DNA from: Sphingobium chungbukense
Lineage (GTDB): Bacteria > Pseudomonadota > Alphaproteobacteria > Sphingomonadales > Sphingomonadaceae
Assembly (NCBI RefSeq): GCF_001005725.1
Contig: NZ_LBIC01000003.1
Span: 496,001 to 560,000, forward strand
Length of the DNA stretch: 64,000 nt
Direction: 5' to 3'
The notes beneath the pieces are model-generated. The model worked only from the letters and a program-made list of their open reading frames with translations. It had not been told where the DNA came from and ran no database searches. Of this stretch, positions 1 to 64,000 are shown piece after piece. Positions within the stretch are counted from its first letter, which is position 1, and each line of letters opens with the position of its first letter. A program made the position numbers and the translations under genes.

Positions 1-289
1 GGGGGCACGGAAGGAGCGCACAGAAAGCCATGCTCCGAATGCACCATTGCATGCGGACCTGAGGCCTTCCCAGACATTGTGGCAATCAGCGGATCAGCCA
101 ATGCCCCGTGTCAACGATCTCCCGCCGGCATGACCTTTGCCCAGTCAACGCCGCCCCGGATTATCCATCTGCTTTTATGTTCTACTGACCCGATGACTTA
201 CCTTATTCGGCGCCTGCGAAATGAGTCACGCAAATTCCAGTTTTGTTAACCATTTTAAGGCGATAAGCGCCAATTTTATCCTTAATGTA

Positions 290-305
290 TATATCTTAGG
301 ATATA
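290..305. promoter_or_regulatory. AT-rich 16-bp palindrome, possible operator
   Basis: TATATC-TTAG-GATATA is a palindrome with a 4-bp centre in otherwise GC-rich DNA. A nearly identical palindrome occurs at 22552..22567 upstream of the Flp pilin genes, and a half-matching copy at 644..659. The recurrence suggests a shared binding protein, which I cannot identify. Confidence 0.4.
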
Positions 306-463
306 GATCGGTGATCAAACCTATATCGAGACGGCTATGCCGGGACCGGGCCGTGGTTAACACCAAGGGCCCATATCAGGCGACTCGGACGACTCGATCC
401 CCGATCGCATTGGCGGCCCGATGAGGGGTCTTTCGCCTCGACCACCATCGGAAAAACGCAAAA

Positions 464-492
464 GGGCGACCGGCTTGTACAGCCGGCCGCCC
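464..492 (-). terminator. Intrinsic terminator downstream of the TPR gene
   Basis: A 12-nt near-perfect inverted repeat (464..475 with 481..492) has a 5-nt loop. Read leftwards it is followed by a T-rich tract (TTTTGCGTTTTT), the layout of a rho-independent terminator for the leftward transcript carrying 699..1358. Confidence 0.65.
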
Positions 493-698
493 CATGATTG
501 CGACCCATAGGCTTATCGTTCGGAGCCTTCCGCGGCTTCGTCCAGTCGGCCTGTGACTGGCGATAAGCTATGGAAAATCTGTGCCCCTCCGACGCGAATC
601 AGACTTAGCCATTGCGTCATGTTTAACAATTGAGCCAATGACTTATATCTTAGGTTAATCCCGTGCCCCACCGCGACGGAACGGCGGAAAAGCGGGGC

Positions 699-1358
699 TC
701 AGGGGTTGGACGCCCCTTCCTCATCCTTTGGCGTTACAGACGCTTTTTCCACAGCTTCGGCAGCCATGTCCGCGGATTGCGCGTCAGACGGCTTCTCCAT
801 CGCGACCTCCCGCACGACCGGCTTCGGCATGTCGGCAACGATCCGTTCCATCCGCCGGCTGCGCTCGCTGCCCGCGCCGGTCGTCCGGCGGAAGCTGGCC
901 AGGGCATAGTCCGCCAGCGGCACCGCCGCATCATAGCGTTTGCGGGCGATATAAAAGTCGATCAGATTTTCGACCGCCAATTGCGTATTGGGGTCATCTT
1001 CCGCCCGCGTGCGCAGATAACTGTCGAACACCCGCCGGAACAGGCCTTCGGCTTCCCGGAAACGGCCGGTCGAATCCAGTTGCAACGCCAGGTCGTTGGC
1101 CGAGATGAGCGCGCGCGGATCGTCGACGCCGAACAGTTCGTCCGCCAGGGCCAGTGCCTTGCGGGCGTTGTCGATCCCATCCGCCGCCTTGCCCGCCGAA
1201 TAGGCCGCCTGCGCCGCGGCGACCAGCTTGCGCCATTCCTTTTCGCGCGCTTCCGTCACGTCCGGGACATAGGGCGCCTGCGCCTGCAACGGCGCCGCCG
1301 CACAGAGCAGCAGCGCAACCAGCAATCCCCTTGTCTTCGTGCCGCCGTCCCAGGCCAT
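699..1358 (-). CDS. Secreted TPR-like protein
   Basis: The 219-residue product starts with a Sec-type signal peptide (basic start, hydrophobic core at about residues 11-20, AQA cleavage region near 26). A helical region with paired-helix, TPR-like periodicity follows at about residues 40-160, then a polar, charged tail. The start has a GAGG-type ribosome-binding site just upstream (about 1362-1370). TPR proteins mediate protein contacts, so a periplasmic scaffold role is plausible, but no partner is evident. It lies downstream of the LysR gene in the same direction with a 52-bp gap, and the 464..492 hairpin would end its transcript. Function unknown. Confidence 0.75.
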   Translation of the reverse strand: MAWDGGTKTRGLLVALLLCAAAPLQAQAPYVPDVTEAREKEWRKLVAAAQAAYSAGKAADGIDNARKALALADELFGVDDPRALISANDLALQLDSTGRFREAEGLFRRVFDSYLRTRAEDDPNTQLAVENLIDFYIARKRYDAAVPLADYALASFRRTTGAGSERSRRMERIVADMPKPVVREVAMEKPSDAQSADMAAEAVEKASVTPKDEEGASNP

Positions 1359-1410
1359 GCCGCCCCTCCTGCCGGCGGATGATAAGCGCCAGCAGCTTAA
1401 GAAAAAGCAA

Positions 1411-2202
1411 CTATCCGGTCAGTGCCTCGACGAGCGCCCTGACCTTCTTCTGCCGCCACTGCGGCAAGGGGGCGATCAGCCAATAGGCAAGCGGCGACGA
1501 CATTTTATCCCCCAATTGCCGCACCCGGCCCGCCGCCATATCCGCCTCCGCAAGCAGCGTCGGCACGCAGGCATGGCCGAAGCCGTTGGCCGCCGCCTCG
1601 ATGGCGAGGCCCGCGTCCGCCACGCGGATCGTCGCGGGCGCGTCTCCTTTGGGGCAACCGGGCCATTCGATGCGATGGTCGGGACCACCTTGGGCCGCCT
1701 CGATCGTGACGAAGGCCGCTTCGCCCAGCTTGATGCCTTCATTCTCGCCCGGCCCTTCGGCAAGGCGCAGGGCGAGGTCGAGATTGGCTTCCGTGAAATC
1801 GAGCGTCTCGTCCGCGGCGACCAGTGCGAATTTGAGGTCGGGCTGGCTCGCCGCATAGCCCGCGAGGCGCGGCTGGAGCCATTTGGCGGTGATGTCGCGC
1901 GGCGCGGCGATGGTGAGCGAGGAACTGGACTGGCCCGCCTGCATGGCGCGCACGGCCTCCTCGAACTCCAGGAAGCCGGCGCGCAGGGCGGCAAGGCCCG
2001 CTTCGGTTTCCGGGGTCAGTTCCAGCCCCTTGGGCGTGCGGCGGAAGAGAACGACGCCCAGCAAATCTTCCAGCGCGCGAATTTGCTGCCCCACGGCCGC
2101 AGGCGTCACCGCCAGTTCGTCCGCCGCGCGGGTGAAGGACAGATGCCGCGCCGCCGCATCCAGCACGCGCAGGCCGTTGAGCGGCAAATGGGTACGCTTC
2201 AT
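1411..2202 (-). CDS. LysR-family transcriptional regulator, GcvA-like
   Basis: The 263-residue protein has an N-terminal winged HTH (about 6-65) with the LysR signature LSFTRAADELAVTPAAVGQ. A periplasmic-binding-like effector domain follows at about 90-260. The family usually has 290-310 residues, so this is a slightly short GcvA-type member. The start codon overlaps the apaG stop by 4 nt (ATGA), which implies translational coupling and supports this start. Target genes and ligand cannot be read from the sequence. LysR proteins often control a divergent neighbour, but here both neighbours lie on the same strand. Confidence 0.9.
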   Translation of the reverse strand: MKRTHLPLNGLRVLDAAARHLSFTRAADELAVTPAAVGQQIRALEDLLGVVLFRRTPKGLELTPETEAGLAALRAGFLEFEEAVRAMQAGQSSSSLTIAAPRDITAKWLQPRLAGYAASQPDLKFALVAADETLDFTEANLDLALRLAEGPGENEGIKLGEAAFVTIEAAQGGPDHRIEWPGCPKGDAPATIRVADAGLAIEAAANGFGHACVPTLLAEADMAAGRVRQLGDKMSSPLAYWLIAPLPQWRQKKVRALVEALTG

Positions 2203-2597
2203 TCAGCCACCGCCGGCGCGATCAGCGCAAAATGGGGGATGGCGATGTCGAACGTCTCGCCGCTGGCGCCGATCATGTGATAATGGCCCTTCATCGAGCC
2301 GTTCGGCGTGTTGAGCGGGCAACCCGACACATAATCATAGCTCTTGCCCGGCTGCACCACTGGCTGTTCCCCCACGACCCCATCTCCATCGACCCGATGC
2401 TGCGTCCCCCGCCCATCGGTTATGATCCAGTGACGGGTCAGCAGTTGCACCGGCTGGTCCCCGTCATTCTCTATGCGGATATGATAGGCCCAGAACCAGC
2501 GGCCCCGGTCCGGCTCCGACTGTTCGGGCAGGAAGGTGACGGCCACATGCACGTTGATGTCGCGCGTGGTCGCATGAAAGGGGAAAAGTGCGTTCAC
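2199..2597 (-). CDS. apaG: ApaG-family protein
   Basis: The 132-residue product matches ApaG (DUF525) in length and along its whole sequence. It has a fibronectin-III-like beta fold with landmarks such as WFWAYHIRIEN, LLTRHWIITD and GHYHMIG. ApaG is linked to divalent-cation (Co/Mg) homeostasis and diadenosine tetraphosphate metabolism in enterobacteria; its biochemical role remains unclear. The start is GTG, and no earlier in-frame start fits the family N-terminus. It follows metZ by 33 bp and overlaps the LysR gene by 4 nt, so leuB-metZ-apaG-lysR is probably one leftward transcription unit. Confidence 0.9.
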   Translation of the reverse strand: MNALFPFHATTRDINVHVAVTFLPEQSEPDRGRWFWAYHIRIENDGDQPVQLLTRHWIITDGRGTQHRVDGDGVVGEQPVVQPGKSYDYVSGCPLNTPNGSMKGHYHMIGASGETFDIAIPHFALIAPAVAE

Positions 2598-2630
2598 AGC
2601 TTAAGAAATGCGCCTTTCACCCCTGTTCCG

Positions 2631-3839
2631 TCAACGGCCTATCGACTTCAGAGCGCGATCGAGATCCTCGATCACGTCCTCCGGGTCTTCCAGACCGACA
2701 TTGAGGCGCAGCATATCCTCGGTGATGCCGACCTCCAGCCGCGCTTCCTCCGCCATGCCATAATGGGTGGTGGAGGCCGGATGCGTCATCAGCGAGCGCG
2801 AATCCCCGATATTGTTGCTGATGTCGACCAGTTCCAGGCCGTTGAGCAGCCCGTGCGCCTCCGCCCGGCCGCCGCCGACATAGAGCGAGAAGATCGGACC
2901 TGCCATCGCCATCTGCTTCATCGCAAGGGCATGCTGCGGATGGCTTTCGAGACCCGGATAAAGAACCTTCGCGACGCGGCCTTCGAGGAATTTGGCGACC
3001 TTGAGCGCATTCTCGCTCTGGCGGCGGATGCGCAGGTCCAGCGTCTCCAGCCCCTTCAACACCACCCAGGCGTTGAAGGCGCTGAGCGTCGGCCCGGTAT
3101 TGCGATGGAAGGGCAGCAGCGTGTTGAGGATGAAATCCTCGGTGCCGCAGATCGCGCCGGCAAGCACCCGGCCCTGCCCGTCCATCATCTTGGTCGCGCT
3201 ATAGGCCACCACGTCGGCGCCGAATTCCATCGGCCGCTGGAGCGCAGGGGTCGCGAAGGCATTGTCGACGACGCTGGTGATGCCATGCGCCCTGGCGATG
3301 CCGCAGATCGCGGCGAGATCGGCCACGTCCATGGTCGGATTGGCCGGGGTCTCGAAGAAGAAGACCTTGGTGTTGGGCCGCACCGCCGCTTCCCAGGCCG
3401 CATTGTCGGTCGCGTCGACCGTGGTCGTCTCGATCCCGAATTTCGGCAGCAGCGTGTCGGTCAGCCAGCGGCAGGAGCCGAACAGAGCCTTGCCCGCAAC
3501 CACATGGTCGCCCGCCGACAACTGGCACAGCAGGGCCGCCGTCATCGCCGCCATGCCTGTCGCGGTCGCGCGGCAGGCTTCGGCGCCCTCCAGCAGGGCG
3601 ATGCGCTTTTCCAGCATCTCAACGGTCGGATTCTGAAGGCGGCTGTAGGTCATGCCCTGCTGCTCGCCAGCGAAGCGCATGGCGGCATCTTCCGCGCGGT
3701 CATAGCTGTAACCGCTGGTCAGGAAGAGGGCTTCCGACGTCTCACCCCATTCGCTGCGCACGCTGCCGCCACGCACTGCGAGCGTCGCCGGGCGCCAATT
3801 CTTGGTGATCTCGGGATTCTGCCCGCTCTTGCGCTTCAT
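2631..3839 (-). CDS. metZ: O-succinylhomoserine sulfhydrylase (MetZ)
   Basis: This PLP enzyme of the Cys/Met-metabolism family would convert O-succinylhomoserine and sulfide to homocysteine for methionine synthesis in the cytoplasm. The 402-residue product has the PLP lysine at about K217 in SATKMMDGQG, the cofactor aspartate at about D192 (VVDNAFATP), and an N-terminal substrate segment with GYSYDRAED. I chose the ATG at 3839 because it gives the family N-terminus; the open frame continues upstream into leuB DNA in another frame and is a shadow there. It follows leuB by 23 bp. No SAM riboswitch fits in that gap. Cystathionine gamma-synthase is the alternative name, but residue pattern and length favour MetZ. 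Confidence 0.92.
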   Translation of the reverse strand: MKRKSGQNPEITKNWRPATLAVRGGSVRSEWGETSEALFLTSGYSYDRAEDAAMRFAGEQQGMTYSRLQNPTVEMLEKRIALLEGAEACRATATGMAAMTAALLCQLSAGDHVVAGKALFGSCRWLTDTLLPKFGIETTTVDATDNAAWEAAVRPNTKVFFFETPANPTMDVADLAAICGIARAHGITSVVDNAFATPALQRPMEFGADVVAYSATKMMDGQGRVLAGAICGTEDFILNTLLPFHRNTGPTLSAFNAWVVLKGLETLDLRIRRQSENALKVAKFLEGRVAKVLYPGLESHPQHALAMKQMAMAGPIFSLYVGGGRAEAHGLLNGLELVDISNNIGDSRSLMTHPASTTHYGMAEEARLEVGITEDMLRLNVGLEDPEDVIEDLDRALKSIGR

Positions 3840-3862
3840 CGCCTTATCCTCAGACCCAATAT

Positions 3863-4909
3863 TCAGACCAGCGCCGCCAGCACGGCATCGCCCATTTCGA
3901 CGGTGCTCATCGTACCACCCAGATCGAAGCTGCGCGCCCCGTCGGCAAGAGCCCTGGCGACGGCGGCCTCGATGCGGTCGGCCTGGTCGGCCAGGTTTAG
4001 CGAATAGCGCAGCATCATGCCCGCCGACAGAACCGTTGCCAGCGGATTGGCCTTGCCCTGCCCGGCAATGTCGGGCGCGGAGCCGTGGATCGGCTCGTAC
4101 AGGCCCTGGTTGCTGTCGTTGAGCGTGGCCGAAGCCAGCATCCCGATCGAACCGACGCACATGCTCGCCTGGTCGGAAAGAATGTCCCCGAACATATTGC
4201 CGGTGACGATGACGTCGAACTGGCCGGGATTGCGCACGAGCTGCATCGCGGCATTGTCGACATACATGTGGCTCAATGCGACGTCGGGATAATCGGCCGA
4301 AACCTCGATCACCACGTCGCGCCAGAGCTGGCTCGTTTCCAGCACATTGGCCTTGTCCACCGAGCAGAGCTTGCCACGGCGGGCGCGCGCCGCCTGGAAG
4401 CCTTGATGCGCGATCTTGCGCACCTCCTCCTCATTATAGGACATGATGTCATAGCCTTCGCGCAGACCCTCGGGCGTCTTGCGCATCCCCTTCTCGCCGA
4501 AATAGACGTCGCCATTGGTCTCGCGCACGATCAGCAGGTCGATGGCGCTCGCCACCTCCTGCTTGAGCGCGGAGGCGTCGGCCAGCTCCGGGAAGACCTT
4601 GGCCGGACGCAGGTTGGAGAAGAGGCCCAGTTCCTTGCGCAGGCCAAGGATCGCCTGTTCGGGGCGCAGATGGCGCTCCAGCGAGTCGCAATCCGGATCG
4701 CCCACCGCACCGAAGAGAATCGCATCGGCGCGCCTGGCAAGGTCCAGCGTTTCCGGCGGCAGCGGATGGCCCACCGCCTTGTAGGCCGCGCCGCCGACCA
4801 GCCCTTCTTCATAGGTGAGGCCGGGGATCGCCAGCGCATCCAGCACGCGCTTCGCCTGAGCGACGATCTCGGGGCCGATACCATCTCCGGGGAACAGGGC
4901 GATCAACAT
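3863..4909 (-). CDS. leuB: 3-isopropylmalate dehydrogenase
   Basis: LeuB carries out the NAD-dependent oxidative decarboxylation of 3-isopropylmalate in leucine synthesis. The 348-residue length is typical. Family marks include the N-terminal FPGDGIGPE, the substrate-binding [13 protein letters not shown] segment with its arginines, [10 protein letters not shown], the catalytic lysine in SVDKANVLE, the metal-binding aspartates in [13 protein letters not shown], and [12 protein letters not shown] near the NAD site. The start ATG is preceded by GGAGTTGCC. It begins a leftward group leuB-metZ-apaG-lysR, so leucine and methionine steps are probably co-transcribed. Confidence 0.97.
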
Positions 4910-4969
4910 AGGGCAACTCCTTCAACCTCGTGCCGCCCCTTATGAAGCCCCACCCTCCAGCGCAAGTAT

Positions 4970-5704
4970 TTAGGCAATCGCTCTTTTGAGGCGATCGACC
5001 AGCCGCTCACGCGACGGAAGGATTTGCGCGCGCCAGTCGGTCAACACCGAACGCTCGATGAAGAAGCCCGTCAGCCGCAAACCGTCGAGGATCGCTGGCC
5101 AATCCCCCGCCCCGCCCGCCAGCAGGAAGGCCGGCAGCGGCAGCAGTCGATTCTCGTAGCCCAATGCCCCTTCCCGGCTGACCGCCGCCGCGCTGCGCGG
5201 ACTGACAAAGGCCAGATCGTCCTTCCCGCCCGTCGCGGCGCAACGCGTCAGGTCCAGACCGAAACCCAGCTCGGCAAGGAGCAGCAATTCGTAGCGGATC
5301 AACGCCGCCGCCCATCCTCGCGCCGCCGGTGCCGCCTCGACCGCGCCCAGCACGCCGTCCAACGCCTGGTAGAGCGCGGGATAGGGCGTCCCCTCGGGCA
5401 GCGCCGCCGCCGTGAGCGCGCAAGCCCAGTCGATCGCTGCCGCAGGCAAGGCTTCTGCCAGCAGGGGCGCGCGGCTATGCGCCAATTCGACGGTCAGCCC
5501 CGCCAGCTGCTCCTCGGTCCGCGCCCGGAATTCGGCCTTGACCGCATTGCCGGGCAACAGCACCGGGCGTAGCTGGCGCGAACGCCCGCCCCGCACATAC
5601 CCCGCCAGCAAGCCATGATCGGGCGTCAACAACCGCGCGATCGCGCCATGTTCGCCATGGCCGCGCAAGGCACAGACAAGGGCGGGAGTGATAAGCGACG
5701 CCAT
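4970..5704 (-). CDS. recO: DNA repair protein RecO
   Basis: RecO (244 residues) works with RecF and RecR to load RecA on SSB-coated gaps. The N-terminal OB fold is visible (about 1-80, with [25 protein letters not shown]), followed by the helical C-terminal domain. The cysteines of the zinc site found in many RecO proteins are mostly missing; only one in LTRCAATGG is in that area, as in other alphaproteobacterial RecO proteins. It is transcribed leftwards and is divergent from the sensor kinase at 5883, with a 178-bp intergenic region. Confidence 0.9.
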
Positions 5705-5882
5705 CCCGCCCGTTTACAGACTGCCGGGCAGGAACGCCATCCGGAGCCTTTTCATCCCGACCTGTCCCGAAATCGCGCATAATTTGCCGGGCGCGCCGAT
5801 AGCCGCATCGATATCGGTTGCTTTTCCTTCAGTCACATGCGCACACTCCTCTTGTGGAGTATGTCGGGGGACAAATTTCACC

Positions 5883-7493
5883 ATGCATCGCATAGACGGG
5901 GCGTCTTCCATGATGGATCGCCTGGTGCTTTGGTTGGGCCGTTCACCGACGCTGGGTTTTGCCATATCCCGCGTCGCCTTTTCCGTTGCCGCGATCTGGC
6001 AGATCGACGTCATGCTGGGCGGCGATTCCTATTTCACCCATACCGCGCAACTGGTGAAGATCGGCGTCTGGATATGGACCATCCTCAGCATGGGGCAGCA
6101 TTTCCTGACACCGCCCGTCGGGCTGCTGCTGCGTCCCCTTTTCCTGATATTCGACCTGATCGTCTTCCTGACGGTCATCGTCCTGTGCGCCCCCCTGCAG
6201 ATCGCGGCGCTGGGGTGCCTGTTTTTCGTCGCATGGTCGGCATCCGACCGCTTCGGACGCGGGGCGATCATCGTCCTGGGGCTATGTCTGATCTTCGCCT
6301 TCATGGCCCGCGGATATTATGACGCATGGATTTCGGTCCGGCATGTGATGGCCGTGGACCGCGCCATCGACAGCCTGACCATCGTCATCGGCTGCATGAT
6401 CGCCGCATCGATGCTGAGCATGTCCATCCTGGAACAGCGGCTGGTCAACTGGACCGAGCGGTTGCAGGGCGTGGGCCTGTCCTTTCAGAAATCGCTCGCG
6501 CAATTTCTGGTGGAGCAGGTCGCGCAACTGATGAACTCCCGCTATTGCGCCTTCGTCTGGGAAACGATGGACGATACGGCGGTCCATTGCGAGTTCGGCG
6601 ATGCGGACGGCGTGCGGCGCATGGTCCTGCCGCAGAAGCAGATTGACGGCCTGACCAACGTCACGCCAAGGGATGCGCCCTTTCTCTATTCCACCCAGTC
6701 ACCCCGGCTCCTTCTGCGCAGCCGCCTCGGCATATTGCGGAATGAACGGGCGGCGGACCTGACCGACACCATATCGGACGTTTTCGGACCGGGCCAGGGG
6801 GCGAGCTTCTATGTGCAGGCCGGCGAACTGCGCGGGCGACTGTTCATCGGCACCCGCCATGGCTGGTCCCCGGCCCTGCTGCTGCGGTGCCTGCGCATAC
6901 AGGAGGGGATCGACCTGTTCCTGGAACGCCATTTCTTCTTCCTTGCCTGGCGTCAGCGCACCTTTGCCGAAGCACGGCAGGCGCTCAGCCGCGACCTGCA
7001 TGACAGCGTCCTGCAAACGCTGGCGGCGCTGCGCGTCAGGCTGGTGACAGCCATCCACGGACTGCCGGGCGGCGCTACCCCGGAACAGGTGGCGGAACTG
7101 AAATCCATGGAGGAACTGGTGACGGCCGAGCAAGCGCATCTGCGCCGCCTGCTCAGCCAGCAACTTCCCGTTTCATCGGAAACCGACGTCGACCTGGCCC
7201 GCGAGGTCGAACGCTGCTGCCGCTTCATCGCGTTGCAATGGGCGATCGATTGCCGCCTGAACCTGGTCGAGCGGGCCATGACCGTATCGGCGGAAACGGC
7301 GGCGGAAGTCGAATATCTGATCCGGGAGGTCGCCGCCAACGCGGTCAAGCATGCCAATGCCCGCCATATCACCGTATCGATCGCACAGGTCGACGACGAG
7401 ATACTGATTGCGCTAAAGGATAATCCGGGGCCTCAGGCCCCGCACGAGACAGCTATACCGGCGATTTCGAACTGCAATCGCAATCCATCATGA
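5883..7493 (+). CDS. NarL-type sensor histidine kinase, C-terminus frameshifted
   Basis: A membrane histidine kinase (about 536 residues as read). About six hydrophobic segments lie in residues 20-190, a GAF-like region at about 200-350, a HisKA_3 helix with the phosphoacceptor H373 in RDLHDSVLQ, and an HATPase domain with the N-box REVAANAVKHANA. The frame ends at 7493 with an unrelated tail after LKDN. The missing C-terminus (starting GDFELQSQS, 47 codons) is present in the -1 frame at 7454..7597, and its TGA overlaps the response-regulator ATG. A GC hairpin at 7426..7442 lies at the break. This is either a 1-nt deletion, a sequencing error or a frameshift signal. Start ATG 5883 has GGGGGA 11 nt upstream; 5910 is an alternative. 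Confidence 0.8.
   Translation: MHRIDGASSMMDRLVLWLGRSPTLGFAISRVAFSVAAIWQIDVMLGGDSYFTHTAQLVKIGVWIWTILSMGQHFLTPPVGLLLRPLFLIFDLIVFLTVIVLCAPLQIAALGCLFFVAWSASDRFGRGAIIVLGLCLIFAFMARGYYDAWISVRHVMAVDRAIDSLTIVIGCMIAASMLSMSILEQRLVNWTERLQGVGLSFQKSLAQFLVEQVAQLMNSRYCAFVWETMDDTAVHCEFGDADGVRRMVLPQKQIDGLTNVTPRDAPFLYSTQSPRLLLRSRLGILRNERAADLTDTISDVFGPGQGASFYVQAGELRGRLFIGTRHGWSPALLLRCLRIQEGIDLFLERHFFFLAWRQRTFAEARQALSRDLHDSVLQTLAALRVRLVTAIHGLPGGATPEQVAELKSMEELVTAEQAHLRRLLSQQLPVSSETDVDLAREVERCCRFIALQWAIDCRLNLVERAMTVSAETAAEVEYLIREVAANAVKHANARHITVSIAQVDDEILIALKDNPGPQAPHETAIPAISNCNRNPS
7426..7442 (+). other. GC hairpin at the kinase frameshift point
   Basis: The 7-bp perfect inverted repeat CGGGGCC / GGCCCCG with a TCA loop lies inside the kinase gene, exactly where the reading frame must change to recover the conserved C-terminus. 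Such hairpins cause sequencing compressions and polymerase slippage, and can also stimulate ribosomal frameshifting. Confidence 0.6.
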
Positions 7494-7593
7494 AGCGATT
7501 GAGCAAGATCGGCGGTACGGCCTATTTTCATAATTTAAGCATGAATTCATTAATCTCGATCAGACTACCCTCCTCTTTACCAAGGTCCCAGAT

Positions 7594-8253
7594 ATGATGG
7601 CCCAGATTGCGATAGTCGACGATCATCCGATCTTCCTGGATGGCATGGCACAGTTCCTGAGTTCCCATGGCCACGACATATTGTTCTGCGCCCGCTCCGT
7701 GGAAGAGGCGCTGGAACGCATGCAAACCGGCGAGCCAGACCTGCTGATCCTGGACGTCAGCATGAAGAGCGGCGGCGGGCTGGCCATCCTGTCGGCCATC
7801 CGCAACAGCGGCAGCACGGTGCCGGTGATCTTCATGACGGTGCACATCCGTCCGGAACAGACGCTGGAGGCGATCAAGCTGGGCGTCGATGGCGTGGTGT
7901 TGAAGGACAGTGATCCCAACGAGTTGCTGGGCTGCATTCAGCAGGTCATGAACGGCAACAAGAGCATCGCCCCCTTCGTCATGGAACAGGCGCTGGTGCA
8001 CAGCATCTCCGCCCCCGCGAACGAGGCCAATGTCCTGAGCGTATTGACCGAACGGGAACTGGAAATCGCCGGACTGATCCGCGCCGGATTGCGCAACCGG
8101 GAAATCGCCAGCCGTTGCGGCCTGACTGAAGGAACCGTCAAGGTTCATCTGCACAGCATCTTCCAGAAGCTCAACATCAAGTCGCGTTCGGAACTGATCA
8201 TCATGATGATGTCGATGGACAGCGACATACCCGCCGTCAGCATGGAGCATTAG
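7594..8253 (+). CDS. NarL/LuxR-family response regulator
   Basis: The 219-residue protein has a receiver domain (about 4-120; acidic pair D9/D10, phosphoacceptor D54 in LILDVSMKS, K near 104 in VVLKDSDP). A LuxR-type HTH follows (about 145-210: LTERELEIAGLI, GLTEGTVKVHLHSIFQKL). It is the likely partner of the upstream HisKA_3 kinase: its ATG overlaps the TGA of the kinase's restored frame, the usual coupling. Either of two consecutive ATG codons (7594, 7597) could start it. Targets are unknown; the tad operon next to it and the related orphan kinase at 24003..25658 are candidates for the same circuit. Confidence 0.92.
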   Translation: MMAQIAIVDDHPIFLDGMAQFLSSHGHDILFCARSVEEALERMQTGEPDLLILDVSMKSGGGLAILSAIRNSGSTVPVIFMTVHIRPEQTLEAIKLGVDGVVLKDSDPNELLGCIQQVMNGNKSIAPFVMEQALVHSISAPANEANVLSVLTERELEIAGLIRAGLRNREIASRCGLTEGTVKVHLHSIFQKLNIKSRSELIIMMMSMDSDIPAVSMEH

Positions 8254-8351
8254 AACGATTTCCAGTCAGATGGCATCATCTTACGGTTAAGAAATCGGGG
8301 TAAAGCAAAGAAATAGAGCGCCCGATCTGATTCAATCAGATCGGGCGCTCT
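8254..8351. repeat. Dispersed palindromic repeat, copy 1
   Basis: About 98 bp whose right half is a 37-nt near-perfect palindrome (8315..8351, two 18-nt arms around one C). A second copy, inverted and roughly 85 percent alike by eye, lies at 36063..36165 after radC. In both cases it directly follows a stop codon, so it may act as a transcript-end structure. The IS5-family element is inserted at its outer edge. Confidence 0.8.
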
Positions 8352-8352
8352 A

Positions 8353-9193
8353 AGGTCTGTGGACAATAGGGATTTTCTTTTTGGCTGAGAAGTGATTCAA
8401 GCTCCTTTTGGGAGCGCGAACATGGACCCGAACCGTTTTGTTATCAGTGATGCGATGTGGGAACGACTTGAGGGGTTGCTTCCCGGCAAAGTGACAGACC
8501 GTGGTGTGACGGCGGCGGACACGCGCTTATTTCTGGAGGCAGTATTCTGGCGGGTTCGCGCGGGTCTGCCGTGGCGCGACCTTCCATCCGGGTTTGGCAA
8601 TTGGAACAGCAACTTCCGCAGGTTTCGACGCTGGGCGCGCGATGGCGTGTTCGACCGGCTTTTCGAGGCTGTGTCGGACGATCCCGATATGGAATATGCG
8701 CTCATCGATGGCACGATTGTTTCCGTTCACCAGAAGGCGACCGGCGCTAAAGGGGGACTCACAATCAGGCCATCGGGAGATCGAAGGGTGGGCTGACGAC
8801 CAAGATCATGGCTCTGGTCGATGCGCTGGGCAATCTGGTGCGTTTTGTTCTGATGCCGGGGCAACGCAACGATATCATGGGCGTCAGGCCGTTGATCGAG
8901 GGGCTGACGTTCGACGCCTTGCTCGCTGACAAGGCCTTTGACGCCGATTGGCTACGCACGGAACTCGCCGAACGAGAGGCGCAAGCCGTCATCCCGCCGC
9001 GCAAGCATCGCAAAGCTTGCATCGACTACGACGCCCAAATGTACAAATGGCGCCACCTCGTCGAAAACTACTTCGCCAAGATCAAGGAATTTCGTGGTAT
9101 CGCAACCAGATACGACAAAACCGATGGCAGCTTCAAAGCCAACCTCAACCTAATCGCTACACTCATCGCTTGTCGGTAAATGTCCACAGACCT
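8353..9193 (+). mobile_element. IS5-family insertion sequence (IS427-like)
   Basis: An 841-bp element with terminal inverted repeats beginning AGGTCTGTGGACA at both ends and a TA duplication (8351..8352 and 9194..9195). It contains one transposase read in two overlapping frames. Size, ends and TA target fit the IS427 group of IS5. It appears intact. It sits at the edge of a palindromic repeat, in the gap between the response-regulator gene and the end of the tad operon, so it disrupts no gene. Confidence 0.88.
8422..9179 (+). CDS. IS5-family transposase, two-frame (OrfA-OrfB)
   Basis: The first frame (8422..8796, 124 residues) holds the N-terminal DUF4096-like region and the first catalytic aspartate (ALIDGTIV). 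The second (in the -1 frame, to 9179) holds the second aspartate (LLADKAFDAD) and the E-x6-R motif (ENYFAKIKEFRG). Reading passes from one to the other by a -1 slip at AAAGGGGG near 8749, which restores a continuous family sequence (GAKGG then THNQAIGRSKGG). IS427-type elements commonly use this kind of programmed frameshift, so the enzyme is probably functional. DDE transposase, cut-and-paste. Confidence 0.85.
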
Positions 9194-9241
9194 TAGGGCA
9201 TCGCACAAAAACACCGGAGAGCGCGTCCTGCGTCCGATTTA

Positions 9242-9357
9242 GAGCGCGCTGCGTTGAATCATGCGCAAGCCGCGCGCGCTGAGCTTTTGTTGCCGCATCC
9301 TTTTAAGCGCAAAACCGGTTCCCACTTTTGCGCACGATGCTCCAGCGCAGCGCGCTC
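9242..9357. repeat. MITE-like 116-bp repeat with terminal inverted repeats
   Basis: The element begins with GAGCGCGCTGCG and ends with its complement CGCAGCGCGCTC (12-bp perfect inverted ends). It contains an internal near-palindrome GCGCAAAACCGGTTCCCAC followed by TTTTGCGC. Short elements of this appearance are common between genes of Sphingomonadales and Rhizobiales. It carries no gene. It lies between the IS element and the 3' end of the tad operon. Confidence 0.65.
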
Positions 9358-9404
9358 CGACCGATTTCCTGGTGATCGCTGGTCAAAATCGAGCGCGCGA
9401 AACC

Positions 9405-9926
9405 TTATAGCGGGCGCACGAAATCAGGCATATGAGCCATGGCGCTGGGGTTCGGCCCCGCCATGTAGAGCGCCATGATCGTGCCCAGCGCAATGGCGAC
9501 GCCATAGGGAATGGGGCCCTTGGCAGAGAAGATCGCGAGAGAGGAGTTACCGCGCACGCCCTGCGGCACCAGCCGGCGGCCCACGATGATCAACAGCGCC
9601 AGTACGCCGCCGCCCACCGTCATATAGACGATCCACGGAACGGCGCCCGACCAGTCAAACCAAAGCGCGCAGGCCGCCATCAGCTTGATGTCCCCTCCCC
9701 CCATCAAACGCATGGCGAACATGCCGCATCCGAGCGCGAACATGCCCAGAAAGAGGGTCGCGTTATGCCAGATGTCGTTTTCCCATCCCGTGACCGCGAC
9801 CCAGCCGCCATAGAGGGCGACCACGAGCAGCGGAAAGACGTTCGATATGCGCAACCGCGCCATGTCTTCGACCGCCGCGGCGATCAGAACCAGCGAGACG
9901 GCCGGCAAAATCAGGTCCTTGATCAT
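9405..9926 (-). CDS. cpaA: Prepilin peptidase CpaA/TadV (A24 family)
   Basis: This 173-residue integral membrane aspartic protease would cleave the leader of the Flp prepilins and TadE/G pseudopilins. About five to six hydrophobic segments cover the protein. The A24 signature is visible: an N-terminal aspartate in VEDMARLRI and the GxGD motif in MGGGDIKLM. It lacks the N-methyltransferase domain of PilD, as usual for CpaA/TadV. Its ATG overlaps the stop of the preceding TPR gene by 4 nt, so it is the last gene of the leftward tad operon. Confidence 0.9.
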   Translation of the reverse strand: MIKDLILPAVSLVLIAAAVEDMARLRISNVFPLLVVALYGGWVAVTGWENDIWHNATLFLGMFALGCGMFAMRLMGGGDIKLMAACALWFDWSGAVPWIVYMTVGGGVLALLIIVGRRLVPQGVRGNSSLAIFSAKGPIPYGVAIALGTIMALYMAGPNPSAMAHMPDFVRPL

Positions 9927-10747
9927 CGCTTCCCATTTTCCATTGACGCAAGCGCGGCGGCGGCTTCCGGCACGAAATTATCGGCTTCGGTGACGGCACG
10001 GCTCAGATAGGCCTGCGCCTTCGCCCGGTCGCCCGCCTGGAGCGCGACCTGCCCCGCATGGCTGAGCCGCCGCGCCCAGGTATCCGCACTGTCACCCGCC
10101 GAGCGCCGGATGTCCCGCCCCGACAAGACATAAGCGGCATCGCGATTGGCCGTGACGCCGGCGTCGTCGGGCACCAATTCATGCGCCTTGTCGAAAATGG
10201 CGGAGGCCTTGTCCGCCTGCCGCTGCTTGAGCAGCGACAGACCATAATTATTGAGTATCTTCTCGGGCTTGTTGGTAAGCTGGAAGGCACGCTCATAAGC
10301 GGCCGAACTCAGTGCCCAGGATTCCGCATGATCATAGGCGACAGCCAACGCATTCCAGGCTCGCCAGCGGTCCGCGCAAGCGGCAACGGCCCGACGCAGC
10401 GGCTCGAGCGCCTGCTGCGGCTGGCCAAGCCGCACCATGGCAATGCCTAGCCCTTCATCAACCCGGCAATCGGCCATTCCAGAATTGATCAATGCCGTGA
10501 ACTGAGCGGCAGCTTCCCCATCTCGGCGCTTTTCCAGTGCAAGGCGCGCGGTTGCAATGTCGATCCGCGGCCGGTCGGTGGTCCCTGCCTCCGCACGCCA
10601 TTGGGCAAGCATCGCTTCAGCCTGAATGATCCGTCCACCGTCGATCGCCTCATCCATCAGGAAGGGATAATCCAATGGAGCGGCCGCGGAGGGGGCTCCT
10701 CCAACGGGATGGGCGACGGCGGCCGCCAGCAGCAGAAGCAAAATCAT
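9923..10747 (-). CDS. TPR protein of the tad operon
   Basis: The 274-residue product has a hydrophobic signal peptide (about 1-20, MILLLLLAAAVAHP) and TPR-type helical repeats across about 30-260 (for example WALSSAAYERAFQLTNKPEKI). I chose ATG 10747 rather than 10792 because it directly precedes the signal peptide and overlaps the upstream stop by 4 nt (ATGA). It is probably a periplasmic accessory of Flp pilus assembly, analogous to TadD, though no specific role can be read off. Confidence 0.82.
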   Translation of the reverse strand: MILLLLLAAAVAHPVGGAPSAAAPLDYPFLMDEAIDGGRIIQAEAMLAQWRAEAGTTDRPRIDIATARLALEKRRDGEAAAQFTALINSGMADCRVDEGLGIAMVRLGQPQQALEPLRRAVAACADRWRAWNALAVAYDHAESWALSSAAYERAFQLTNKPEKILNNYGLSLLKQRQADKASAIFDKAHELVPDDAGVTANRDAAYVLSGRDIRRSAGDSADTWARRLSHAGQVALQAGDRAKAQAYLSRAVTEADNFVPEAAAALASMENGKR

Positions 10748-11742
10748 CCCCTGCCGGCTTTCCGGTTGCCCGGTTGCAGCCACGCTTTCCACAGGCGTTT
10801 GAACACCCCATCCTGCACTTCATCGCCAGCCCATGATGCGCATCGACCGGCCGCATCCCCATCCTTCCGGGCGTTCGGCAGATCGATGGCATAACCGGTA
10901 GCCGGCAGACGGAAACCTGCCTGCGCTACCTCGCTACAGGCGGCCGCGACGCCCGGGCCGGCGGATGACGCCCTGACCAGTGACACAGGCTGCTTGGCCA
11001 CGATGGCCGAGGGTCGATTTCCATTCAGAGGCTTCGGCTCGTTCAACGGCTCGGCGGCGACCGTCACGATCGGTGTGCTCAAGGATCGCGCCGGCGTCGG
11101 TGCCGCAACCTCCGCGACAGTGATGATCCTTGTCGTGAACTGGGGCGCCGCGCCAAAACCGTCGGCGGACGCCCCAGTCCGCAACCGCACTTCGCCAAGC
11201 GAAAGCCGTTCCAGTTCCAGATGGGCCTGGCGCTGCACGTTCGCAGGCGCCGTCCGCAGGCCGTTCGCCGCCAATTGCGCCAGCGTCGGACGGGCCGCCA
11301 TTTTCGGCGCCCCTGCCGATCCGGGCACAAGTGATCGCGCAGCCGCCATCAAGGCATCGGCCTCGCCGCGAAGCCCCTGCGCTTCCAGACTACGCGCGAA
11401 ATTACGATAGATGCGCGCATCCTGCGGCGCGCGGGCCAGGGCAAGTTCGAAAAATTCGCGCGCCAGATCATGCCTGCCCATCGCCGCATAGCTGATCGCG
11501 ACACCGTTCAACGCATGCACATCGTCGGGATCGTAACGCACGGCCTTGCGGAACGCGTCCAGAGCCAGCGCATGATCGCCCTGCGCGAACAGCAGATCGC
11601 CCCGTGCCAACGCATCCTTCGTCGAACCGGTTGGCTCCTCATTAACGGGCCTGACCGAAAGAACGCCGGTTTTCGTCGGGCTGCATGCCGTCGTCGCCAC
11701 GATGAGCGCGATGGCCAATGTCCGTTTTTTCACGCCCCCCAT
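10744..11742 (-). CDS. tadD: TadD-like TPR lipoprotein
   Basis: The 332-residue protein has a lipoprotein signal (lipobox TTAC at about residue 20) and three TPR-type units at about 40-140 (ALARGDLLFAQGDHALALDAF and following). A low-complexity Pro/Ala linker follows, with a short C-terminal conserved block at about 270-300. TadD is an outer-membrane pilotin-like factor for the Flp pilus. Position after tadC fits. The C-terminal half is not a canonical TadD domain, so its role is less certain. Confidence 0.82.
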   Translation of the reverse strand: MGGVKKRTLAIALIVATTACSPTKTGVLSVRPVNEEPTGSTKDALARGDLLFAQGDHALALDAFRKAVRYDPDDVHALNGVAISYAAMGRHDLAREFFELALARAPQDARIYRNFARSLEAQGLRGEADALMAAARSLVPGSAGAPKMAARPTLAQLAANGLRTAPANVQRQAHLELERLSLGEVRLRTGASADGFGAAPQFTTRIITVAEVAAPTPARSLSTPIVTVAAEPLNEPKPLNGNRPSAIVAKQPVSLVRASSAGPGVAAACSEVAQAGFRLPATGYAIDLPNARKDGDAAGRCASWAGDEVQDGVFKRLWKAWLQPGNRKAGRG

Positions 11743-11750
11743 CCCCTTTG

Positions 11751-12722
11751 CTATCTGGTCATATATGGCAATATGTCGCGGATCACCCGCACGATCGCCG
11801 GCAGCATCAACACGCCGATCATGACCGGCAACATGCAGGCCACGAGCGGGATCGACAGCAGCACCGGCAAGCGGTGCGCCTTCTCCTCCGCGCGCATCCG
11901 GCGCTTTTCGCGCATTTCCGCAGCATAGACGCGCAGCGTCTGTCCCACGCTGGAGCCCAGTTGATCGGACTGGATCAGCAGCGTGGCAAAGGACCGGATT
12001 TCGTCCACATCCACGTCATCGGCCATGCGCCGCAGCGCATCGGCCCGGCTTCGCCCGGCCCGCAATTCCAACACGACCTTGCCCAGAACCGACGACACCA
12101 GCGGGTGGGATATGGCCAGTTCGCGCCCCACGCGATCCATCGCCGCTTCCAGCCCCAACCCCGCCTCGACGCAGACCAGCATCAGGTCCAGCGCATCGGG
12201 AAAGCCGTGGATAATGGCTTCCTGACGCCGCCCCGCCTTGGCCGATATCCACAGATTGGGAATATAAAGCCCCACGATCGCGAAGAACACGGCGATCAGA
12301 TAGAGCTTCACCGGGCTCGGCGGTTCCGGTTTGCCGAGCGCGCTGATGACGAACACCGCCGGCAGGGCGAAGGTCATGACAAGGCGAATGAGGGTGAAGA
12401 TGCGCGGCGCTTCGGGCGAGGCATAGCCCGCCGCGATCATCCGCCGGCGCAGGCTGTCATTGTTGCTGTCGACCAGGGAGATGCCCAGCCGTTCGATCCG
12501 GTCGACCAGCTTTTTCCATTCGCTGTTGTTGCGCTCGCCACGCAGACTGTGCACGCCCGCCTGCGTCGCGCTGCCGGCATCGCTTACCATGTCCAGACGG
12601 CTGCGTACCTTGGCGTTGCGCGTGACGAGTTCCGCCACACCGAATACCAGCGCCACGATCACGACGAACAGCAGCACCAGGAAAACCGGTCGCAATTGGG
12701 AAAGAAGTGCCAGGTCAAACAT
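11751..12722 (-). CDS. tadC: TadC, inner-membrane platform protein (T2SSF domain)
   Basis: The 323-residue protein has a type II secretion F domain (about 165-290, with LDLMLVCVEAGLGLEAA and SFATLLIQSDQLGSSVG), N-terminal and central hydrophobic segments, and a C-terminal membrane hairpin. TadB and TadC form the inner-membrane platform on which the CpaF ATPase drives Flp pilus polymerisation. It follows tadB by 4 bp. Confidence 0.92.
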   Translation of the reverse strand: MFDLALLSQLRPVFLVLLFVVIVALVFGVAELVTRNAKVRSRLDMVSDAGSATQAGVHSLRGERNNSEWKKLVDRIERLGISLVDSNNDSLRRRMIAAGYASPEAPRIFTLIRLVMTFALPAVFVISALGKPEPPSPVKLYLIAVFFAIVGLYIPNLWISAKAGRRQEAIIHGFPDALDLMLVCVEAGLGLEAAMDRVGRELAISHPLVSSVLGKVVLELRAGRSRADALRRMADDVDVDEIRSFATLLIQSDQLGSSVGQTLRVYAAEMREKRRMRAEEKAHRLPVLLSIPLVACMLPVMIGVLMLPAIVRVIRDILPYMTR

Positions 12723-12726
12723 CAGA

Positions 12727-13731
12727 TCAAACCTTCAAATCCACCATGCGGCGGATCGTGATGAAACCGATCATGTAAAGGATGATCAGGCCCGAAAAGC
12801 CGAAGATGAACATCCTGTCCTGCGCCACGTCCATGTAGAAGGCCGGATTGACCATGAACAAACCGACAAAGGCCAGGATCGGCAGGGCGGTCAACATGAT
12901 GGCGGTCATCCGCCCTTCGGAACTCAGTGCCCGGACCTTCATGAAAAGGCTCGCCCGCTCGCGGATGACGAGTGACAGATTTTCCAGGATTTCGGCCAGA
13001 TTGCCGCCCGTCTCGCTCTGTACCGACAGGGAGATTACGAACATGTGCATTTCGTTCATGTCCCACCGCTCGGCCATGCGCTGCAAGGCGTCGCGCAAAT
13101 CCGCGCCATAGGTGACCTCGTCCACGACGATGCCGAATTCGCTGCCGATCGGATCCCGCATCTCCTTGGTCAGCAGTTCCAGCGCGGCGGCGATCGGATG
13201 GCCCGCCCGCAGGCCACGCACGAACGTGTCCAGCGCGACCGGAAACTGTTCCTCCATCTTCTTGCGTCGGCGCTGGCTGAGCCGGGTCAACACCATCATC
13301 GGCAGGAATATGCCCAGCGCCACCGCAAAGGCGACCGCCATGACGATCATCCCCGCCGTCAGCCCATAGCCCGACGCCACACCACCGACGATCACCAGCA
13401 GAAACAGCAGGCCAGCGGCTATGCCCATCAGCATCAGCACGGTTCGCGCCGGAATGGTCAGCCCCGCGCCGTGCAACGTCCGCAACACCCCCAATCCGGC
13501 GCGCCCCCACAGGGTCGCATGATTGAAGTTCATTTCCTCGCTGTTGCGGCGCAGCTTGGAAAGCACGGTGCTCCGCTCATACCCTGCCGCGATCATCTTC
13601 AGCCGGCGGTTGACGACCCGCTCCGTACTGGCACGCGCACGGAGCCAGCTCGAAATGCCCTCGATCAGCAGGATGACTGCCGCGAACAGCAGGATGAGGA
13701 TGAAGACACGGATATAAAGCGGGTTCATCAC
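12727..13731 (-). CDS. tadB: TadB, inner-membrane platform protein (T2SSF domain)
   Basis: The 334-residue protein has an N-terminal membrane segment (about 5-25), a membrane pair at about 90-130, the T2SSF domain (about 170-295: VALDTFVRGLRAGHPIAAALE, VISLSVQSETGGNLAEIL) and a C-terminal hairpin. It is the partner of TadC. The ATG overlaps the cpaF stop by 4 nt. Confidence 0.92.
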   Translation of the reverse strand: MMNPLYIRVFILILLFAAVILLIEGISSWLRARASTERVVNRRLKMIAAGYERSTVLSKLRRNSEEMNFNHATLWGRAGLGVLRTLHGAGLTIPARTVLMLMGIAAGLLFLLVIVGGVASGYGLTAGMIVMAVAFAVALGIFLPMMVLTRLSQRRRKKMEEQFPVALDTFVRGLRAGHPIAAALELLTKEMRDPIGSEFGIVVDEVTYGADLRDALQRMAERWDMNEMHMFVISLSVQSETGGNLAEILENLSLVIRERASLFMKVRALSSEGRMTAIMLTALPILAFVGLFMVNPAFYMDVAQDRMFIFGFSGLIILYMIGFITIRRMVDLKV

Positions 13732-15086
13732 TGCACCACCGCATCGGGGCGGAACAGGTCGGCAGGCAGGTTGATGCCCCGGTCGGTCAGTTCGCTCATG
13801 AATTTGGGGCGGATGCCCGTCGCCTCGAAATGGCCGCGGACCATGCCGTCCTCATCCCGACCCGTCAGCTTGAAGCGGAAGATCTCCTGCATGGTGATCA
13901 CCTCGCCTTCCATGCCCGTGATCTCGGAAATGCTCAGCAGACGGCGGCGGCCGTCCGCCAGACGCCCGACCTGCACGATGACATTGAGCGCGGACGCGAT
14001 CTGCGCCCTCGCGGACCGGGGCGAAATATCGATGCCGCTCATGCCGATCATCTGCTCGACGCGCGACAGCGCATCGCGCGGCGTGTTCGCGTGGACCGTG
14101 GTCATCGATCCATCATGGCCGGTGTTCATCGCCTGCAACATGTCGAAGGCCTCACCGGCGCGGACCTCGCCCACGATGATGCGGTCGGGCCGCATGCGCA
14201 GCGCATTCTTCACCAGATCGCGCTGGGACACCTCGCCTCGCCCCTCGATATTGGCGGGCCGGGTTTCCAGCCGGGCGACGTGGCGCTGCTGAAGCTGCAA
14301 TTCGGCGGAGTCCTCGATCGTCACGATACGCTCATGCTCATCGATACTGGCCGACATGGCATTGAGCAGCGTGGTCTTGCCCGATCCCGTGCCGCCGGAA
14401 ATAAGGACGTTGCGCCGCGCCGCCACCACGGCCGCCAGTACCTGGGCCATGGGCCCGGGCACGCTGCCCAACTCGGTCAGGCGCGCCATGCTGATCGGCA
14501 CCTTGGCGAACTTGCGGATCGACAGCAGCGATCCATCGACCGCCAGCGGCGGCACGATCGCATTGACGCGCGATCCGTCGGCCAAGCGCGCATCGACAAA
14601 AGGCGATGATTCATCGACCCGTCGTCCGACCGCCGCCACGATCTTCTGGATGATACGCAACAGGTGCTTCTCATCCTTGAAACGCGTCGCCGTTTCCACC
14701 AGCCGACCGCCGCGCTCGACGAAGACCAGCTTGTGTCCGTTGACCAGAATATCGGTGATGCTGTGGTCCTTGAGCAGCGGCTCCAATGGCCCCAGCCCCA
14801 GCAGTTCGTCCAATATGTCCGAGACCAGCCGCTTGCGCTCCTCCAGGTTCAGCGCATGCTTCTGAAGCGCGAGCTGTTCATGGACGATTTCGCCCACTTC
14901 GGCCTCGACCTGTGCCCGCGACATATTGTCCAGAGCGGATAGGTTGATGATGTCGATCAGCTTCTGGTGCAGCGCGACCTTGAGTTCGGTGTGCCGGTCA
15001 TCCTCCCAGGATGCGACCGGCGCGACCAGGGCGTCCGCGGCTTCCTCCCGCGGTTCACTGCCTTTTTCTTTACGGATCTGCCACAT
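13728..15086 (-). CDS. cpaF: CpaF/TadA pilus assembly ATPase
   Basis: A 452-residue secretion ATPase that powers Flp pilus assembly at the inner membrane. Walker A is GGTGSGKTTL at about 231-240. Walker B and the His box lie in RIIVGEVRAGEAFDML and GHDGSMTTVHAN. An N-terminal regulatory domain spans about 30-220. I chose ATG 15086 because it overlaps the cpaE stop by one base (TGATG); the frame upstream is a shadow. Confidence 0.95.
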   Translation of the reverse strand: MWQIRKEKGSEPREEAADALVAPVASWEDDRHTELKVALHQKLIDIINLSALDNMSRAQVEAEVGEIVHEQLALQKHALNLEERKRLVSDILDELLGLGPLEPLLKDHSITDILVNGHKLVFVERGGRLVETATRFKDEKHLLRIIQKIVAAVGRRVDESSPFVDARLADGSRVNAIVPPLAVDGSLLSIRKFAKVPISMARLTELGSVPGPMAQVLAAVVAARRNVLISGGTGSGKTTLLNAMSASIDEHERIVTIEDSAELQLQQRHVARLETRPANIEGRGEVSQRDLVKNALRMRPDRIIVGEVRAGEAFDMLQAMNTGHDGSMTTVHANTPRDALSRVEQMIGMSGIDISPRSARAQIASALNVIVQVGRLADGRRRLLSISEITGMEGEVITMQEIFRFKLTGRDEDGMVRGHFEATGIRPKFMSELTDRGINLPADLFRPDAVVQ

Positions 15087-16321
15087 CAGCCCTTCTCCGC
15101 CCGGCGTTCGGCTTCGGCCGCCTGAACGCAGCAATCGACGATATCCTGCAAATCCTTGCACACGCGGCTGCGCGCTTTCAGCTCCTGGATCAGCACGCCC
15201 TGGTCGAGTGCCGAACTGACCAGCGGGAAATCATTGGCGATGCTGAGGCTGACCGGATGGTCGAGTGCAGCCGCCGCATCCTCCAGCCCGATGGCGCGGA
15301 AGAATTTCTTCTCCACGCGATTGGCGATCACATGGATGCGGGAAGGATCGATGTCCTGGCTGCGCAGCAGAGCGATCTGGCGCCGCGCCTGACGCAGGCT
15401 GGCAATGGTCAGCTCGACCACCAGGAAAATCACCTGGGAACGAGCCACCAACGACATCGACCAGTTCGTCCAGTTGCCGGGCAGGTCGAGATAGACGGTG
15501 TCGAAGCTGCGCTGCGCCAGTTCGACCACGCGGAACACCTGATCGGCATTCACCGCCTCGATCGGCATGATCTCGGGCGGGGCGGTGACGACGCGCAGCC
15601 CCGTGGCCGTCTCGACGGTGACGGTGCGCAGCAGTTCCTGGTCGACGCGATTGCCGCCCGTCAACAGGTCGGCCAGCGTCAGCGGCGAAGATATGCCCAT
15701 GAAGGTGCCGGCATTGCCGAACTGGATATCGAAGTCGAACAGGCAGACTTCGCTCCCCTCCTGCCTGGCCGAGCGCGCATGGAGGCTGGCGGCCTGGGTC
15801 GCGACCGTCGTCGCGCCGACACCCCCGACGCTCTTGATGATCGAGACCAGTTGCCCCGTCTTGACCTCGCTGCCCGTGTCGGCGGCAATGGCGGCCCTCA
15901 ATTCGTCCAGGATCGACGTCAGTTCGCTCGCCTGCAACGGCAGGGCGACGACATCGTTGATCCCGCTGCGCAGCAAGGCACGCACGACCGGAATCTGCGC
16001 ATCGCGAATGGCCGCGACCAGCCTCAGCTTGGGATTGGCCGCACGCAGGGCGATCAGCCGCTTCATCGACGCATCGCTGTCGGGTTCCACCTCCAGGATG
16101 ATCGCCCTGGCCTCTGCCACCATCTGGGACGGCAGGGCAGCGGCAGACGGCAGCATGCTGAGCGTCAGCGATTGTCCGCTCAGCCCATCACCCAATATAT
16201 CGGACGCCTGCACCTCCTGCTCGGACAGGATGAGGTGGATGCCCTCGTCGCCGATGTTGAGAGTCCAGCTCTCCGCGGGTTCCGCTGCGTTGGTCACGAT
16301 GCCCAAATTCTTGTTCCTCAA
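15086..16321 (-). CDS. cpaE: CpaE/TadZ, ParA/MinD-like pilus localisation ATPase
   Basis: The 411-residue protein has an N-terminal receiver-like fold without a clear phosphoacceptor (about 25-145). A MinD/ParA-type ATPase domain follows (about 155-400) with a deviant P-loop SVGGVGATTVATQ that lacks the usual lysine, and FDFDIQFGN as the switch region. CpaE/TadZ positions the Flp pilus machine at the pole. The missing P-loop lysine is seen in other CpaE proteins. Start ATG overlaps the preceding TadE-like gene by 4 nt. Confidence 0.92.
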   Translation of the reverse strand: MRNKNLGIVTNAAEPAESWTLNIGDEGIHLILSEQEVQASDILGDGLSGQSLTLSMLPSAAALPSQMVAEARAIILEVEPDSDASMKRLIALRAANPKLRLVAAIRDAQIPVVRALLRSGINDVVALPLQASELTSILDELRAAIAADTGSEVKTGQLVSIIKSVGGVGATTVATQAASLHARSARQEGSEVCLFDFDIQFGNAGTFMGISSPLTLADLLTGGNRVDQELLRTVTVETATGLRVVTAPPEIMPIEAVNADQVFRVVELAQRSFDTVYLDLPGNWTNWSMSLVARSQVIFLVVELTIASLRQARRQIALLRSQDIDPSRIHVIANRVEKKFFRAIGLEDAAAALDHPVSLSIANDFPLVSSALDQGVLIQELKARSRVCKDLQDIVDCCVQAAEAERRAEKG

Positions 16322-16959
16322 TTTGCAACCGTGCCCTGGCCATCTTCCATCGTCAGAGCGGATGTGAAGGCAGGCAGGTTGATAGAGCCTTTGAAAGCAG
16401 CCAAGGTAATCGGCCGAAAGGCCAGCGCATTCGGCAGGATACTCACTTTCACCAGCGGCGCGACATCTGAACCGTTGGGATCGCCGGCATAGCCAAGCCC
16501 TGAATAGTCATAGTCCACCTTCACGGCGCTGGAGGTTATTTCCGGCATGAACAGACGCATGCGGGCGACCACATTGTTGAAGGCGGTCAGCGCAGTCGCA
16601 CTGTTACTGACAAGGGGACTGGGACAGGTCGCGCCCGTATTGCAGGTGCAGGACACCGCGCCGCCGCTGATCTTGCAGGACGCGCCGCCAAACGAACTTT
16701 GCGGGATCGGATCGCCCTGCGTCAGCCCGCCGCTGACGACGAAACTGTAATTGGCAAGGCCATTGGGAATCATGTCAGTGGCAACGGCAAAGCGCACGCC
16801 CATCTGCGTTGCTTTTTCCGCCCGGTTGCAGGTCCACATGAACCGTCCGACATCGATGATGCCGAACAGAAAGATGATGAGCAACGGCAGGACCAGCGCG
16901 AATTCCGCCGCCGACCCAGCACGGTCGTCGCGGACAAGGCGAGCGAATATGCGCATCAT
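16318..16959 (-). CDS. TadE-like pseudopilin
   Basis: The 213-residue protein has a short basic leader followed by a pilin-type hydrophobic helix (about 15-40; GSAAEFALVLPLLIIFLFGI) with the conserved glutamate, then a Cys-containing periplasmic part. CpaA probably processes it. I chose ATG 16959 because it overlaps the previous stop (ATGA) and removes a long unrelated N-terminal extension. TadE/TadF/TadG minor pilins are needed for Flp fibre assembly. Confidence 0.88.
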   Translation of the reverse strand: MMRIFARLVRDDRAGSAAEFALVLPLLIIFLFGIIDVGRFMWTCNRAEKATQMGVRFAVATDMIPNGLANYSFVVSGGLTQGDPIPQSSFGGASCKISGGAVSCTCNTGATCPSPLVSNSATALTAFNNVVARMRLFMPEITSSAVKVDYDYSGLGYAGDPNGSDVAPLVKVSILPNALAFRPITLAAFKGSINLPAFTSALTMEDGQGTVAN

Positions 16960-17474
16960 ATGCCCTGCACCACTGCTTCGGATTCGGACACCAGATTCAA
17001 GGTCGAACTGGTAAAACCGAGATCGTTGAACAGGGAGGCATAGGGCACGGTCGCCGATACCTTGACCTTCGGCACGCTGGACATGCCCTTGTAGATGCCG
17101 GAATAATTGCCGCCGCTGATCGCCGTGCAACTGAGCGTAACCGAAACCGTGGTGGGCGCCGTCCAGTTGATCAGCCTTGCCGTACCGCCGGTTGCCACCT
17201 GTCCCGTGCGGGTGATGTTACGGGTTTTGTCGACCACGTCGCTGGCGACAGTGCCGGGGCAGGTAAAATCCGTCAGCGATCGCCGTGATGCATAGCGCGC
17301 GCCATCGCGCACGGCCTTGGCCACGACATGCTCGCTCAGGAAATAATTACCCGCTTCGAAAGACGCGAACATCAGGATAATGAGAAACGGCGTTACGAGC
17401 GCCATTTCCGCAGCGGCGGCGGCGCGGCGGCAAGCAAACAGGCGGAAAAGGAAAGAATGTTGCATCCGCTTCAC
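16956..17474 (-). CDS. TadE-like pseudopilin
   Basis: The 172-residue protein has a basic leader and a TadE-type helix (about 18-45; AAAAEMALVTPFLIILMF) with the conserved glutamate, followed by a beta-rich periplasmic domain. The start is GTG at 17474, overlapping the TadG stop (GTGA); an ATG at 17465 is the alternative. It sits next to a second TadE-like gene, giving the usual pair of minor pilins (TadE/TadF). Confidence 0.87.
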   Translation of the reverse strand: MKRMQHSFLFRLFACRRAAAAAEMALVTPFLIILMFASFEAGNYFLSEHVVAKAVRDGARYASRRSLTDFTCPGTVASDVVDKTRNITRTGQVATGGTARLINWTAPTTVSVTLSCTAISGGNYSGIYKGMSSVPKVKVSATVPYASLFNDLGFTSSTLNLVSESEAVVQGI

Positions 17475-19042
17475 TCGATCAGATAGGGAACAGAGCGCTC
17501 AATGACTTGAGGATTGCTCGCGCCGTTCGCCCCGCTGCCCGTATCGCCGATAACCTCGACATACACCTCTTTCTTGTCGGTATATGTATTGTTGCCCTTC
17601 CCTCGGGCGAAAGCCGGTTCGACCAGAAAAACATCCAGCCATTTGACCGGATCAATCCCTGTCGTTTTCCCGTGCAGATTCAATGCATTGCAGTTGAGAA
17701 CGGCAACCGAGATGCGACGCCTGTCCACGCCAGCCGAACTAGGCGTGATACCGGCAATATTATTTGCCGGTATACCGAACCCTGTCTCTTTCCCGTTCGT
17801 GACATGAGGGACACCGATCCCATGCGATTTATTGTCGCCACCGATCACGCTCGGATGCGCCACTTCCCAATTATAGACCTCGTAACGAGTAGCTGTAGGA
17901 CCCAGGGCGTTGTTTGTTCCGGCTATCCAGGCCGCCTGACTGGTCCATCCATAATTGACCCGGAAATAGGCGTCCCTGTCCCAGGTGGCATTACCCACTA
18001 TGCCACAGGTCTGCGATCCTTGGGGCACAGCATGACATAGGTCGCGCGGATAACCCATGATATCCGGATAGGACGAGGTCAACGCCGCAACCGTTGTTGG
18101 CCGATACGGGTTGCTCGAAACGCCAAAATTATTATTGCAGGTGAGGCCATCGTTCGAGTTGCAAACCAGGTCCTTACGCGTATTGCTCGACGGAGAACAA
18201 GTTCCGCCATATTGCGATGGACAGGTCGAATTGCCGTTAGCATAGACATCGAAGCGGGTATTGAGCGCATCCAGCACGGAGGTACTCATGCCAGTCTTGG
18301 TGGAAACGCCATCCACAGTTTGGCAATCCGCCTGGATCGTATCGTAACCAAGCGCTGCGGCCAGCCCATTGGCACCATTTTGGAAGACCGAATCGAGCCA
18401 ACCGAAGTTGCCCGGTGCATCCGCATTTCCAGTAATGAGCTTCAACCCATCACCGCGAACGGCGTTGAAGGCATAACTTTCGTTGGTATTTCCCGTCGGT
18501 TCATCCGGATTGCACATCATGACCGGCGGCACCTTGCAAATCGCCGATCCTACCCCAGCATAAGCCTTGGCCGACAAAGGGCCCGAAGACAGGGCCGACA
18601 CGATCGGAGTCAAAGCAAAGTAAGCGGTCCTCGAATTGACCGTCACTTCGACAAAATTAGCGTCGGCATCGGTCAGCGTACCTGTGTCGCTGCGATCCTT
18701 GTTCTTGTAGAATTTGATGAAGCCGGTGCGGTCGCACGCCGTTTCATTGGCGATGGTCACGGCAAAACCGCCATGATCATTGGCGAAACGTGTATTGTTC
18801 GTGATCAATGCACTGGCAGCGCTGGCCGCCCGGCTACAGGCGTTGCTCTTCCCGTCAAGCTGCGTTGCAGCCGCCAAGGCCGCCTGATCCGCGGCCGTCT
18901 GCAATTCGGAATCAAGGCTCGCCATGCGCGCATAATCGAAAGCGATCCCCCCGACCGCGACCAGCCCGAACAGCGACAGTGCGACCGTCGGCGCCACCGC
19001 GCCGCTGGTCGACCGTAACAGGCTTTTCCGACGGGCAGACAT
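17471..19042 (-). CDS. TadG-like pilus assembly protein
   Basis: The 523-residue protein begins with the TadE/TadG N-terminal helix (about 12-35, GAVAPTVALSLFGLVAVG) followed by the family segment FDYARMASLDSELQTAADQA. A large Cys-rich, low-complexity exported domain follows (Asn/Thr/Gly rich, several cysteine pairs). I do not see a clear VWA/MIDAS motif (DxSxS), so it differs from classic TadG. It probably anchors or caps the Flp pilus on the periplasmic side. Confidence 0.85.
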   Translation of the reverse strand: MSARRKSLLRSTSGAVAPTVALSLFGLVAVGGIAFDYARMASLDSELQTAADQAALAAATQLDGKSNACSRAASAASALITNNTRFANDHGGFAVTIANETACDRTGFIKFYKNKDRSDTGTLTDADANFVEVTVNSRTAYFALTPIVSALSSGPLSAKAYAGVGSAICKVPPVMMCNPDEPTGNTNESYAFNAVRGDGLKLITGNADAPGNFGWLDSVFQNGANGLAAALGYDTIQADCQTVDGVSTKTGMSTSVLDALNTRFDVYANGNSTCPSQYGGTCSPSSNTRKDLVCNSNDGLTCNNNFGVSSNPYRPTTVAALTSSYPDIMGYPRDLCHAVPQGSQTCGIVGNATWDRDAYFRVNYGWTSQAAWIAGTNNALGPTATRYEVYNWEVAHPSVIGGDNKSHGIGVPHVTNGKETGFGIPANNIAGITPSSAGVDRRRISVAVLNCNALNLHGKTTGIDPVKWLDVFLVEPAFARGKGNNTYTDKKEVYVEVIGDTGSGANGASNPQVIERSVPYLIE

Positions 19043-19064
19043 GGAAAATCGCTCCCTTCCCCGA

Positions 19065-19370
19065 TCAGTTGGCGCTCATGCCGGACCCGCCGCCGCCGCC
19101 ATTGCCGCTCACGGCTTGCGTGGTCCGGATCGACTTGGGCTCCTTCACCTTGCCGGTGCGATAGCGTTCGACGGCCGCAGCGCTGCGGGTTCCTTCACCG
19201 CCCTCGACCATGGCGCCCTCATATTTCGGCTCCGGATTGATGACCTGCATGGCGTAATTGTGGCGCGCAGCCCCGCCGAAGGTCGGATCATTGGTGGTGC
19301 AGCCGGCCAGTGCCGGCAGCAGCAGCATCGCAGCAAGGGACGATTTTCCCATGGTCAGTCTCCCGCTCAT
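19065..19370 (-). CDS. Small lipoprotein of the tad operon
   Basis: The 101-residue protein has a lipoprotein signal (lipobox LAGC at about residue 24) and a short polar tail that ends in a glycine run. Position between cpaC and tadG is where cpaD normally sits. It is much shorter than CpaD (about 200 residues) but shares the idea of an outer-membrane lipoprotein next to the secretin. ATG 19370 overlaps the cpaC stop by 4 nt; ATG 19352 is an alternative. Confidence 0.78.
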   Translation of the reverse strand: MSGRLTMGKSSLAAMLLLPALAGCTTNDPTFGGAARHNYAMQVINPEPKYEGAMVEGGEGTRSAAAVERYRTGKVKEPKSIRTTQAVSGNGGGGGSGMSAN

Positions 19371-20875
19371 AGCTCATATCCACTCGAAGTGGCGCCCGCC
19401 GGGGCCGGCGCATCCTTCGCGGGCGCGACCGGCTTTGGAGCCGCTTTCTTTTCCGGCGGCATGGCATCGGGATCGAGCGGGTTGATACCCACCGCCTTGT
19501 CCGTGCGGCCCATCAGGAACAGGTCCAGTTCATGCGGATTGCCCACGCGATCGGTCGGCAACTCCACGTCGGCGGCCCGCATCGGCTTCACCAGACGGGG
19601 CGTGACGATCATGACCAGTTCGGTCTGCTGCTTCTGGAAACCCGTCGAGCGGAAAAGCGTACCGATGATCGGCAAGGAGCCCAATATCGGCAGTTGCCGC
19701 ACCGTATCCTGGAAGTCATTCCGCAACAGGCCGGCAATGGCGAAGGACTGCCCGTCCCGCAACTCCACGACCGTCTTCGCCCGCCGGGTCAGCAGGCCGG
19801 GAATGACCAGGCCGTTGACCGTCACGGAAGCCGAAGGATCGATCGAACTCACTTCAGGCTCGACCGACAGGCTGATGATGCCGTCGCTCAGCACGGTAGG
19901 TGTGAAACCCAGGCTCACGCCAAAGGGCTTGAACTCGATCGTGATGCCGTTGCCGCCACCACCCGAACCGGTGCCGGAGCCTCCATTGCCCTGAAGGACC
20001 GGGATCGGGAATTCACCGCCCGCCAGGAAGGATGCCGTTTCACCCGACAGCGCCACCAGCGTCGGTTCGGCCAGCGTCTTCACCAGCCCCTTGCGCTCCA
20101 GCGCATCCAGCGCGGAGAAGAGATTGAGGCTGCCAAGCTTGTAGGACCAGGTGCCGACGCCGAAGGCGTCCGACAGTCCATCCAGCAATATGGTGGGCGT
20201 ATGATTGTTGTTCGTGGGAACGATCGAGTCCCCGGCCAAATTGCCGATCGTTCCCGCCGTCCGGTTGCCCGTGAAGCTGTGGTTCAACCCGATCTGCTTC
20301 GCGGCTTGCCGGTTCACTTCGGAAAAGCGCACCTCCAGCATGACCTGCTGGGACGCGCCGACCGACAGCATATTGACGATCTTGTCCTCTCCGCCGGCAT
20401 AGGTCTTCGCGACCTGCACCGCCCGGTCGACGGCCGCGGCATTCGACACCGTGCCGGTCAGCACGACCGAATCGTTAGAGATGCGCGCGCCGATCTCTTC
20501 CCCTGGGATCAGTTCCGACAATTGCCGCTTCAGCGTCACCACATCCGGCCCGACCGCGACATCGACGACCGCGATCAGCATGTTGCGGCTGTCATAAAGC
20601 GTCAGGCTGGTGGTGCCCACCTTCTTGCCCAATACATAGAGCGACCGATTGGTCATGGGCAGGACGTCGGCAATTTCCTGATTGCCGACGAGGGCTTTGG
20701 AAAAGGCCCGGTCGACCGTCAATACCTGGCTCTTGTTGAGCGGGACGTCGAGTTGCCCTGCATGGGCGGCATTGTTGGTGCCGATCGACGCGATCTGCGC
20801 GGTGGCGGGCATGGCGACACCTGCGGCCAGCGCTACGGCGAGCGCCAGCCTCGTCACGGACTTAGCGGGAACCAT
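19367..20875 (-). CDS. cpaC: CpaC/RcpA outer-membrane secretin
   Basis: The 502-residue protein has a signal peptide (about 1-27, ending ATAQ). The N-terminal pilus-secretin domain (about 40-110, LNKSQVLTVDRAFSKALVGN) and a BON-like domain (about 110-180) precede the secretin domain (about 200-440, with EVRFSEVNRQ, FLAGGEFPIPV and IVTPRLVKP). A Pro/Ala tail ends the protein. It forms the outer-membrane channel of the Flp pilus. Its start overlaps the end of cpaB by 14 nt. Confidence 0.95.
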   Translation of the reverse strand: MVPAKSVTRLALAVALAAGVAMPATAQIASIGTNNAAHAGQLDVPLNKSQVLTVDRAFSKALVGNQEIADVLPMTNRSLYVLGKKVGTTSLTLYDSRNMLIAVVDVAVGPDVVTLKRQLSELIPGEEIGARISNDSVVLTGTVSNAAAVDRAVQVAKTYAGGEDKIVNMLSVGASQQVMLEVRFSEVNRQAAKQIGLNHSFTGNRTAGTIGNLAGDSIVPTNNNHTPTILLDGLSDAFGVGTWSYKLGSLNLFSALDALERKGLVKTLAEPTLVALSGETASFLAGGEFPIPVLQGNGGSGTGSGGGGNGITIEFKPFGVSLGFTPTVLSDGIISLSVEPEVSSIDPSASVTVNGLVIPGLLTRRAKTVVELRDGQSFAIAGLLRNDFQDTVRQLPILGSLPIIGTLFRSTGFQKQQTELVMIVTPRLVKPMRAADVELPTDRVGNPHELDLFLMGRTDKAVGINPLDPDAMPPEKKAAPKPVAPAKDAPAPAGATSSGYEL

Positions 20876-21794
20876 AGCGCTTCACCTCATAGCTGGTGCC
20901 GGTCGTGCCGCGCACGACTTCGACCGTCGCGGTCGCGGACAGAGCGGAAACATTTTTCGGAACCGTGCGGCGGGGCGCACGCATCGCGGGTGCCGGACGC
21001 GGCGGAAGATAGGCCACGTTGGCGACGCGGGCACGCGGCCCGGCATAACCGCCCACATAGGCGCCATCACGCAAATCCTCCGTGCCGACCGTCTGGACGG
21101 CGGGATTGCGCTCATCCGTCACATTGCGCAGCACCAGGGTCAACTGACCGACCTGCTGCGCCAGCACCAGTTTCTGGGCATCGACCTGATTGACCTCCAA
21201 CGTCGCGGTCTTGCCGACGGCCGGGTCTTTGGTCGTGTCATTGGCGTTCTGGTCGATGGCGATGACGCGCGTCTCCTGAAGCAGCACATCGGTGATCTGC
21301 TGGCTCTGGCCGGTGCCCGGATCCTGCATCGTGCGCGTCACGAAGACGTCGACAGTGTCGCCCGGCAGCACGAAACCGCCCGCGGCAGCCACATCGCTGA
21401 CCCGGACGGCAACGGCGCGCATATCGGGCCGCAGCACACCGGACATGGTGGCTCGCCCGCCTTCGGCCGACAATTTGGATGTGAGAATGGGTTCACCCGG
21501 CTCGATCTGGCGCAGAACGACGCGCTGCTTGCCAAGCGAGGTGAGCTGGATGGGATCGCGGAACGAACCTGGCGGCACCGACGCTGCGGGCCAATCGACG
21601 ACCTTGATCTTTTCCGGCGTTACCGAAGCTCCGAACGGAAGCGGCATGGAAGCGACGACGACCTTGACCATTCCGCCGGGAACGGCCGCCTGCTGCTGCT
21701 CGGCGCGGCTCAGATAGGCATTGGCGATGTAGACCGCCGCAAGCCCCAATAGGATCGCTAAGCCAAGGATGATTAGAGATCTGCGCTGCCCCAC
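20862..21794 (-). CDS. cpaB: CpaB/RcpC, SAF-domain pilus assembly protein
   Basis: The 310-residue protein has an N-terminal membrane anchor (about 7-28) and a SAF domain (about 45-115; VVVASMPLPFGASVTPEKI) followed by the RcpC/CpaB domain (about 120-260). CpaB works with the secretin in the periplasm. It is the first gene after the pilin genes, which lie 66 bp upstream across a 28-bp palindrome. Confidence 0.92.
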   Translation of the reverse strand: MGQRRSLIILGLAILLGLAAVYIANAYLSRAEQQQAAVPGGMVKVVVASMPLPFGASVTPEKIKVVDWPAASVPPGSFRDPIQLTSLGKQRVVLRQIEPGEPILTSKLSAEGGRATMSGVLRPDMRAVAVRVSDVAAAGGFVLPGDTVDVFVTRTMQDPGTGQSQQITDVLLQETRVIAIDQNANDTTKDPAVGKTATLEVNQVDAQKLVLAQQVGQLTLVLRNVTDERNPAVQTVGTEDLRDGAYVGGYAGPRARVANVAYLPPRPAPAMRAPRRTVPKNVSALSATATVEVVRGTTGTSYEVKRYGSR

Positions 21795-21824
21795 GACAAC
21801 TCCCCCCCGGGATTGTAGAATTTT

Positions 21825-21852
21825 GAAAGCCGGTGCATATGCACCGGCTTTC
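21825..21852. terminator. 28-bp perfect palindrome between flp and cpaB
   Basis: GAAAGCCGGTGCAT and its exact complement abut, giving a 28-bp perfect palindrome. In leftward RNA it forms a long GC hairpin ending CUUUC with only a weak U-tract. It probably acts as a partial terminator or a 3' stabiliser that raises pilin mRNA relative to the assembly genes. Confidence 0.6.
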
Positions 21853-21860
21853 TCAGATAA

Positions 21861-22058
21861 TTAGCAATTCGCAGGCGGTGCGGTATTCGTACCAACCTTC
21901 GAAATGCAATTCGTGGCAGTTCCCATCGAATTCTTGATGGCACCACCCAGATTATAGGCGGCCAGTGCAATACCGGTGCCGACAATGGCCAGGATCAGCG
22001 CATATTCCGCCGCAGCGGCGCCGCATTCATCAGCCCATAGGCTTTTGATGAAGGTCAT
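21861..22058 (-). CDS. flp: Flp-type IVb prepilin 1
   Basis: The 65-residue prepilin has a short leader (MTFIKSLWADECG), a CpaA cleavage site after the glycine, and the Flp signature AAAAEYALILAIVG with the essential Glu and Tyr. A single hydrophobic helix and a short C-terminal tail with two cysteines (NCIS and the terminal Cys) follow. A GGAG ribosome-binding site precedes the ATG. It is a tandem paralogue of 22081..22275; the helix is identical in both. Confidence 0.93.
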   Translation of the reverse strand: MTFIKSLWADECGAAAAEYALILAIVGTGIALAAYNLGGAIKNSMGTATNCISKVGTNTAPPANC

Positions 22059-22080
22059 CTGTTTTCTCCTATCCTACTGT

Positions 22081-22275
22081 TCAACAGGTCGGCGCAGTGT
22101 TGGCGATACCAACCGACTGAATGCAAGTCGTGGTATTCCCCATCGAAGTCTTGATGGCACCACCCAGATTATAGGCGGCCAGCGCAATACCGGTGCCGAC
22201 AATGGCCAGGATAAGAGCATATTCCGCCGCAGCAGCACCGCTCTGATCATTCCACAGGTTCTTGAAAAAAGTCAT
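22081..22275 (-). CDS. flp: Flp-type IVb prepilin 2
   Basis: The 64-residue prepilin has the leader MTFFKNLWNDQSG followed by AAAAEYALILAIVG and a Cys-containing tail. The start at 22275 (not 22380) gives the family leader and has AGGGG a few bases upstream. It is the promoter-proximal gene of the tad operon, so it and its paralogue should be the most expressed. Two near-identical pilins 22 bp apart indicate a recent duplication. Confidence 0.93.
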   Translation of the reverse strand: MTFFKNLWNDQSGAAAAEYALILAIVGTGIALAAYNLGGAIKTSMGNTTTCIQSVGIANTAPTC

Positions 22276-22494
22276 GTCTTTTACCCCTATTTCGCCGGAA
22301 ACCATCTTTCCGACCGCTCTTGCAAAGCTCTGCGGTTGGGGCCTGACCACCTCGCGACCCCGGCGGCGATTATCACCCACTCGCCAGGTAGTTGGCAGTT
22401 CCCGTAGAACTTGAGATCAAATTGACCCAAAGCCACCGCAAGTCAACAAGGTAAAAAAAACATCAATTTTTCAATGTCTTATGGCAATTTTTTG

Positions 22495-22502
22495 TTAACC
22501 AT
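22495..22502 (+). promoter_or_regulatory. TTAACCAT octamer, CtrA half-site-like
   Basis: This octamer matches the CtrA half-site known from Caulobacter, where CtrA controls pilA. The same octamer occurs at 246..253, and on the minus strand 33 bp upstream of the glycosyltransferase start (63941..63948). Assignment to CtrA is inference. Confidence 0.4.
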
Positions 22503-22551
22503 TTTTTTTCACGACATTCGTTTCCACAAGTAAACGACATAACTTTCAGAA

Positions 22552-22567
22552 TATATCTTTAGATATA
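22552..22567. promoter_or_regulatory. 16-bp AT palindrome upstream of pilin genes
   Basis: TATATC-TTTA-GATATA is a palindrome with a 4-bp centre and can be extended one base each side. It differs at only two positions from the palindrome at 290..305. It is a possible binding site of an unidentified regulator of the tad operon. Confidence 0.45.
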
Positions 22568-22698
22568 TACCTTAGTATCAACTATCATCTTTTTTTAGTT
22601 TACTTGAATAAATCATCACATCAATAAAATATAACGTCATTAATTTATTTTTTACTATATTTTTTTCGCTGCATATACTTTCATATGAAAAAGGTAAT

Positions 22699-23079
22699 AT
22701 GCCGAAACCCGAGCATATATATCGAAGGAATATTCCACCCCCTCGCCCTCATTTTCCTGCGGCGATGGTCTGCCTGAAGCAGACTGTTCAAGAAGCCGTC
22801 CATTTTGGACTTGCTTGCAATATCGCTCGGCCCGCCTCGGCTCGCCGCGAATCAGGCGCGACTCGGCGCGCAGAAATTCAAGGAATGGAAATGGTTAAAG
22901 GCATGATGCTCATGCAAGGGATCGGGACGTCAGCAGGAACCGGTCTTGCCGACATATCGGGATGGGACATGAGAATGGGTAATATGCCGGCTTGCGATCT
23001 CAGGCCGGCCGGAAAATCGCCCCTGGCCCGAACAGCGGCACACCCCTGGGACGGGGGCATTCCATTGTTCAGGCGCTGA
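22699..23079 (+). CDS. Doubtful small ORF in front of the tad operon
   Basis: A 126-residue open frame follows the AT-rich region, with AAAGGT 4 nt before its ATG. The predicted protein is Met-rich in the middle, has no signal peptide or known domain, and its end overlaps the 3' end of the DUF2569 gene on the other strand by 11 bp. Expression is possible because the AT-rich block could hold divergent promoters, but I have no homology support. Confidence 0.25.
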   Translation: MPKPEHIYRRNIPPPRPHFPAAMVCLKQTVQEAVHFGLACNIARPASARRESGATRRAEIQGMEMVKGMMLMQGIGTSAGTGLADISGWDMRMGNMPACDLRPAGKSPLARTAAHPWDGGIPLFRR

Positions 23080-23851
23080 CCCGATGCCGGAAGGTGACGT
23101 TCACCCGCTCCGACAACAACAGATAGGGCATCCACAGCGCCGCACTGATCAGCACCTTTTTCACATTGCCGCTGAGCAAGTCCAGCAGCGCCATATCAAC
23201 GGCACGCGGCACTTCGTCGATCGATGAAACCATATGGGCAATGCCAAGCTGCGCGAGCAGATCGATACCCCACACCATCACCAGAAACCGGGGGAACAGC
23301 GGCACCAGCCGCAGCGCCATGGCAAAGGCGAACATATAAAGGCTCGACAGGATGACGACATCCGCCAGCAATATGCTGTACAGGCTTACGAACCAGGACG
23401 GCGCAAAACTGCCCAGCGCGGGGACCGAACTCAGAAACTCCAGTGTCCGCACCGGCACGTTCAATATGATGCCCAGCAACAACGACGCCATGACGCCGTA
23501 CAGCCCGAACTGCGACATCTCCCGCGCCCGCAGGCAATCGACCTTTTGCCAACGACCGACCTTGGCCAGCCGGAACGTCGGCTGCGCATGCACCTGCCCC
23601 ATCGGAAACAGCTTCAGTCCCAGCATCAGCGTGGCGACCGGCAAGGCTACGACCAGCAGATAGGGCAGCAGGCCAGCGCCGCTCACCCACGGTGTCTCGG
23701 CATAGGGCGTCGCCGGAAAGGCCAGCCTGAGCCCGCAGGCAAAGGCTGCCACCAGGACCCATATCATCAGGATGCGTTGCAGATTGACCTGCATGGAAAG
23801 GACCAGGGCCACGCTCTTCCGGTAGAGATGATCCTTCACCATTCGCACCAT
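23069..23851 (-). CDS. DUF2569-like membrane protein
   Basis: The 260-residue protein has about six hydrophobic segments (near residues 27-47, 62-85, 118-140, 155-180, 185-205 and 232-248). The C-terminus, WMPYLLLSERVNVTF, has the pattern typical of DUF2569 proteins. Function unknown. It lies between the tad promoter and the orphan sensor kinase, and is transcribed like both, with a 151-bp gap to the kinase. Confidence 0.7.
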   Translation of the reverse strand: MVRMVKDHLYRKSVALVLSMQVNLQRILMIWVLVAAFACGLRLAFPATPYAETPWVSGAGLLPYLLVVALPVATLMLGLKLFPMGQVHAQPTFRLAKVGRWQKVDCLRAREMSQFGLYGVMASLLLGIILNVPVRTLEFLSSVPALGSFAPSWFVSLYSILLADVVILSSLYMFAFAMALRLVPLFPRFLVMVWGIDLLAQLGIAHMVSSIDEVPRAVDMALLDLLSGNVKKVLISAALWMPYLLLSERVNVTFRHRVSA

Positions 23852-24002
23852 GGACCGGAACCTCCTTTGGACGTGGGCCTGTTCGTTGGCCGCGACTATC
23901 TGACATTCTGGTAAACGCCGGGTAAACAGCCGGTTCCCTCAGACATTGTCGGTTCGTCCCGAATATGGGTATCCATGGCGCCAAGGGAAGCTCCCGGCTC
24001 CG

Positions 24003-25658
24003 CTATTTGCGCGGAATGGTGATCCGGATGGTCGTGCGCCCACCGATATTGCGCAGGAACACCTCACCGCCCAGCGCCTGTATCCGGCGCATCAGCGATC
24101 GGGAAGGCACGGCGCCGCTCGACCCCAGCCGCGCCATATTGGGCACGCCATCATCGCTGACCTGCAAGGCGATGCGATTGCCGTCCGGCTCCAGCGCGAA
24201 TTCGATGGCGCTGGCCTGGGCATGGCGCACCGCATTGGCGACGATCTCCCGCACGGCGAAGCTCAATTCCCGCCCGATCATCGCACTGGTAGCGCAATTG
24301 CCGTCCTCGACCTTCAACTCGCAGCTTATGCTCCATTGCTCGCCCAGAGAACGCACCACCATCGCCAGCGTTTCGGGCAGATAGGCGAAATCTTCCTCAT
24401 CGACTTCCGGATTGATGATCCAGCGAATGGTCGCGATCTGGTCCTTGGCGATCCGGTCGACATTCTCGATCACCCGGTGCGGGGCTATGGCCTGCCCGCC
24501 CAGCAGCGGCGCGACCTGGAAACGGATGCTCGCCAGCGCCTGAAGCACGCTGTCATGCAGTTCGCGCTGCAATCGCTCCCGTTCCCGCGCGCCGGCGATG
24601 ACATGGGCCAGGTCCAGGCTGTTGCGCACCATCAATTCTTCGCAGGCGGCTTCGAACACATGCTGCGCTATCGCGGCGCAATCTTCATGGCGGGGGTCGA
24701 ACAGACGGACCGCTCCCACCGCTTCGAAGGTTCCGGTCGCGACCCGCACGGTGAGCACCGTGTCGGCCTCCAATAACGAGGTCCAGGCATGTCCGCCATC
24801 CGACAAGGGCGTGAGCCGCGAAGTTCCGGCCTCTGACAGCGAGATCGACGCATCCCGCCGCGCGTCGTGCCACCCCGTGGTGACGGCCAGCAACGGGCCA
24901 AGACCGGCCGACGGCATCGCCTGCCCCATGCTGCTGGCAAAGCGCAAAGGCTCATGGCTGGCCGTCCGGAACAGAACGGCGCAGCTCTCGCCGCCGGTCG
25001 CCACCTTCAAGGCATGCAATAGAAAGCTGCCATGGTCGCTTTTGGCGGGAGGCGGATTCCCCTCCAGCAGCCTTTCGCTCCGCTCGCTTTCAAGCAGCGT
25101 TTCCCGTCGGGGTCCCAGCAGCACAGCCGTTATCGCAATCGCGACCAGCAGATAGCAGACCCGAAGGACCACCCGCTCCAGCTCAGGTTCCGGAGGCAGG
25201 GCCGCGATTTCGTCGATCCATGTCATGCCGAACGCCGCCGCACCGATGGCCAGTGCGATCAGCATGTAAAAACGACGGCGCACGATGAGCGCCACTTCGA
25301 TCGCGATGAAGAAGCTGCCCGAAAAATAGGGACTGTCCGACGCGCCCGTCACCACCAGCAGCGGCAGGAACAACAGGGTGTCCAGCAGGACGGCCGGCGT
25401 GCGTATGCGCATGTCGACAACCCAGGACCGGGACGACAGGAATACGACGCCGAGGGCGAGCAACAGCATGAGAAGGGCGATGATATTTTCGGCCGTCTCC
25501 GCCCAGGACCGTTCGTTGGAAAAGGCGAAGCTGATGAGGCAATAGAGGCCAGCCAACAGGAGCCGGGTGAAATTCAGCGTCTGCCAGGGGCGAAGCGACG
25601 ACAGGGGCAGCGCATCTCGCCAGCCGATCCTGCTCGCCAGTTCGATCCGACCATGCAT
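24003..25658 (-). CDS. Orphan NarL-type sensor histidine kinase
   Basis: The 551-residue kinase has about six membrane segments (residues 20-190), a GAF-like module (about 210-340), a HisKA_3 helix with H368 in QRELHDSVLQ, and an intact HATPase domain (REIVANAVRHAQ, SDDGVPN, LMRRIQALGG). ATG 25658 is preceded by AGAGGA at the right distance; the frame to 25739 is longer but lacks this site. It resembles the kinase at 5883 in layout and in its H-box. No response regulator is adjacent, so it may signal through 7594..8253 on the other side of the tad operon. Confidence 0.88.
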   Translation of the reverse strand: MHGRIELASRIGWRDALPLSSLRPWQTLNFTRLLLAGLYCLISFAFSNERSWAETAENIIALLMLLLALGVVFLSSRSWVVDMRIRTPAVLLDTLLFLPLLVVTGASDSPYFSGSFFIAIEVALIVRRRFYMLIALAIGAAAFGMTWIDEIAALPPEPELERVVLRVCYLLVAIAITAVLLGPRRETLLESERSERLLEGNPPPAKSDHGSFLLHALKVATGGESCAVLFRTASHEPLRFASSMGQAMPSAGLGPLLAVTTGWHDARRDASISLSEAGTSRLTPLSDGGHAWTSLLEADTVLTVRVATGTFEAVGAVRLFDPRHEDCAAIAQHVFEAACEELMVRNSLDLAHVIAGARERERLQRELHDSVLQALASIRFQVAPLLGGQAIAPHRVIENVDRIAKDQIATIRWIINPEVDEEDFAYLPETLAMVVRSLGEQWSISCELKVEDGNCATSAMIGRELSFAVREIVANAVRHAQASAIEFALEPDGNRIALQVSDDGVPNMARLGSSGAVPSRSLMRRIQALGGEVFLRNIGGRTTIRITIPRK

Positions 25659-25835
25659 CGCGTGATCATCCTCTTGCAGCGGCGGGAAGCCCTGTCTTCG
25701 ATGCGCATCCTTATGGAAAGGAAATGATCGCCGCGTCAAACGACGATCCGCCTGGCGTGACGATAAGCGGATGACTGCGGCCCGGCGGCCACGATCGGGA
25801 TCATCGCATCCGCCATGCAGGAGCGCCCTCCCTTC

Positions 25836-27749
25836 TCACCCGTGAAAATAGTCGTAGATTTGCTGGGCAACGGCCTTGGAGACGCCAGGCGCCTTCAGCA
25901 GATCCTCCAGCGCCGCGCTTTTCACGGCCTTCGCCGTGCCGAAATGCATCAGCAGCGCCTTCTTGCGGGAAGGGCCGATGCCGGGCACCTCGTCCAGCGA
26001 ACTGACCGTGATCGCCTTGCTGCGCTTCTGCCGATGCGCGCCGATGGCATAGCGATGCGCCTCATCGCGCAGACGTTGCAGGTAGAACAGCACCGGATGG
26101 TTGAGCGGAAAAGTGATTTCGCGGCCGTCCGGCATATGAAACACTTCCCTGCCCTCTCGTCCATGATGCGGCCCCTTGGCGATGCCGATCATGCAGACAT
26201 CCTCGATGCCCATATCCTCCAGAATCGCGCGGGCGGCCGATAATTGTCCCTTGCCGCCGTCGATCAGCACCAGGTCGGGCCATTCGCCGCTGTCGCGATC
26301 CGGGTCCTCCCGTGCAGCCCGGCCGAAGCGCCGCTCGAACATCTCGCGCATCATCGCAAAATCGTCGTTCGAGGTTTCGGGATTCTTCATATTGAACTTG
26401 CGATAGGCGTTCTTGCGGAATCCTTCCGGTCCCGCGACCACCATCGCTCCCAGGGCATGAGCGCCCTGGATATGGCTGTTGTCATATATCTCGATCCGTT
26501 CCGGCACGCCGTCCAGGCCGAACGTCTCGACCATTTCTTCGAGGATTTTCGCCTGCGTCGTCGTCTCGGCCAGCCGCCGGTCGAGTGCCTCCACGGCATT
26601 GCGCTGTGCCTGCCGGATGAGACGCGTGCGATCGCCGCGTTGCGGCACCTCGATCCTGACCTTGGAACCGATCCGTTCGGTCAGCGCCTGGGCCATCAAC
26701 TCGCACTCGGCGGGTGCGCGATCGGACAGGACCAGCTTGGGCGGCGGCACCTCCTCATAGAATTGCGCCATGAAGCTCGCCAGCACCTCATCTTCCGCCA
26801 CATCAGCCGTGTGCACAGGGAAGAAGCTGCGATGCCCCCAATTCTGGCCGCCGCGGATGAAGAAGGCCTGGATGCACATCGCCCCGCCCTTGGTCGCCAG
26901 CGCGAAGATGTCGGCATCGCCCAACCCCTCGGCGTTGATCGCCTGACTCCCCTGGATGAAGGTCAGCGCCTTCAGCCGGTCGCGCAGCACCGCCGCCTGC
27001 TCGAAATCGAGCGCCTCGGACGCCGCCTGCATCGCTTCGCCCAATTTCTTCTGCACGGCGGTCGACTTGCCGCCCAGGAAATCCTGCGCGTCCCTGACCA
27101 GTTCGGCATAGCTGTCCTGATCGATCCGGTCGACGCACGGCGCGGAGCAGCGGCGGATCTGGTAAAGCAGGCAAGGCCGCGAGCGATTGGCGAAAAAACT
27201 GTCCGTGCAGCTTCTGAGCAGAAACAGCTTCTGCAAGGCATTGATGGTGCGCGTCACCGATCCGGCACTGGCAAAAGGGCCGTAATAGCGCCCCTTATAT
27301 TTGCGCGCGCCGCGATGCTTCTGGACGCGGGGGAAGTCATGATCCTCGCGCAGAAGGATGAAGGGAAAGCTCTTATCGTCGCGCAGCAGGACGTTGTAGG
27401 GAGGACGGAAGCGCTTGATGAGTTGCGCCTCCAGCAGCAACGCCTCGGCTTCGCTGTTGGTGGTGACGATGGTCATGGAGCGCGTCTGCGCCACCATCCG
27501 CTGGAGCCGCTTGGGCAGGCGGTCGACCTGGGTATAGTTGGTCACGCGGTTGCGGAGCGCCCGCGCCTTGCCGACATAGAGAACATCGCCCCGCGCATCC
27601 TGCATGCGATAGACGCCAGGCCGGGTGGGCAGCGTCCTGAGCGTCGTGCGGATCGCCTCCACCCCCGCTTCGATATCGGGCTGGCTGCCCGTGACTGTGA
27701 AGGTCGCCTTGTCTTCGTGGAAACGATCGGGAGATTGGGGGCCGGACAT
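25836..27749 (-). CDS. uvrC: Excinuclease ABC subunit C
   Basis: UvrC makes both incisions in nucleotide excision repair. The 637-residue product has a GIY-YIG nuclease domain (about 40-120, PGVYRMQDARGDVLYVGKA), a four-cysteine region (CTDSFFANRSRPC, CLLYQIRRCSAPC), a UVR motif (about 225-260), the RNase H-like C-terminal nuclease (IEIYDNSHIQGAHALGAMV and LVLIDGGKGQL) and a C-terminal helix-hairpin-helix pair (LDEVPGIGPSRKKALLMHFG). Length is typical. Confidence 0.97.
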   Translation of the reverse strand: MSGPQSPDRFHEDKATFTVTGSQPDIEAGVEAIRTTLRTLPTRPGVYRMQDARGDVLYVGKARALRNRVTNYTQVDRLPKRLQRMVAQTRSMTIVTTNSEAEALLLEAQLIKRFRPPYNVLLRDDKSFPFILLREDHDFPRVQKHRGARKYKGRYYGPFASAGSVTRTINALQKLFLLRSCTDSFFANRSRPCLLYQIRRCSAPCVDRIDQDSYAELVRDAQDFLGGKSTAVQKKLGEAMQAASEALDFEQAAVLRDRLKALTFIQGSQAINAEGLGDADIFALATKGGAMCIQAFFIRGGQNWGHRSFFPVHTADVAEDEVLASFMAQFYEEVPPPKLVLSDRAPAECELMAQALTERIGSKVRIEVPQRGDRTRLIRQAQRNAVEALDRRLAETTTQAKILEEMVETFGLDGVPERIEIYDNSHIQGAHALGAMVVAGPEGFRKNAYRKFNMKNPETSNDDFAMMREMFERRFGRAAREDPDRDSGEWPDLVLIDGGKGQLSAARAILEDMGIEDVCMIGIAKGPHHGREGREVFHMPDGREITFPLNHPVLFYLQRLRDEAHRYAIGAHRQKRSKAITVSSLDEVPGIGPSRKKALLMHFGTAKAVKSAALEDLLKAPGVSKAVAQQIYDYFHG

Positions 27750-27834
27750 GCCGCAGAGATAGCGGCGCCCGCGCCTTTAGCAAAGGGAGCAAGCCGATTC
27801 TTGCGCCGACCAGAATGCAGGCGGGATGCGCCCT

Positions 27835-28473
27835 TCATTCAAAAGGCTGCATATCGTCCTTAAGATAGGCACGGTCCTTGATGTTCGAGAGCGGGCTCTC
27901 CCAAATCCATCCGCCGCCGGCAAGCAAAGCCACAAAGGCCAGCCCCACCTGGAGAGCCGCCGCCTCGTCATGGGAAAGCGTCAGCAGGGAAGGGAAAAGG
28001 ATGACCAGCGATGCCAAGGCGAAGATCGCGGTCCAGCCAACAGCCAGAACGATGAGCAAGCGCTCGTTCACCTTGCTGACCGACGGCTGAAGGGCGGCTT
28101 TCATCAAGACGATCTTGTGCAGCCTCCCCTCCACTTCGTCTTCGAGGAAATCGACATGGGCCTCCCAATTTTCCTGCCAGAATTTCGACCCCCTTGCGGT
28201 GCGGATGGCCGCCAGGGACGTAAGCACGCCCAGCACGGCAACCGGCAGGGCGAGGGGCGGAAAGATCGCCCCGTGATCGGCGGTCAGCGCCAGGGCGGTG
28301 AACGCCACCAACTGAAACCCCCAGAAATAGGTCGCGCGCCTCCAGTAATTCTCGATTTCGAAACGTCGCAGATCATGGGCCCGCTCCAGCGCGGCCCGAT
28401 GCGCCTCGCTGACGCCGGGGGCGGGAAACCGCATCTTCTCGAAATATATTCGCCGCAGCTCTTCCTCTTGCAC
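27835..28473 (-). CDS. Four-helix membrane protein of unknown function
   Basis: The 212-residue protein has two hydrophobic hairpins (about residues 47-92 and 140-190). Between them is a conserved-looking soluble segment starting ARGSKFWQENWEAHVDFLED. GTG 28473 is preceded by GAGAGGGG. The pattern resembles the RipA-type membrane protein family, but I am not certain. It follows the atp operon terminator region on the opposite side of uvrC and is transcribed leftwards. Confidence 0.6.
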   Translation of the reverse strand: MQEEELRRIYFEKMRFPAPGVSEAHRAALERAHDLRRFEIENYWRRATYFWGFQLVAFTALALTADHGAIFPPLALPVAVLGVLTSLAAIRTARGSKFWQENWEAHVDFLEDEVEGRLHKIVLMKAALQPSVSKVNERLLIVLAVGWTAIFALASLVILFPSLLTLSHDEAAALQVGLAFVALLAGGGWIWESPLSNIKDRAYLKDDMQPFE

Positions 28474-28544
28474 GCTTCGCCCCTCTCACCGAACTTAGAA
28501 ATTCTTGCCGTTGATGGGGAAAGCTGTCGATAGGCAGGAGAAAC

Positions 28545-28568
28545 AAAAAAGCCGGACTTTCGCCCGGC
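28545..28568 (-). terminator. Intrinsic terminator of the atp operon
   Basis: In leftward RNA, GCCGGGC-GAAA-GUCCGGC forms a 7-bp stem with a GNRA loop, followed directly by six U. It lies 27 bp after the b-subunit stop. Confidence 0.85.
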
Positions 28569-28594
28569 CCTTTTGTTCAGCAATATCGGAACGG

Positions 28595-29224
28595 TCAGAC
28601 GCTGGGGCCAAGCCCCTTGATCGCGTCGTCGACCAGAGCCTTATCCGCCTTCGCATCATGCCCTTGGGCTATCAGCGCCGCGGCGGCACCCGTGGCGGCA
28701 TTCACCGCCTTGGCCCGGATATCCGCAATGGCGGTCCGCTCGGCAGCACCGATCTTGTCCTCGGCCATCTTCTGGCGGCGGGCGACCAGCGCCACGGCAT
28801 TGGCCTTGGCATCTTCGAGCAGTGTCTCCGCTTCGTGTTCCGCCGATTTGCGCATGGCTTCCGCCTCGCCAGCGGCGGCAGCCAGCTTCGCTTCATATTC
28901 CGCCTTGAGCGCATCGGCTTCGGCCCGCAACTTGGAGGCTTCCTCAAGCTGCGTCTTGATCTGCGCGATCCGGCCGTCGAGCGCGCCGCCGATCAGGCCG
29001 GGCACTTTCTTGAACAGCAGGATCAGGATGAAGACACCCATCGCCAGGCTGACCCAGGCGGTGGCATCCATGCCGACCGCCTTCGGATCGGTGTGCGGGG
29101 CGACGCCCTCATGGGCAACGGTGCCGACCGGCTCCATGCCTTCGCTGTGGATCGCCTGGTCGATATGCGGAGCCTGCGCTCCACCCTGCTCTACAGCTTG
29201 ATGCTGTGCTGCTGCCTCAGCCAT
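28595..29224 (-). CDS. atpF: ATP synthase F0 subunit b (long N-terminus)
   Basis: A peripheral-stalk subunit with one membrane helix (about 54-75, AWVSLAMGVFILILLF) and a long coiled coil (about 85-195). The 50-residue polar extension before the membrane helix, containing several histidines, is longer than usual for b subunits. In alphaproteobacterial atpI-B-E-X-F operons the last gene is b and the one before is b', which is how I assign them. It overlaps the b' gene by 8 nt. It dimerises with b' to connect F1 to subunit a. Confidence 0.88.
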   Translation of the reverse strand: MAEAAAQHQAVEQGGAQAPHIDQAIHSEGMEPVGTVAHEGVAPHTDPKAVGMDATAWVSLAMGVFILILLFKKVPGLIGGALDGRIAQIKTQLEEASKLRAEADALKAEYEAKLAAAAGEAEAMRKSAEHEAETLLEDAKANAVALVARRQKMAEDKIGAAERTAIADIRAKAVNAATGAAAALIAQGHDAKADKALVDDAIKGLGPSV

Positions 29225-29711
29225 GGGCCAGTGCCGCCTTTACTGCGTTGCGGGCCGCTTCGTCCGACGCATCCACGCCGGAAATGCGAGCCACCATGTC
29301 GCGCGCTGCATCAGCGGCAACGGTTTCAATCTCTGCCATCGCTGCATCGGATGCAGCCTTGATGCGGGCCTCGGCAGCGCCGATCTGGCTCGCTATGTCC
29401 GCATCGGCGGCGGCCAGCTTGACTTCGGCCGCCTTCGCGGCTTCGGCCTTCGCCTTGGCCAGCAACGCCTGGGCGGCGGCGCGGCTTTCGGCATCGCGGG
29501 CACGATAGTCCGCCTCGGCTTCGTCGGCGCGGGCGAATGCCGCCTTCGCCGCATCCAGATCACCGCTGATCTTCGCGTCGCGCGCATCGGCTGTCGCCTG
29601 GACCTTGGGCACCATGCCCAGGCCAATGACGAAGAAAACGAAACCGAAGGTCAACAGCAGCCAGAAGATCTGCGATGAATAGGTTTCGGCAATTTGCGCG
29701 ATTTGAGGCAT
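29217..29711 (-). CDS. atpX: ATP synthase F0 subunit b'
   Basis: The 164-residue protein has an N-terminal membrane helix (about 12-32, IFWLLLTFGFVFFVIGLGMVP) and an Ala/Glu-rich coiled coil. Two b-type subunits in tandem (b' and b) are characteristic of photosynthetic and many alphaproteobacterial ATP synthases. It follows atpE by 86 bp. Confidence 0.88.
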   Translation of the reverse strand: MPQIAQIAETYSSQIFWLLLTFGFVFFVIGLGMVPKVQATADARDAKISGDLDAAKAAFARADEAEADYRARDAESRAAAQALLAKAKAEAAKAAEVKLAAADADIASQIGAAEARIKAASDAAMAEIETVAADAARDMVARISGVDASDEAARNAVKAALAHG

Positions 29712-29797
29712 TTTATGGGATCCGTCCGATCAGGGCGCGGTCAATCAGGAGGTGGGCAGGAGCATCATCGGACGCCCTCGCCCACCCCAAGCGGTTA

Positions 29798-30025
29798 TCA
29801 GGCCACGAACACCAGGATCATGGCGATAACGAACGCCAGCAGACCCAGAAGTTCCGCCGCGGCGAAACCGATGAACAGACGGCCCTGCTGACCGTCCGCC
29901 GCGCCGGGGTTGCGCAGCGCGCCTTCGAGGAACGAGCTGAAGACGTTGCCCACACCGAGAGCGGCGATGCCCGCACCGATTGCGGCCAGGCCAGCACCGA
30001 GCAGCTTTGCGGCTTCTGCGTCCAT
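29798..30025 (-). CDS. atpE: ATP synthase F0 subunit c
   Basis: The 75-residue proteolipid has two membrane helices. The first is glycine-rich (GAGLAAIGAGIAALGVGN), the polar loop contains RNP, and the second carries the proton-binding glutamate in AAAELLGLLAF. The fold and length are typical of alphaproteobacteria. It forms the rotor ring. Confidence 0.96.
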   Translation of the reverse strand: MDAEAAKLLGAGLAAIGAGIAALGVGNVFSSFLEGALRNPGAADGQQGRLFIGFAAAELLGLLAFVIAMILVFVA

Positions 30026-30077
30026 GTTCTAAACTCCTTTTCTAAACTCTATTCGAACGTTGAGGTAATAACGAAGA

Positions 30078-30863
30078 TCAGTGCAGGTTCTCGGCATCGT
30101 TGATGTAGACCGAGGTCAACAGCGCGAACACATAGGCCTGGATCACGGCCACCAGCACTTCCAGGGCACTGATGCCGATCATCAGGATGAAGCTGGCCGT
30201 GCCGACGGTCAGACCCAGCGCGGGGCTGGCGTTGGCGCTGTTGATGACGAACCCGGCGAGCACCTTCAGCAGCACGTGGCCAGCGGTCATCGCGACGAAC
30301 AGTCGCAGGCCAAGGCTGAACGGACGCACCATGAAGGAGACGAGTTCGATGAAGAAGAGCGGCACCACCATCAGCGCGGGAGTGCCATGCGGCACGAACA
30401 GCGAGAAGAAGTGCAGGCCATGCTTGTAGAAGCCCACCGCCAGCACGATCGAGAAGCTCATGATCGCGAGTACGCCGGTCGCGGTGAAATGGCTGGTGAA
30501 GGTGAAGGGGTGCAGGCCAATGAGGCCCAGCGGCAGCAGGCCCAGCAGGTTGGCCAGCAGGATGAACATGAACAGCGAGAAGACGTAAGGGATGTACTTC
30601 TTGCCGCCTTCGCCCACATTGGCGATCAGCAGGCTCTTGATGAAGCCGGTCATATATTCGACCGCCATCTGCCAGCGCCCGGGAACCAGTTCCCGCTTCA
30701 TGCCGCCGACGACGAAGATCCACAGCACCACAGCAGCGGCCACCATATAGAGCGCGCTGTTGGTGAAGGCGATGTTGAAACCGCCGAGCGACAGATGGTC
30801 CGTACCGAACAGCGGTTCGATCGCAAACTGGTGCATCGGATCGATTTTGCCGGATTCTGCCAC
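30078..30863 (-). CDS. atpB: ATP synthase F0 subunit a
   Basis: The 261-residue membrane protein forms the proton half-channels. The key arginine lies in PFSLGLRLFVAMTAGH, and the C-terminal helix ALEVLVAVIQAYVFALL is conserved. I chose GTG 30863 because GGGG lies 6 nt upstream and the product then starts VAESGKIDPMHQF, as in relatives; the upstream GTG at 30893 adds ten unsupported residues. Confidence 0.94.
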   Translation of the reverse strand: MAESGKIDPMHQFAIEPLFGTDHLSLGGFNIAFTNSALYMVAAAVVLWIFVVGGMKRELVPGRWQMAVEYMTGFIKSLLIANVGEGGKKYIPYVFSLFMFILLANLLGLLPLGLIGLHPFTFTSHFTATGVLAIMSFSIVLAVGFYKHGLHFFSLFVPHGTPALMVVPLFFIELVSFMVRPFSLGLRLFVAMTAGHVLLKVLAGFVINSANASPALGLTVGTASFILMIGISALEVLVAVIQAYVFALLTSVYINDAENLH

Positions 30864-30912
30864 GCTGGACCCCTGTAACGTCTTTGCCTTCACGACTATG
30901 ATAAAAGCGTCC

Positions 30913-31236
30913 CTATTGGTCGGGACGCTTCGTCGTCGTCAATCTGATGATGTTCCTGAACGCCGCCACGATCCCAAGACCGAGGAATGCCAACAGGAGC
31001 CATGGGGATGTCCGCAGAAAGTAGTCCAGAGTCCCACCAACCACGGCACCGCCAGCAAGACCACCGATCAGTTCCGCGAGAACCCTGTTGCCGAGGCGCG
31101 ACCCATCGTCCGCCTGCTGCACCTGTGTCCCCTGTCTGACCTTTTCGGCATGTTCGGCCCGTGCGATCCGTTCCTCCAACGAAACGATCCGCGCGTCCTC
31201 CCCCGCCGGGTCCTGCCCCGGTGCATCCGCCGCCAT
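30913..31236 (-). CDS. atpI: AtpI-like ATP synthase accessory protein
   Basis: The 107-residue protein has a charged N-terminal helix and an AtpI-type pair of membrane helices (about 55-95; AELIGGLAGGAVVGGTLDYFL, SPWLLLAFLGLGIVA). AtpI assists c-ring assembly and may conduct Mg. ATG 31236 has GGAT about 9 nt upstream; a start at 31308 would add 24 residues. It is the first gene of the operon. Confidence 0.88.
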   Translation of the reverse strand: MAADAPGQDPAGEDARIVSLEERIARAEHAEKVRQGTQVQQADDGSRLGNRVLAELIGGLAGGAVVGGTLDYFLRTSPWLLLAFLGLGIVAAFRNIIRLTTTKRPDQ

Positions 31237-31415
31237 TCCGCCATCCTTTCCGTCAAGGCTCGAAAACCCAACGTCAGGCGGCATGGCGCTTGCGGCTGCA
31301 CCCGTCAAGGCGCGGCCCGTTTAGAAAGGGCTTTCGGGAGTGTCAACCGTCGTTGGACAGGAGAATTTCCCGTCCGAACGAAGCTGGGTCGAAAGTCCGC
31401 CAGGTCTGGGGAAAA

Positions 31416-31817
31416 TCAGCCCGCCGTCGCGCAGTAGGACGGCAGGGCGATCGGCCCGGCTCCCTTGGTCTGCCACGGACCGGCGCCGATGCGGTAGGCC
31501 TGCCCCTGCTTCACGCGGCTGCTGAGCGTCTGACAGCCGGTCGCGGCGGCGACATCCTGCACCGTCACGCCCCGCTTGCCCGCCAGGTCCGTATAGACCG
31601 CCCGACGCTTGATATTGATCGATTCGACCTCCGAACGCACCGCATCGCTCACCGACCCGGCAATGCCGAGATAGCCGTCGGCCTGCTCGCCGACATCGCC
31701 CGAAGCCATGGCGGCGGCAACGGCGCCCGACTGCGCGCGCGCGGGGGAAGTCATGACCATTCCGGTCGCCAGCGCGACCGCGGCCGATGCGGCGATCATC
31801 AAAAACTTGCGTGTCAT
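31416..31817 (-). CDS. ydbL: YdbL-family protein (DUF1318)
   Basis: The 133-residue protein has a signal peptide (about 1-28, ending ARAQ) and a DUF1318-type domain with YTDLAGKRGVTVQDVAAATG and a cysteine pair. In E. coli YdbL is a periplasmic partner that modulates the YdbH-YnbE bridge. It overlaps ynbE by 4 nt, and the gene order ydbH-ynbE-ydbL matches E. coli. Confidence 0.9.
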   Translation of the reverse strand: MTRKFLMIAASAAVALATGMVMTSPARAQSGAVAAAMASGDVGEQADGYLGIAGSVSDAVRSEVESINIKRRAVYTDLAGKRGVTVQDVAAATGCQTLSSRVKQGQAYRIGAGPWQTKGAGPIALPSYCATAG

Positions 31818-32002
31818 TGCGGGAACAACTCCGGGTTATTCTGGATCAGATCCTGCGCATCGCGTTGCAGGCGGACAACAACTTCCTGCTGTACCTTGAC
31901 GTTGAGGTTGATTTCGATCGGCTTGTCCGGGGCCTTCACCTGGATGCAGCCCCCCAGGGCCAAACCGGCGAAACCCGCCGTCATGATCGTTCGCTTCTTC
32001 AT
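31814..32002 (-). CDS. ynbE: YnbE-like outer-membrane lipoprotein
   Basis: The 62-residue lipoprotein has a lipobox (LGGC at about residue 19) and the YnbE core IEINLNVKVQQEVVVRL. ATG 32002 overlaps the ydbH stop by 4 nt. In E. coli YnbE multimerises on the C-terminus of YdbH to complete a bridge between the inner and outer membranes for phospholipid homeostasis. Confidence 0.9.
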   Translation of the reverse strand: MKKRTIMTAGFAGLALGGCIQVKAPDKPIEINLNVKVQQEVVVRLQRDAQDLIQNNPELFPQ

Positions 32003-35000
32003 TTCTGCTCCCCGTTTCGCACAGTTTCGCTTTCGGCAGGCTGAACTGCAACCCTCTGCTGGCCGATATTGGCCCGCATCTTCTCCTGCATCTGGTCGCC
32101 AATGCTGTTTTGTATGAGCGTTGACGGATCGATGAAGGACTGCGCCGTGCCCAGCAGCCCGCGGAAGGGCGCGGCGATCCGCACGTTGAAGATGAAGGGC
32201 AGGCCCGTGAAATTGCGCGCCAGTCCGGCGGGCGCACCGCCGATCTGTCCGCGATTGACGCCGTTGAAGACGACATTCGTCACCATTTCGCCGTCCAGCG
32301 CGCCGTCCATCAATATGGTGAGGCATTTATATTGCAGATTCTTGAGCGCATCGAAGGCCAGCCGCCCCATCGCGCCCAGTTGTTCGTTCGACACCGGCCC
32401 GACATAAGACAGCGAGCCCGATTGTCGCGTGGGATCGCAGGGAATCGTCGGCAGAACCCCTTCGGGCATCATCAGGGGCGGCATGCCCTGCTGCCGGGCG
32501 GTCAGCACACCACCCGCCACGCGCCCGCCCTGTGCGTTGAAGATCAGAGGCATGATGCCGTCGAACGTGCCGGTGGCGGAGACATTCTTGAGGTCCATCG
32601 CCTGGATGAAGGCGCCCGCGTCCAGCCCGATGACGCGGAACGTCAGATATCGGTCGACATCCGCGCTGAAATCCATGGTCGTCGGCAACAGGACCAACTG
32701 CCCCCCGGAAAAGGGCCAGCCGCCCCCTTCGATCCGCACCTTCTGCCCGGCCTCCAGCCGATAGCGCACCACGCCCTCGCGAACCTCCACGCCCGGATTG
32801 ACGGACCTGATTCGCACCTCCTGCCCCGGCGCGCTGACCAGGCCGAGCAGGTCGGTGAAGCGCAATTCTCCGGACAGTCCCTGGACCGGACCGAAGGCTG
32901 CCGCCAGATTCGCATTCTCGGTGCGGAACAGGCCATCGCTCGTCACGCGGGTGCCGTCCCAGCGAATATGCCCTTCGCCGCTGACGGTCGCATGCACATT
33001 GGCGACGACACCCAACGCCAGCCGCGTCACCTCCTCAGGCTGAAGCGCCGGACCAAAGACCAATGCCGGAACCATCAGATCGGCCTTCCCCCGGCCATTG
33101 CCCAGATCATGAGCAATCACCGCCCGCGCCACCAGCGCATCGTTGCGCGGCGCGCGAAGCGAACCCGTGGCCGCGATCCGGCCGTCCTTGAGCGTCAGCG
33201 CGAAATCGGGAACCTTCAGCGGCTGGAACCGCCCCGGCGCCTGGGCGTCGCGTACCGTCAGCGCCGCCGCCAGCTTCAGCGCGCCGCCCGCGAAACTCCA
33301 GTCGCCCGCACCGTCCTCGACAATCAGCGGCACCGCGCCGATTCGTCCCCCTGCGCCGGTCAGCCGGCCGCCCAGGCCCTTGCCCACCGCCTTTCCATCC
33401 AGCGTTGCGGCGGTCAGGCGAACAGGCGCATCCTGCGGCCCGATCGCCCAATCGACATGGGAAAGGGCAAACCCCTCTTTCCCGAACGCCACGCGCGCCG
33501 TGTCGGCGGTCAAGCGCATCGGGCTGTCGCCGCTCTTGCCGACCAGCGCCAGCTTGCGGATTTCCGCGCCGCCATGCACGCCGCCGGGACCGCTTGCGAA
33601 CAAGGCTCCGCCGACCGGACACAAGTTTTGCTGCGTCCGCCCGATCAAGAAATTGCCATAACGCGCCTCGATCAGCGACACCGGGACGCAACGCGGGTTG
33701 ACGGCAATGGTCCCATCCGCGCCCAATTGTCCTTCAACCGGCGCGACCAGTCCACGCAATCGCCCGCCCGGCAAAGGCCCGTCGAGCCGCACCCGGGTAG
33801 AGAAATGGGTATCCCCCTTCGGCCCCGCGACAAAGCGTACCGGCTCCAGCGACAGCTTCGCCTCGCCCGCCGCATAAGGTTCCAGGAAAAGCTGACCGCC
33901 AAAGCCGCCGCCGGGGCGCCGCGCCAACCGCAATGCCGCCTTGGGCAGTCCACCGCCATCCGTCGTCACCGCGCCGTCCAGCGCCCAGTCGAACGCCGCC
34001 TGCCGCTTGCCGGGCCACGCGATGGTCAGGCGGCCATCGCCGGGAATTGCCATGTTCGCCCCGCTGCGCGCGGAAAATCGGGTGCCGTTCAGCACCAAGC
34101 TGCCGCCCTCGCCCCGCTGGGCAAAGGCAAGATTGGTCTGCAACTGATTATCCTCGCCCGCGCGGCGCACGGCATCGGCCAATCGGTCGGCGAGCGGCCC
34201 CACCGGCGTCCCGGCGGCCGACCCGCGCAGGCCCGCCAGCGGATCGCGCCCGGCCAGACGCAATTGCTGGGCCGAAAGCCATCCCTGCATCCGCGATTCG
34301 CCCTTGCCGATGTGCCAGGCCCCTTGAATCTCCGTTGCTCCAGCCAGCCCCCCCCCGCCGGACAGGGCAGCCGCACGGACCCGCGCCCGCCCTGCGGTGG
34401 CGGCGGGCGTCCCGTCGAAATCGATCCGCCCCGTCGGCTGGGCCAACACCATGCCGTTGGATTTGAGTGCCTCCCCCGTCAGATCGACATGACCGTTCCA
34501 GCGATCCAGCGCCTTCCCCAGCCAGATGTCCACATTCGCCGCAGGCTTCGCCATGGCCGTGGCGGCATCGCGACAGGCGAAGGCCTCCCCCCGTACCGGA
34601 CCGGACAGATGGGGGCGCCCATCCCGCATCGCTACATCCAGCATCGCCGACAGACGGGCGAGCCCGCAACCACCCATGCCGGCATTGGGCATCGCCGCCG
34701 CCAACCTGCCGCGAAAGCCCGAATGCAGATTGCCCGTCCCGTTGATCTCCATGCCGATGGTCCCGGCATCGGTGTCCAGGCGCAACCGCGCATCGCGCAA
34801 GGCCAGGAGGATGTCAGGCAGGCTGAACGGCGCGGTCGATGTCGGGTCGCGGAACTTGTCGATCTCGCCCAGGCTCAACCTGCCGCCGTGCAGCGCCCCG
34901 CGCATGCGCACGCCGCCCGCCCGCACCGCCGCGACCTGGGGCGACAGGCCGGTAAAGGCTATGTCGACCTCCACCCACCGCGCCGTCAGGTCCGGATCGG

Positions 35001-35232
35001 CCGGATCACCCAGCACGATATTCTCGATCCACTGCGTGCGCAGACCGATATCCTTGAGGTCATAGCTGCCTTGAACCCCGCGCCGGTTGAGTTCGCGCCC
35101 GATGAAATTTTCCGCGATGGGCGCGCGCTGCGTCCACAGCGCGGCAAGGATCAGCGCAAGCGATCCCGTGCCCACTCCAAGCCAGCGGAGCCAGCCCCGG
35201 CGAATCTCCTTTTCGCCGTCTTCATCTTCCAT
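31999..35232 (-). CDS. ydbH: YdbH-family AsmA-like intermembrane protein
   Basis: The 1077-residue protein has an N-terminal membrane anchor (about residues 14-36) followed by a very long beta-rich periplasmic domain typical of AsmA-like bridge proteins (YhdP/TamB/YdbH). Its C-terminal part has the YdbH domain (GGVLTARQQGMPPLMMPEG, NLQYKCLTILMDGALDGEM). These proteins form hydrophobic grooves that move phospholipid between membranes. ATG 35232 is used; the frame can extend to a TTG four codons earlier. The three-gene unit is transcribed leftwards, divergent from radC. Confidence 0.9.
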   Translation of the reverse strand: MEDEDGEKEIRRGWLRWLGVGTGSLALILAALWTQRAPIAENFIGRELNRRGVQGSYDLKDIGLRTQWIENIVLGDPADPDLTARWVEVDIAFTGLSPQVAAVRAGGVRMRGALHGGRLSLGEIDKFRDPTSTAPFSLPDILLALRDARLRLDTDAGTIGMEINGTGNLHSGFRGRLAAAMPNAGMGGCGLARLSAMLDVAMRDGRPHLSGPVRGEAFACRDAATAMAKPAANVDIWLGKALDRWNGHVDLTGEALKSNGMVLAQPTGRIDFDGTPAATAGRARVRAAALSGGGGLAGATEIQGAWHIGKGESRMQGWLSAQQLRLAGRDPLAGLRGSAAGTPVGPLADRLADAVRRAGEDNQLQTNLAFAQRGEGGSLVLNGTRFSARSGANMAIPGDGRLTIAWPGKRQAAFDWALDGAVTTDGGGLPKAALRLARRPGGGFGGQLFLEPYAAGEAKLSLEPVRFVAGPKGDTHFSTRVRLDGPLPGGRLRGLVAPVEGQLGADGTIAVNPRCVPVSLIEARYGNFLIGRTQQNLCPVGGALFASGPGGVHGGAEIRKLALVGKSGDSPMRLTADTARVAFGKEGFALSHVDWAIGPQDAPVRLTAATLDGKAVGKGLGGRLTGAGGRIGAVPLIVEDGAGDWSFAGGALKLAAALTVRDAQAPGRFQPLKVPDFALTLKDGRIAATGSLRAPRNDALVARAVIAHDLGNGRGKADLMVPALVFGPALQPEEVTRLALGVVANVHATVSGEGHIRWDGTRVTSDGLFRTENANLAAAFGPVQGLSGELRFTDLLGLVSAPGQEVRIRSVNPGVEVREGVVRYRLEAGQKVRIEGGGWPFSGGQLVLLPTTMDFSADVDRYLTFRVIGLDAGAFIQAMDLKNVSATGTFDGIMPLIFNAQGGRVAGGVLTARQQGMPPLMMPEGVLPTIPCDPTRQSGSLSYVGPVSNEQLGAMGRLAFDALKNLQYKCLTILMDGALDGEMVTNVVFNGVNRGQIGGAPAGLARNFTGLPFIFNVRIAAPFRGLLGTAQSFIDPSTLIQNSIGDQMQEKMRANIGQQRVAVQPAESETVRNGEQK

Positions 35233-35368
35233 GCCTATTGCCAACCCCGGCTTTCAACGCGCTGTTAGTCCGTAACGCCTGCATAACGTCCGACCGCTCT
35301 TAAATATCCTTGCCCGGCAAATCCGCAACTTATAGCGTCTCGATCCGCAGAGGGAGACGGGTAAGACA

Positions 35369-36064
35369 TTGCCGGAAAAGGATTTGAAGACCGCGCATGA
35401 CGGCGTTGGACATCGCGCGCGGCTCCGCCAGAGGCTGGCCGACGGCGGCGGAGAGGCGCTGCACGACCATGAACTGGTCGAATATCTGCTGGCACTCGCC
35501 ATACCCCGTCGCGACACCAAGCCGCTCGCCAAGGCGCTGCTGCGCGAATTCGGCGGCATCGGCGGCCTGTTGACGGCGGATTGGCAGGCCATCGGCCGCA
35601 TACCCGGCATGGGCGACACAAGCATTGCCGCGATCAAGATCGTCCAGGCGGCAATGTTGCGGACGCTGCGGAATGAAGTGGCCGAAAAGCCGGTGCTGGC
35701 AAGCTGGCAGGCGCTGCTCGATTATCTGCGCGCGGACATGGCGTTTTTGTCGGTGGAGCGGGTTCGGGTGCTGCACCTCAACGGCCGCAACATGCTGATT
35801 CGCGACGAACATATGGGCGACGGCTCGATAGATCAGGCAGCGATCTACACCCGCGAAGTGATCCGCCGGGCGATCGATCTGGGTTCGGCCGCGCTGATCC
35901 TGGTACACAACCACCCCAGCGGATCGCCGGAACCCAGCCGTCAGGATATAGAGATCACCCGGCAGATCGCGGAAGCGGGCAAACGGCTCAACATCGCGGT
36001 GCACGACCACATCATCATCGGAACACAGGGGCATACGAGCCTGCGTGCGAAAGGACTGCTTTAG
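35369..36064 (+). CDS. radC: RadC/YeeS-type JAB domain protein
   Basis: The 231-residue protein has an N-terminal helix-hairpin-helix region (about 30-90, GGIGGLLTADWQAIGRIPGMG) and a JAMM metalloprotease-like domain (about 105-231) with the metal motif HNHPSGSPEPSRQD. The start appears to be TTG with AGGGAG upstream; no ATG exists in frame before the HhH region. The name RadC is historical, and its function remains unsettled (replication-fork repair or DNA processing). Confidence 0.9.
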   Translation: MPEKDLKTAHDGVGHRARLRQRLADGGGEALHDHELVEYLLALAIPRRDTKPLAKALLREFGGIGGLLTADWQAIGRIPGMGDTSIAAIKIVQAAMLRTLRNEVAEKPVLASWQALLDYLRADMAFLSVERVRVLHLNGRNMLIRDEHMGDGSIDQAAIYTREVIRRAIDLGSAALILVHNHPSGSPEPSRQDIEITRQIAEAGKRLNIAVHDHIIIGTQGHTSLRAKGLL

Positions 36065-36165
36065 AGCGGTTTTCGATCTGATTGAATCAGATCGGCCGCT
36101 CTATTTCGTCGTTTTGCCGCGATTTCTTAATCGTCAGATGATGCCATCTGACTGGAAATCGCTCC
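36063..36165. repeat. Dispersed palindromic repeat, copy 2
   Basis: This is the inverted counterpart of 8254..8351. It begins at the radC stop codon with AGAGCGG and contains the palindromic core GATCTGATT-GAATCAGATC. The remaining bases to the helicase stop at 36357 (about 190 bp) hold nothing I can recognise. Confidence 0.78.
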
Positions 36166-36356
36166 AGGACCGCCCAGCGCTGGCCCGAACTGGGTGGTTT
36201 CCCGCCTCCAGTCCATCATCCGGGCAAAGCTGCGACCTCAGGCAAGCGAGCACAACCCGGCCTCACGCGATTCCACCTTTCACCAGGACGCCGGTCGTTG
36301 TTGAAGGCAACTCATCGCCGATATGCGGACCTCATCTGGGTCAGCCGGAAACGACG

Positions 36357-37709
36357 TCAGGCGCCGAACCCCACCGAAAGAAATTCCGGCACCGGCCCGT
36401 TCCAGCCCTCGTCCGGGCCGTCGTCCACCGGCACGGGCCGACGCGGACGGGAAGCACCATTTGCCTCGGGTCGGGCAGCACGCGGCTCTTCGCGACGGCG
36501 ATCGTCGCGACGCGTGTCGACCTTGCGATCATCCTTGCCGTCCCTGTCGGAACGGCGCGGTTCCTGCTTCACCTTTTCGGCGGGGGCAGCGGCAGCCGGC
36601 GCATCGATCGTCTCGATCTTCTGCTTGATCAGCTTCTGGATATTGTCGATCGCCTCGGCATCGTCCGCCGTCACGAAGGTATAGGCGACGCCCTTGGCCC
36701 CCGCGCGGCCGGTGCGGCCGATGCGGTGGACATAGTCGTCCGGATGCCAGGGCGCGTCGAAGTTGAACACATGGCTGACGCCCTTGATGTCCAGCCCGCG
36801 CGCCGCGACGTCCGAAGCCACCAGGATGTTCACCGAACCGGTCCGGAAACGTTCCAGTTCCGCGATCCGCGCCGACTGGTCGATGTCGCCGTGAATTTCC
36901 CCCGACTTGAAACCATGGCGCTGAAGGCTCTTGTTGAGGTCCCGCACCGTGGTCTTGCGGTTGCAGAAGATCACGACGCTCTGCACCTCCTCCGCCTCCA
37001 GCATCGCGCGCAGGGCTTCGCGCTTCTTGCGCGAATCGACCTTGACCAGCCGCTGGGTGATGTTGGTGGAGGCCGTCGCGGGCCGCGCCACCTCGATCGA
37101 CTTGGGGCTGGACAGGAAGCGATCCGCCAGCTTCTTGATGACCGGCGGCATGGTGGCCGAAAACAGCAAGGTCTGTCGCTGGGCGGGCAGCTTGGTGCAG
37201 ATTTCCTCGATATCCGGGATGAAACCCATGTCGAGCATGCGGTCGGCTTCATCGATCACCAGCATGCTACAGCCGTTCAGCAGGATCTTGCCCCGCTGGA
37301 ACAGGTCCATCAGCCGGCCCGGAGTGGCGATCAGCACGTCGACGCCCTTTTCCAGCGCCTTCAACTGGTCGCCCATCTGCACGCCGCCGATCAGCAGCGC
37401 CATGTTGAGCTTGTGATATTTGCCGTATTTCTCGAAATTCTCCGCCACCTGCGCCGCAAGTTCGCGCGTCGGCTCCAGGATCAGCGAACGCGGCATCAGC
37501 GCGCGGGCACGGCCGTGGGCGAGGATGTCGATCATCGGCAGCACGAAACTGGCCGTCTTGCCAGTACCCGTCTGGGCGATGCCGATAATGTCCTTCATCA
37601 TCAGCACGGGCGGGATCGCCTGGGCCTGGATCGGCGTGGGCGTGTCATATCCGGCCTCGCTTACGGCCTTCAATAATTCGTCGGAAAGGCCGAGATCGGC
37701 AAAAGTCAT
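36357..37709 (-). CDS. DEAD-box ATP-dependent RNA helicase, RhlE-type
   Basis: The 450-residue protein has a Q-motif region (FADLGLSDELLKAV, PTPIQAQAIP), Walker A (AQTGTGKT, about 45-52), PTRELA, TPGR, DEAD (VIDEADRML), SAT, and the C-terminal RecA-like domain with HGDIDQ, DVAARGLDI and HRIGRTGRAG. The C-terminal tail from about 375 is Arg/Asp/Pro-rich and disordered, typical of RhlE-like helicases in ribosome assembly and cold adaptation. Confidence 0.93.
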   Translation of the reverse strand: MTFADLGLSDELLKAVSEAGYDTPTPIQAQAIPPVLMMKDIIGIAQTGTGKTASFVLPMIDILAHGRARALMPRSLILEPTRELAAQVAENFEKYGKYHKLNMALLIGGVQMGDQLKALEKGVDVLIATPGRLMDLFQRGKILLNGCSMLVIDEADRMLDMGFIPDIEEICTKLPAQRQTLLFSATMPPVIKKLADRFLSSPKSIEVARPATASTNITQRLVKVDSRKKREALRAMLEAEEVQSVVIFCNRKTTVRDLNKSLQRHGFKSGEIHGDIDQSARIAELERFRTGSVNILVASDVAARGLDIKGVSHVFNFDAPWHPDDYVHRIGRTGRAGAKGVAYTFVTADDAEAIDNIQKLIKQKIETIDAPAAAAPAEKVKQEPRRSDRDGKDDRKVDTRRDDRRREEPRAARPEANGASRPRRPVPVDDGPDEGWNGPVPEFLSVGFGA

Positions 37710-37821
37710 TCAGATGTCCGGGACAGGAGGCTCTCCACCCGCGCGGAAATGCGCAGAGGAAATCGCGCGCGCCTTGCGGAAATATCGGCCTCTTGTCAAG
37801 AAAATCGCGAAAAAGATGCCC

Positions 37822-38256
37822 TTATTCGTCGGGTTCGGCCTGTTCCAGCCGCCGGAAACTGTCGATCGCGCAACTGGCGCCGCTTCGCGCCTGCAATTCG
37901 TCCCGCCCCGAACAAAGCGATCCGTCGTCATCCGGCTCGACATAGAAGCCCGAATAGAAGCCCATGCTGTTGCAGCCCCGCGCCAGCCGGGCGCGATAGC
38001 GGTGATTGTCCGCCAACAACAGGTCTATGGCATTGTCCATGATGATGCTGGCCGACCGAATCGAGCGCAGCGCGATGCAACGCGGCCCCTTCTTCTCCTT
38101 CCATTCACTCCGCGCCTCCGGTGCCGGGGGCGCCGGCGCGCGGCCCTTTTTCGCCATCGGCACGCGAATGATGATGCGCTGCTCGATCGTCAGCTGCGCC
38201 CATTGCACGGGCTCGGCGGCTGGCGCATTCATCAGCAGCAGGACGGAATAAAGCAA
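37822..38256 (-). CDS. Secreted protein of unknown function
   Basis: The 144-residue protein appears to start at TTG 38256, with AAAAGGGG 5 nt upstream and a hydrophobic leader (LYSVLLLMNAPAAEP) that looks like a signal peptide. ATG 38232 is an alternative without the full leader. The rest contains SIRSASIIMDNAIDLL, an ARGCNSMGFYSGFY segment and two further cysteines. No domain recognised. It is divergent from the FAD oxidase gene. Confidence 0.65.
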   Translation of the reverse strand: MLYSVLLLMNAPAAEPVQWAQLTIEQRIIIRVPMAKKGRAPAPPAPEARSEWKEKKGPRCIALRSIRSASIIMDNAIDLLLADNHRYRARLARGCNSMGFYSGFYVEPDDDGSLCSGRDELQARSGASCAIDSFRRLEQAEPDE

Positions 38257-38334
38257 ATCGAACCCCTTTTGGGACGAAGACGCTATGGAGCCAAGGTTGA
38301 ACCGTCGATGAATTCCAAGGCATAGGACAGTCCC

Positions 38335-39774
38335 ATGATAGGACAAGATATTATCGCCCGGTTCACCGCCCTGCTGGGCGAAAAGCGCGTCATGACGGAT
38401 GCGGACGCCATTCTGCCCTGGGTGAACGACTGGCGCGGCCGCTACCATGGCGCGGCCGCCGCCATCCTTCAGCCGGATTCGACGGATCAGGTCGCCGCCG
38501 CCGTGGGACTGGCCGCGGAACTGGGCGTACCTCTTGTGCCGCAGGGGGGCAACACCTCCATGGTGGGCGGCGCCACGCCGCCTACGGACGGCTCCGCGTT
38601 GATCCTGTCGCTTCGCCGGATGAACCGCATCCGCAACCTGGCGGCCGACGACAATCTGGCGGTCTGTGAGGCCGGGGTGATCCTTTCGAACCTCCACGAT
38701 GCCGCCGCCGCCGCCGATCGGCGCTTCCCCTTGAGCCTGGGCGCCAAGGGATCAGCCACCATAGGCGGCCTCATCTCCACCAATGCCGGCGGCACGCAGG
38801 TCCTGCGCCACGGCACGATGCGCGCGCTGGTCGAAGGGGTCGAGGCGGTGCTGCCCGACGGCAGCATCTTCCATGGCCTGGACGCGTTGAAAAAGGATAA
38901 TCGCGGCTATGACATCAAGCAATTGCTGATCGGCGCGGAAGGCACGCTGGGGGTCATCACCGCGGCCTCGCTGCGGCTGGTGCCCGCCATCGCCGCGCGC
39001 GCGGTCGGATGGGTCGGCGTCCCCTCCCCGGCCGACGCGCTTTCCCTGCTCCGCCTCTGCGAGGAGCGGCTGGGCGACAGCGTCGAAGGATTCGAGGTGA
39101 TCGCCGACGATGGCCTTGGCCATGTCCTATCCCATATTCCCGACACGCGTTGCCCCATCGCCACGCGCACTCCCTGGCATGTTTTGATCGAGATCGACCA
39201 TGGCGACCTGGGCGAACCGGGCCCCGGCGAACGGTTGGAAGGCGCCCTGGCCGAGGCGCTGGAACGGGGGCTGGCGGTCGACGCCGCCATCTCCGCCAAC
39301 GAGGCGCAGGCCGAAGCCTTCTGGCGAATCCGCGAATCCCTCTCCGAAGCGGAACGCGCGCAGGGACCGGCACTCCAATATGATATCAGCGTTCCCGTCG
39401 CGCGCATGCCCGCCTTCATGACGGATGCGGCAAGGCAGGCGGAACGACGCTTCCCCGGCACCACGGCGTCCTCCTTCGGCCATCTGGGGGACGGCAATGT
39501 CCATTTCCACGTCCGCGCACCCCAGGGCACGACGGACGGCCCGTCCTGGATCGCGGCGCAGGGACAGGGCATCAACCGCTTCGTCCACGATGCCGTGGTC
39601 GCGGCAGGCGGGTCCATCTCGGCCGAACATGGCATCGGCCAGATGAAACGCGCGGAACTCGGCCGCCTCGCCGGCCCCGCCCGGCTGCATGCCCTGCGCG
39701 CGATCAAGGACGCCTTCGATCCCCAGGGCATCATGAACCCGGACAAGCTGGTCCCCCGCCCGGAAGAAGGCTGA
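38335..39774 (+). CDS. FAD-linked oxidoreductase, GlcD/D-2-hydroxyacid dehydrogenase type
   Basis: The 479-residue flavoprotein has an FAD_binding_4 domain (about 40-215, PLVPQGGNTSMVGGATPP) and the FAD-oxidase C domain with the metal/substrate histidine motif FGHLGDGNVHFHV and SAEHGIGQMKR near the end. This is the layout of D-2-hydroxyglutarate or D-lactate dehydrogenases that feed electrons to a flavoprotein or quinone acceptor. The exact substrate is not decidable from the sequence. Confidence 0.9.
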   Translation: MIGQDIIARFTALLGEKRVMTDADAILPWVNDWRGRYHGAAAAILQPDSTDQVAAAVGLAAELGVPLVPQGGNTSMVGGATPPTDGSALILSLRRMNRIRNLAADDNLAVCEAGVILSNLHDAAAAADRRFPLSLGAKGSATIGGLISTNAGGTQVLRHGTMRALVEGVEAVLPDGSIFHGLDALKKDNRGYDIKQLLIGAEGTLGVITAASLRLVPAIAARAVGWVGVPSPADALSLLRLCEERLGDSVEGFEVIADDGLGHVLSHIPDTRCPIATRTPWHVLIEIDHGDLGEPGPGERLEGALAEALERGLAVDAAISANEAQAEAFWRIRESLSEAERAQGPALQYDISVPVARMPAFMTDAARQAERRFPGTTASSFGHLGDGNVHFHVRAPQGTTDGPSWIAAQGQGINRFVHDAVVAAGGSISAEHGIGQMKRAELGRLAGPARLHALRAIKDAFDPQGIMNPDKLVPRPEEG

Positions 39775-39861
39775 AAAGCAGCACGCCTCAAGGCCGGCGA
39801 GCCACAAAGCGATTGCCTCGCGCGCCCAAGCCCTTTATCCCCCTCGGCCCAGTATCAGGCC

Positions 39862-39892
39862 AGCGGCGCTCAGGAAGATGCGCCGCTTTTTG
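39862..39892 (+). terminator. Intrinsic terminator after the FAD oxidase gene
   Basis: AGCGGCGC (39862..39869) pairs with GCGCCGCT (39880..39887), followed by a T-run. It lies 22 bp before the sapC start and ends the preceding transcript. Confidence 0.8.
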
Positions 39893-39913
39893 TTAGAAAT
39901 GGACTAGCACATC

Positions 39914-40702
39914 ATGGCAAGCGCGCCCGCGAACGGCCTTCCCGTCTTCTACAACGACCTTATTCCGCTCAGCAGCGTCGATCACGCCGCCTATCGCAGC
40001 CGTTCCGTGGATTCGGCACCCTTCCTCACCACGCAGCACGCCATTCCCCTGACGGTCGACGAATTCGTCGCGGCACAGCGTTTCGTGCCGATCATCTTCT
40101 CGGCCGGTGACGAGCCGGTTCCGCTGGCGCTGATGGGCCTCAACGAAGGCGTCAACACTTTCCTCGACGATGAAGGCAAGCTGCGCGGTCCGGCCTATGT
40201 CCCGGCCTATGTCCGCCGCTATCCCTGGATGCTGGCGAAGCTGCGGCCCGACAGCGACGAACTGTCGCTCTGCTTCGATCCCACCAGCGACGCCATCGGC
40301 GTGTTCGAGGACGGCCAGCCCCTGTTCGAGGACGGCAAGCCCAGCGAACTGACCCAGGGCGTCCTCAAATTCTGCGAGGATTTCGAACAGGCCGCCGCCC
40401 GCACCGGCCAGTTCATGAAGGATTTGAAGGATCTGGACCTGCTGATGGACGGCGAAGTCGCGATCCAGGTGCCCGGCAACGACCAGCCCTTCGTCTATCG
40501 CGGCTTCCGCATGGTGAACGAGGAAAAACTGCGCGACATGCGCGGCGATCAACTGCGCAAGATCAGCCAGAACGGCATGCTGCCGCTGATCTATGCCCAT
40601 CTCTTCTCGCTCCAACTGATGCGCGAAGTGTTCGAGGCGCAAGTGTCGCAGGGCAAGGGCCCGATCGCTGTTCCCGCGACTCCCGAACCGGCGGGCGCCT
40701 GA
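39914..40702 (+). CDS. SapC family protein
   Basis: The 262-residue protein matches the SapC family (PF07277) over its length: FYNDLIPLSSVDHAAYR, FVPIIFSAGDEPVPLALMGL, YVPAYVRRYPWML and QLMREVF. SapC genes are frequent in Sphingomonadales, often near TonB-dependent receptors and PKHD hydroxylases; here it stands alone. The name derives from an S-layer associated gene, and the function is unknown. Confidence 0.9.
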   Translation: MASAPANGLPVFYNDLIPLSSVDHAAYRSRSVDSAPFLTTQHAIPLTVDEFVAAQRFVPIIFSAGDEPVPLALMGLNEGVNTFLDDEGKLRGPAYVPAYVRRYPWMLAKLRPDSDELSLCFDPTSDAIGVFEDGQPLFEDGKPSELTQGVLKFCEDFEQAAARTGQFMKDLKDLDLLMDGEVAIQVPGNDQPFVYRGFRMVNEEKLRDMRGDQLRKISQNGMLPLIYAHLFSLQLMREVFEAQVSQGKGPIAVPATPEPAGA

Positions 40703-40756
40703 TTCAAATTAATCGCCAATGACAGATATTTAAGGAAAAAGGTTGCGAGGAGCCAC

Positions 40757-40785
40757 TTGAAACTCCTCGCGGCCTCCTCTATTTA
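40757..40785 (+). promoter_or_regulatory. Sigma70-like promoter of a small RNA
   Basis: TTGAAA (40757..40762) and TATTTA (40780..40785) are separated by 17 bp. The expected start at about 40791 coincides with the first base of the folded RNA described next. Confidence 0.7.
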
Positions 40786-40790
40786 CTGAA

Positions 40791-40902
40791 CATACGGTGC
40801 ACCTGCCCCCCTTTCGGGTGTGTCGTATGGGCGCCTCCCCCTTAGGAGGCGTCTCCTCCCTGAACCTTGGCCACCCCATGCGAATGCATGGGGTGGTTTT
40901 TT
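40791..40902 (+). ncRNA. Putative small RNA with three hairpins and CUCCUCCC motif
   Basis: There is no ORF here, yet the 112 nt fold convincingly. Stem 1 is CATACG (40791..40796) with CGTATG (40824..40829), enclosing a C-rich loop. Stem 2 is CGCCTCC (40832..40838) with GGAGGCG (40845..40851). A single-stranded linker then carries CTCCTCCC. Stem 3 is an 11-bp terminator hairpin (40871..40881 with 40886..40896) followed by six T. The C-rich loops could pair with Shine-Dalgarno sequences, as in alphaproteobacterial CcsR/Cuckoo-type sRNAs. I do not recognise it as a named RNA. Confidence 0.7.
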
Positions 40903-40976
40903 ATAGGTCGGTTTCGCTTGACGCGCTCCCATCCTCCCCGTAGAGGCGTCCCCCTGCCTCGCTCGAAGCGATGCAA

Positions 40977-41051
40977 GGCCCCTTCGTCTAGCGGTCAGGA
41001 CGCGGCCCTCTCACGGCTGAAACACGGGTTCGATTCCCGTAGGGGTCACCA
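40977..41051 (+). tRNA. tRNA-Glu (anticodon CTC), CCA encoded
   Basis: The 75-nt cloverleaf includes a 7-bp acceptor stem (GGCCCCT with AGGGGTC, one G-U pair), a D-loop with AGCGGTCAGGA, anticodon loop CTCTCAC with CTC, T-arm GGTTCGATTCC and encoded CCA. Its 3' 50 nt are the attachment site of the island that follows; the gene remains whole after integration. Confidence 0.95.
41002..41051. repeat. attL direct repeat (tRNA-Glu 3' end)
   Basis: This 50-bp segment starting GCGGCCCTC and ending GTCACCA is identical to 56994..57043. It runs from the anticodon stem to the CCA end of the tRNA gene. This is the classical integration target of tyrosine recombinases. Confidence 0.93.
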
Positions 41052-41098
41052 TTGGAAATCAATGGTTTACCAGCGACCCCCTCCGGAAATTTCGCAGA

Positions 41099-41110
41099 CT
41101 TCGGTAATAT
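41099..41110. promoter_or_regulatory. Candidate integrase arm-type site (left)
   Basis: CTTCGGTAATAT lies 47 bp inside attL. Its decamer TCGGTAATAT recurs at 56892..56901, just inside the right end next to the integrase start, with a third copy TCGGTAATGC at 56881..56890. Repeats at both element ends and nowhere else noticed suggest arm-type binding sites. Confidence 0.5.
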
Positions 41111-41163
41111 CTAGGCAATAAACGCCGGAAAACGCGCTCAGACGCGCTTGGACTTTCACACCA

Positions 41164-41358
41164 TTATTGCTGCGGGAAATCCTGCCCAGTCAGTTGCTCC
41201 AGTCGCCGCGCAACCTCCTTCCACAGCGCCACGCCTTCCGCCTTCCCCTCGCTGGCAAGCTGGCCGATCCTCTCCGCCACCACGACCGGCGCACGGTCGC
41301 CATGCTGGCGCAGCACCATCGACGCCATGCCCCATAGCTCCTGATCGCGGGTCATCAT
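41164..41358 (-). CDS. DUF6961-family small protein
   Basis: The 64-residue protein begins MMTRDQELWGMASMVLRQ and continues with HGDRAPVVVAERIG and a helical C-terminus. This pattern is typical of DUF6961 proteins that are common in phage-like regions of alphaproteobacteria. Two ATG codons (41358, 41355) are possible starts. It is the leftmost gene of the island. Function unknown. Confidence 0.7.
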   Translation of the reverse strand: MMTRDQELWGMASMVLRQHGDRAPVVVAERIGQLASEGKAEGVALWKEVARRLEQLTGQDFPQQ

Positions 41359-41501
41359 CCGGGCAGGATAGAGGAAGGTTGCTAGGCGCGATAGGTTTGC
41401 GCCACGGTGGCGCGAATTGCCCACCAGATCGCGGGCGCTTTGTTACGTCACGGCCTGAGACATAACAAAGCCGTACGGCACGGCGATGGAGGTACTTTCC
41501 C

Positions 41502-41759
41502 GTGCCGGAAAAAACTCCCGCGACGTTCGTAACAGTCTGGGACGTACGTCGCGGCACGACACCGCGCCAGATCAAGCGAGCGAAGTTCGTCTGGCTGGTC
41601 ACTGTCCGCGATCCGGATAGTGGGACGCTGGCGTTCGGCTTGGTTCACCAAATCGGGGGAACCATAGGCATGCCCCCCATTGGGGGTTGTGCGATCACGC
41701 CCCGGCCGCCTGAAATATTGCCCATCGCGGCAGAAACCAGAAGGCTAAGTTTAAATTAG
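41502..41759 (+). CDS. Small hypothetical protein
   Basis: The 85-residue open frame starts at GTG with an excellent GGAGG site (41488..41492) 9 nt upstream. The product has no signal peptide, no membrane segment and no recognised domain. It lies on the opposite strand from its neighbours. Support is only the ribosome-binding site. The rest of 41359-41793 shows nothing else I recognise. Confidence 0.4.
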   Translation: MPEKTPATFVTVWDVRRGTTPRQIKRAKFVWLVTVRDPDSGTLAFGLVHQIGGTIGMPPIGGCAITPRPPEILPIAAETRRLSLN

Positions 41760-41793
41760 GGTCGCAGCGAGCGCCGACGAATTTCGTCGGCAG

Positions 41794-41943
41794 TCATTCA
41801 CCCGCCTGCTGTCGCTCTGCGCGCCCTTTCGCAAGCTCCGCATCAAGCTTCCGGCCCTGCCACTTTACGACAGTCAACGCGATGCTGCCAAAGACCAGCG
41901 GCATCGCAACCATGGTGACTTGATAGATGTTCGGGAGCGCCAT
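41794..41943 (-). CDS. 49-residue single-span membrane protein
   Basis: Translation of the leftward strand from ATG 41943 gives MALPNIYQVTMVAMPL, a hydrophobic helix at about residues 8-26, then KWQGRKLDAELAKG and a charged tail. It follows the broken virion gene by 53 bp, the position where phages often keep holin-like or spanin-like small proteins. The upstream ribosome-binding site is weak. Function is inference only. Confidence 0.5.
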   Translation of the reverse strand: MALPNIYQVTMVAMPLVFGSIALTVVKWQGRKLDAELAKGRAERQQAGE

Positions 41944-41996
41944 AGATCGATTCTAGCAGCCCGACATGCGGCCCACAAGAGAATGGCGGGTCGCCG

Positions 41997-44900
41997 TCAT
42001 TGGATCGTGAATCCAGGCGGGGGCGGAGGGATCGAGAAGCCCGGAGGGGGCGGCGGAATAGATCCCGCGCCGACGCCCATATTCTCCTTCGCCAGCTTGC
42101 GCGCCGCCTTGACGATCTTGTTGACGGCCTCCTGCTGATCGTCACCCGGCATCGCCGCCCAATCCGGCGAACCGATCAGCCCGGCAATGTCATTGTAGCT
42201 GGTCGCGCCAGCCATCTCCCGGAACCGCCCATATTCTTCTGGCGTCATATCCTTGCGGACGAAGGACGGTACAGTGACATCGGCGTTCAGCAGGGCATTG
42301 TTGACCGGATCGCCTTGGCGCGTCGAAAGCCAGACGGGCGACACAATGTCAGGACCAACCCCGCCTTCGCTGGTGACAGGGCGGCCCCACACGTCCCGCT
42401 GCACCGGCAGGGATTGCGAGAGGCCTGGCACGCGGCGGCGCACTGCATCAAGGACCGTATTCGCCTCCCGGAGCGTCGGATCAGCCGTCCGCGCCAACTG
42501 TGCGACACCGGCAGGAATGGCCAGCGATCCCGCCGTGCGCTTCAGCCAGCTATTGGCGTAGCGGCCCGGATCGTTCACCGCGTCCACGAGATCGCCCAGC
42601 CCGGAAAGCCAAGTCTTGCTGGAAAGGTTCTGCATGACGGAAGCAGTCACCAGCAGGGCCACGTCCTCGCGCTGCTTCTCCGTCATGTGATCTTGCAACT
42701 CGACCATCCCGGCCGCCACGCCGAGGGTGGAGGCGAAGGGATCGAGACGCTGATAGCTCAGATATTCGTCCCCGATCTTGATTGAGTAGGGTTGCCAGCC
42801 ATCAGCCAGCATCAGAGCGCGGGCCTTTTCGTCGGCTGGGCCGTTGCCGGTCACAAGCCCCTGCGAAGCCAGTTCCATCACCAGCGCGCCGACGCCGGAC
42901 CCTACCATGGCGCGGGCCACGGCAAGATCGCGCTTCGCTCCGCCTGCCCGGAAGTCACGACGCCATTCCGACAGCAGCGGCGCAGCGGGCGAGCGCTCCA
43001 GTGAGAATTTCAGGAGATTGGTCGGCGTCCGCACGAACGGCAGAACCATCTTCATGACCGGGCTGGAATTGCTCAACATCGTGGCGGCCCTGCCCACCTT
43101 GCCCAGCGGGCGCTGGAAGGTCAGATAGCGGCCATAATCGAATGCCTGTTCAAGCATCTCATCGGTAGGGTTCGCGACCAGTTCAGCAGCCCGGCGCTTA
43201 CCCTCTTCACCGCGCAGGCCTTCCGCTGCGGCCTTCCGGACCGCAAGCCCGTTCAACTCCATGCGCCGCGCCATCGCCTTGTATAGTTCGTCCGACGAGG
43301 ACAGCATCCGTGTAGGCCACCGGATGATCTTGCCCGCCACGCCGCCGATAGCGTCTTGATGTACGGTATCGACCTTGCCCCTTGCGCCGGGACAATAGCT
43401 GATCGGGCGTCATGCCCAACTCATCGGCAAGGCTTTGCGTCTCTGCCTGGGTGATGCGACCACGCCGGGCTGCGTCGAATCCACCCGTCATGCGATCGAC
43501 CTGGCTCAATGCCCGCTGGATCGATTGCGGGCTGTCCAGCTTCGACAGGCGGATATTGCCCGCGAAGTCCGGAGCCTGATCGCCCCATTCCTCATAGGCC
43601 GACAGCGGCGGCTGGTTCGCCTCCAGATCGTCCATGCTGACGGGCTGGCCGCGATCCTCCGCAAGAGGCGTCCCCCGATCCCTCGCCCGTTCGACCGCAA
43701 ACCGCTGATCGCGGGCAGCGTTGAAGGCATCGACCTCTGCCAGATCGTCAGGACGGAAGGACCGATTGATGCCCCGGTTCGTGTTATCGACCGCATCCAG
43801 AAATTCCCTGATGGTCGGGCGCTCCGCATGGTCGGGGAAATAGCCCGAACGCCATGCAAGGTCTGCCGCCTGATCGAGCGGCATGCCGTTCTCATTGTCC
43901 ACCAGCCTGCCGAAGCGCTGTTCCCCGCGTGCAAAGTCCAGATCGCGCCCGGCGTTGTCCGTGATCCCCAAGGCCCGCAGTTCGCCGCCCTGATCGATCA
44001 CACCGCCCTGACTGCGCAGGAAGGTGACAAGATCGGCTGGGCCGCGCTTCGGCATCATCCGCTCCGGATCGTCGCCACGCGGCAACATGCGGCTTTCCAG
44101 CGCCGACGCCTCATTGGGCGGCTTGATGGTCGGATATAGCCCGGCACCGATCGATGCGGCCTCTTCCTGACTGGCAACGACATTCGAAGGCAGCGGCAAC
44201 AGATCGGCCGGGTTCACCCGCTCCGCCATAGCGCGGCGCTGCATCTCGGTTGCGGGATCGAGCAGCGGACGCGGACCCGCGTTCACGTCAATGCGATCCA
44301 CCAGACGCGGGGAAGAGATGGACGGCGAGGGCATCGCCCCCTCATTCTCCATGGCGATCTGGAAACCGGGCGGAGGTGGCGGAATATCTGATCCCGGATT
44401 TGGAGATGGCATAGCATCCACCGCCCTCTGTCCCCGAAGCTGGGCAACAACGCGCTGGGCGACCGGGCCAAGTTCTTGCGCAAGCGCCCCCGTCCCATAG
44501 CCAAGGGCACCACCTGTCAGAGCGCCGACGCCAGCATAAGGCAGGCGGTCGACCACGCCGCCCTCTCCGGAACCGAACCCGGCAAATCCGCCCTCGATAG
44601 CCCCAGCCTGCGCCAGCCTCAGACGCGCCGCCGCCTGCGCGGCCTCCTTCGCCGCGAACCGCGATCCGCCCGCCCGCAGAGCTTGCCGGGCAGCAGCAAG
44701 GCCGACGCCTTCCACGGATGTACCCGGCAGTACAAGGCCGCTCGCGAGTTGGCCGCCGAAGCGCGCATAGGGATGGTTCGCGTCGTCATAGGCAAGGATG
44801 CTGCGGTTCTGATCGACGTTGTTCGCCAGAATGTCGGCAAAGCGCCGATCGCTGTCCCAGACATTTTCGCGCCCCGGCGTCAGGCCGAGCGAGTCCACTA

Positions 44901-45210
44901 CGCCGCCCATCTCATCAAGCATGTTGATGGGGTCCGACAGGCCACGGACGCCAGCGCCTATCGCGCCATCGCCTGGATTAGTGAGCAGGCGGGGAGGCTC
45001 CGCTGCATAGCGGATGGTCGGATCAGCGCCACGCTTCGCCCGCTCCGCATAGGATTTGCGCGTAGCGTCGGGGTCGATGATGAAGCCGTTGGATTTGGCA
45101 TAGGCCAGCAAATCGTCGGGCGTCGATTTGGGGTCGGTCCAAATCTTCTGATAGCCCTCTGCGATATCTTGGCGCAGCCCTTGGAATGGCGTCGGATCAT
45201 CAAAGAACAC
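41997..45210 (-). pseudogene. Large phage virion/ejection-type protein, internal deletion and frameshift
   Basis: Two frames cover one decayed gene. The N-terminal frame (GTG 45210 down to about 43380) encodes a long Ala/Gly-rich protein with a membrane-active stretch and LGMTPDQLLSRRKGQG. The C-terminal frame (about 43380 to 41997) begins GKVDTVHQDAIGG then AGKIIRWPTRML and DELYKAMARRMEL, as in large polyvalent or internal virion proteins of podovirus-like phages. Normally several hundred residues separate these blocks. They are now joined at a short GGCAAG match near 43374..43380, out of frame. IPPPPPGF repeats occur three times. The C-terminal part alone could still be expressed from ATG 43340 (447 residues). 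Confidence 0.75.
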
Positions 45211-45497
45211 CGCCTGACTGCCCCGCGTAGCGATGTGTGTACTTGTTCCCGCATAAGGGGCGCTCCTTTGACGGGTATCAGGATACCACTTATGTTATAC
45301 GGGGGCAAAGAAAATCGCGGTTTTCTGCCGAGTCTCTACCGCCTGAGAATGCCCCTATATGCCGCAGACTTGCGCCATTTCAGGCCGAGTCATGATTGAC
45401 CGCCACTGATCGGCTGTGAGCCAGATCGGGACAGCGCCGAGGCCGGGCTTGTCAGCTTGAGGGAGTCATGGGAAATTCGCGCCGGGAGGAATGAACC

Positions 45498-45791
45498 ATG
45501 GACAAATCTTCGGGCGGCGTTCAGGCGGGGGACGGCAAGGTCTCACAGGCCATTGAACGGTGGAAAGCTGGGGTCGCCTTCCTTGCGCTGGTGGCGGCGA
45601 TGGGCGGCGCGGCGTTCCTTGTGGCCGCCATACCGATGATGGCCGCCGCGTCCCTATTTGGCGCTGCCTATATCGCGTCGACCGCCAACATTGCAGCCGT
45701 GGCGGCGGTGGCAGTTTTTCCATGGATGCTGACCAATGAAAGCGTGGCGCGGGCGTCGCGCTCGCTCTTGGGGGCCGGGCCGCGTCGGTAA
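45498..45791 (+). CDS. Small two-helix membrane protein
   Basis: The 97-residue protein has two or three hydrophobic segments (about 24-48 and 52-78) rich in Ala/Ile/Val. ATG is preceded by the strong site GGGAGGA at 45484..45490, 7 nt away. It opens a rightward set of island genes with the nuclease 8 bp downstream. It could be a holin-like or superinfection-type membrane protein, but no family is recognised. Confidence 0.65.
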   Translation: MDKSSGGVQAGDGKVSQAIERWKAGVAFLALVAAMGGAAFLVAAIPMMAAASLFGAAYIASTANIAAVAAVAVFPWMLTNESVARASRSLLGAGPRR

Positions 45792-45799
45792 GCTGACCG

Positions 45800-46150
45800 A
45801 TGGTTGCCCTTGCCCTGATCCTCGCCTCATGCTTCGCAGTCGACGGTGACACGCTCCGCTGTGACGGCGAGCGCATCCGCCTTCTCGGCATCGACGCGCC
45901 AGAAATTCATGGATGCCGACAGGGCCGGATTTGCGTCCCCGGCGATGGGCAGGCCAGCAAGCGCAGCCTGGAGGCGATGATGGGCGGCCGTATCAGCGTC
46001 CAGCGCGTCGGGCAGGATCGCTATGGCCGCACGCTCGCTCAGGTCTATGTCGGCGGCCGGAATGTTGCCTGCGAACAGATCAGGCGCGGGCAGGCGGTCT
46101 ACGTTGAGCGCTGGGACAATGGCGGGCTGCTGGCGGCGGACTGCCAGTGA
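45800..46150 (+). CDS. Secreted thermonuclease-like protein (SNase fold)
   Basis: The 116-residue protein has a short hydrophobic leader ending LASC (possible lipobox) and an SNase-like domain: VDGDTLRCDGERIRLLGIDAPE with the first catalytic Arg, the Glu and metal Asp, then QDRYGRTLAQVYVGG with the second catalytic Arg. It therefore probably cleaves DNA/RNA outside the cytoplasm. The gene is compact but complete. It overlaps the next small gene by 4 nt (GTGA). Confidence 0.85.
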   Translation: MVALALILASCFAVDGDTLRCDGERIRLLGIDAPEIHGCRQGRICVPGDGQASKRSLEAMMGGRISVQRVGQDRYGRTLAQVYVGGRNVACEQIRRGQAVYVERWDNGGLLAADCQ

Positions 46151-46320
46151 GCCGCTACCGCTACCGCTGGAAAGACCGGCATGACGATCTTGTGAACCGG
46201 AACAGGGGCAATCCTTGGCCGCTGCGGATCGAGTTTGCCCTATTGGCCTGCCTGTCTCTTGCGGCGATTGCCACCGGCATTGTTTCGGCTGGCCACTGGA
46301 TCGCGGGCCTGCTCCCTTAA
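46147..46320 (+). CDS. 57-residue membrane protein downstream of the nuclease
   Basis: The frame starts at GTG 46147, overlapping the nuclease stop (GTGA), and ends with TAA at 46320. The product is basic and aromatic at its start (SRYRYRWKDRHDD). One membrane helix spans about residues 31-55 (EFALLACLSLAAIATGIV). Translational coupling to the nuclease suggests a shared role. It abuts the convergent regulator gene without a gap. Confidence 0.6.
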   Translation: MSRYRYRWKDRHDDLVNRNRGNPWPLRIEFALLACLSLAAIATGIVSAGHWIAGLLP

Positions 46321-46662
46321 TTACCGATGGCTGGCGGGCCAGCGCGCCGCCCGGATCACAGCACCGACCTTCGCAAGAAACTGCCTATCCTCCAGCGGTA
46401 TGCAATCTGGATATTCCTCCGGATCGTCCCTGTCGGGTACAAACTCACCCCACTCCCGCCCTGACTTACTCGGCTGCTTCTTGCCAAGGCTCGATACCCA
46501 ATCGTCCCATAGGGGTAGGCTTAAATCGCCCTGCTCCTGTCGCACACCTTCATAGAGAATTTGCACTGCGCGATCGATGTCAGCGGGCGTCACGCACTCG
46601 CTCAACTTCTGCTGTTTGCGCTCGCGGAGCCGCGCCTGTCGTTCTGCATTGGATAGTGCCAT
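46321..46662 (-). CDS. Putative DNA-binding regulator, leaderless mRNA
   Basis: The 113-residue protein starts with MALSNAERQARLRERK, a basic helical N-terminus seen in phage and plasmid DNA-binding proteins, and then has an acidic C-terminal half. Its predicted promoter (TTGCAT, 17 bp, TACGTA) places the transcription start at the A of the ATG, with no room for a ribosome-binding site. The -10 box lies in the first of three GTTACGTAAC palindromes, so it may repress itself and the divergent gene at 46821. DNA binding is inferred, not shown by a recognised domain. Confidence 0.6.
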   Translation of the reverse strand: MALSNAERQARLRERKQQKLSECVTPADIDRAVQILYEGVRQEQGDLSLPLWDDWVSSLGKKQPSKSGREWGEFVPDRDDPEEYPDCIPLEDRQFLAKVGAVIRAARWPASHR

Positions 46663-46666
46663 GACA

Positions 46667-46747
46667 GTTACGTAACGGTTTACCGTCCAAAATGCAAGAT
46701 CGTTACGTAACGTCTGTTGACGGGTGCCGTTAACCTCGTTACGTAAC
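46667..46747. promoter_or_regulatory. Divergent control region: three GTTACGTAAC operators and two promoters
   Basis: Identical 10-bp palindromes occur at 46667..46676, 46702..46711 and 46738..46747, spaced 35 and 36 bp. The leftward promoter has -35 TTGCAT (complement of 46692..46697), a 17-bp spacer and -10 TACGTA inside operator 1. The rightward promoter has TTGACG (46717..46722), a 17-bp spacer and TACGTA (46740..46745) inside operator 3. Binding to the outer operators would block both promoters. Confidence 0.75.
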
Positions 46748-46820
46748 GAACGGCCAGAGCGGAAGCTACCAACGACCGCCCCGGCCTAACCGCAACCCCT
46801 GATATAGAGGGATTGAAGCT

Positions 46821-47435
46821 ATGAACGAACTACACAGTTCGCGGCGCCAAGTCATGCGCGCTCTGATTATCGCACCATCTCTAATTGCGACACCTGTTGC
46901 CAGCGCCGCTACCGGGCCGGTCTGCACCCCGACCGCCTCACAAGACCCGGCATGGCTGGCACTGCTGGAGGATGAGCGCCGCACCGCTGCCGCCGCCAAG
47001 CAGGCAGGGAAAGCCGCAGACGATGCTTTCAGCCGCTTTTCCAACGCCCGCGATGCCTTCATGGAAGGTTGGCAGGCTGAATGGGACGACAAAAGCGGCA
47101 GGCCTTACAAGTTCATCGATGCGCGCCCCGCCCACGAAGAAGGCGACTGCCGCATAAACGCTGGCATGATCGACTACAACGCCTTCCATAAACTGATGAA
47201 AGCGAAGCGCGACCAGACCACCGCCGCGCTGAATAGCCAATATCGCGTTGCGGAAACGGAAGATGTCTGGGGCGCGGCGCACGACACGCACATAGCCGCG
47301 ATTAAGGCGATCATTGCCTACCCCTCCCGCGATCCCGACATCATCGCCCACAAGCTGCGGCTGTTGATCGACCAGTTCGGGGACGATGAGGGCGACCTTG
47401 CGCCCCTCCTGACCTCCATCGCCGGGGAGGCCTAA
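46821..47435 (+). CDS. Tat-type exported hypothetical protein
   Basis: The 204-residue product begins MNELHSSRRQVMRALI with a twin arginine and a hydrophobic stretch ending VASAA, a plausible Tat signal. The mature part is helical (DPAWLALLEDERRTAAAAKQ). Similar exported small proteins are common in alphaproteobacterial prophages, without known function. It is the first gene downstream of the rightward promoter in the triple-operator region. Confidence 0.65.
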   Translation: MNELHSSRRQVMRALIIAPSLIATPVASAATGPVCTPTASQDPAWLALLEDERRTAAAAKQAGKAADDAFSRFSNARDAFMEGWQAEWDDKSGRPYKFIDARPAHEEGDCRINAGMIDYNAFHKLMKAKRDQTTAALNSQYRVAETEDVWGAAHDTHIAAIKAIIAYPSRDPDIIAHKLRLLIDQFGDDEGDLAPLLTSIAGEA

Positions 47436-47438
47436 GCC

Positions 47439-47714
47439 ATGCACATAGCGAACACCAATCAGGGGGCTTCGGCCCCCACCGATGGCCTGCGCCTGTTCGA
47501 TCCAGTCGAATGGCTGGCCCGCTATGTCGAGCTTGGGGGCGGCTACACCGTCAGTTCCACAAGCGTCTGCCTGCACTGGTCGCTGCGGATCACCGAACAG
47601 GAGCGGGACGCCCTTGCCCAGCATGAGCGACCGCTGCGGCGCGATCTGGCGAAGCGGGATGCGGTCAAATCCCTCCTGCTTGCCTCCAGCCCAAAGGAGG
47701 CGCTGCCATGCTGA
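47439..47714 (+). CDS. Small hypothetical protein
   Basis: The 91-residue frame starts 3 bp after the previous stop and overlaps the next gene by 7 nt, so it belongs to the same transcription unit. It contains FDPVEWLARYVELGGGYTV and a charged helical C-terminus. No domain recognised. Confidence 0.6.
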   Translation: MHIANTNQGASAPTDGLRLFDPVEWLARYVELGGGYTVSSTSVCLHWSLRITEQERDALAQHERPLRRDLAKRDAVKSLLLASSPKEALPC

Positions 47715-48331
47715 TCTATCGGCAGAACTATTCCGCGCTGGCCCATGATCGCGGTCCCGTTGCGCTGGACCCTGACATTGCATGGATCGACCAGCGCCTA
47801 GGGGAGAAGCGCGACCGGAAAACGGACGCCCCCAAACTGGTTCCCGTCGCGCCTGCGCAGCCCGAACAGCCGCCCGTCACGCCACGGAAGCCAAAGCCGC
47901 GCAGCGCTAGACCGCAGCGAAACTATGCCGCGCCGATCCTGATGGAAATTGAGCGCTGGCTGAAAATGGCAGGGATGCCCGCGAGCAAATTTGGGCGCGA
48001 AGCAGTGGGGGATAGCCACCTTTTGCGCGATCTTCGCAGGGGTCGCGATCCATCCTCCCGCGTCGTCGCCCGCGTCCGGGCCTACATGAAAAAGGAGGAT
48101 GAGGCGCGACAGCATAAGCCAAGACCGAAGGGCAAGGCCGTCTGTGCGCTCGATCTCATCCCCCGCATCGAAAAGGCCATAGCGGAGCGTGACATGCTGC
48201 CGAGCCGGTTTGGACGGAACGTCGCCAATGCGCCCGACCTTATCGACCGGATCAAGTCAGGGGCGGGAATCCGCCATGCAACGCGGGAAAGGATCGTCGC
48301 CTTTCTGGACAAGCTGGAAGGGAGGGGCTGA
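47708..48331 (+). CDS. Hypothetical protein with a duplicated helical domain
   Basis: The 207-residue protein has a Pro/Lys/Arg-rich linker (about 35-75) and two copies of a helical unit. The first is at about 80-128 (IERWLKMAGMPASKFGREAVG then DLRRGRDPS and RVRAYM); the second at about 150-205 (IEKAIAERDMLPSRFGRNVAN then IKSGAGIRH and RIVAFLD). The repeated (M/L)P(A/S)(S/K)xFGR core followed by a basic helix suggests a DNA-binding HTH pair. It is inferred to be a regulator. Confidence 0.65.
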   Translation: MLIYRQNYSALAHDRGPVALDPDIAWIDQRLGEKRDRKTDAPKLVPVAPAQPEQPPVTPRKPKPRSARPQRNYAAPILMEIERWLKMAGMPASKFGREAVGDSHLLRDLRRGRDPSSRVVARVRAYMKKEDEARQHKPRPKGKAVCALDLIPRIEKAIAERDMLPSRFGRNVANAPDLIDRIKSGAGIRHATRERIVAFLDKLEGRG

Positions 48332-48333
48332 CC

Positions 48334-48726
48334 ATGGCGAGCAAAGCACCACGCAGCGCGCCCATTCCCCGCGTGACGCGGCGCAGGAGGCTGCGCAGGG
48401 ACAAGCGCCAGCCTCAACCCGTTCCGACGCTGGCGGCCCTCCTGACCGTCATTCCTAGCCTGTCCCGCGCAGAGCTTGGGCGGCTGGTCCAACGGATGAT
48501 CGATCACATGGACCAGATGGACGGCGATCCCGATCTTGAGCAGGAGGGGATGGAAGACGATTGGGTCCGCCACAAGGCCGATGGCCCCGGATGCCCAATC
48601 AGCGATCCGGGCGGCGGGAATGTCGAGGACGAGGGACAGATTAACGAGGTCGCGCCCTACACAGGCCCGATCGCAGTTAGCACTGCCCGCACCGCCGCCG
48701 AACGCGGCGAAAGCAAAGCACAATAG
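48334..48726 (+). CDS. Small hypothetical protein with basic N- and acidic C-terminus
   Basis: The 130-residue frame starts 2 bp after the previous stop. The N-terminus is strongly basic (RRRRLRRDKRQ). A helix at about 38-62 (LSRAELGRLVQRMIDHMDQ) and an acidic, Gly-rich tail (DGDPDLEQEG, DPGGGN) follow. No domain recognised. Last longer gene of the rightward unit. Confidence 0.6.
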   Translation: MASKAPRSAPIPRVTRRRRLRRDKRQPQPVPTLAALLTVIPSLSRAELGRLVQRMIDHMDQMDGDPDLEQEGMEDDWVRHKADGPGCPISDPGGGNVEDEGQINEVAPYTGPIAVSTARTAAERGESKAQ

Positions 48727-48856
48727 AGCATGTGACCAGCGCCCCGGTTCGAAAGGATCGGGGCGTTCCCCTTTCATCGACTGAGCGAATCAATCCGAAC
48801 GCACTGATTCGAATTGTCAATTTCCGCTTAGGTCACGCCGACAGGATAATCTCCCC

Positions 48857-48973
48857 ATGCGGTACAGCCTTATCATCTTCGCCCTCGCGCTGGGCATCCT
48901 TGGCGTCGTCGCCGTCGATGCCATGTTCAGCGCCGCTACCAGCATCATGCAGAGCGCGCTGGCGCGCCCCTGA
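48857..48973 (+). CDS. 38-residue membrane peptide
   Basis: ATG 48857 has AGGA 10 nt upstream and opens MRYSLIIFALALGILGVVAV, a single membrane helix, then a short tail to TGA 48973. It is too short for usual gene callers, but the ribosome-binding site, hydrophobic core and position at the end of the rightward gene set support it. Confidence 0.5.
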   Translation: MRYSLIIFALALGILGVVAVDAMFSAATSIMQSALARP

Positions 48974-48977
48974 TAGC

Positions 48978-49001
48978 AAAAAAAGCCCCGTCACGCGGGG
49001 C
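48978..49001 (-). terminator. Leftward intrinsic terminator T1
   Basis: In leftward RNA GCCCCG-CGUGA-CGGGGC is followed by seven U. It points against the rightward gene set. Confidence 0.75.
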
Positions 49002-49087
49002 CCATGTCGAATTTTTGCAAGGCGAATCGCTGCACCAGCGCTATGCAGCCAGTGCGACCCGAAGGATGGCTTATCCCAACCTTCTCC

Positions 49088-49118
49088 TGGCCCGGTGGGA
49101 AACTGCCGGGCCATTTTT
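49088..49118 (+). terminator. Rightward intrinsic terminator of the small-gene operon
   Basis: TGGCCCGG (49088..49095) pairs with CCGGGCCA (49106..49113), followed by five T. It would end the transcript of 46821..48973. Confidence 0.78.
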
Positions 49119-49124
49119 GATATG

Positions 49125-49160
49125 AAAAACCCCGCCTCCACCGCATGCGAGGAGACGGGG
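49125..49160 (-). terminator. Leftward intrinsic terminator T2
   Basis: CCCCGCCTCC (49130..49139) pairs with GGAGACGGGG (49151..49160), one G-U in leftward RNA, followed leftwards by five U. It shares its stem sequence with T3. Confidence 0.7.
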
Positions 49161-49263
49161 CCTTGGAGCGACCCAAAGGCTTTGTGCCCCCCCATTGCCA
49201 TAGCTTGGCTGAACATGTCCAGACAACTTTAGTCAAGCTGCGGACGCGGGGAGATCGCGGGCA

Positions 49264-49296
49264 AAGAAAACCCCCGCCTCCTTGTGGGAGACGGGG
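49264..49296 (-). terminator. Leftward intrinsic terminator T3
   Basis: CCCCGCCTCC (49272..49281) pairs with GGAGACGGGG (49287..49296), followed leftwards by a U-rich tract. It lies 25 bp after the stop of the 54-residue gene and would end its transcript. Confidence 0.75.
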
Positions 49297-49320
49297 CGTG
49301 CATAGCGGATCGGCGTTTGA

Positions 49321-49485
49321 TCAGTTGGGGCTCGCCCCTGATCCCATCGATCGGGCCTGCTTCAGATAGTTCGCCGCCAAGGCAAGGTGCACCCGTTTGG
49401 CGGATGGATCATTCATGGTGCTGGCTTTACGGATCTCGCTCCTGGCGCGGCGCTCGTAATAGGCCTTATCCGAAATATCGCGCAT
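49321..49485 (-). CDS. 54-residue hypothetical protein
   Basis: The helical, basic product starts MRDISDKAYYERRARSEIR and ends SMGSGASPN. ATG 49485 is preceded by GGAGGAG, a near-ideal ribosome-binding site. Small proteins of this kind are frequent in Sphingomonad prophages. No function known. Confidence 0.6.
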   Translation of the reverse strand: MRDISDKAYYERRARSEIRKASTMNDPSAKRVHLALAANYLKQARSMGSGASPN

Positions 49486-50000
49486 TTTGCTCCTCCTTGA
49501 GTTGAACAAAAGCGGCCACATTGGGTGGCCACTATCCCGAGGAAGCGAGCCTCGGAACACGGCAAGATTTATCAGATTTGGGCGTGATTATTCAAGAGGT
49601 TGGAGCTCCGATTATAAACCGTAGCCCCGCCTCCCACCCCGGAGGCGGGGCAGCAGGAGCAGAATGACTATAGCGCCGGGCGCTGGCCACATCGATATGG
49701 CGCACGATGTATGCCGGTCGGCCGCCTGCAATTCCGGATTATATCCATAGCCGAATGTACGAATCGGGCGGGGTGGGCCATGATGTCCTTCCCTCTCCCT
49801 TGGAGGGTCCCATAGCCCCGCATCAGCCCCCCTTCATGATGCGGGGCTAATCGTATTTCCGCCCTCTGTTTTATTCGTGCAGGAGGCCGCCTTTTATGGT
49901 GTCCGAAAATTGCTCCCTACATGGACGCTAAAAATTCGGATTAGACGTAGCAACAGGCGAAGGCCCGCCTATTCCCCTCTATTTTAGAAGATCGCCAACC
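49486..50000. other. Gene-poor stretch with two large GC hairpins
   Basis: No supported gene. An 11-bp stem (GCCCCGCCTCC with its complement) lies at about 49625..49652, and a 12-bp stem (AGCCCCGCATCA with its complement) at about 49814..49848. Neither has a T-run, so they are not simple terminators. The former shares its arm with T2 and T3. Confidence 0.55.
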
Positions 50001-50255
50001 TCATATGGCGTCCATCGTCGTGCGCGTTTCGGCCAGCAGCGCCCGCATGATCCGCCGCCTCTTCACCATCGCCGCAGATCGCAGCCCATGCTTGAAATTA
50101 TGCTGGTTTCCGAGCGGAGCGCCGGGACTTTTGCCGCCGTGCATCCGGCACCGCTTCTTGCCCTTGATCGCTGGCGATTGGCACTCCGTTCCCTGCCGGG
50201 TCTTCGCCAAGCATCGGGGGGCCGCCCGCAGGCGCGTGACCCGCGAAGGGTGCAT
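50001..50255 (-). CDS. HGG-motif phage protein
   Basis: The 84-residue protein has a small Cys motif (CLAKTRQGTECQSPAIKGKKRC) and the signature RMHGGKSPGAPLGNQHNFKHG, found in short phage proteins that usually sit just before terminase genes. Terminase is missing here. It overlaps the 3' end of the preceding gene out of frame by 158 nt. ATG 50279 is an alternative start. Confidence 0.75.
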   Translation of the reverse strand: MHPSRVTRLRAAPRCLAKTRQGTECQSPAIKGKKRCRMHGGKSPGAPLGNQHNFKHGLRSAAMVKRRRIMRALLAETRTTMDAI

Positions 50256-50898
50256 AAGGTTGTCCGAAGCCTTTTCCATATCCGCCAGCCCCATAATGAT
50301 TGAATTGGTCCGCGACGATCGCCTGCCCACCCTCATAGACATGGACATGTCGCACCACCTGTTCACCGCCGCGCCGGGACTTGGCCAGCGCCTCAACCTG
50401 CATGGTGAAGGTCCGCATCATCTTCGTGGCCATGTTCCCAAATTCCATGAGCGCCACCCGGTCATCGGTGTGCCGACACTTCGCCGCCATCTCCATCGCG
50501 ATCTGGTGGACAGCATACATTTGAGCGCCAAGCGCGCCCTCTACTTCGCTCGATGGGGCAACCGCCGCCATGAAAGCCAACCCCGCATTCAGTTCATGCG
50601 CCGTGATCACTGATTGGCCACGCTGACGGCCTACCTTGTCCAGGCTGAGAATGATGGCGTTGACCCAATCGTCCGAAGCCGAACCGGTAGCGGCATGAAG
50701 GAGATAGCTTTCCCCCAACCGGTCATTATGACGCGCATCGAGATTCATTGCGCCTGCATCAAACTCGACATCATAAGCCGCACGGGCAGGCAGCGCATCA
50801 TATCCGGCCTTTGCCGCCGCGATGGCTCTAGCCTTCCTTTCCGTGGGGGCGGGCTTCTCAGCCGCCTTCTTTCGCCTTGGGCTTGCTCCCTTTGTCAC
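50098..50898 (-). CDS. Phage-type hypothetical protein
   Basis: The 266-residue protein starts at GTG 50898, with GAGG about 8 nt upstream, and overlaps the previous stop (GTGA). The N-terminus is Lys/Ala-rich. The middle part (LLHAATGSASDDWVNAIILS, MYAVHQIAMEMAAKCRHTDDR, MMRTFTMQVEALAKSRRGGEQ) is typical of conserved prophage proteins of unknown function encoded just before HGG proteins. The frame upstream to 51198 is a shadow. Confidence 0.75.
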   Translation of the reverse strand: MTKGASPRRKKAAEKPAPTERKARAIAAAKAGYDALPARAAYDVEFDAGAMNLDARHNDRLGESYLLHAATGSASDDWVNAIILSLDKVGRQRGQSVITAHELNAGLAFMAAVAPSSEVEGALGAQMYAVHQIAMEMAAKCRHTDDRVALMEFGNMATKMMRTFTMQVEALAKSRRGGEQVVRHVHVYEGGQAIVADQFNHYGAGGYGKGFGQPYAPFAGHAPAGGPPMLGEDPAGNGVPIASDQGQEAVPDARRQKSRRSARKPA

Positions 50899-51059
50899 GA
50901 ACCAAGCCTCGCCATGAAGTCCGCCATGAACTTGCGCATGAACCCGTTCACGCCCCCATCTTTGTGCCAACTGCGCGGCCGGGCGAAATAGACCCGACGC
51001 CCTGCGCCATTGATGTTCCGGGCGCGATATTGGCCCGGCCTTTCCTTGACCCGTCTCAT
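50895..51059 (-). CDS. 54-residue basic hypothetical protein
   Basis: Translation from ATG 51059 gives a very basic product (MRRVKERPGQYRARNING, FARPRSWHKDGG). It overlaps the gene upstream by 4 nt (ATGA) and the one downstream by 4 nt (GTGA). The double coupling in an operon of overlaps is strong evidence that it is translated. Confidence 0.65.
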   Translation of the reverse strand: MRRVKERPGQYRARNINGAGRRVYFARPRSWHKDGGVNGFMRKFMADFMARLGS

Positions 51060-51667
51060 TCCCCCAACTCCCAAACCGGCACGAACTGCTGCGCCATACA
51101 GTTCTCAAGATAGCCCCGCGCAAACCGACTCGTCCGATCCGAGAAGGGCCAGCGGTACGTTGCGCAATTGTCATCCATGGCAACGATCCGCCCGCCATCG
51201 ATACGCCGGACTAACCCAGCGACAATGCCGCCCGCTGGATCGAAGCCAAATAGATCGATGGTCGACCAGCCCATCGCCGCCGCGCCCCTACCGAAATCCG
51301 CAATCAGGTTGTCGCAGTCGCGGACGATGCGCCGCCAATGGTCAGGATCATAGCCGCCCAATGGGTGGTCGGGATCGAGCGAGGCAACACCGCGCTCCCA
51401 TTCTTCCAGCAGGAACACAGGACCATGCTTCATTTTTCGGTGTTCTTGGTGTTCCTTGTGTTCCTCTTTGTTTTTCAATGCTTTGCGTTCTTCGATTGGT
51501 GTTCCGTTCCGTGTTCCAAGGTGTTCCGACTGGTGTTCCGGAACACCTGGAACACCTCGCGAAAAAGAAGGTGTTCCAGCGAAACCCACGGTTTTCTGCG
51601 GCGGAACACCGGGAACACCCGGAACACGCATATCTGGTATGGAGTCGAGCCATTCGACCTTCATCAT
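51056..51667 (-). CDS. Phage-type hypothetical protein with VPGVP repeat region
   Basis: The 203-residue protein starts at ATG 51667, overlapping the DUF927 stop (ATGA). Residues about 14-75 are low-complexity and encoded by many GTGTTCC/GGAACAC repeats (VPGVPGVP, EHQEHRK). The C-terminal domain (about 85-203) has FLLEEWERGVASLDPDHPLGGYDP and CATYRWPF. Similar repeat-bearing proteins occur next to DUF927 genes in alphaproteobacterial phages. Function unknown. Confidence 0.7.
   Translation of the reverse strand: MMKVEWLDSIPDMRVPGVPGVPPQKTVGFAGTPSFSRGVPGVPEHQSEHLGTRNGTPIEERKALKNKEEHKEHQEHRKMKHGPVFLLEEWERGVASLDPDHPLGGYDPDHWRRIVRDCDNLIADFGRGAAAMGWSTIDLFGFDPAGGIVAGLVRRIDGGRIVAMDDNCATYRWPFSDRTSRFARGYLENCMAQQFVPVWELGE
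51438..51628. repeat. Clustered GTGTTCC / GGAACAC heptamers
   Basis: About eight GTGTTC and five GAACAC copies lie within 190 bp, in both orientations and in different reading frames of the overlapping gene. The density is far above chance and is independent of reading frame, so it is a DNA-level repeat. Confidence 0.75.
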
Positions 51668-53430
51668 TCTTCTCCGAAGATGGCAGGGAGGACGATGTAG
51701 AAGCGCGATTTGCCGATGCCGGGGACAGTGACCGGGACCGAATACTTGCCCGCGCCATCGACGCCGAGGAAACCGCGAGCAGCCAGCACTTGAGCGACCG
51801 ATTTGGGGTCCATGCCTTGGCAGACTTCCCCTTTCCATGTCGCGGCCGGGATCAGATATTCCCGCCGCTCCATGGCATCGGCACGCCAGAAGCCAGCCCG
51901 ATTATAGATCGGCGCGGACGTGTCATCATGGACCGGCTGGAAGCGGGACATGCCATGCGAGATGAGAAAGGCGCGGACCTGATCGGTTGCCGCCTCATCC
52001 TCCGCCGCGCCGACGCCACCGCGAGCAGCGAGCCAAGCGGTGAATACCTTTTTCGCCGCATCGATCGACACGCCTTCACCCCATGGCAGCACGCCGAGGC
52101 GGGCGGCTGTTTCGCCAGCAGCAGCAATCAGGCCGAACCGGCGACAGGCCCGCGATACCTGACCGTTGCCGCCCTTGGGCATGTTCTCTGCCACGAATGC
52201 ATCAATGCCTTGGCGGACGCCCTGCGCGACCACATCAAGCCGACCAATGAGGCGCTCGACAAAGGCCGGTCCCGCTATCCCATAGGATTCGGCCGCACCC
52301 GCCTTGATGATCCGGGACAGTGCTTCGCCCGTCGCCGCCCCATGCAGAGTTTCGAACAAGCCGAGACCTTCGCCCGCGTCCGCCTCGATGTCGAGAATGC
52401 GGACCTCCTGACCCGCAGCGGATCGGCGGCCCCGTCCGTCAGACTTCGCATGATCGCTCAGGCTGATTTCACCCGACGACAGGAAGAATGCCCGCCAGCG
52501 CTTCGCGGCCTTCGCTTCACCCGATTGCGAGGCGCGGGACTTGCCCGTCCCGTTCGCCAGAAGATAGGCCACGCTGCCCGCTTCCTTCGCGTCTAGCTGG
52601 GCCAGTTCATCCAAGATCAGCAGGGTTTCATTGGCCTGCTCCGCCAGCCCTTCCAGCCCGTTCTGGGTTGCGCGCCACTGGCGGACAAAGGATGGCGGAC
52701 CCCATACCGACGCCGCCGCAAGGAGCGTGGTGGATTTGCCGATGGATGACGGCCCCCGGAAGTGGACGCCGCCACCTTCCTCCCCGATAGCGGCCAGCAG
52801 CGGCCCGACGAAGGCGGAGGCGAGCGCCACGGCGATGCGACTGTTGCCGACGCCATAAACGGCAACGGACTTCTGCCACTGATCTAGAACCCCGCTCACC
52901 CGATATTCGTGGTCGAGCGCCGCCGTGCCCTGATAGACCACAAGATGCCCATCTTCCCCGATGGTGCGGTCAGGCAGAGCGAAAGCGCCATCGGTCCAGC
53001 CCACCCGCGTTACGGCACGGGCGCGATCTTCTACCCGGATCGAGGCGAGGAATGTTTGCAGCGCATTGCGGTGGCTGGTTCTGGGGCTGACATAAAGCCC
53101 GCCGTCCAGCAGGGCGGAACGGACCTCGCGACCGTCGCCCGCCATCAGCGAACGGGGCAGCGACCATTGATGCTCCACCCCGTCATCGTCGCGCCAGCGC
53201 AGGAGCAGACCCCATGCCTGGCTGTTGCGGTCGCGGGTCTGGGCCACCACGCGCACCGGCCCCGCGATCTTCTCCGGACCTTCGCCGCCGTCGAAATAGA
53301 GGCCGTCAGGCTTGATATGATAGCCGCTGGGTAGTTTCGGCTCCCGCTTCGACCCGATGTTGATGGCGTCGGCCAGCGCCGCGTCATCCTTCATGTCCGC
53401 CATGTCCATGGCAGTTGCGACCTTAGCCAT
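51664..53430 (-). CDS. DUF927-domain ATPase (replication helicase-like)
   Basis: The 588-residue protein has a DUF927 domain (about 90-400) with a Walker A-like GPSSIGKSTTLLAAASVWG and a Walker B region LLILDELAQLD, flanked by conserved FFLSSGEISL. DUF927 proteins are helicase-like ATPases of phages and integrative elements, often paired with Toprim primases. ATG 53430 overlaps the Toprim gene stop by 8 nt. Confidence 0.85.
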   Translation of the reverse strand: MAKVATAMDMADMKDDAALADAINIGSKREPKLPSGYHIKPDGLYFDGGEGPEKIAGPVRVVAQTRDRNSQAWGLLLRWRDDDGVEHQWSLPRSLMAGDGREVRSALLDGGLYVSPRTSHRNALQTFLASIRVEDRARAVTRVGWTDGAFALPDRTIGEDGHLVVYQGTAALDHEYRVSGVLDQWQKSVAVYGVGNSRIAVALASAFVGPLLAAIGEEGGGVHFRGPSSIGKSTTLLAAASVWGPPSFVRQWRATQNGLEGLAEQANETLLILDELAQLDAKEAGSVAYLLANGTGKSRASQSGEAKAAKRWRAFFLSSGEISLSDHAKSDGRGRRSAAGQEVRILDIEADAGEGLGLFETLHGAATGEALSRIIKAGAAESYGIAGPAFVERLIGRLDVVAQGVRQGIDAFVAENMPKGGNGQVSRACRRFGLIAAAGETAARLGVLPWGEGVSIDAAKKVFTAWLAARGGVGAAEDEAATDQVRAFLISHGMSRFQPVHDDTSAPIYNRAGFWRADAMERREYLIPAATWKGEVCQGMDPKSVAQVLAARGFLGVDGAGKYSVPVTVPGIGKSRFYIVLPAIFGEE

Positions 53431-54328
53431 TATTGCTGTCCTCCCGAACCGGAAGCGCCACACGTCCACCAACTGCCTGAGCAGCGGCGCGGGCGGCTTC
53501 CAGCCCCACATTTGCTTTGATTGTCGGATGGTCGATCAGGTGCGCGTCATCGTCCGCGAGGATCACCAGATCGCAGTCAGGATAGGCGGCCTGCATCGCC
53601 AGTGCGGTTGCCGTCAGGTTCTTAGCGGAGAAGCCGACTGCCACCGCATGACCCGTTGCCCGGCGCGCAGCGGCACAAGTGGCAAATCCTTCCCCGACCA
53701 TCACCACCGCGTCAGGCTGGCCGATCAGGGAGAACAGGCCCGCTTGCCTGCCGCCCTTGGCAAAGCGCTTCGAACCATCGGGCGCGATGGCCTGGAGGTT
53801 CCAAAGCACCCCGCCAGCATCGAACATCGGCACCAGCAGGCGGTTGCCTTCCTGCCGCAGCCCTTCACCCGATACCCGCTTGCGGATGAGATAGGGGTGG
53901 CTGGGATCGGCGCTTTTCGCATTGGCCCACCGGTCCCGGCATTGCTCGGCCGCCTCGCCTTGTTCGGCCAGCTTGGCGGCATCCCGCTTCGCCTTTTCTG
54001 CGCGGTAACGGGCGGCGCGCTCCCGACGCTCCTTTGGCGTCAGGCGCTCGACAGTACCAGCGCGCCACCGTTCCGATATTTGCAGGCGATAATTGCCGAA
54101 CGCCCCGGCTGGGGTGGCGTCCATATGCAGGATCGCCCAGCCATTGCGCTTGCCCTTGCCGTCACCATCGCATGCGAAGCGGATCAGGTCAGAGCCAAGG
54201 CGATCCGCGATAGGTTCGGCGGGACGCATCCCTGCCGCTTCCATGGCCGATAGGAAGGCCGCGACCGTATCTTGTTCCATTGGTGCGGAACGATATGGGC
54301 GTTGAGTCCGATAGGAAAATTCCCTCAT
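53423..54328 (-). CDS. Toprim-domain primase-like protein
   Basis: The 301-residue protein has an N-terminal region (about 20-110), a middle helical segment with RYRAEKAKRDAAK, and a C-terminal Toprim domain (about 195-295) with VVMVGEGFATCAAA (catalytic Glu) and LVILADDDAH (Asp triad). With the DUF927 ATPase it would provide replication priming and unwinding for the island. It lacks a CHC2 zinc domain. Confidence 0.85.
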   Translation of the reverse strand: MREFSYRTQRPYRSAPMEQDTVAAFLSAMEAAGMRPAEPIADRLGSDLIRFACDGDGKGKRNGWAILHMDATPAGAFGNYRLQISERWRAGTVERLTPKERRERAARYRAEKAKRDAAKLAEQGEAAEQCRDRWANAKSADPSHPYLIRKRVSGEGLRQEGNRLLVPMFDAGGVLWNLQAIAPDGSKRFAKGGRQAGLFSLIGQPDAVVMVGEGFATCAAARRATGHAVAVGFSAKNLTATALAMQAAYPDCDLVILADDDAHLIDHPTIKANVGLEAARAAAQAVGGRVALPVREDSNNG

Positions 54329-54597
54329 GGCTCGACACCTCCCGCCATATGAGCGCGGATCGCATCGGGGATATAGACCGCCGCTTTCCCGTCCAATTCC
54401 TCACGGTTCAGCCGGTGGGCGGCACCTATGGCCGCCTCCGCGCTGTTGAAGGTGGCGAAATATCCCCAGCTATCCCCGGAGCGGCTTTCATGCCCGATCT
54501 CGAAATGCCGGGGGTTCCCCATCCAGATATGAATGGTTCCGCCCGCCGCAGGTTCTTGCGCTGCATCGGGGCGGAAGAAGGCGACGACTTCACCCAT
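54325..54597 (-). CDS. Small hypothetical protein
   Basis: The 90-residue protein has MGEVVAFFRPDAAQEPA and a domain with GYFATFNSAEAAIGAAHRLN, an alpha/beta fold. It overlaps its neighbours by 4 and 8 nt. The start at 54597 fits these overlaps. No family recognised. Confidence 0.65.
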   Translation of the reverse strand: MGEVVAFFRPDAAQEPAAGGTIHIWMGNPRHFEIGHESRSGDSWGYFATFNSAEAAIGAAHRLNREELDGKAAVYIPDAIRAHMAGGVEP

Positions 54598-54910
54598 GGA
54601 CCGCCTCCTGCCGCTGATATTCGGGCAGAACCCAGACGATGCTGGAAATACCTGCCTCGCTCTTGCGGCGCATGCCGCTGTCCACGATGGCTTTCTTGAT
54701 CCGCAATTCGCTGGTGCGGGGACGAACGCGGAAGCGCTCCCAGCCCAGACGCGCCGCAATTTCGTCGCCGGTCGCGCCCTGGCTGGAAACCTCCGCCAGT
54801 ACCTTGAGAATCTGCTGTTGGAGATGAGGGACAGACGGCGCGATGAAATCGGCCGCCGCCATCGAAGTGTCGATGGGGTAAGCGCCCGGATGGTTCGGAT
54901 AATTAGACAT
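54590..54910 (-). CDS. Winged-helix-like small protein
   Basis: The 106-residue protein has a helical middle followed by TGDEIAARLGWERFRVRPRT and SELRIKKAIVDSG, resembling a winged helix. It may bind DNA, perhaps as an accessory replication or regulatory factor. It overlaps both neighbours by 8 nt. Confidence 0.65.
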   Translation of the reverse strand: MSNYPNHPGAYPIDTSMAAADFIAPSVPHLQQQILKVLAEVSSQGATGDEIAARLGWERFRVRPRTSELRIKKAIVDSGMRRKSEAGISSIVWVLPEYQRQEAVHG

Positions 54911-55112
54911 GATCGACCTCCCCGAAGCAGAGGGACAGGATCAGGTCGCCCAGGCTGGGCGAAACATGGCAGCGCTCCATCAGATATTGCGTGCGCCAGT
55001 GAGGGCGGGTATCCTGTTCTGCATCGTGGTTGACGAAATTTGCGGGGCTGGACGGAGTAGAGGCCGTCCGGCCCTTGCGTTTCTTGGGGTCATCCCTCGA
55101 CTTCCCTGCCAT
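54903..55112 (-). CDS. Small hypothetical protein
   Basis: The 69-residue frame has a basic N-terminus (KSRDDPKKRKGRT) and a C-terminal helix (SPSLGDLILSLCFGE). ATG overlaps the excisionase-like gene by one base (TGATG) and the end overlaps the next gene by 8 nt. Support comes from this overlap pattern. Confidence 0.6.
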   Translation of the reverse strand: MAGKSRDDPKKRKGRTASTPSSPANFVNHDAEQDTRPHWRTQYLMERCHVSPSLGDLILSLCFGEVDHV

Positions 55113-55318
55113 CAGGCGGCCGCCGCGTAATCAGGCATGGAAGTGATGAACGCGTCCCAAGCCGCATGCGGAACAATGGTGCGGCGACCATATTTCTTGG
55201 CCTTCAGGTCGCCGCGTTTAATCGCCTCATAAATCTCTGAACGAGAGATCGGGCCATGAGCAGCCAAGAATGCAATGGCATAGCCGAGTGGGGGCTGTGG
55301 TGCGGTGCTATCGCTCAT
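55112..55318 (-). CDS. Excisionase-like HTH protein
   Basis: The 68-residue protein has a MerR/AlpA-type HTH (about 22-60: GPISRSEIYEAIKRGDLKAKK then GRRTIVPHAAWDAF). This is the size and motif of recombination directionality factors and of AlpA-like regulators. Near the integrase it probably directs excision and may start the leftward operon. Confidence 0.75.
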   Translation of the reverse strand: MSDSTAPQPPLGYAIAFLAAHGPISRSEIYEAIKRGDLKAKKYGRRTIVPHAAWDAFITSMPDYAAAA

Positions 55319-55395
55319 CTTTATGTCCCTGTGCGTCCAAGCGGGATTGCTCGGACGCTGCGGGACAAATTTCCGCTGCGCCTATCGTGTAATCA

Positions 55396-55599
55396 CTAGC
55401 GGTTACATCGAATTACTGCCGGGGGTATTTCGGGCGGGAAACGAGAGTGGCCGGATCGATCCAGCATTTCGCCAGTCAGATATTTGCGCTGGTCGTCGCT
55501 TAACTGCCAAGCCTCCGCAATTTCAGAGGCATATTCTCTAACATCTTCCTCCGGCCACCTGATCCATTCCGAAATGTCGACTAATTCTATAGCCGTCAT
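55396..55599 (-). CDS. Small acidic protein coupled to the integrase
   Basis: The 67-residue acidic protein (VDISEWIRWPEEDVREYASE) overlaps the integrase stop by 4 nt (ATGA), so it should be made together with it. A role in modulating recombination is possible but not shown. No domain recognised. Confidence 0.6.
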   Translation of the reverse strand: MTAIELVDISEWIRWPEEDVREYASEIAEAWQLSDDQRKYLTGEMLDRSGHSRFPPEIPPAVIRCNR

Positions 55600-56870
55600 T
55601 GTTTCGATCCCAAGGACGCAACGGCGCCAGGCTGAACAATACCCATCCCCGCGATATTAGAGCGCACCATGTCGGCTACATGGCTTGGGGCCAAATGTGC
55701 GTAGTGCTTGCGGGTAATCCGCTCGTCCTTGTGGCCAAGCGCCTCCGCGATGATCGCCATCGGTACGCCGCGCAGAGCAAGACGCGCCCCATAGGTTCGG
55801 CGCAGATCGTGAAAGGAGGCTGCTGGGGCCACGCTTCCCGCCGTGCATGCATCAGTCATGCGCCTTATTTGCTGGGCGTCGTTCCAACGCTCACCAGTCG
55901 GGCCGGGGAATACCAGATCATCTCCCTTCCTGCCCGCCATCTGCTGCCGAAATAGTTCTACGCCCTCGGCTTCCAGATACACGACGCGGGGAGCCGCGCC
56001 TTTTGTCTCCTGAAGCCAAGCAGTACCGGCCAACAGATCGACATCGATGCAACAGACCCGGCGCAATTCGCCCCACCTTGCGCCGGTAAGCAATGACGCT
56101 TGAACAATCGGCCGAAATTCTGGTCCCGCCGCATTGACGACCCGGCGCGCCTCATCGTCGGTCAGGTATCTAAGCCTTGCGACCTCAACACCCTTAAACG
56201 GCTTAACAAGGCGCCATGCTGAATCGGACGGCACCTTCCGCCTGTTGAATGCATAGTTGAGGGCCGCCTTAAGCACGGTCATATCGCGGTTCGTGGATGC
56301 CTTGCGCTTCCTCCGATCCTCATCCGTGTCTAGCGTGCGATATTTCTGCTCGTCAGCACCTTTGGCGGTTCGCAAACGCGCTGGTGTCTTTGCCCTATCA
56401 CGCTGGAACTTCTCAATGTGATCAGTAGTGAGTTGGTCCATTCGGATATGACCTAGCGCGGGGCGGATGAATTTCTCTATCCGCCGTTTGGTATTGACCA
56501 AATCTTTTCCGGCGAACCCCTCAATATATTCGTCAAGCACATCGCCCACGGTGTAATTTGCTTTCACCTTAGGACCGCCCTGACGATCTTTCAGCCATTC
56601 TCGCGCCTTGTCCTGCGCCTGCCTGTAATCAAGTACGCCGGTGGCATCGGCATCCTGGGTATCGTCGGCCTCCCCCAATGTCGCTTTCTCATAGCCGCCC
56701 GCCTTCCCCGGAGGCCTGTAGCGGGCAACCCATTTCGCCACCTTCTTTCCACGGTAATAGCCAAGGTGAAATCCCTCGCTCATCAAAGCCCAATAAGGTT
56801 CTTGGCGAACCGCGAGTCTGGAGCGCGCAGCGCGGGTTTCTAGGCGATGATCACGAACTGAACGAGCCAT
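55596..56870 (-). CDS. int: Tyrosine recombinase/integrase
   Basis: The 424-residue phage-type integrase has an N-terminal arm-binding region (about 25-60), a core-binding domain (about 105-215) and a catalytic domain with all six residues visible: R265 (LTGARWGELRR), K290, H354 and R357 (SFHDLRRTYG), H380 (LGHKDERITRKHY) and Y390. ATG 56870 has GAAGG upstream; longer frames run into the attR repeat and are artefacts. It lies next to attR, and its start is adjacent to the candidate arm sites. Confidence 0.93.
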   Translation of the reverse strand: MARSVRDHRLETRAARSRLAVRQEPYWALMSEGFHLGYYRGKKVAKWVARYRPPGKAGGYEKATLGEADDTQDADATGVLDYRQAQDKAREWLKDRQGGPKVKANYTVGDVLDEYIEGFAGKDLVNTKRRIEKFIRPALGHIRMDQLTTDHIEKFQRDRAKTPARLRTAKGADEQKYRTLDTDEDRRKRKASTNRDMTVLKAALNYAFNRRKVPSDSAWRLVKPFKGVEVARLRYLTDDEARRVVNAAGPEFRPIVQASLLTGARWGELRRVCCIDVDLLAGTAWLQETKGAAPRVVYLEAEGVELFRQQMAGRKGDDLVFPGPTGERWNDAQQIRRMTDACTAGSVAPAASFHDLRRTYGARLALRGVPMAIIAEALGHKDERITRKHYAHLAPSHVADMVRSNIAGMGIVQPGAVASLGSKQ

Positions 56871-56878
56871 TTTGATGC

Positions 56879-56901
56879 CTTCGGTAATGCATCGGTAATA
56901 T
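56879..56901. promoter_or_regulatory. Candidate integrase arm-type sites (right)
   Basis: CTTCGGTAAT at 56879..56888 and TCGGTAATAT at 56892..56901 are two copies in direct orientation, matching the copy at 41101..41110 near attL. They overlap the likely integrase promoter, which would couple integrase binding with autoregulation. Confidence 0.5.
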
Positions 56902-56993
56902 ACACACCCGGACAGTAGCAGACAACCAGCGACATAAAACCAAGATATTGCGCGCTTCGCAGCGTCTGGGTATGTCCACCGATGTGTAGGTAG

Positions 56994-57043
56994 CGGCCCT
57001 CTCACGGCTGAAACACGGGTTCGATTCCCGTAGGGGTCACCAA
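56994..57043. repeat. attR direct repeat
   Basis: Exact 50-bp copy of the tRNA-Glu 3' end at 41002..41051, preceded by island DNA and followed by chromosomal DNA. Confidence 0.93.
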
Positions 57044-57118
57044 TAGCATCAATGGATGGGATGGATGGTGAACCAGGAAATTGGTCCATCTCCTTTATCC
57101 ATGGATTCTTCCCGAAAA

Positions 57119-57658
57119 TCAGCCGCTTACGCTCAAATGCGCTGAAATCCTGAAGCCATTCCCCTGTCCGATCGTCGACCCCGATGAAATGCGAACGGTC
57201 GCGTTCCCGTCGGCGTTCGGCCTCAAGAACGGTTCAGCCCATTCGACCAAGCTAATCAGATGATCAAAGCCCGCGCAGCGTTTCGAGACGGCGTTCGCCG
57301 ATGATGCGCGCAGTCTCCTCTTTAATGCGGTCTCCTCGTTAACGATGCACAATAGCCCACCGACCGCTCCCTCGGCTATGTGCAGCGGACTGTAGGAGAA
57401 GCTGTGGCAGGCCCCCTCGGGGAAACCGCTCCGCTCAAGCAGCAGCAACGCCTTGTTCCAAGTCGCCTCGCCGGCGCGCGACCTGATCAGCCACCTCGTC
57501 ATTGACTTCGGACCGGACCCCGCGGAACGGATGGCCGAGCATGGCCGGATGCTCGATGCCGAACGTCGGGATATCGGCATCATCCTAGAAGAAGCTGAGC
57601 TCTTCACCCCACCCCAGCCATGCCGGAGATCGCCGTCACCGCGCGGGAACGGGAGCAA
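57119..57658 (-). pseudogene. Remnant of a PAS-domain hybrid sensor kinase
   Basis: The leftward DNA encodes two out-of-frame pieces of one PAS domain. The first is in another frame (GEELSFF, a stop, then DDADIPTFGIEHPAMLGHP). The second has GEATWNKALLLLERSGFPEGA and SYSPLHIAEGAVGGLLCIVNE. In sequence they match the N-terminal sensor part of phytochrome-like or HWE/hybrid kinases found in Sphingomonads. A stop codon, a frameshift and the missing kinase domain show it is decayed. It lies 76 bp from attR. Confidence 0.65.
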
Positions 57659-57700
57659 TCCGCATGCCCCTCCCCCCGGACGGGCATGCGCGGTAAAGCG

Positions 57701-58249
57701 TCAGTTCGCCTTGCTCAGATCCACCTTCTCGACCCATTCGGGATAGAAGGTCGGCTCCCGGTTCGACCAGCCCACGGCGGTCGCCGCTGCCTCACTGATC
57801 GACTGGAGCAGCGCGCGGCGCTTTTCGGGATGCAGATGCGGCAGGCTCGCGGCCGCGCAGAAGGCACCCGGCAGCCACGGCCGCGCCCCCGCCCCCAGCA
57901 ACCGCTCGTAGAGAAAGCGATAGGCTGAAAAGCTGCTCAGCCGATCCTGGCCCAGGTCGAAGGCGGAGATCGTCACCAGCGGCGCCATGAACGGCTCCAT
58001 CTGATCGAGGCCGCTGTCATCGGGCACGCGGGCCTTGATCTCCTCAAGGCGGCCGTAAATCCGCGCCTGCGCACGGATGCTGGCTTCCTCCACCATGTCG
58101 CGCGACCACAGCTTCATCGCATCGCGCCGATGGAGGCCGATATCCAGCGATCTTCGGATATAGCGCTGCGTGGCGGCCGGGAAGCTGGCGAATTCACGCA
58201 ATTCCGCCAGTGTGATGGCCCCGTCCGCAGGTCTTGCACTCGTGCCCAT
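57701..58249 (-). CDS. Hypothetical protein, 182 residues
   Basis: No recognised domain. The protein is mostly helical with ELREFASFPAATQRYIRRSL, a region that resembles linker helices, and LSSFSAYRFLYERLLGAG. ATG 58249 has GGAGG 8 nt upstream, which decides against the starts at 58255 and 58282. It lies downstream of the ModE-like regulator on the same strand with a 217-bp gap that may hold its promoter. Confidence 0.65.
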   Translation of the reverse strand: MGTSARPADGAITLAELREFASFPAATQRYIRRSLDIGLHRRDAMKLWSRDMVEEASIRAQARIYGRLEEIKARVPDDSGLDQMEPFMAPLVTISAFDLGQDRLSSFSAYRFLYERLLGAGARPWLPGAFCAAASLPHLHPEKRRALLQSISEAAATAVGWSNREPTFYPEWVEKVDLSKAN

Positions 58250-58466
58250 GCTCATGCCCTCCGACTTTAAGTCGACCGACAAACCATGCGCCCAATATGG
58301 TTTCTACAAGATTAAGCGCCGGTTGCCCCGACAGACACAGGGAATCATTTTTCCTTGTGCGGTGCAACATGTAATTTTTGTGAATGCGCCCAATGGATAA
58401 GCGCCACGGCAGGAATGTCCGCCGGCACTCTCGCGCATGGCACATTTTCGGCCCTTTACCGCGCCC

Positions 58467-58811
58467 TCACTCCTGCGCGGCCAGCGGTTCGGCCCGCAGC
58501 ATCCCGGCCAGTTCCGGCCAGTGCACCGCCGCCCCTTCCTGCGCCGCAGCCTGCAAGGCACGGTAGCGCGCCAGCAATGCCTGCCCGAATGGGGTCAGAC
58601 GCGCCCCTTCGGTCGAGGTGGCGACCACCGGCGTCGTCCAACAGCGATTCATGACGTCCACCAGCAACCAGCAGCGGCGATAGCTCATCTTCAGCTTGCG
58701 CCCGGCAGCGGAAATCGACCCTTCGCCGGCGATGGCGTCCAACAGGTCGGCCTTGCCCGGCCCCATGGCGATTTCCTCGCCGCAATAAATCTGGATCTTG
58801 ATCTTCAACAT
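58467..58811 (-). CDS. ModE-type winged-helix regulator without molybdate domain
   Basis: The 114-residue protein matches the N-terminal DNA-binding domain of ModE (GPGKADLLDAIAGEGSISAAG, MSYRRCWLLVDVMN). The C-terminal molybdate-binding (MOP) repeats are absent, giving a single-domain ModE-like (LysR-type HTH) regulator. ATG 58811 is favoured because the sequence preceding it is not conserved. Target and signal are unknown. Confidence 0.85.
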   Translation of the reverse strand: MLKIKIQIYCGEEIAMGPGKADLLDAIAGEGSISAAGRKLKMSYRRCWLLVDVMNRCWTTPVVATSTEGARLTPFGQALLARYRALQAAAQEGAAVHWPELAGMLRAEPLAAQE

Positions 58812-58888
58812 CGGCCCAACCATAGCGTCGCCTATGCCATGGCGGCGCGAAGAGGCCAATGCGCCTTTCCCGCGAAACGGCTACGCCT

Positions 58889-59137
58889 TCAGGCCCGCCG
58901 CTCCAGCACGGCCCCGATCATGCTCCGCCACACCGTCACGTCGCCCGCCTGCGCCATCTGCGCATCGGGTTCGCGCAATGTGTGCAGGATCGCATAGGCG
59001 TCATCGACATGGTTCTGCCAACTGGCATCGACTGCGCCCGCCGCGTGCGGATCGCTGCCCTCGCCGTTCAGGCTGAGCTGGCGCCCGGCCAGGACACGGG
59101 CAATGCGTTCGATCGCGGGAGTAGCGGAAGTCGGCAT
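58889..59137 (-). CDS. Small hypothetical protein, 82 residues
   Basis: The product contains AIERIARVLAGRQLSLNGEG, VDDAYAILHTLRE and a helical C-terminus. Composition and third-position GC fit a real chromosomal gene. No function recognised. Confidence 0.6.
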   Translation of the reverse strand: MPTSATPAIERIARVLAGRQLSLNGEGSDPHAAGAVDASWQNHVDDAYAILHTLREPDAQMAQAGDVTVWRSMIGAVLERRA

Positions 59138-59222
59138 ATGAACTGGCTCCTCTCACCTGCGAAGGGGCCACATCGGGGCGGCCCCTTGCGAAAAACGATC
59201 ATATCACGATTTCCCGCTCCGT

Positions 59223-59447
59223 CTATCGCCGGTCCTTCTCCTTGCCCCCGGGAAAGCCGGAAGACGGCACCGGATCGCCATGGTCGCCCGGCGCGGTGGC
59301 GGACGGCGGGTCGGACGCGTCCATCGAATCCTTCAGGCCCTCGTCCAGCTTCTCCTCAGGGGTGATGGCATGGTCCTGCTCGTCGGTGGGCCGCTTGTCG
59401 CCCGCTTCCTCGCGGCTGTTGGGACGGATATCGGTCTTGTCGGTCAT
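59223..59447 (-). CDS. Small acidic hypothetical protein
   Basis: The 74-residue protein is highly charged and disordered, with LDEGLKDSMDASDPPSAT, a variant of the LDExxxxSxPASDPPS motif of many alphaproteobacterial small proteins. ATG 59447 has AAAGGAGAG upstream, a strong site. Function unknown. Confidence 0.65.
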   Translation of the reverse strand: MTDKTDIRPNSREEAGDKRPTDEQDHAITPEEKLDEGLKDSMDASDPPSATAPGDHGDPVPSSGFPGGKEKDRR

Positions 59448-59595
59448 GGCTCTCTCCTTTTCCGATCAACGGGCCAGCGCGGCGGCCGGTTCCGCCCCCT
59501 CGACCGACGCGCTCATCGACCAACGCATGGAACCCTTCGACCAGCTTCACCGCCAAGGGGCGACAGCGCGGACCGCTTGGCCTAGACTTTCGCCC

Positions 59596-60708
59596 ATGAG
59601 CATAAAGAATGAAGACGGCGAGCCGGGCGTGCCGCCGACGGTCGCACTCTATTCGATACTGGGTTTCTGGTTCTTCTATGCGGTGCTGGTGACGCTGCGC
59701 GCCTCGGTCATGGGGTTCGAGGCGCAGGGGGCCATGGCCGCGCGCCGCGCCGTGGTGACGGTGATCGGCATCGTCGTCACCTGGGTCCTCTATCTCTGCC
59801 TGCGCCGGTTCGACCGCAAACCGCTGGCGACCCGCATCGTCGCCGCCTTCACCCTGGCCGCCCCCTTCGCGCTGGCGACGGCGGCAGCCAATTTCTACGT
59901 CTTCAACATCTATGATCCGGCCTCGCTCTTCCCCGACGCGGATTACCAGAAATATGCCAGCGAACAGGGTTTCGCCCTGACCCAGATCGTGGAGGACGCG
60001 ATCAGCCGCTATTTCTTCCTCGCCGCCTGGGCCGGCCTTTACCTCGCCTTGTCCTATGCCAGCGAGGCGCATCGGGTGGAACGCCGCGCCGACCGGCTGG
60101 AACGCGCCGCGCAACAGGCCGAACTGCGATCGCTGCGCTACCAGGTGAACCCGCATTTCCTGTTCAACACGCTCAATTCGCTCTCGTCACTGGTGATGAA
60201 GAACCGGCGCGACGAAGCGGAACAGATGATCCTCTCCCTCTCCAATTTCTACCGCACGAGCCTCACCGGCGACCCGCTGGAGGATGTTTCGCTGGAGGAG
60301 GAAGTGCATCTCCAGAAACTCTATCTGGATATCGAAGCGGTGCGCTTCCCGGATCGCCTGTCGACCAGCATCCGGATACCCGACAGGCTGCTCAATGCCT
60401 GCGTACCCGGCCTCATCCTGCAACCGCTGGTCGAAAATGCGATCAAATATGGCGTGTCGCGCACGTCCAGCCCCGTCACCATCACCATCGCCGCGCGGGA
60501 GGAGGAGGGCATACTCCACCTCAGCGTCACCGATAATGGCGACAAGCCGCCTAGCGATGCCGATGCGGGCAGCGGCATCGGCCTTGCCAATGTGCGCGAC
60601 CGCCTGACCGCGCGTTTCGGCGATAAGGGGCGCATCGACTATGGTCCCCGCACCGGCGGCGGTTTCGCGGTCGACCTCACCCTGCCCGTCATCCGCAGGA
60701 ATATCTGA
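59596..60708 (+). CDS. LytS-type sensor histidine kinase (His_kinase family)
   Basis: The 370-residue protein has four membrane helices (about 15-135), a linker coiled coil, and a His_kinase domain with the phosphoacceptor in LRYQVNPHFLFNTLNSL, then an HATPase domain with LVENAIKYG, DNGDKPP and GSGIGLANVRDRL. ATG 59596 gives the shortest complete protein; the longer frame runs over the gene on the other strand. Its TGA is immediately followed by the response-regulator ATG. Confidence 0.9.
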   Translation: MSIKNEDGEPGVPPTVALYSILGFWFFYAVLVTLRASVMGFEAQGAMAARRAVVTVIGIVVTWVLYLCLRRFDRKPLATRIVAAFTLAAPFALATAAANFYVFNIYDPASLFPDADYQKYASEQGFALTQIVEDAISRYFFLAAWAGLYLALSYASEAHRVERRADRLERAAQQAELRSLRYQVNPHFLFNTLNSLSSLVMKNRRDEAEQMILSLSNFYRTSLTGDPLEDVSLEEEVHLQKLYLDIEAVRFPDRLSTSIRIPDRLLNACVPGLILQPLVENAIKYGVSRTSSPVTITIAAREEEGILHLSVTDNGDKPPSDADAGSGIGLANVRDRLTARFGDKGRIDYGPRTGGGFAVDLTLPVIRRNI

Positions 60709-61452
60709 ATGGCCATCCGCACCCTGATCGTCGACGACGAGCCGCTCGCGGTGGAGCGGCTCCAGATGCTCTGCGCCCGCGAACCGCGCATCGCCCTGGT
60801 CGGCACGGCCAGCGACGGCGAGGCGGCCCTGCGGCTGATCGAGGGGCTGGAGCCCGATCTGGTGATGCTGGACATCGCGATGCCGCTGCTCGACGGCATC
60901 GGCGTGGCGCGGGCGACCTCCCGCATGGGCATCTGCCCGGCGGTGATCTTCGTGACCGCGTTCGAGGGGTTCGCGGTCGAGGCCTTCGACCTTGCCGCCG
61001 TCGATTATCTGCTTAAACCCGTCGCCCATGAACGCCTTGCCCGCGCGGTCGACCGGGTGGAACAGGCGCTCGGCAACCGCGCCGCGCCCTCCCCTGCGAC
61101 CAGCATGGAGGCGGAGAGCGAATGGGCAGAGGAATTCTGGGTCCCGCACCGGTCCGAACTGGTGCGCATCGGCGCGGTCCAGATCGACCGGATCGAGGCG
61201 GAACGCGACTATATGCGCCTGCATGTCGGGCAGAACAGCTATTTGCTGCACCAGACGATCAGCTCGCTGGAAAACCGGCTCGACCCGCAGCAGTTCGTCC
61301 GCCTGCACCGATCGCATATCGTGCGCCGCGACCATATCGCGCGCCTTCGCCACGATGGCAGCGGCGTCTGGTCCGCCTGCCTGGTCGACGACACGGAAAT
61401 CCGCATCGGCCGCACCTATCTCGCCAACGCCCGCGCCATGACCGGGCGCTGA
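60709..61452 (+). CDS. LytTR-family response regulator
   Basis: The 247-residue protein has a receiver domain (about 1-115; D10, D55 in MLDIAMPLLDG, K near 103) and a LytTR DNA-binding domain (about 145-245: VRIGAVQIDRIEAERDYMRL, FVRLHRSHIVRRDHI). It is the cognate partner of the upstream kinase. LytTR regulators often control polysaccharide, fimbrial or toxin genes; the barrel and glycosyltransferase genes nearby are possible targets. Confidence 0.92.
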   Translation: MAIRTLIVDDEPLAVERLQMLCAREPRIALVGTASDGEAALRLIEGLEPDLVMLDIAMPLLDGIGVARATSRMGICPAVIFVTAFEGFAVEAFDLAAVDYLLKPVAHERLARAVDRVEQALGNRAAPSPATSMEAESEWAEEFWVPHRSELVRIGAVQIDRIEAERDYMRLHVGQNSYLLHQTISSLENRLDPQQFVRLHRSHIVRRDHIARLRHDGSGVWSACLVDDTEIRIGRTYLANARAMTGR

Positions 61453-61545
61453 TCGATCGGAGCGGGTTTGGGTGGCTAAGAGACCACCCGCTTTTGGATC
61501 AGATAAACGACGGACCTGCCATTACACCCAGCCTCGTCAGGAGAC

Positions 61546-62466
61546 CTAAAACCTCTTCCCGACACCCAACATCAGCTGGCCATAATCGTATATTCCCGTG
61601 CGCAGAGGGGTGTTGCTGTATTGAGCCGCTGCCTTGATGAACCACCCACGTTTGTTCGCCGGGCTGGTCATCTCCGCCGCGGCGAACCGGGACTGCGTCC
61701 AGTCAGTCACGGCATCGCGCTGACCACCGATGCCGGCCGCCAACAGATATCGCCAGCCGCCCGAATAACGCCGCATCTGCACCACGGGAAGGATTTGGAG
61801 ATAATAGCGGGGAGAATAATAATCGAATTCGCGCGGGTGCGTACTGTGGTAATAACGCGATCGTAGCTGGAAGCTAAGGCCCCAATCCGATTTGATCGAA
61901 TGGGTATATGTTCCCCGGGCGTGAAGACGAACGTTCCTGCCTGTGAATTCCTGGACGCCACCCACAAGCGTGAAGCCGTTATTCTTGTCTACCGGCAGAT
62001 CGAGCGCAGCGCCAACGAACGTATAATAAATGCCCTCATCCACACCACGCGGTGTTTCGACAATGTCCCGCTCCACAAAATATTCCTGCCGGAACTTGGC
62101 ATTGTTGTGGATGCTGGCAGAACCCAGTACCGTATGTCCGTCCGTGCCGATCTGGCTGGTCCACGCCCAATCCTTGCCCTTGTCGGCATAGCGCAGGAAG
62201 CCGCGTTCCCGGGTTCTCGCCCGTTGACCGAGCGGCTTGTACCAGGCTTGCTCATAGCGAACGCCCAGAAGCTGCTCTTCCCCCCGATATTTGAAGTCGA
62301 GGTTCACACCTGCGCGATACACTTCCGTATTGTCCGCATCGGTCGAGGCGAACAGATCGGCGCTCACGGCGTGACTGAACGGCTGACCGTCAGCCGATTG
62401 AGCGAAAGCGGGGGCGCCACAGAAGCCGGCGACAACGATCGTAGCGACGACATGGTTGGTCTTCAT
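61546..62466 (-). CDS. Outer-membrane beta-barrel protein
   Basis: The 306-residue protein has a signal peptide (about 1-23, ending AFAQ) and alternating amphipathic strands ending in a terminal aromatic (GVGKRF), the signature of an outer-membrane barrel. ATG 62466 overlaps the glycosyltransferase stop by 4 nt. The size suggests 14-16 strands. By context it may export the polymer made by the adjacent transferase, comparable to the barrel part of PgaA or BcsC, but no TPR domain is present. Confidence 0.78.
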   Translation of the reverse strand: MKTNHVVATIVVAGFCGAPAFAQSADGQPFSHAVSADLFASTDADNTEVYRAGVNLDFKYRGEEQLLGVRYEQAWYKPLGQRARTRERGFLRYADKGKDWAWTSQIGTDGHTVLGSASIHNNAKFRQEYFVERDIVETPRGVDEGIYYTFVGAALDLPVDKNNGFTLVGGVQEFTGRNVRLHARGTYTHSIKSDWGLSFQLRSRYYHSTHPREFDYYSPRYYLQILPVVQMRRYSGGWRYLLAAGIGGQRDAVTDWTQSRFAAAEMTSPANKRGWFIKAAAQYSNTPLRTGIYDYGQLMLGVGKRF

Positions 62467-63908
62467 TTTGTGTCCCACGCTTTACGCAATCCTATCAATT
62501 CAACGAGATAGCCCCACACGCACACCGGCTGCATGACCAGGCTGTAGGCAAGGGCATAGAATAGGAATCCGCCGCGATTTCGACGGACCCTCATGTGCTC
62601 GCTTTCAAACACATCTTTCTGGATTCGAAAGATGACCGTGTTCCAGAGCGCCGCGAGCGGCAGGACCGCCAGCGTCAACGGACCTGCGATCCAGAAATAG
62701 CCGAACAGCGCCAGAATGATTCCTGGAATGAAGACGAAGGTGTAAACAAGGTCCAGAGGCAAGAAGAGGACATTCCACCAGATGAACAGCGTCGTCATCC
62801 GCATTTTGAAAAGCAGCGGCCAATAGAGCTTGAACGCCTCCATCAACCCGCGCGACCAGCGCTTCCGCTGAAGCGCGAACTGGCGGAATTTTTCTGGTGC
62901 ATTGGTGAACGCAAAGGCGTTGGCGGCATAGCCAATGCGCGCCCTGCGAGCCAGCATAGCCCAGGAGACGACAATATCCTCGCCCACCCTTTCGGGCCAC
63001 CCTCCGACCTCTTCCAATGCCTCACGGCGATAAAGGGAGAACGCGCCCTGCGCGACCAGCGTGCCGTGGTACATGCCCTGCATACGCTTGACGGCAGCGA
63101 TACCGTGGAAATAGTCCCACTCCTGTGCGCGGGTAAGCAGGTTGACGCGCGAATTGCGCACCATCACGGCTCCAGCAACGGCCTGCGTATCGGCAGGATC
63201 GGACAACAGCCGTCCGACAATGTTGGTAAGTCCGTCGCTGCGCACCCATGAATCGCCATCGACCGTGGCGATCAAGTCATACCGCGCGGCGGCAAGTCCA
63301 TCGTTGAGAACGGCGGATTTCCCGCGGTTCTTCTCAAAATCCATCAGACGAAATGAGGCGTTGGGCGGCATCGAAAGCTTGCCGAGCTGTTCCCGGACGA
63401 TGTCGGCCGTATTGTCGCTCGATCCATCGTTGAGGATGATGACCTGATAGGGGCCGGTATAATCCTGCCTTGCCAGGCTCGTCAGCGTGTCAGCGATCCC
63501 GGCCGCTTCGTTATAGGCTGCTACCAACACGGTCAGGCCGGGATATTCGGCTATCGGTCTTAGCGGCGGCTTGCGATCAAGCAGCAGGGTCGAGATGAGA
63601 AAGGCATTCATGAACCCGGGCACATAGGCAATGAAGCCGATCACGATCAGCGCGACAGCCCATCCCGCGACCATGGCCAGATCGTTCAGCCAGCGCTGGG
63701 AGAGCCATATGCTGAGAGTGGTCCAAGCCACCGCGATAGTGATGGATAGAGCGAATTTTGCACGAACCGACAGATAAAATCGACGCCGTTCCGCTTCGAA
63801 CCGCCGTATTTGTTCAGGGGATACGTCAACTGGAGATTCGAGGCCTGGCTCGTCAAAGCCATCCCGCGTCAATTCACCGCCCTGTGGATGAGAAAAAATA
63901 TCGTCCAT
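62463..63908 (-). CDS. Processive family-2 glycosyltransferase
   Basis: The 481-residue membrane protein has two N-terminal membrane helices (about 55-110), a GT2 domain (about 120-345) with LVAAYNEA, DGSSDNT, the DxD motif TVDGDSW, the GEDIVVSW base and the QxxRW motif in QRKRWSRGL, and two to three C-terminal helices (about 355-470). This is the design of PgaC, HasA and related exopolysaccharide synthases. ATG 63908 is preferred over TTG 63929. It forms an operon with the barrel gene. Confidence 0.87.
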   Translation of the reverse strand: MDDIFSHPQGGELTRDGFDEPGLESPVDVSPEQIRRFEAERRRFYLSVRAKFALSITIAVAWTTLSIWLSQRWLNDLAMVAGWAVALIVIGFIAYVPGFMNAFLISTLLLDRKPPLRPIAEYPGLTVLVAAYNEAAGIADTLTSLARQDYTGPYQVIILNDGSSDNTADIVREQLGKLSMPPNASFRLMDFEKNRGKSAVLNDGLAAARYDLIATVDGDSWVRSDGLTNIVGRLLSDPADTQAVAGAVMVRNSRVNLLTRAQEWDYFHGIAAVKRMQGMYHGTLVAQGAFSLYRREALEEVGGWPERVGEDIVVSWAMLARRARIGYAANAFAFTNAPEKFRQFALQRKRWSRGLMEAFKLYWPLLFKMRMTTLFIWWNVLFLPLDLVYTFVFIPGIILALFGYFWIAGPLTLAVLPLAALWNTVIFRIQKDVFESEHMRVRRNRGGFLFYALAYSLVMQPVCVWGYLVELIGLRKAWDTK

Positions 63909-63940
63909 ATACTCGGGCGATAAGTGCAATAAATTCCGAT

Positions 63941-63948
63941 ATGGTTAA
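63941..63948 (-). promoter_or_regulatory. TTAACCAT octamer upstream of the glycosyltransferase gene
   Basis: On the minus strand this is TTAACCAT, 33 nt before the ATG. The same octamer occurs before the tad operon and at 246..253. In Caulobacter it is a CtrA half-site. Confidence 0.35.
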
Positions 63949-64000
63949 CATCGTCGCCAAATGGTCTCATACTCTGGGCAATGCATTTCCACCTGCCGTT

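Follow-up and report, generated by a model that had tools for sequence, protein, structure and literature searches.

A conserved, sapC-linked small RNA gene in Sphingobium and related genera with an alphaR8-like 3' module and a putative heat-shock-type promoter

Within a window of 64,000 nucleotides from Sphingobium chungbukense (the whole stretch of DNA analysed; contig NZ_LBIC01000003.1) we identified a real, uncatalogued small RNA (sRNA) gene, a new variant near the alphaR8 RNAs and probably an uncatalogued, longer cousin of a known messenger-silencing RNA family. The gene is usually single copy and is conserved across much of the family of Sphingobium, in dozens of genera; it is tightly structured, its helices covary, it is linked to sapC, and its heat-shock-type promoter motif is shared with groES and many hsp20 genes. 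On balance, it is probably a stand-alone gene for a trans-acting, stress-induced and Hfq-assisted RNA that would be driven by the heat-shock sigma factor RpoH and would block Shine-Dalgarno sequences by means of an alphaR8-type module. Sphingomonads are used for pollutant and lignin conversion, and the sphingomonad sRNAs met in the portions of the literature covered here were the functionally studied SuhB of Sphingopyxis and the Zms RNAs of Zymomonas. Among the papers listed in searches of open-access PMC, none described the sapC-linked sRNA.

Table 1. Features of the sRNA locus and its surroundings (positions refer to the window).
Feature	Position	Strand	Basis or remark
-35 element CTTGAA	40756..40761	+	read from sequence; family promoter scoring
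-10 element TCTATTT	40778..40784	+	16 bases after -35; family promoter scoring
Predicted small RNA, ~111 nt	40791..40902	+	start inferred from -10 box; end from T run
Hairpin 1, 15 bp, loop CCCCCCUUU at 40806-40814	40791..40829	+	fold, covariation, accessibility
Hairpin 2, 9 bp	40830..40853	+	counterpart of first hairpin of Rfam suhB/alphaR8 model
Single-stranded linker UCCUCCCUGAACCUU, probable seed	40854..40868	+	accessibility, conservation
Intrinsic terminator: hairpin 3 and six T	40869..40902	+	fold, terminator scan, covariation
Inverted repeat around -35 box	40745..40770	.	followed by AACCTTTTTC on minus strand, terminator-like
sapC (Pfam SapC PF07277)	39914..40702	+	conserved upstream neighbour; Pfam, context counts
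tRNA-Glu(CTC)	40977..41051	+	neighbour in most Sphingobium loci only

An earlier note had described an unannotated small RNA that lacks an ORF and has a promoter and a terminator to itself, and its elements were confirmed almost to the base: TTGAAA (40757-40762), a 17-base spacer and TATTTA (40780-40785), three hairpins, the linker CUCCUCCC, a terminator stem of 11 bp and six T. In the minimum free energy fold the hairpins span 40791-40829, 40830-40853 and 40869-40898 and carry the loops CCCCCCUUU, CCCUUA and GAAU, while CTCCTCCC is read at 40853-40860 in the linker region. The terminator stem (40871-40881/40886-40896) consists of 11 bp plus two G-U pairs and is followed directly by TTTTTT (40897-40902). 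The free energy of the fold is -60.9 kcal/mol, whereas shuffles average -38.0 (z -6.5), and none of 200 shuffles was equally stable. The C-rich single-stranded parts are the first loop and the linker; the second loop is not conserved and in other genera is mostly short and not C-rich. No long ORF was found at the sRNA locus, only mechanical frames of 44-84 aa, and orthologue lengths differ through indels that are not multiples of three; these indels and the compensatory changes rule out a coding RNA. Taken alone, the simple scans prove nothing: the one for sigma-70 promoters requires the -10 box to end in T and gave 0 promoters for that reason, and the one for terminators gave 3 sites in 1.8 kb against 2.0 expected. 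Both promoter and terminator are conserved in the orthologues, however, and chance is excluded by conservation together with covariation; the gene is real and encodes a non-coding RNA.

The locus is present in 24 of 25 Sphingobium genomes, its own genome counted; the match in G036 in this search is a canonical alphaR8 RNA (L051). The exact hairpin-1 pattern was found in 36 stretches of a collection of 84,980 species genomes (34 Sphingobium, 2 MAGs), partly from the same genomes as in the same-genus search. An alignment of 45 distinct Sphingobium sequences was compared with the structure folded from the window: 98.4% of its cells paired and 11 of 37 pairs showed changes on both sides, which 0 of 500 shuffles reached; on one of five measures, further pair types, the alignment was no better than shuffles (193/500). 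A covariance model (R1) was then searched over 296 genomes of the order and matched 227 of them at E<=0.01, in 69 of 79 genera, mostly with one match per genome in the family. By hand count about 170 of the 227 belong to the own family, at least 20 genomes of which had no match, and 57 to other families. The matches in other families are weak (best 1.2e-6) and probably represent cross-matches to canonical alphaR8, loci of which score up to 35.7 bits with R1. Re-scored genus and family loci (n = 81, leaving out two paralogue-like loci of the own genome, L111 and L112) range from 46.8 to 135.9 bits.

Covariation among homologues, whose absence had been named beforehand as speaking against the gene, is present. 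Both-side changes were seen in 31 of 37 pairs in alignment A2 (43 rows, 42 distinct, L111 and L112 included; 98.2% paired) and in 34 of 37 pairs in alignment A3 (54 rows), where 95.6% of cells paired against 39-46% in slid controls. For both, 0 of 500 shuffles came up to the real alignment, whichever of the five measures was used, bearing in mind that A2 and A3 were fitted to the covariance model and lean towards the proposed structure. On alignment A1 a misalignment in the region of hairpin 2 led RNAalifold's own consensus to draw that hairpin differently. Across the family all 15 pairs of hairpin 1 show both-side changes, and the orthologues keep three helices by compensatory changes together with the exposed linker CCUCCCUGAACC. 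With L111 and L112 left out, the (N)CCTCCCTGAACC linker was recovered by exact text in 102 of 110 rows, with a median unpaired probability of 0.94 (102 sequences). The C-rich loop of hairpin 1 never had a mean unpaired probability below 0.5 among the 101 sequences scored, and bases 9-45, which hold this loop, contain a run of at least four C in 102 of 110 rows. The two own-genome loci themselves, L111 (G000:C5:124251-124350) and L112 (G000:C7:450521-450630), are weak R1 matches (37.7 and 25.1 bits) with CCCTGAACCTYGGCC in common and degenerate linkers, and are possibly further alphaR8-like RNAs.

The promoter, called near-consensus in the earlier note, is present and conserved, but is better read as being of the sigma-32/RpoH type. 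A first look using CCTATAT gave at least 9 of 13 in 93 of 110 regions, after which the -10 consensus was widened to CCYATNT; the resulting score is therefore partly fitted to the data. With CTTGAA-N15..17-CCYATNT, 101 of 107 distinct upstream regions scored at least 10 of 12 (12 in 34, 11 in 42, 10 in 25) and six scored lower (9 in 4, 8 in 1, 7 in 1). Among the 105 regions scoring at least 9 the TTG is invariant, the first C is found in 96 and the two A in 93 and 99, the spacer is 16 in 80, 15 in 24 and 17 in 1, and the -10 consensus is CCYATNT. As background, a score of at least 10 was reached by 0.65% of the 2140 single-base shuffles and, among 5814 pieces of the window, by 0.5%; three sites in the window (both strands together) score at least 11, one of them being the sRNA promoter, and the strict pattern has 2 matches in the own genome. 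Positive controls were taken as upstream stretches of 330 nt from searches of 13 related genomes, and here 17 of 18 groES and 15 of 28 HSP20 stretches scored at least 10, against 3.3% of 772 window pieces.

The main rival to RpoH control, which we regard as unlikely, is that the same sRNA is driven by the housekeeping sigma-70 and that CTTGAA/CTATNT is no more than a sigma-70 promoter of the alphaproteobacterial type. Against this rival, the sRNA promoter in several genera reads CTTGAAA...CCCATTT/CCCCATTT, the textbook sigma-32 form, and just 2 of 38 suhB-type control loci scored at least 10. None of the 16 Sphingobium RNase P upstream regions did so either; these score at most 8 and by eye carry a different motif, mostly GATGAC/GGTGAC, then TATAG, CTAAGG or CTAGGG. 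On the other hand, 4 of 9 RNase P regions from non-Sphingobium genomes (other families) scored at least 10, most groES sites are CTTGAC and thus closer to sigma-70, and the final -10 T is missing in most analysed alphaproteobacterial sigma-70 promoters (PMC8407463). Outside Sphingobium the pattern is not specific to RpoH. The RpoH1 consensus of S. meliloti is given as CTTGAA-N15-16-CCTATAT, and among the genomes of that study the Sphingomonadales have only rpoH1 (PMC4843759); a promoter of this type, common to heat-shock genes, is found at the sRNA, with the limits on specificity set by the suhB-type and RNase P controls. The -35 box also sits in an inverted repeat whose arm sequence varies while the pairing is kept (p<=0.05 against shuffled arms in 28 of 44 Sphingobium regions, median z -2.5, and in 13 of 52 of the other set, up to three same-genus loci included). 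Since a T tract (AACCTTTTTC) comes next on the minus strand, this repeat may be a terminator for opposing transcription, or else an operator.

Judged by its sequence, the closest kind of the sRNA is alphaR8 (SuhB/MmgR/SisA), the 3' part resembling an alphaR8 module to which a 5' C-loop hairpin is added. The Rfam search proposed in the earlier note returned only the tRNA-Glu in the window at gathering thresholds; at a loose threshold RF00519 suhB matched 40832-40910 with 33.5 bits (gathering cut-off 41) and RF02344 ar14 matched over its whole length, 40788-40901, with 24.2 bits (E 0.011, cut-off 58.8). The RF00519 cut-off is passed by at least three Sphingobium orthologues (43.5, 42.2 and 42.1 bits) and by 1 of 20 other-genus loci (42.5 bits), which makes a common origin with alphaR8 likely. 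The alphaR8 RNAs are described as having an internal single-stranded 10-mer, UUUCCUCCCU, below a weak hairpin and then a terminator, and their gene as adjoining N-formylglutamate amidohydrolase in most species (PMC12559287). The same architecture is found at the sRNA locus, where the linker together with positions 40852-40853 yields the alphaR8-like 10-mer UCUCCUCCCU; this form occurs in 70 of 110 rows and the exact UUUCCUCCCU in one (L133). The conserved neighbour is sapC and not the amidohydrolase. We stop short of counting the RNA as a member of alphaR8, since in the window the score lies below the Rfam cut-off, the 10-mer is not the exact one and the customary neighbour gene is missing. 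This neighbour gene discriminates poorly here, being absent also beside canonical suhB loci: none of ten frames tested next to six canonical alphaR8/suhB loci was an N-formylglutamate amidohydrolase, the frames comprising CoA transferase, AAA/CDC48, LolA and six without a family. A CoA transferase or AAA/CDC48 ATPase lies beside the canonical alphaR8 genes L242, L245 and L253.

In common with alphaR8 (RF00519 suhB/MmgR; SuhB of Sphingopyxis granuli TFA; SisA-D of Caulobacter), the sapC-linked sRNA has the hairpin, the single-stranded CCUCCCU core, the GAACUU-like stretch and the G/C-rich terminator; unlike alphaR8 it has a 15-bp 5' hairpin with a C-rich loop, a promoter apparently of RpoH type, sapC as neighbour and a 10-mer that is mostly UCUCCUCCCU. 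The published SuhB is counted as alphaR8 here by its name and Rfam. We selected 42 genomes of the family in which R1 had a match; in 38 of these a separate RF00519 match over the cut-off lies away from the sapC-linked locus, and in G149 an additional one lies at it. Since all 38 over-cut-off genomes have an RF00519 match elsewhere, the published Sphingopyxis SuhB is unlikely to be the sapC-linked locus.

In the proposed mechanism RNA polymerase with RpoH probably starts near 40791 and the transcript would end at the intrinsic terminator at 40902, giving an RNA in which two protective hairpins are followed by the exposed linker UCCUCCCUGAACCUU and a U-tailed terminator. Possibly aided by the C-rich loop in hairpin 1, the linker would base-pair with several mRNAs at their G/A-rich Shine-Dalgarno regions, and these mRNAs would, with Hfq, be repressed under heat or related stress. 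The alphaR8 RNA SisA represses mRNAs in an Hfq-dependent manner through its UUUCCUCCCU seed (PMC12559287) and Sphingopyxis SuhB acts with Hfq to repress thnR (review PMC6563040), and it is by analogy with these two that the linker should block several Shine-Dalgarno regions; pairing of the C-rich parts with such sequences, as suggested earlier, is plausible. In the own genome there are 9 occurrences of the extended complement GTTYRGGGRGGR, the same number as for its reversed control (9); one site is the sRNA gene's own antisense, and none of the others is itself a clear ribosome-binding site, one (L151) preceding an 86-aa frame. A short seed is likely because long complements are no commoner than the reversed control. 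We consider it evenly balanced whether an alphaR8 module gained the 5' C-loop hairpin and an RpoH promoter, becoming an uncatalogued heat-shock sRNA of the sphingomonad family with its seed under proteotoxic-stress control and with a second recognition site formed by the constant GAACCUU half and the C-loop. If so, a Shine-Dalgarno-blocking seed that serves carbon/PHB control elsewhere would here be under proteotoxic-stress control, and the sphingomonad RpoH response would have an RNA arm built from the alphaR8 toolkit.

Alternatively, the RNA could be a decoy (sponge) titrating a protein or an RNA, its conserved linker half CCCUGAACCUU and C-rich loop binding one partner. Shine-Dalgarno pairing alone does not explain why the linker is just as constant in its GAACC half as in its anti-Shine-Dalgarno half, and in Caulobacter a sponge captures the alphaR8 RNAs themselves (PMC12559287). 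A decoy is nevertheless improbable, as no partner was found and the complement is not in excess in the own genome.

The upstream gene is sapC (PF07277, E 3.9e-68) and was found at 24 of 24 same-genus loci and 34 of 36 exact-pattern loci, the two remaining stretches ending next to the RNA. Of 62 further loci, three of the same genus and the rest from other genera, 59 have sapC upstream in the same orientation, and in the other 3 it was not found within the examined stretch. In Sphingobium a tRNA-Glu comes next at 22 of the 24 and at 33 of the 36 loci. At 12 of 20 other-genus loci a tRNA was present within the examined stretch, and the 11 of these analysed with ARAGORN were all tRNA-Val, about 1.4-1.7 kb downstream of the RNA. 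The sRNA therefore belongs with sapC, which is kept in other genera, and not with the tRNA-Glu, so that of the two flanking genes given in the earlier note the second is merely a local neighbour. The near-constant position downstream of sapC on the same strand would also fit a 3' UTR or attenuator of the sapC transcript in place of an independent gene; this is quite improbable given a conserved promoter whose spacing from hairpin 1 hardly varies, a distance to the end of the sapC alignment that varies from 55 to 787 bases, and the 3 loci at which sapC was not found. A tRNA-Glu leader was rejected, as elsewhere there is another tRNA or none, and so was sapC as a cis target, GGAGG being missing from the 134 bases before its start.

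The alpha-r14/Cuckoo/NfeR1 RNAs (RF02344 ar14) likewise have three hairpins and an anti-Shine-Dalgarno sequence, and CcsR1-4 of Rhodobacter sphaeroides have the C-rich anti-Shine-Dalgarno motif in common with the sapC-linked sRNA. In alpha-r14/Cuckoo/CcsR the motif CCUCCUCCC is unpaired in the hairpin loops (PMC7143759, PMC3927594), in ar14 in all of them and with hypervariable stems, whereas here the loops lack the repeated CCUCCUCCC by which that family is defined and a motif-like stretch sits in the linker. The CcsR RNAs are stress RNAs controlled by alternative sigma factors, RpoHI/RpoHII among them (PMC8307010), as is proposed here, but they arise by maturation of a transcript that also covers ccaF1 upstream, while at the present locus the promoter motif directly precedes a single RNA. 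Membership in this family, the kinship drawn in the earlier note, is highly improbable despite the three hairpins, the C-rich single-stranded parts and the whole-length ar14 match, because that match is far below its cut-off, CCTCCTCCC occurs (anywhere in the row) in only 13 of 110 rows, and the anti-Shine-Dalgarno motif is not in all loops, whose sequences mostly refute it. The earlier note was right about the object and wrong about its relatives.

Outside the own family, R2 matches (22 genomes) have the CCTCCC core and the look of canonical alphaR8 in 20 of 22 loci; L303 lacks the core, some others carry 5' hairpins of their own, and none had a significant sapC match in the stretch examined. 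Among these alphaR8-like RNAs of other alphaproteobacteria an extra 5' hairpin, not covered by the 77-position Rfam model, was seen at L304, L316, L299, L301 and L302, in a few cases with C-rich loops (L304, L316). As alphaR8-like RNAs elsewhere sometimes have 5' hairpins, the one added in the sapC-linked sRNA may be an option of long standing among alphaR8 RNAs. Sphingobium also has a multi-copy suhB-type RNA (GCCTTTCAGGCATCCTCTCCTAAAACTTT), with six copies over the cut-off in the own genome (L058-L063). The upstream 100 bases of 25 suhB-type loci (these six and 19 from Sphingobium) contain TGCA-type inverted repeats in 23 and TTCGCA..TTGC in 20, as plain counts without shuffled control. These motifs resemble the operator of a common regulator, at a guess a PhaR/AniA-like one; in S. 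meliloti mmgR is repressed by AniA (PMC7143759).
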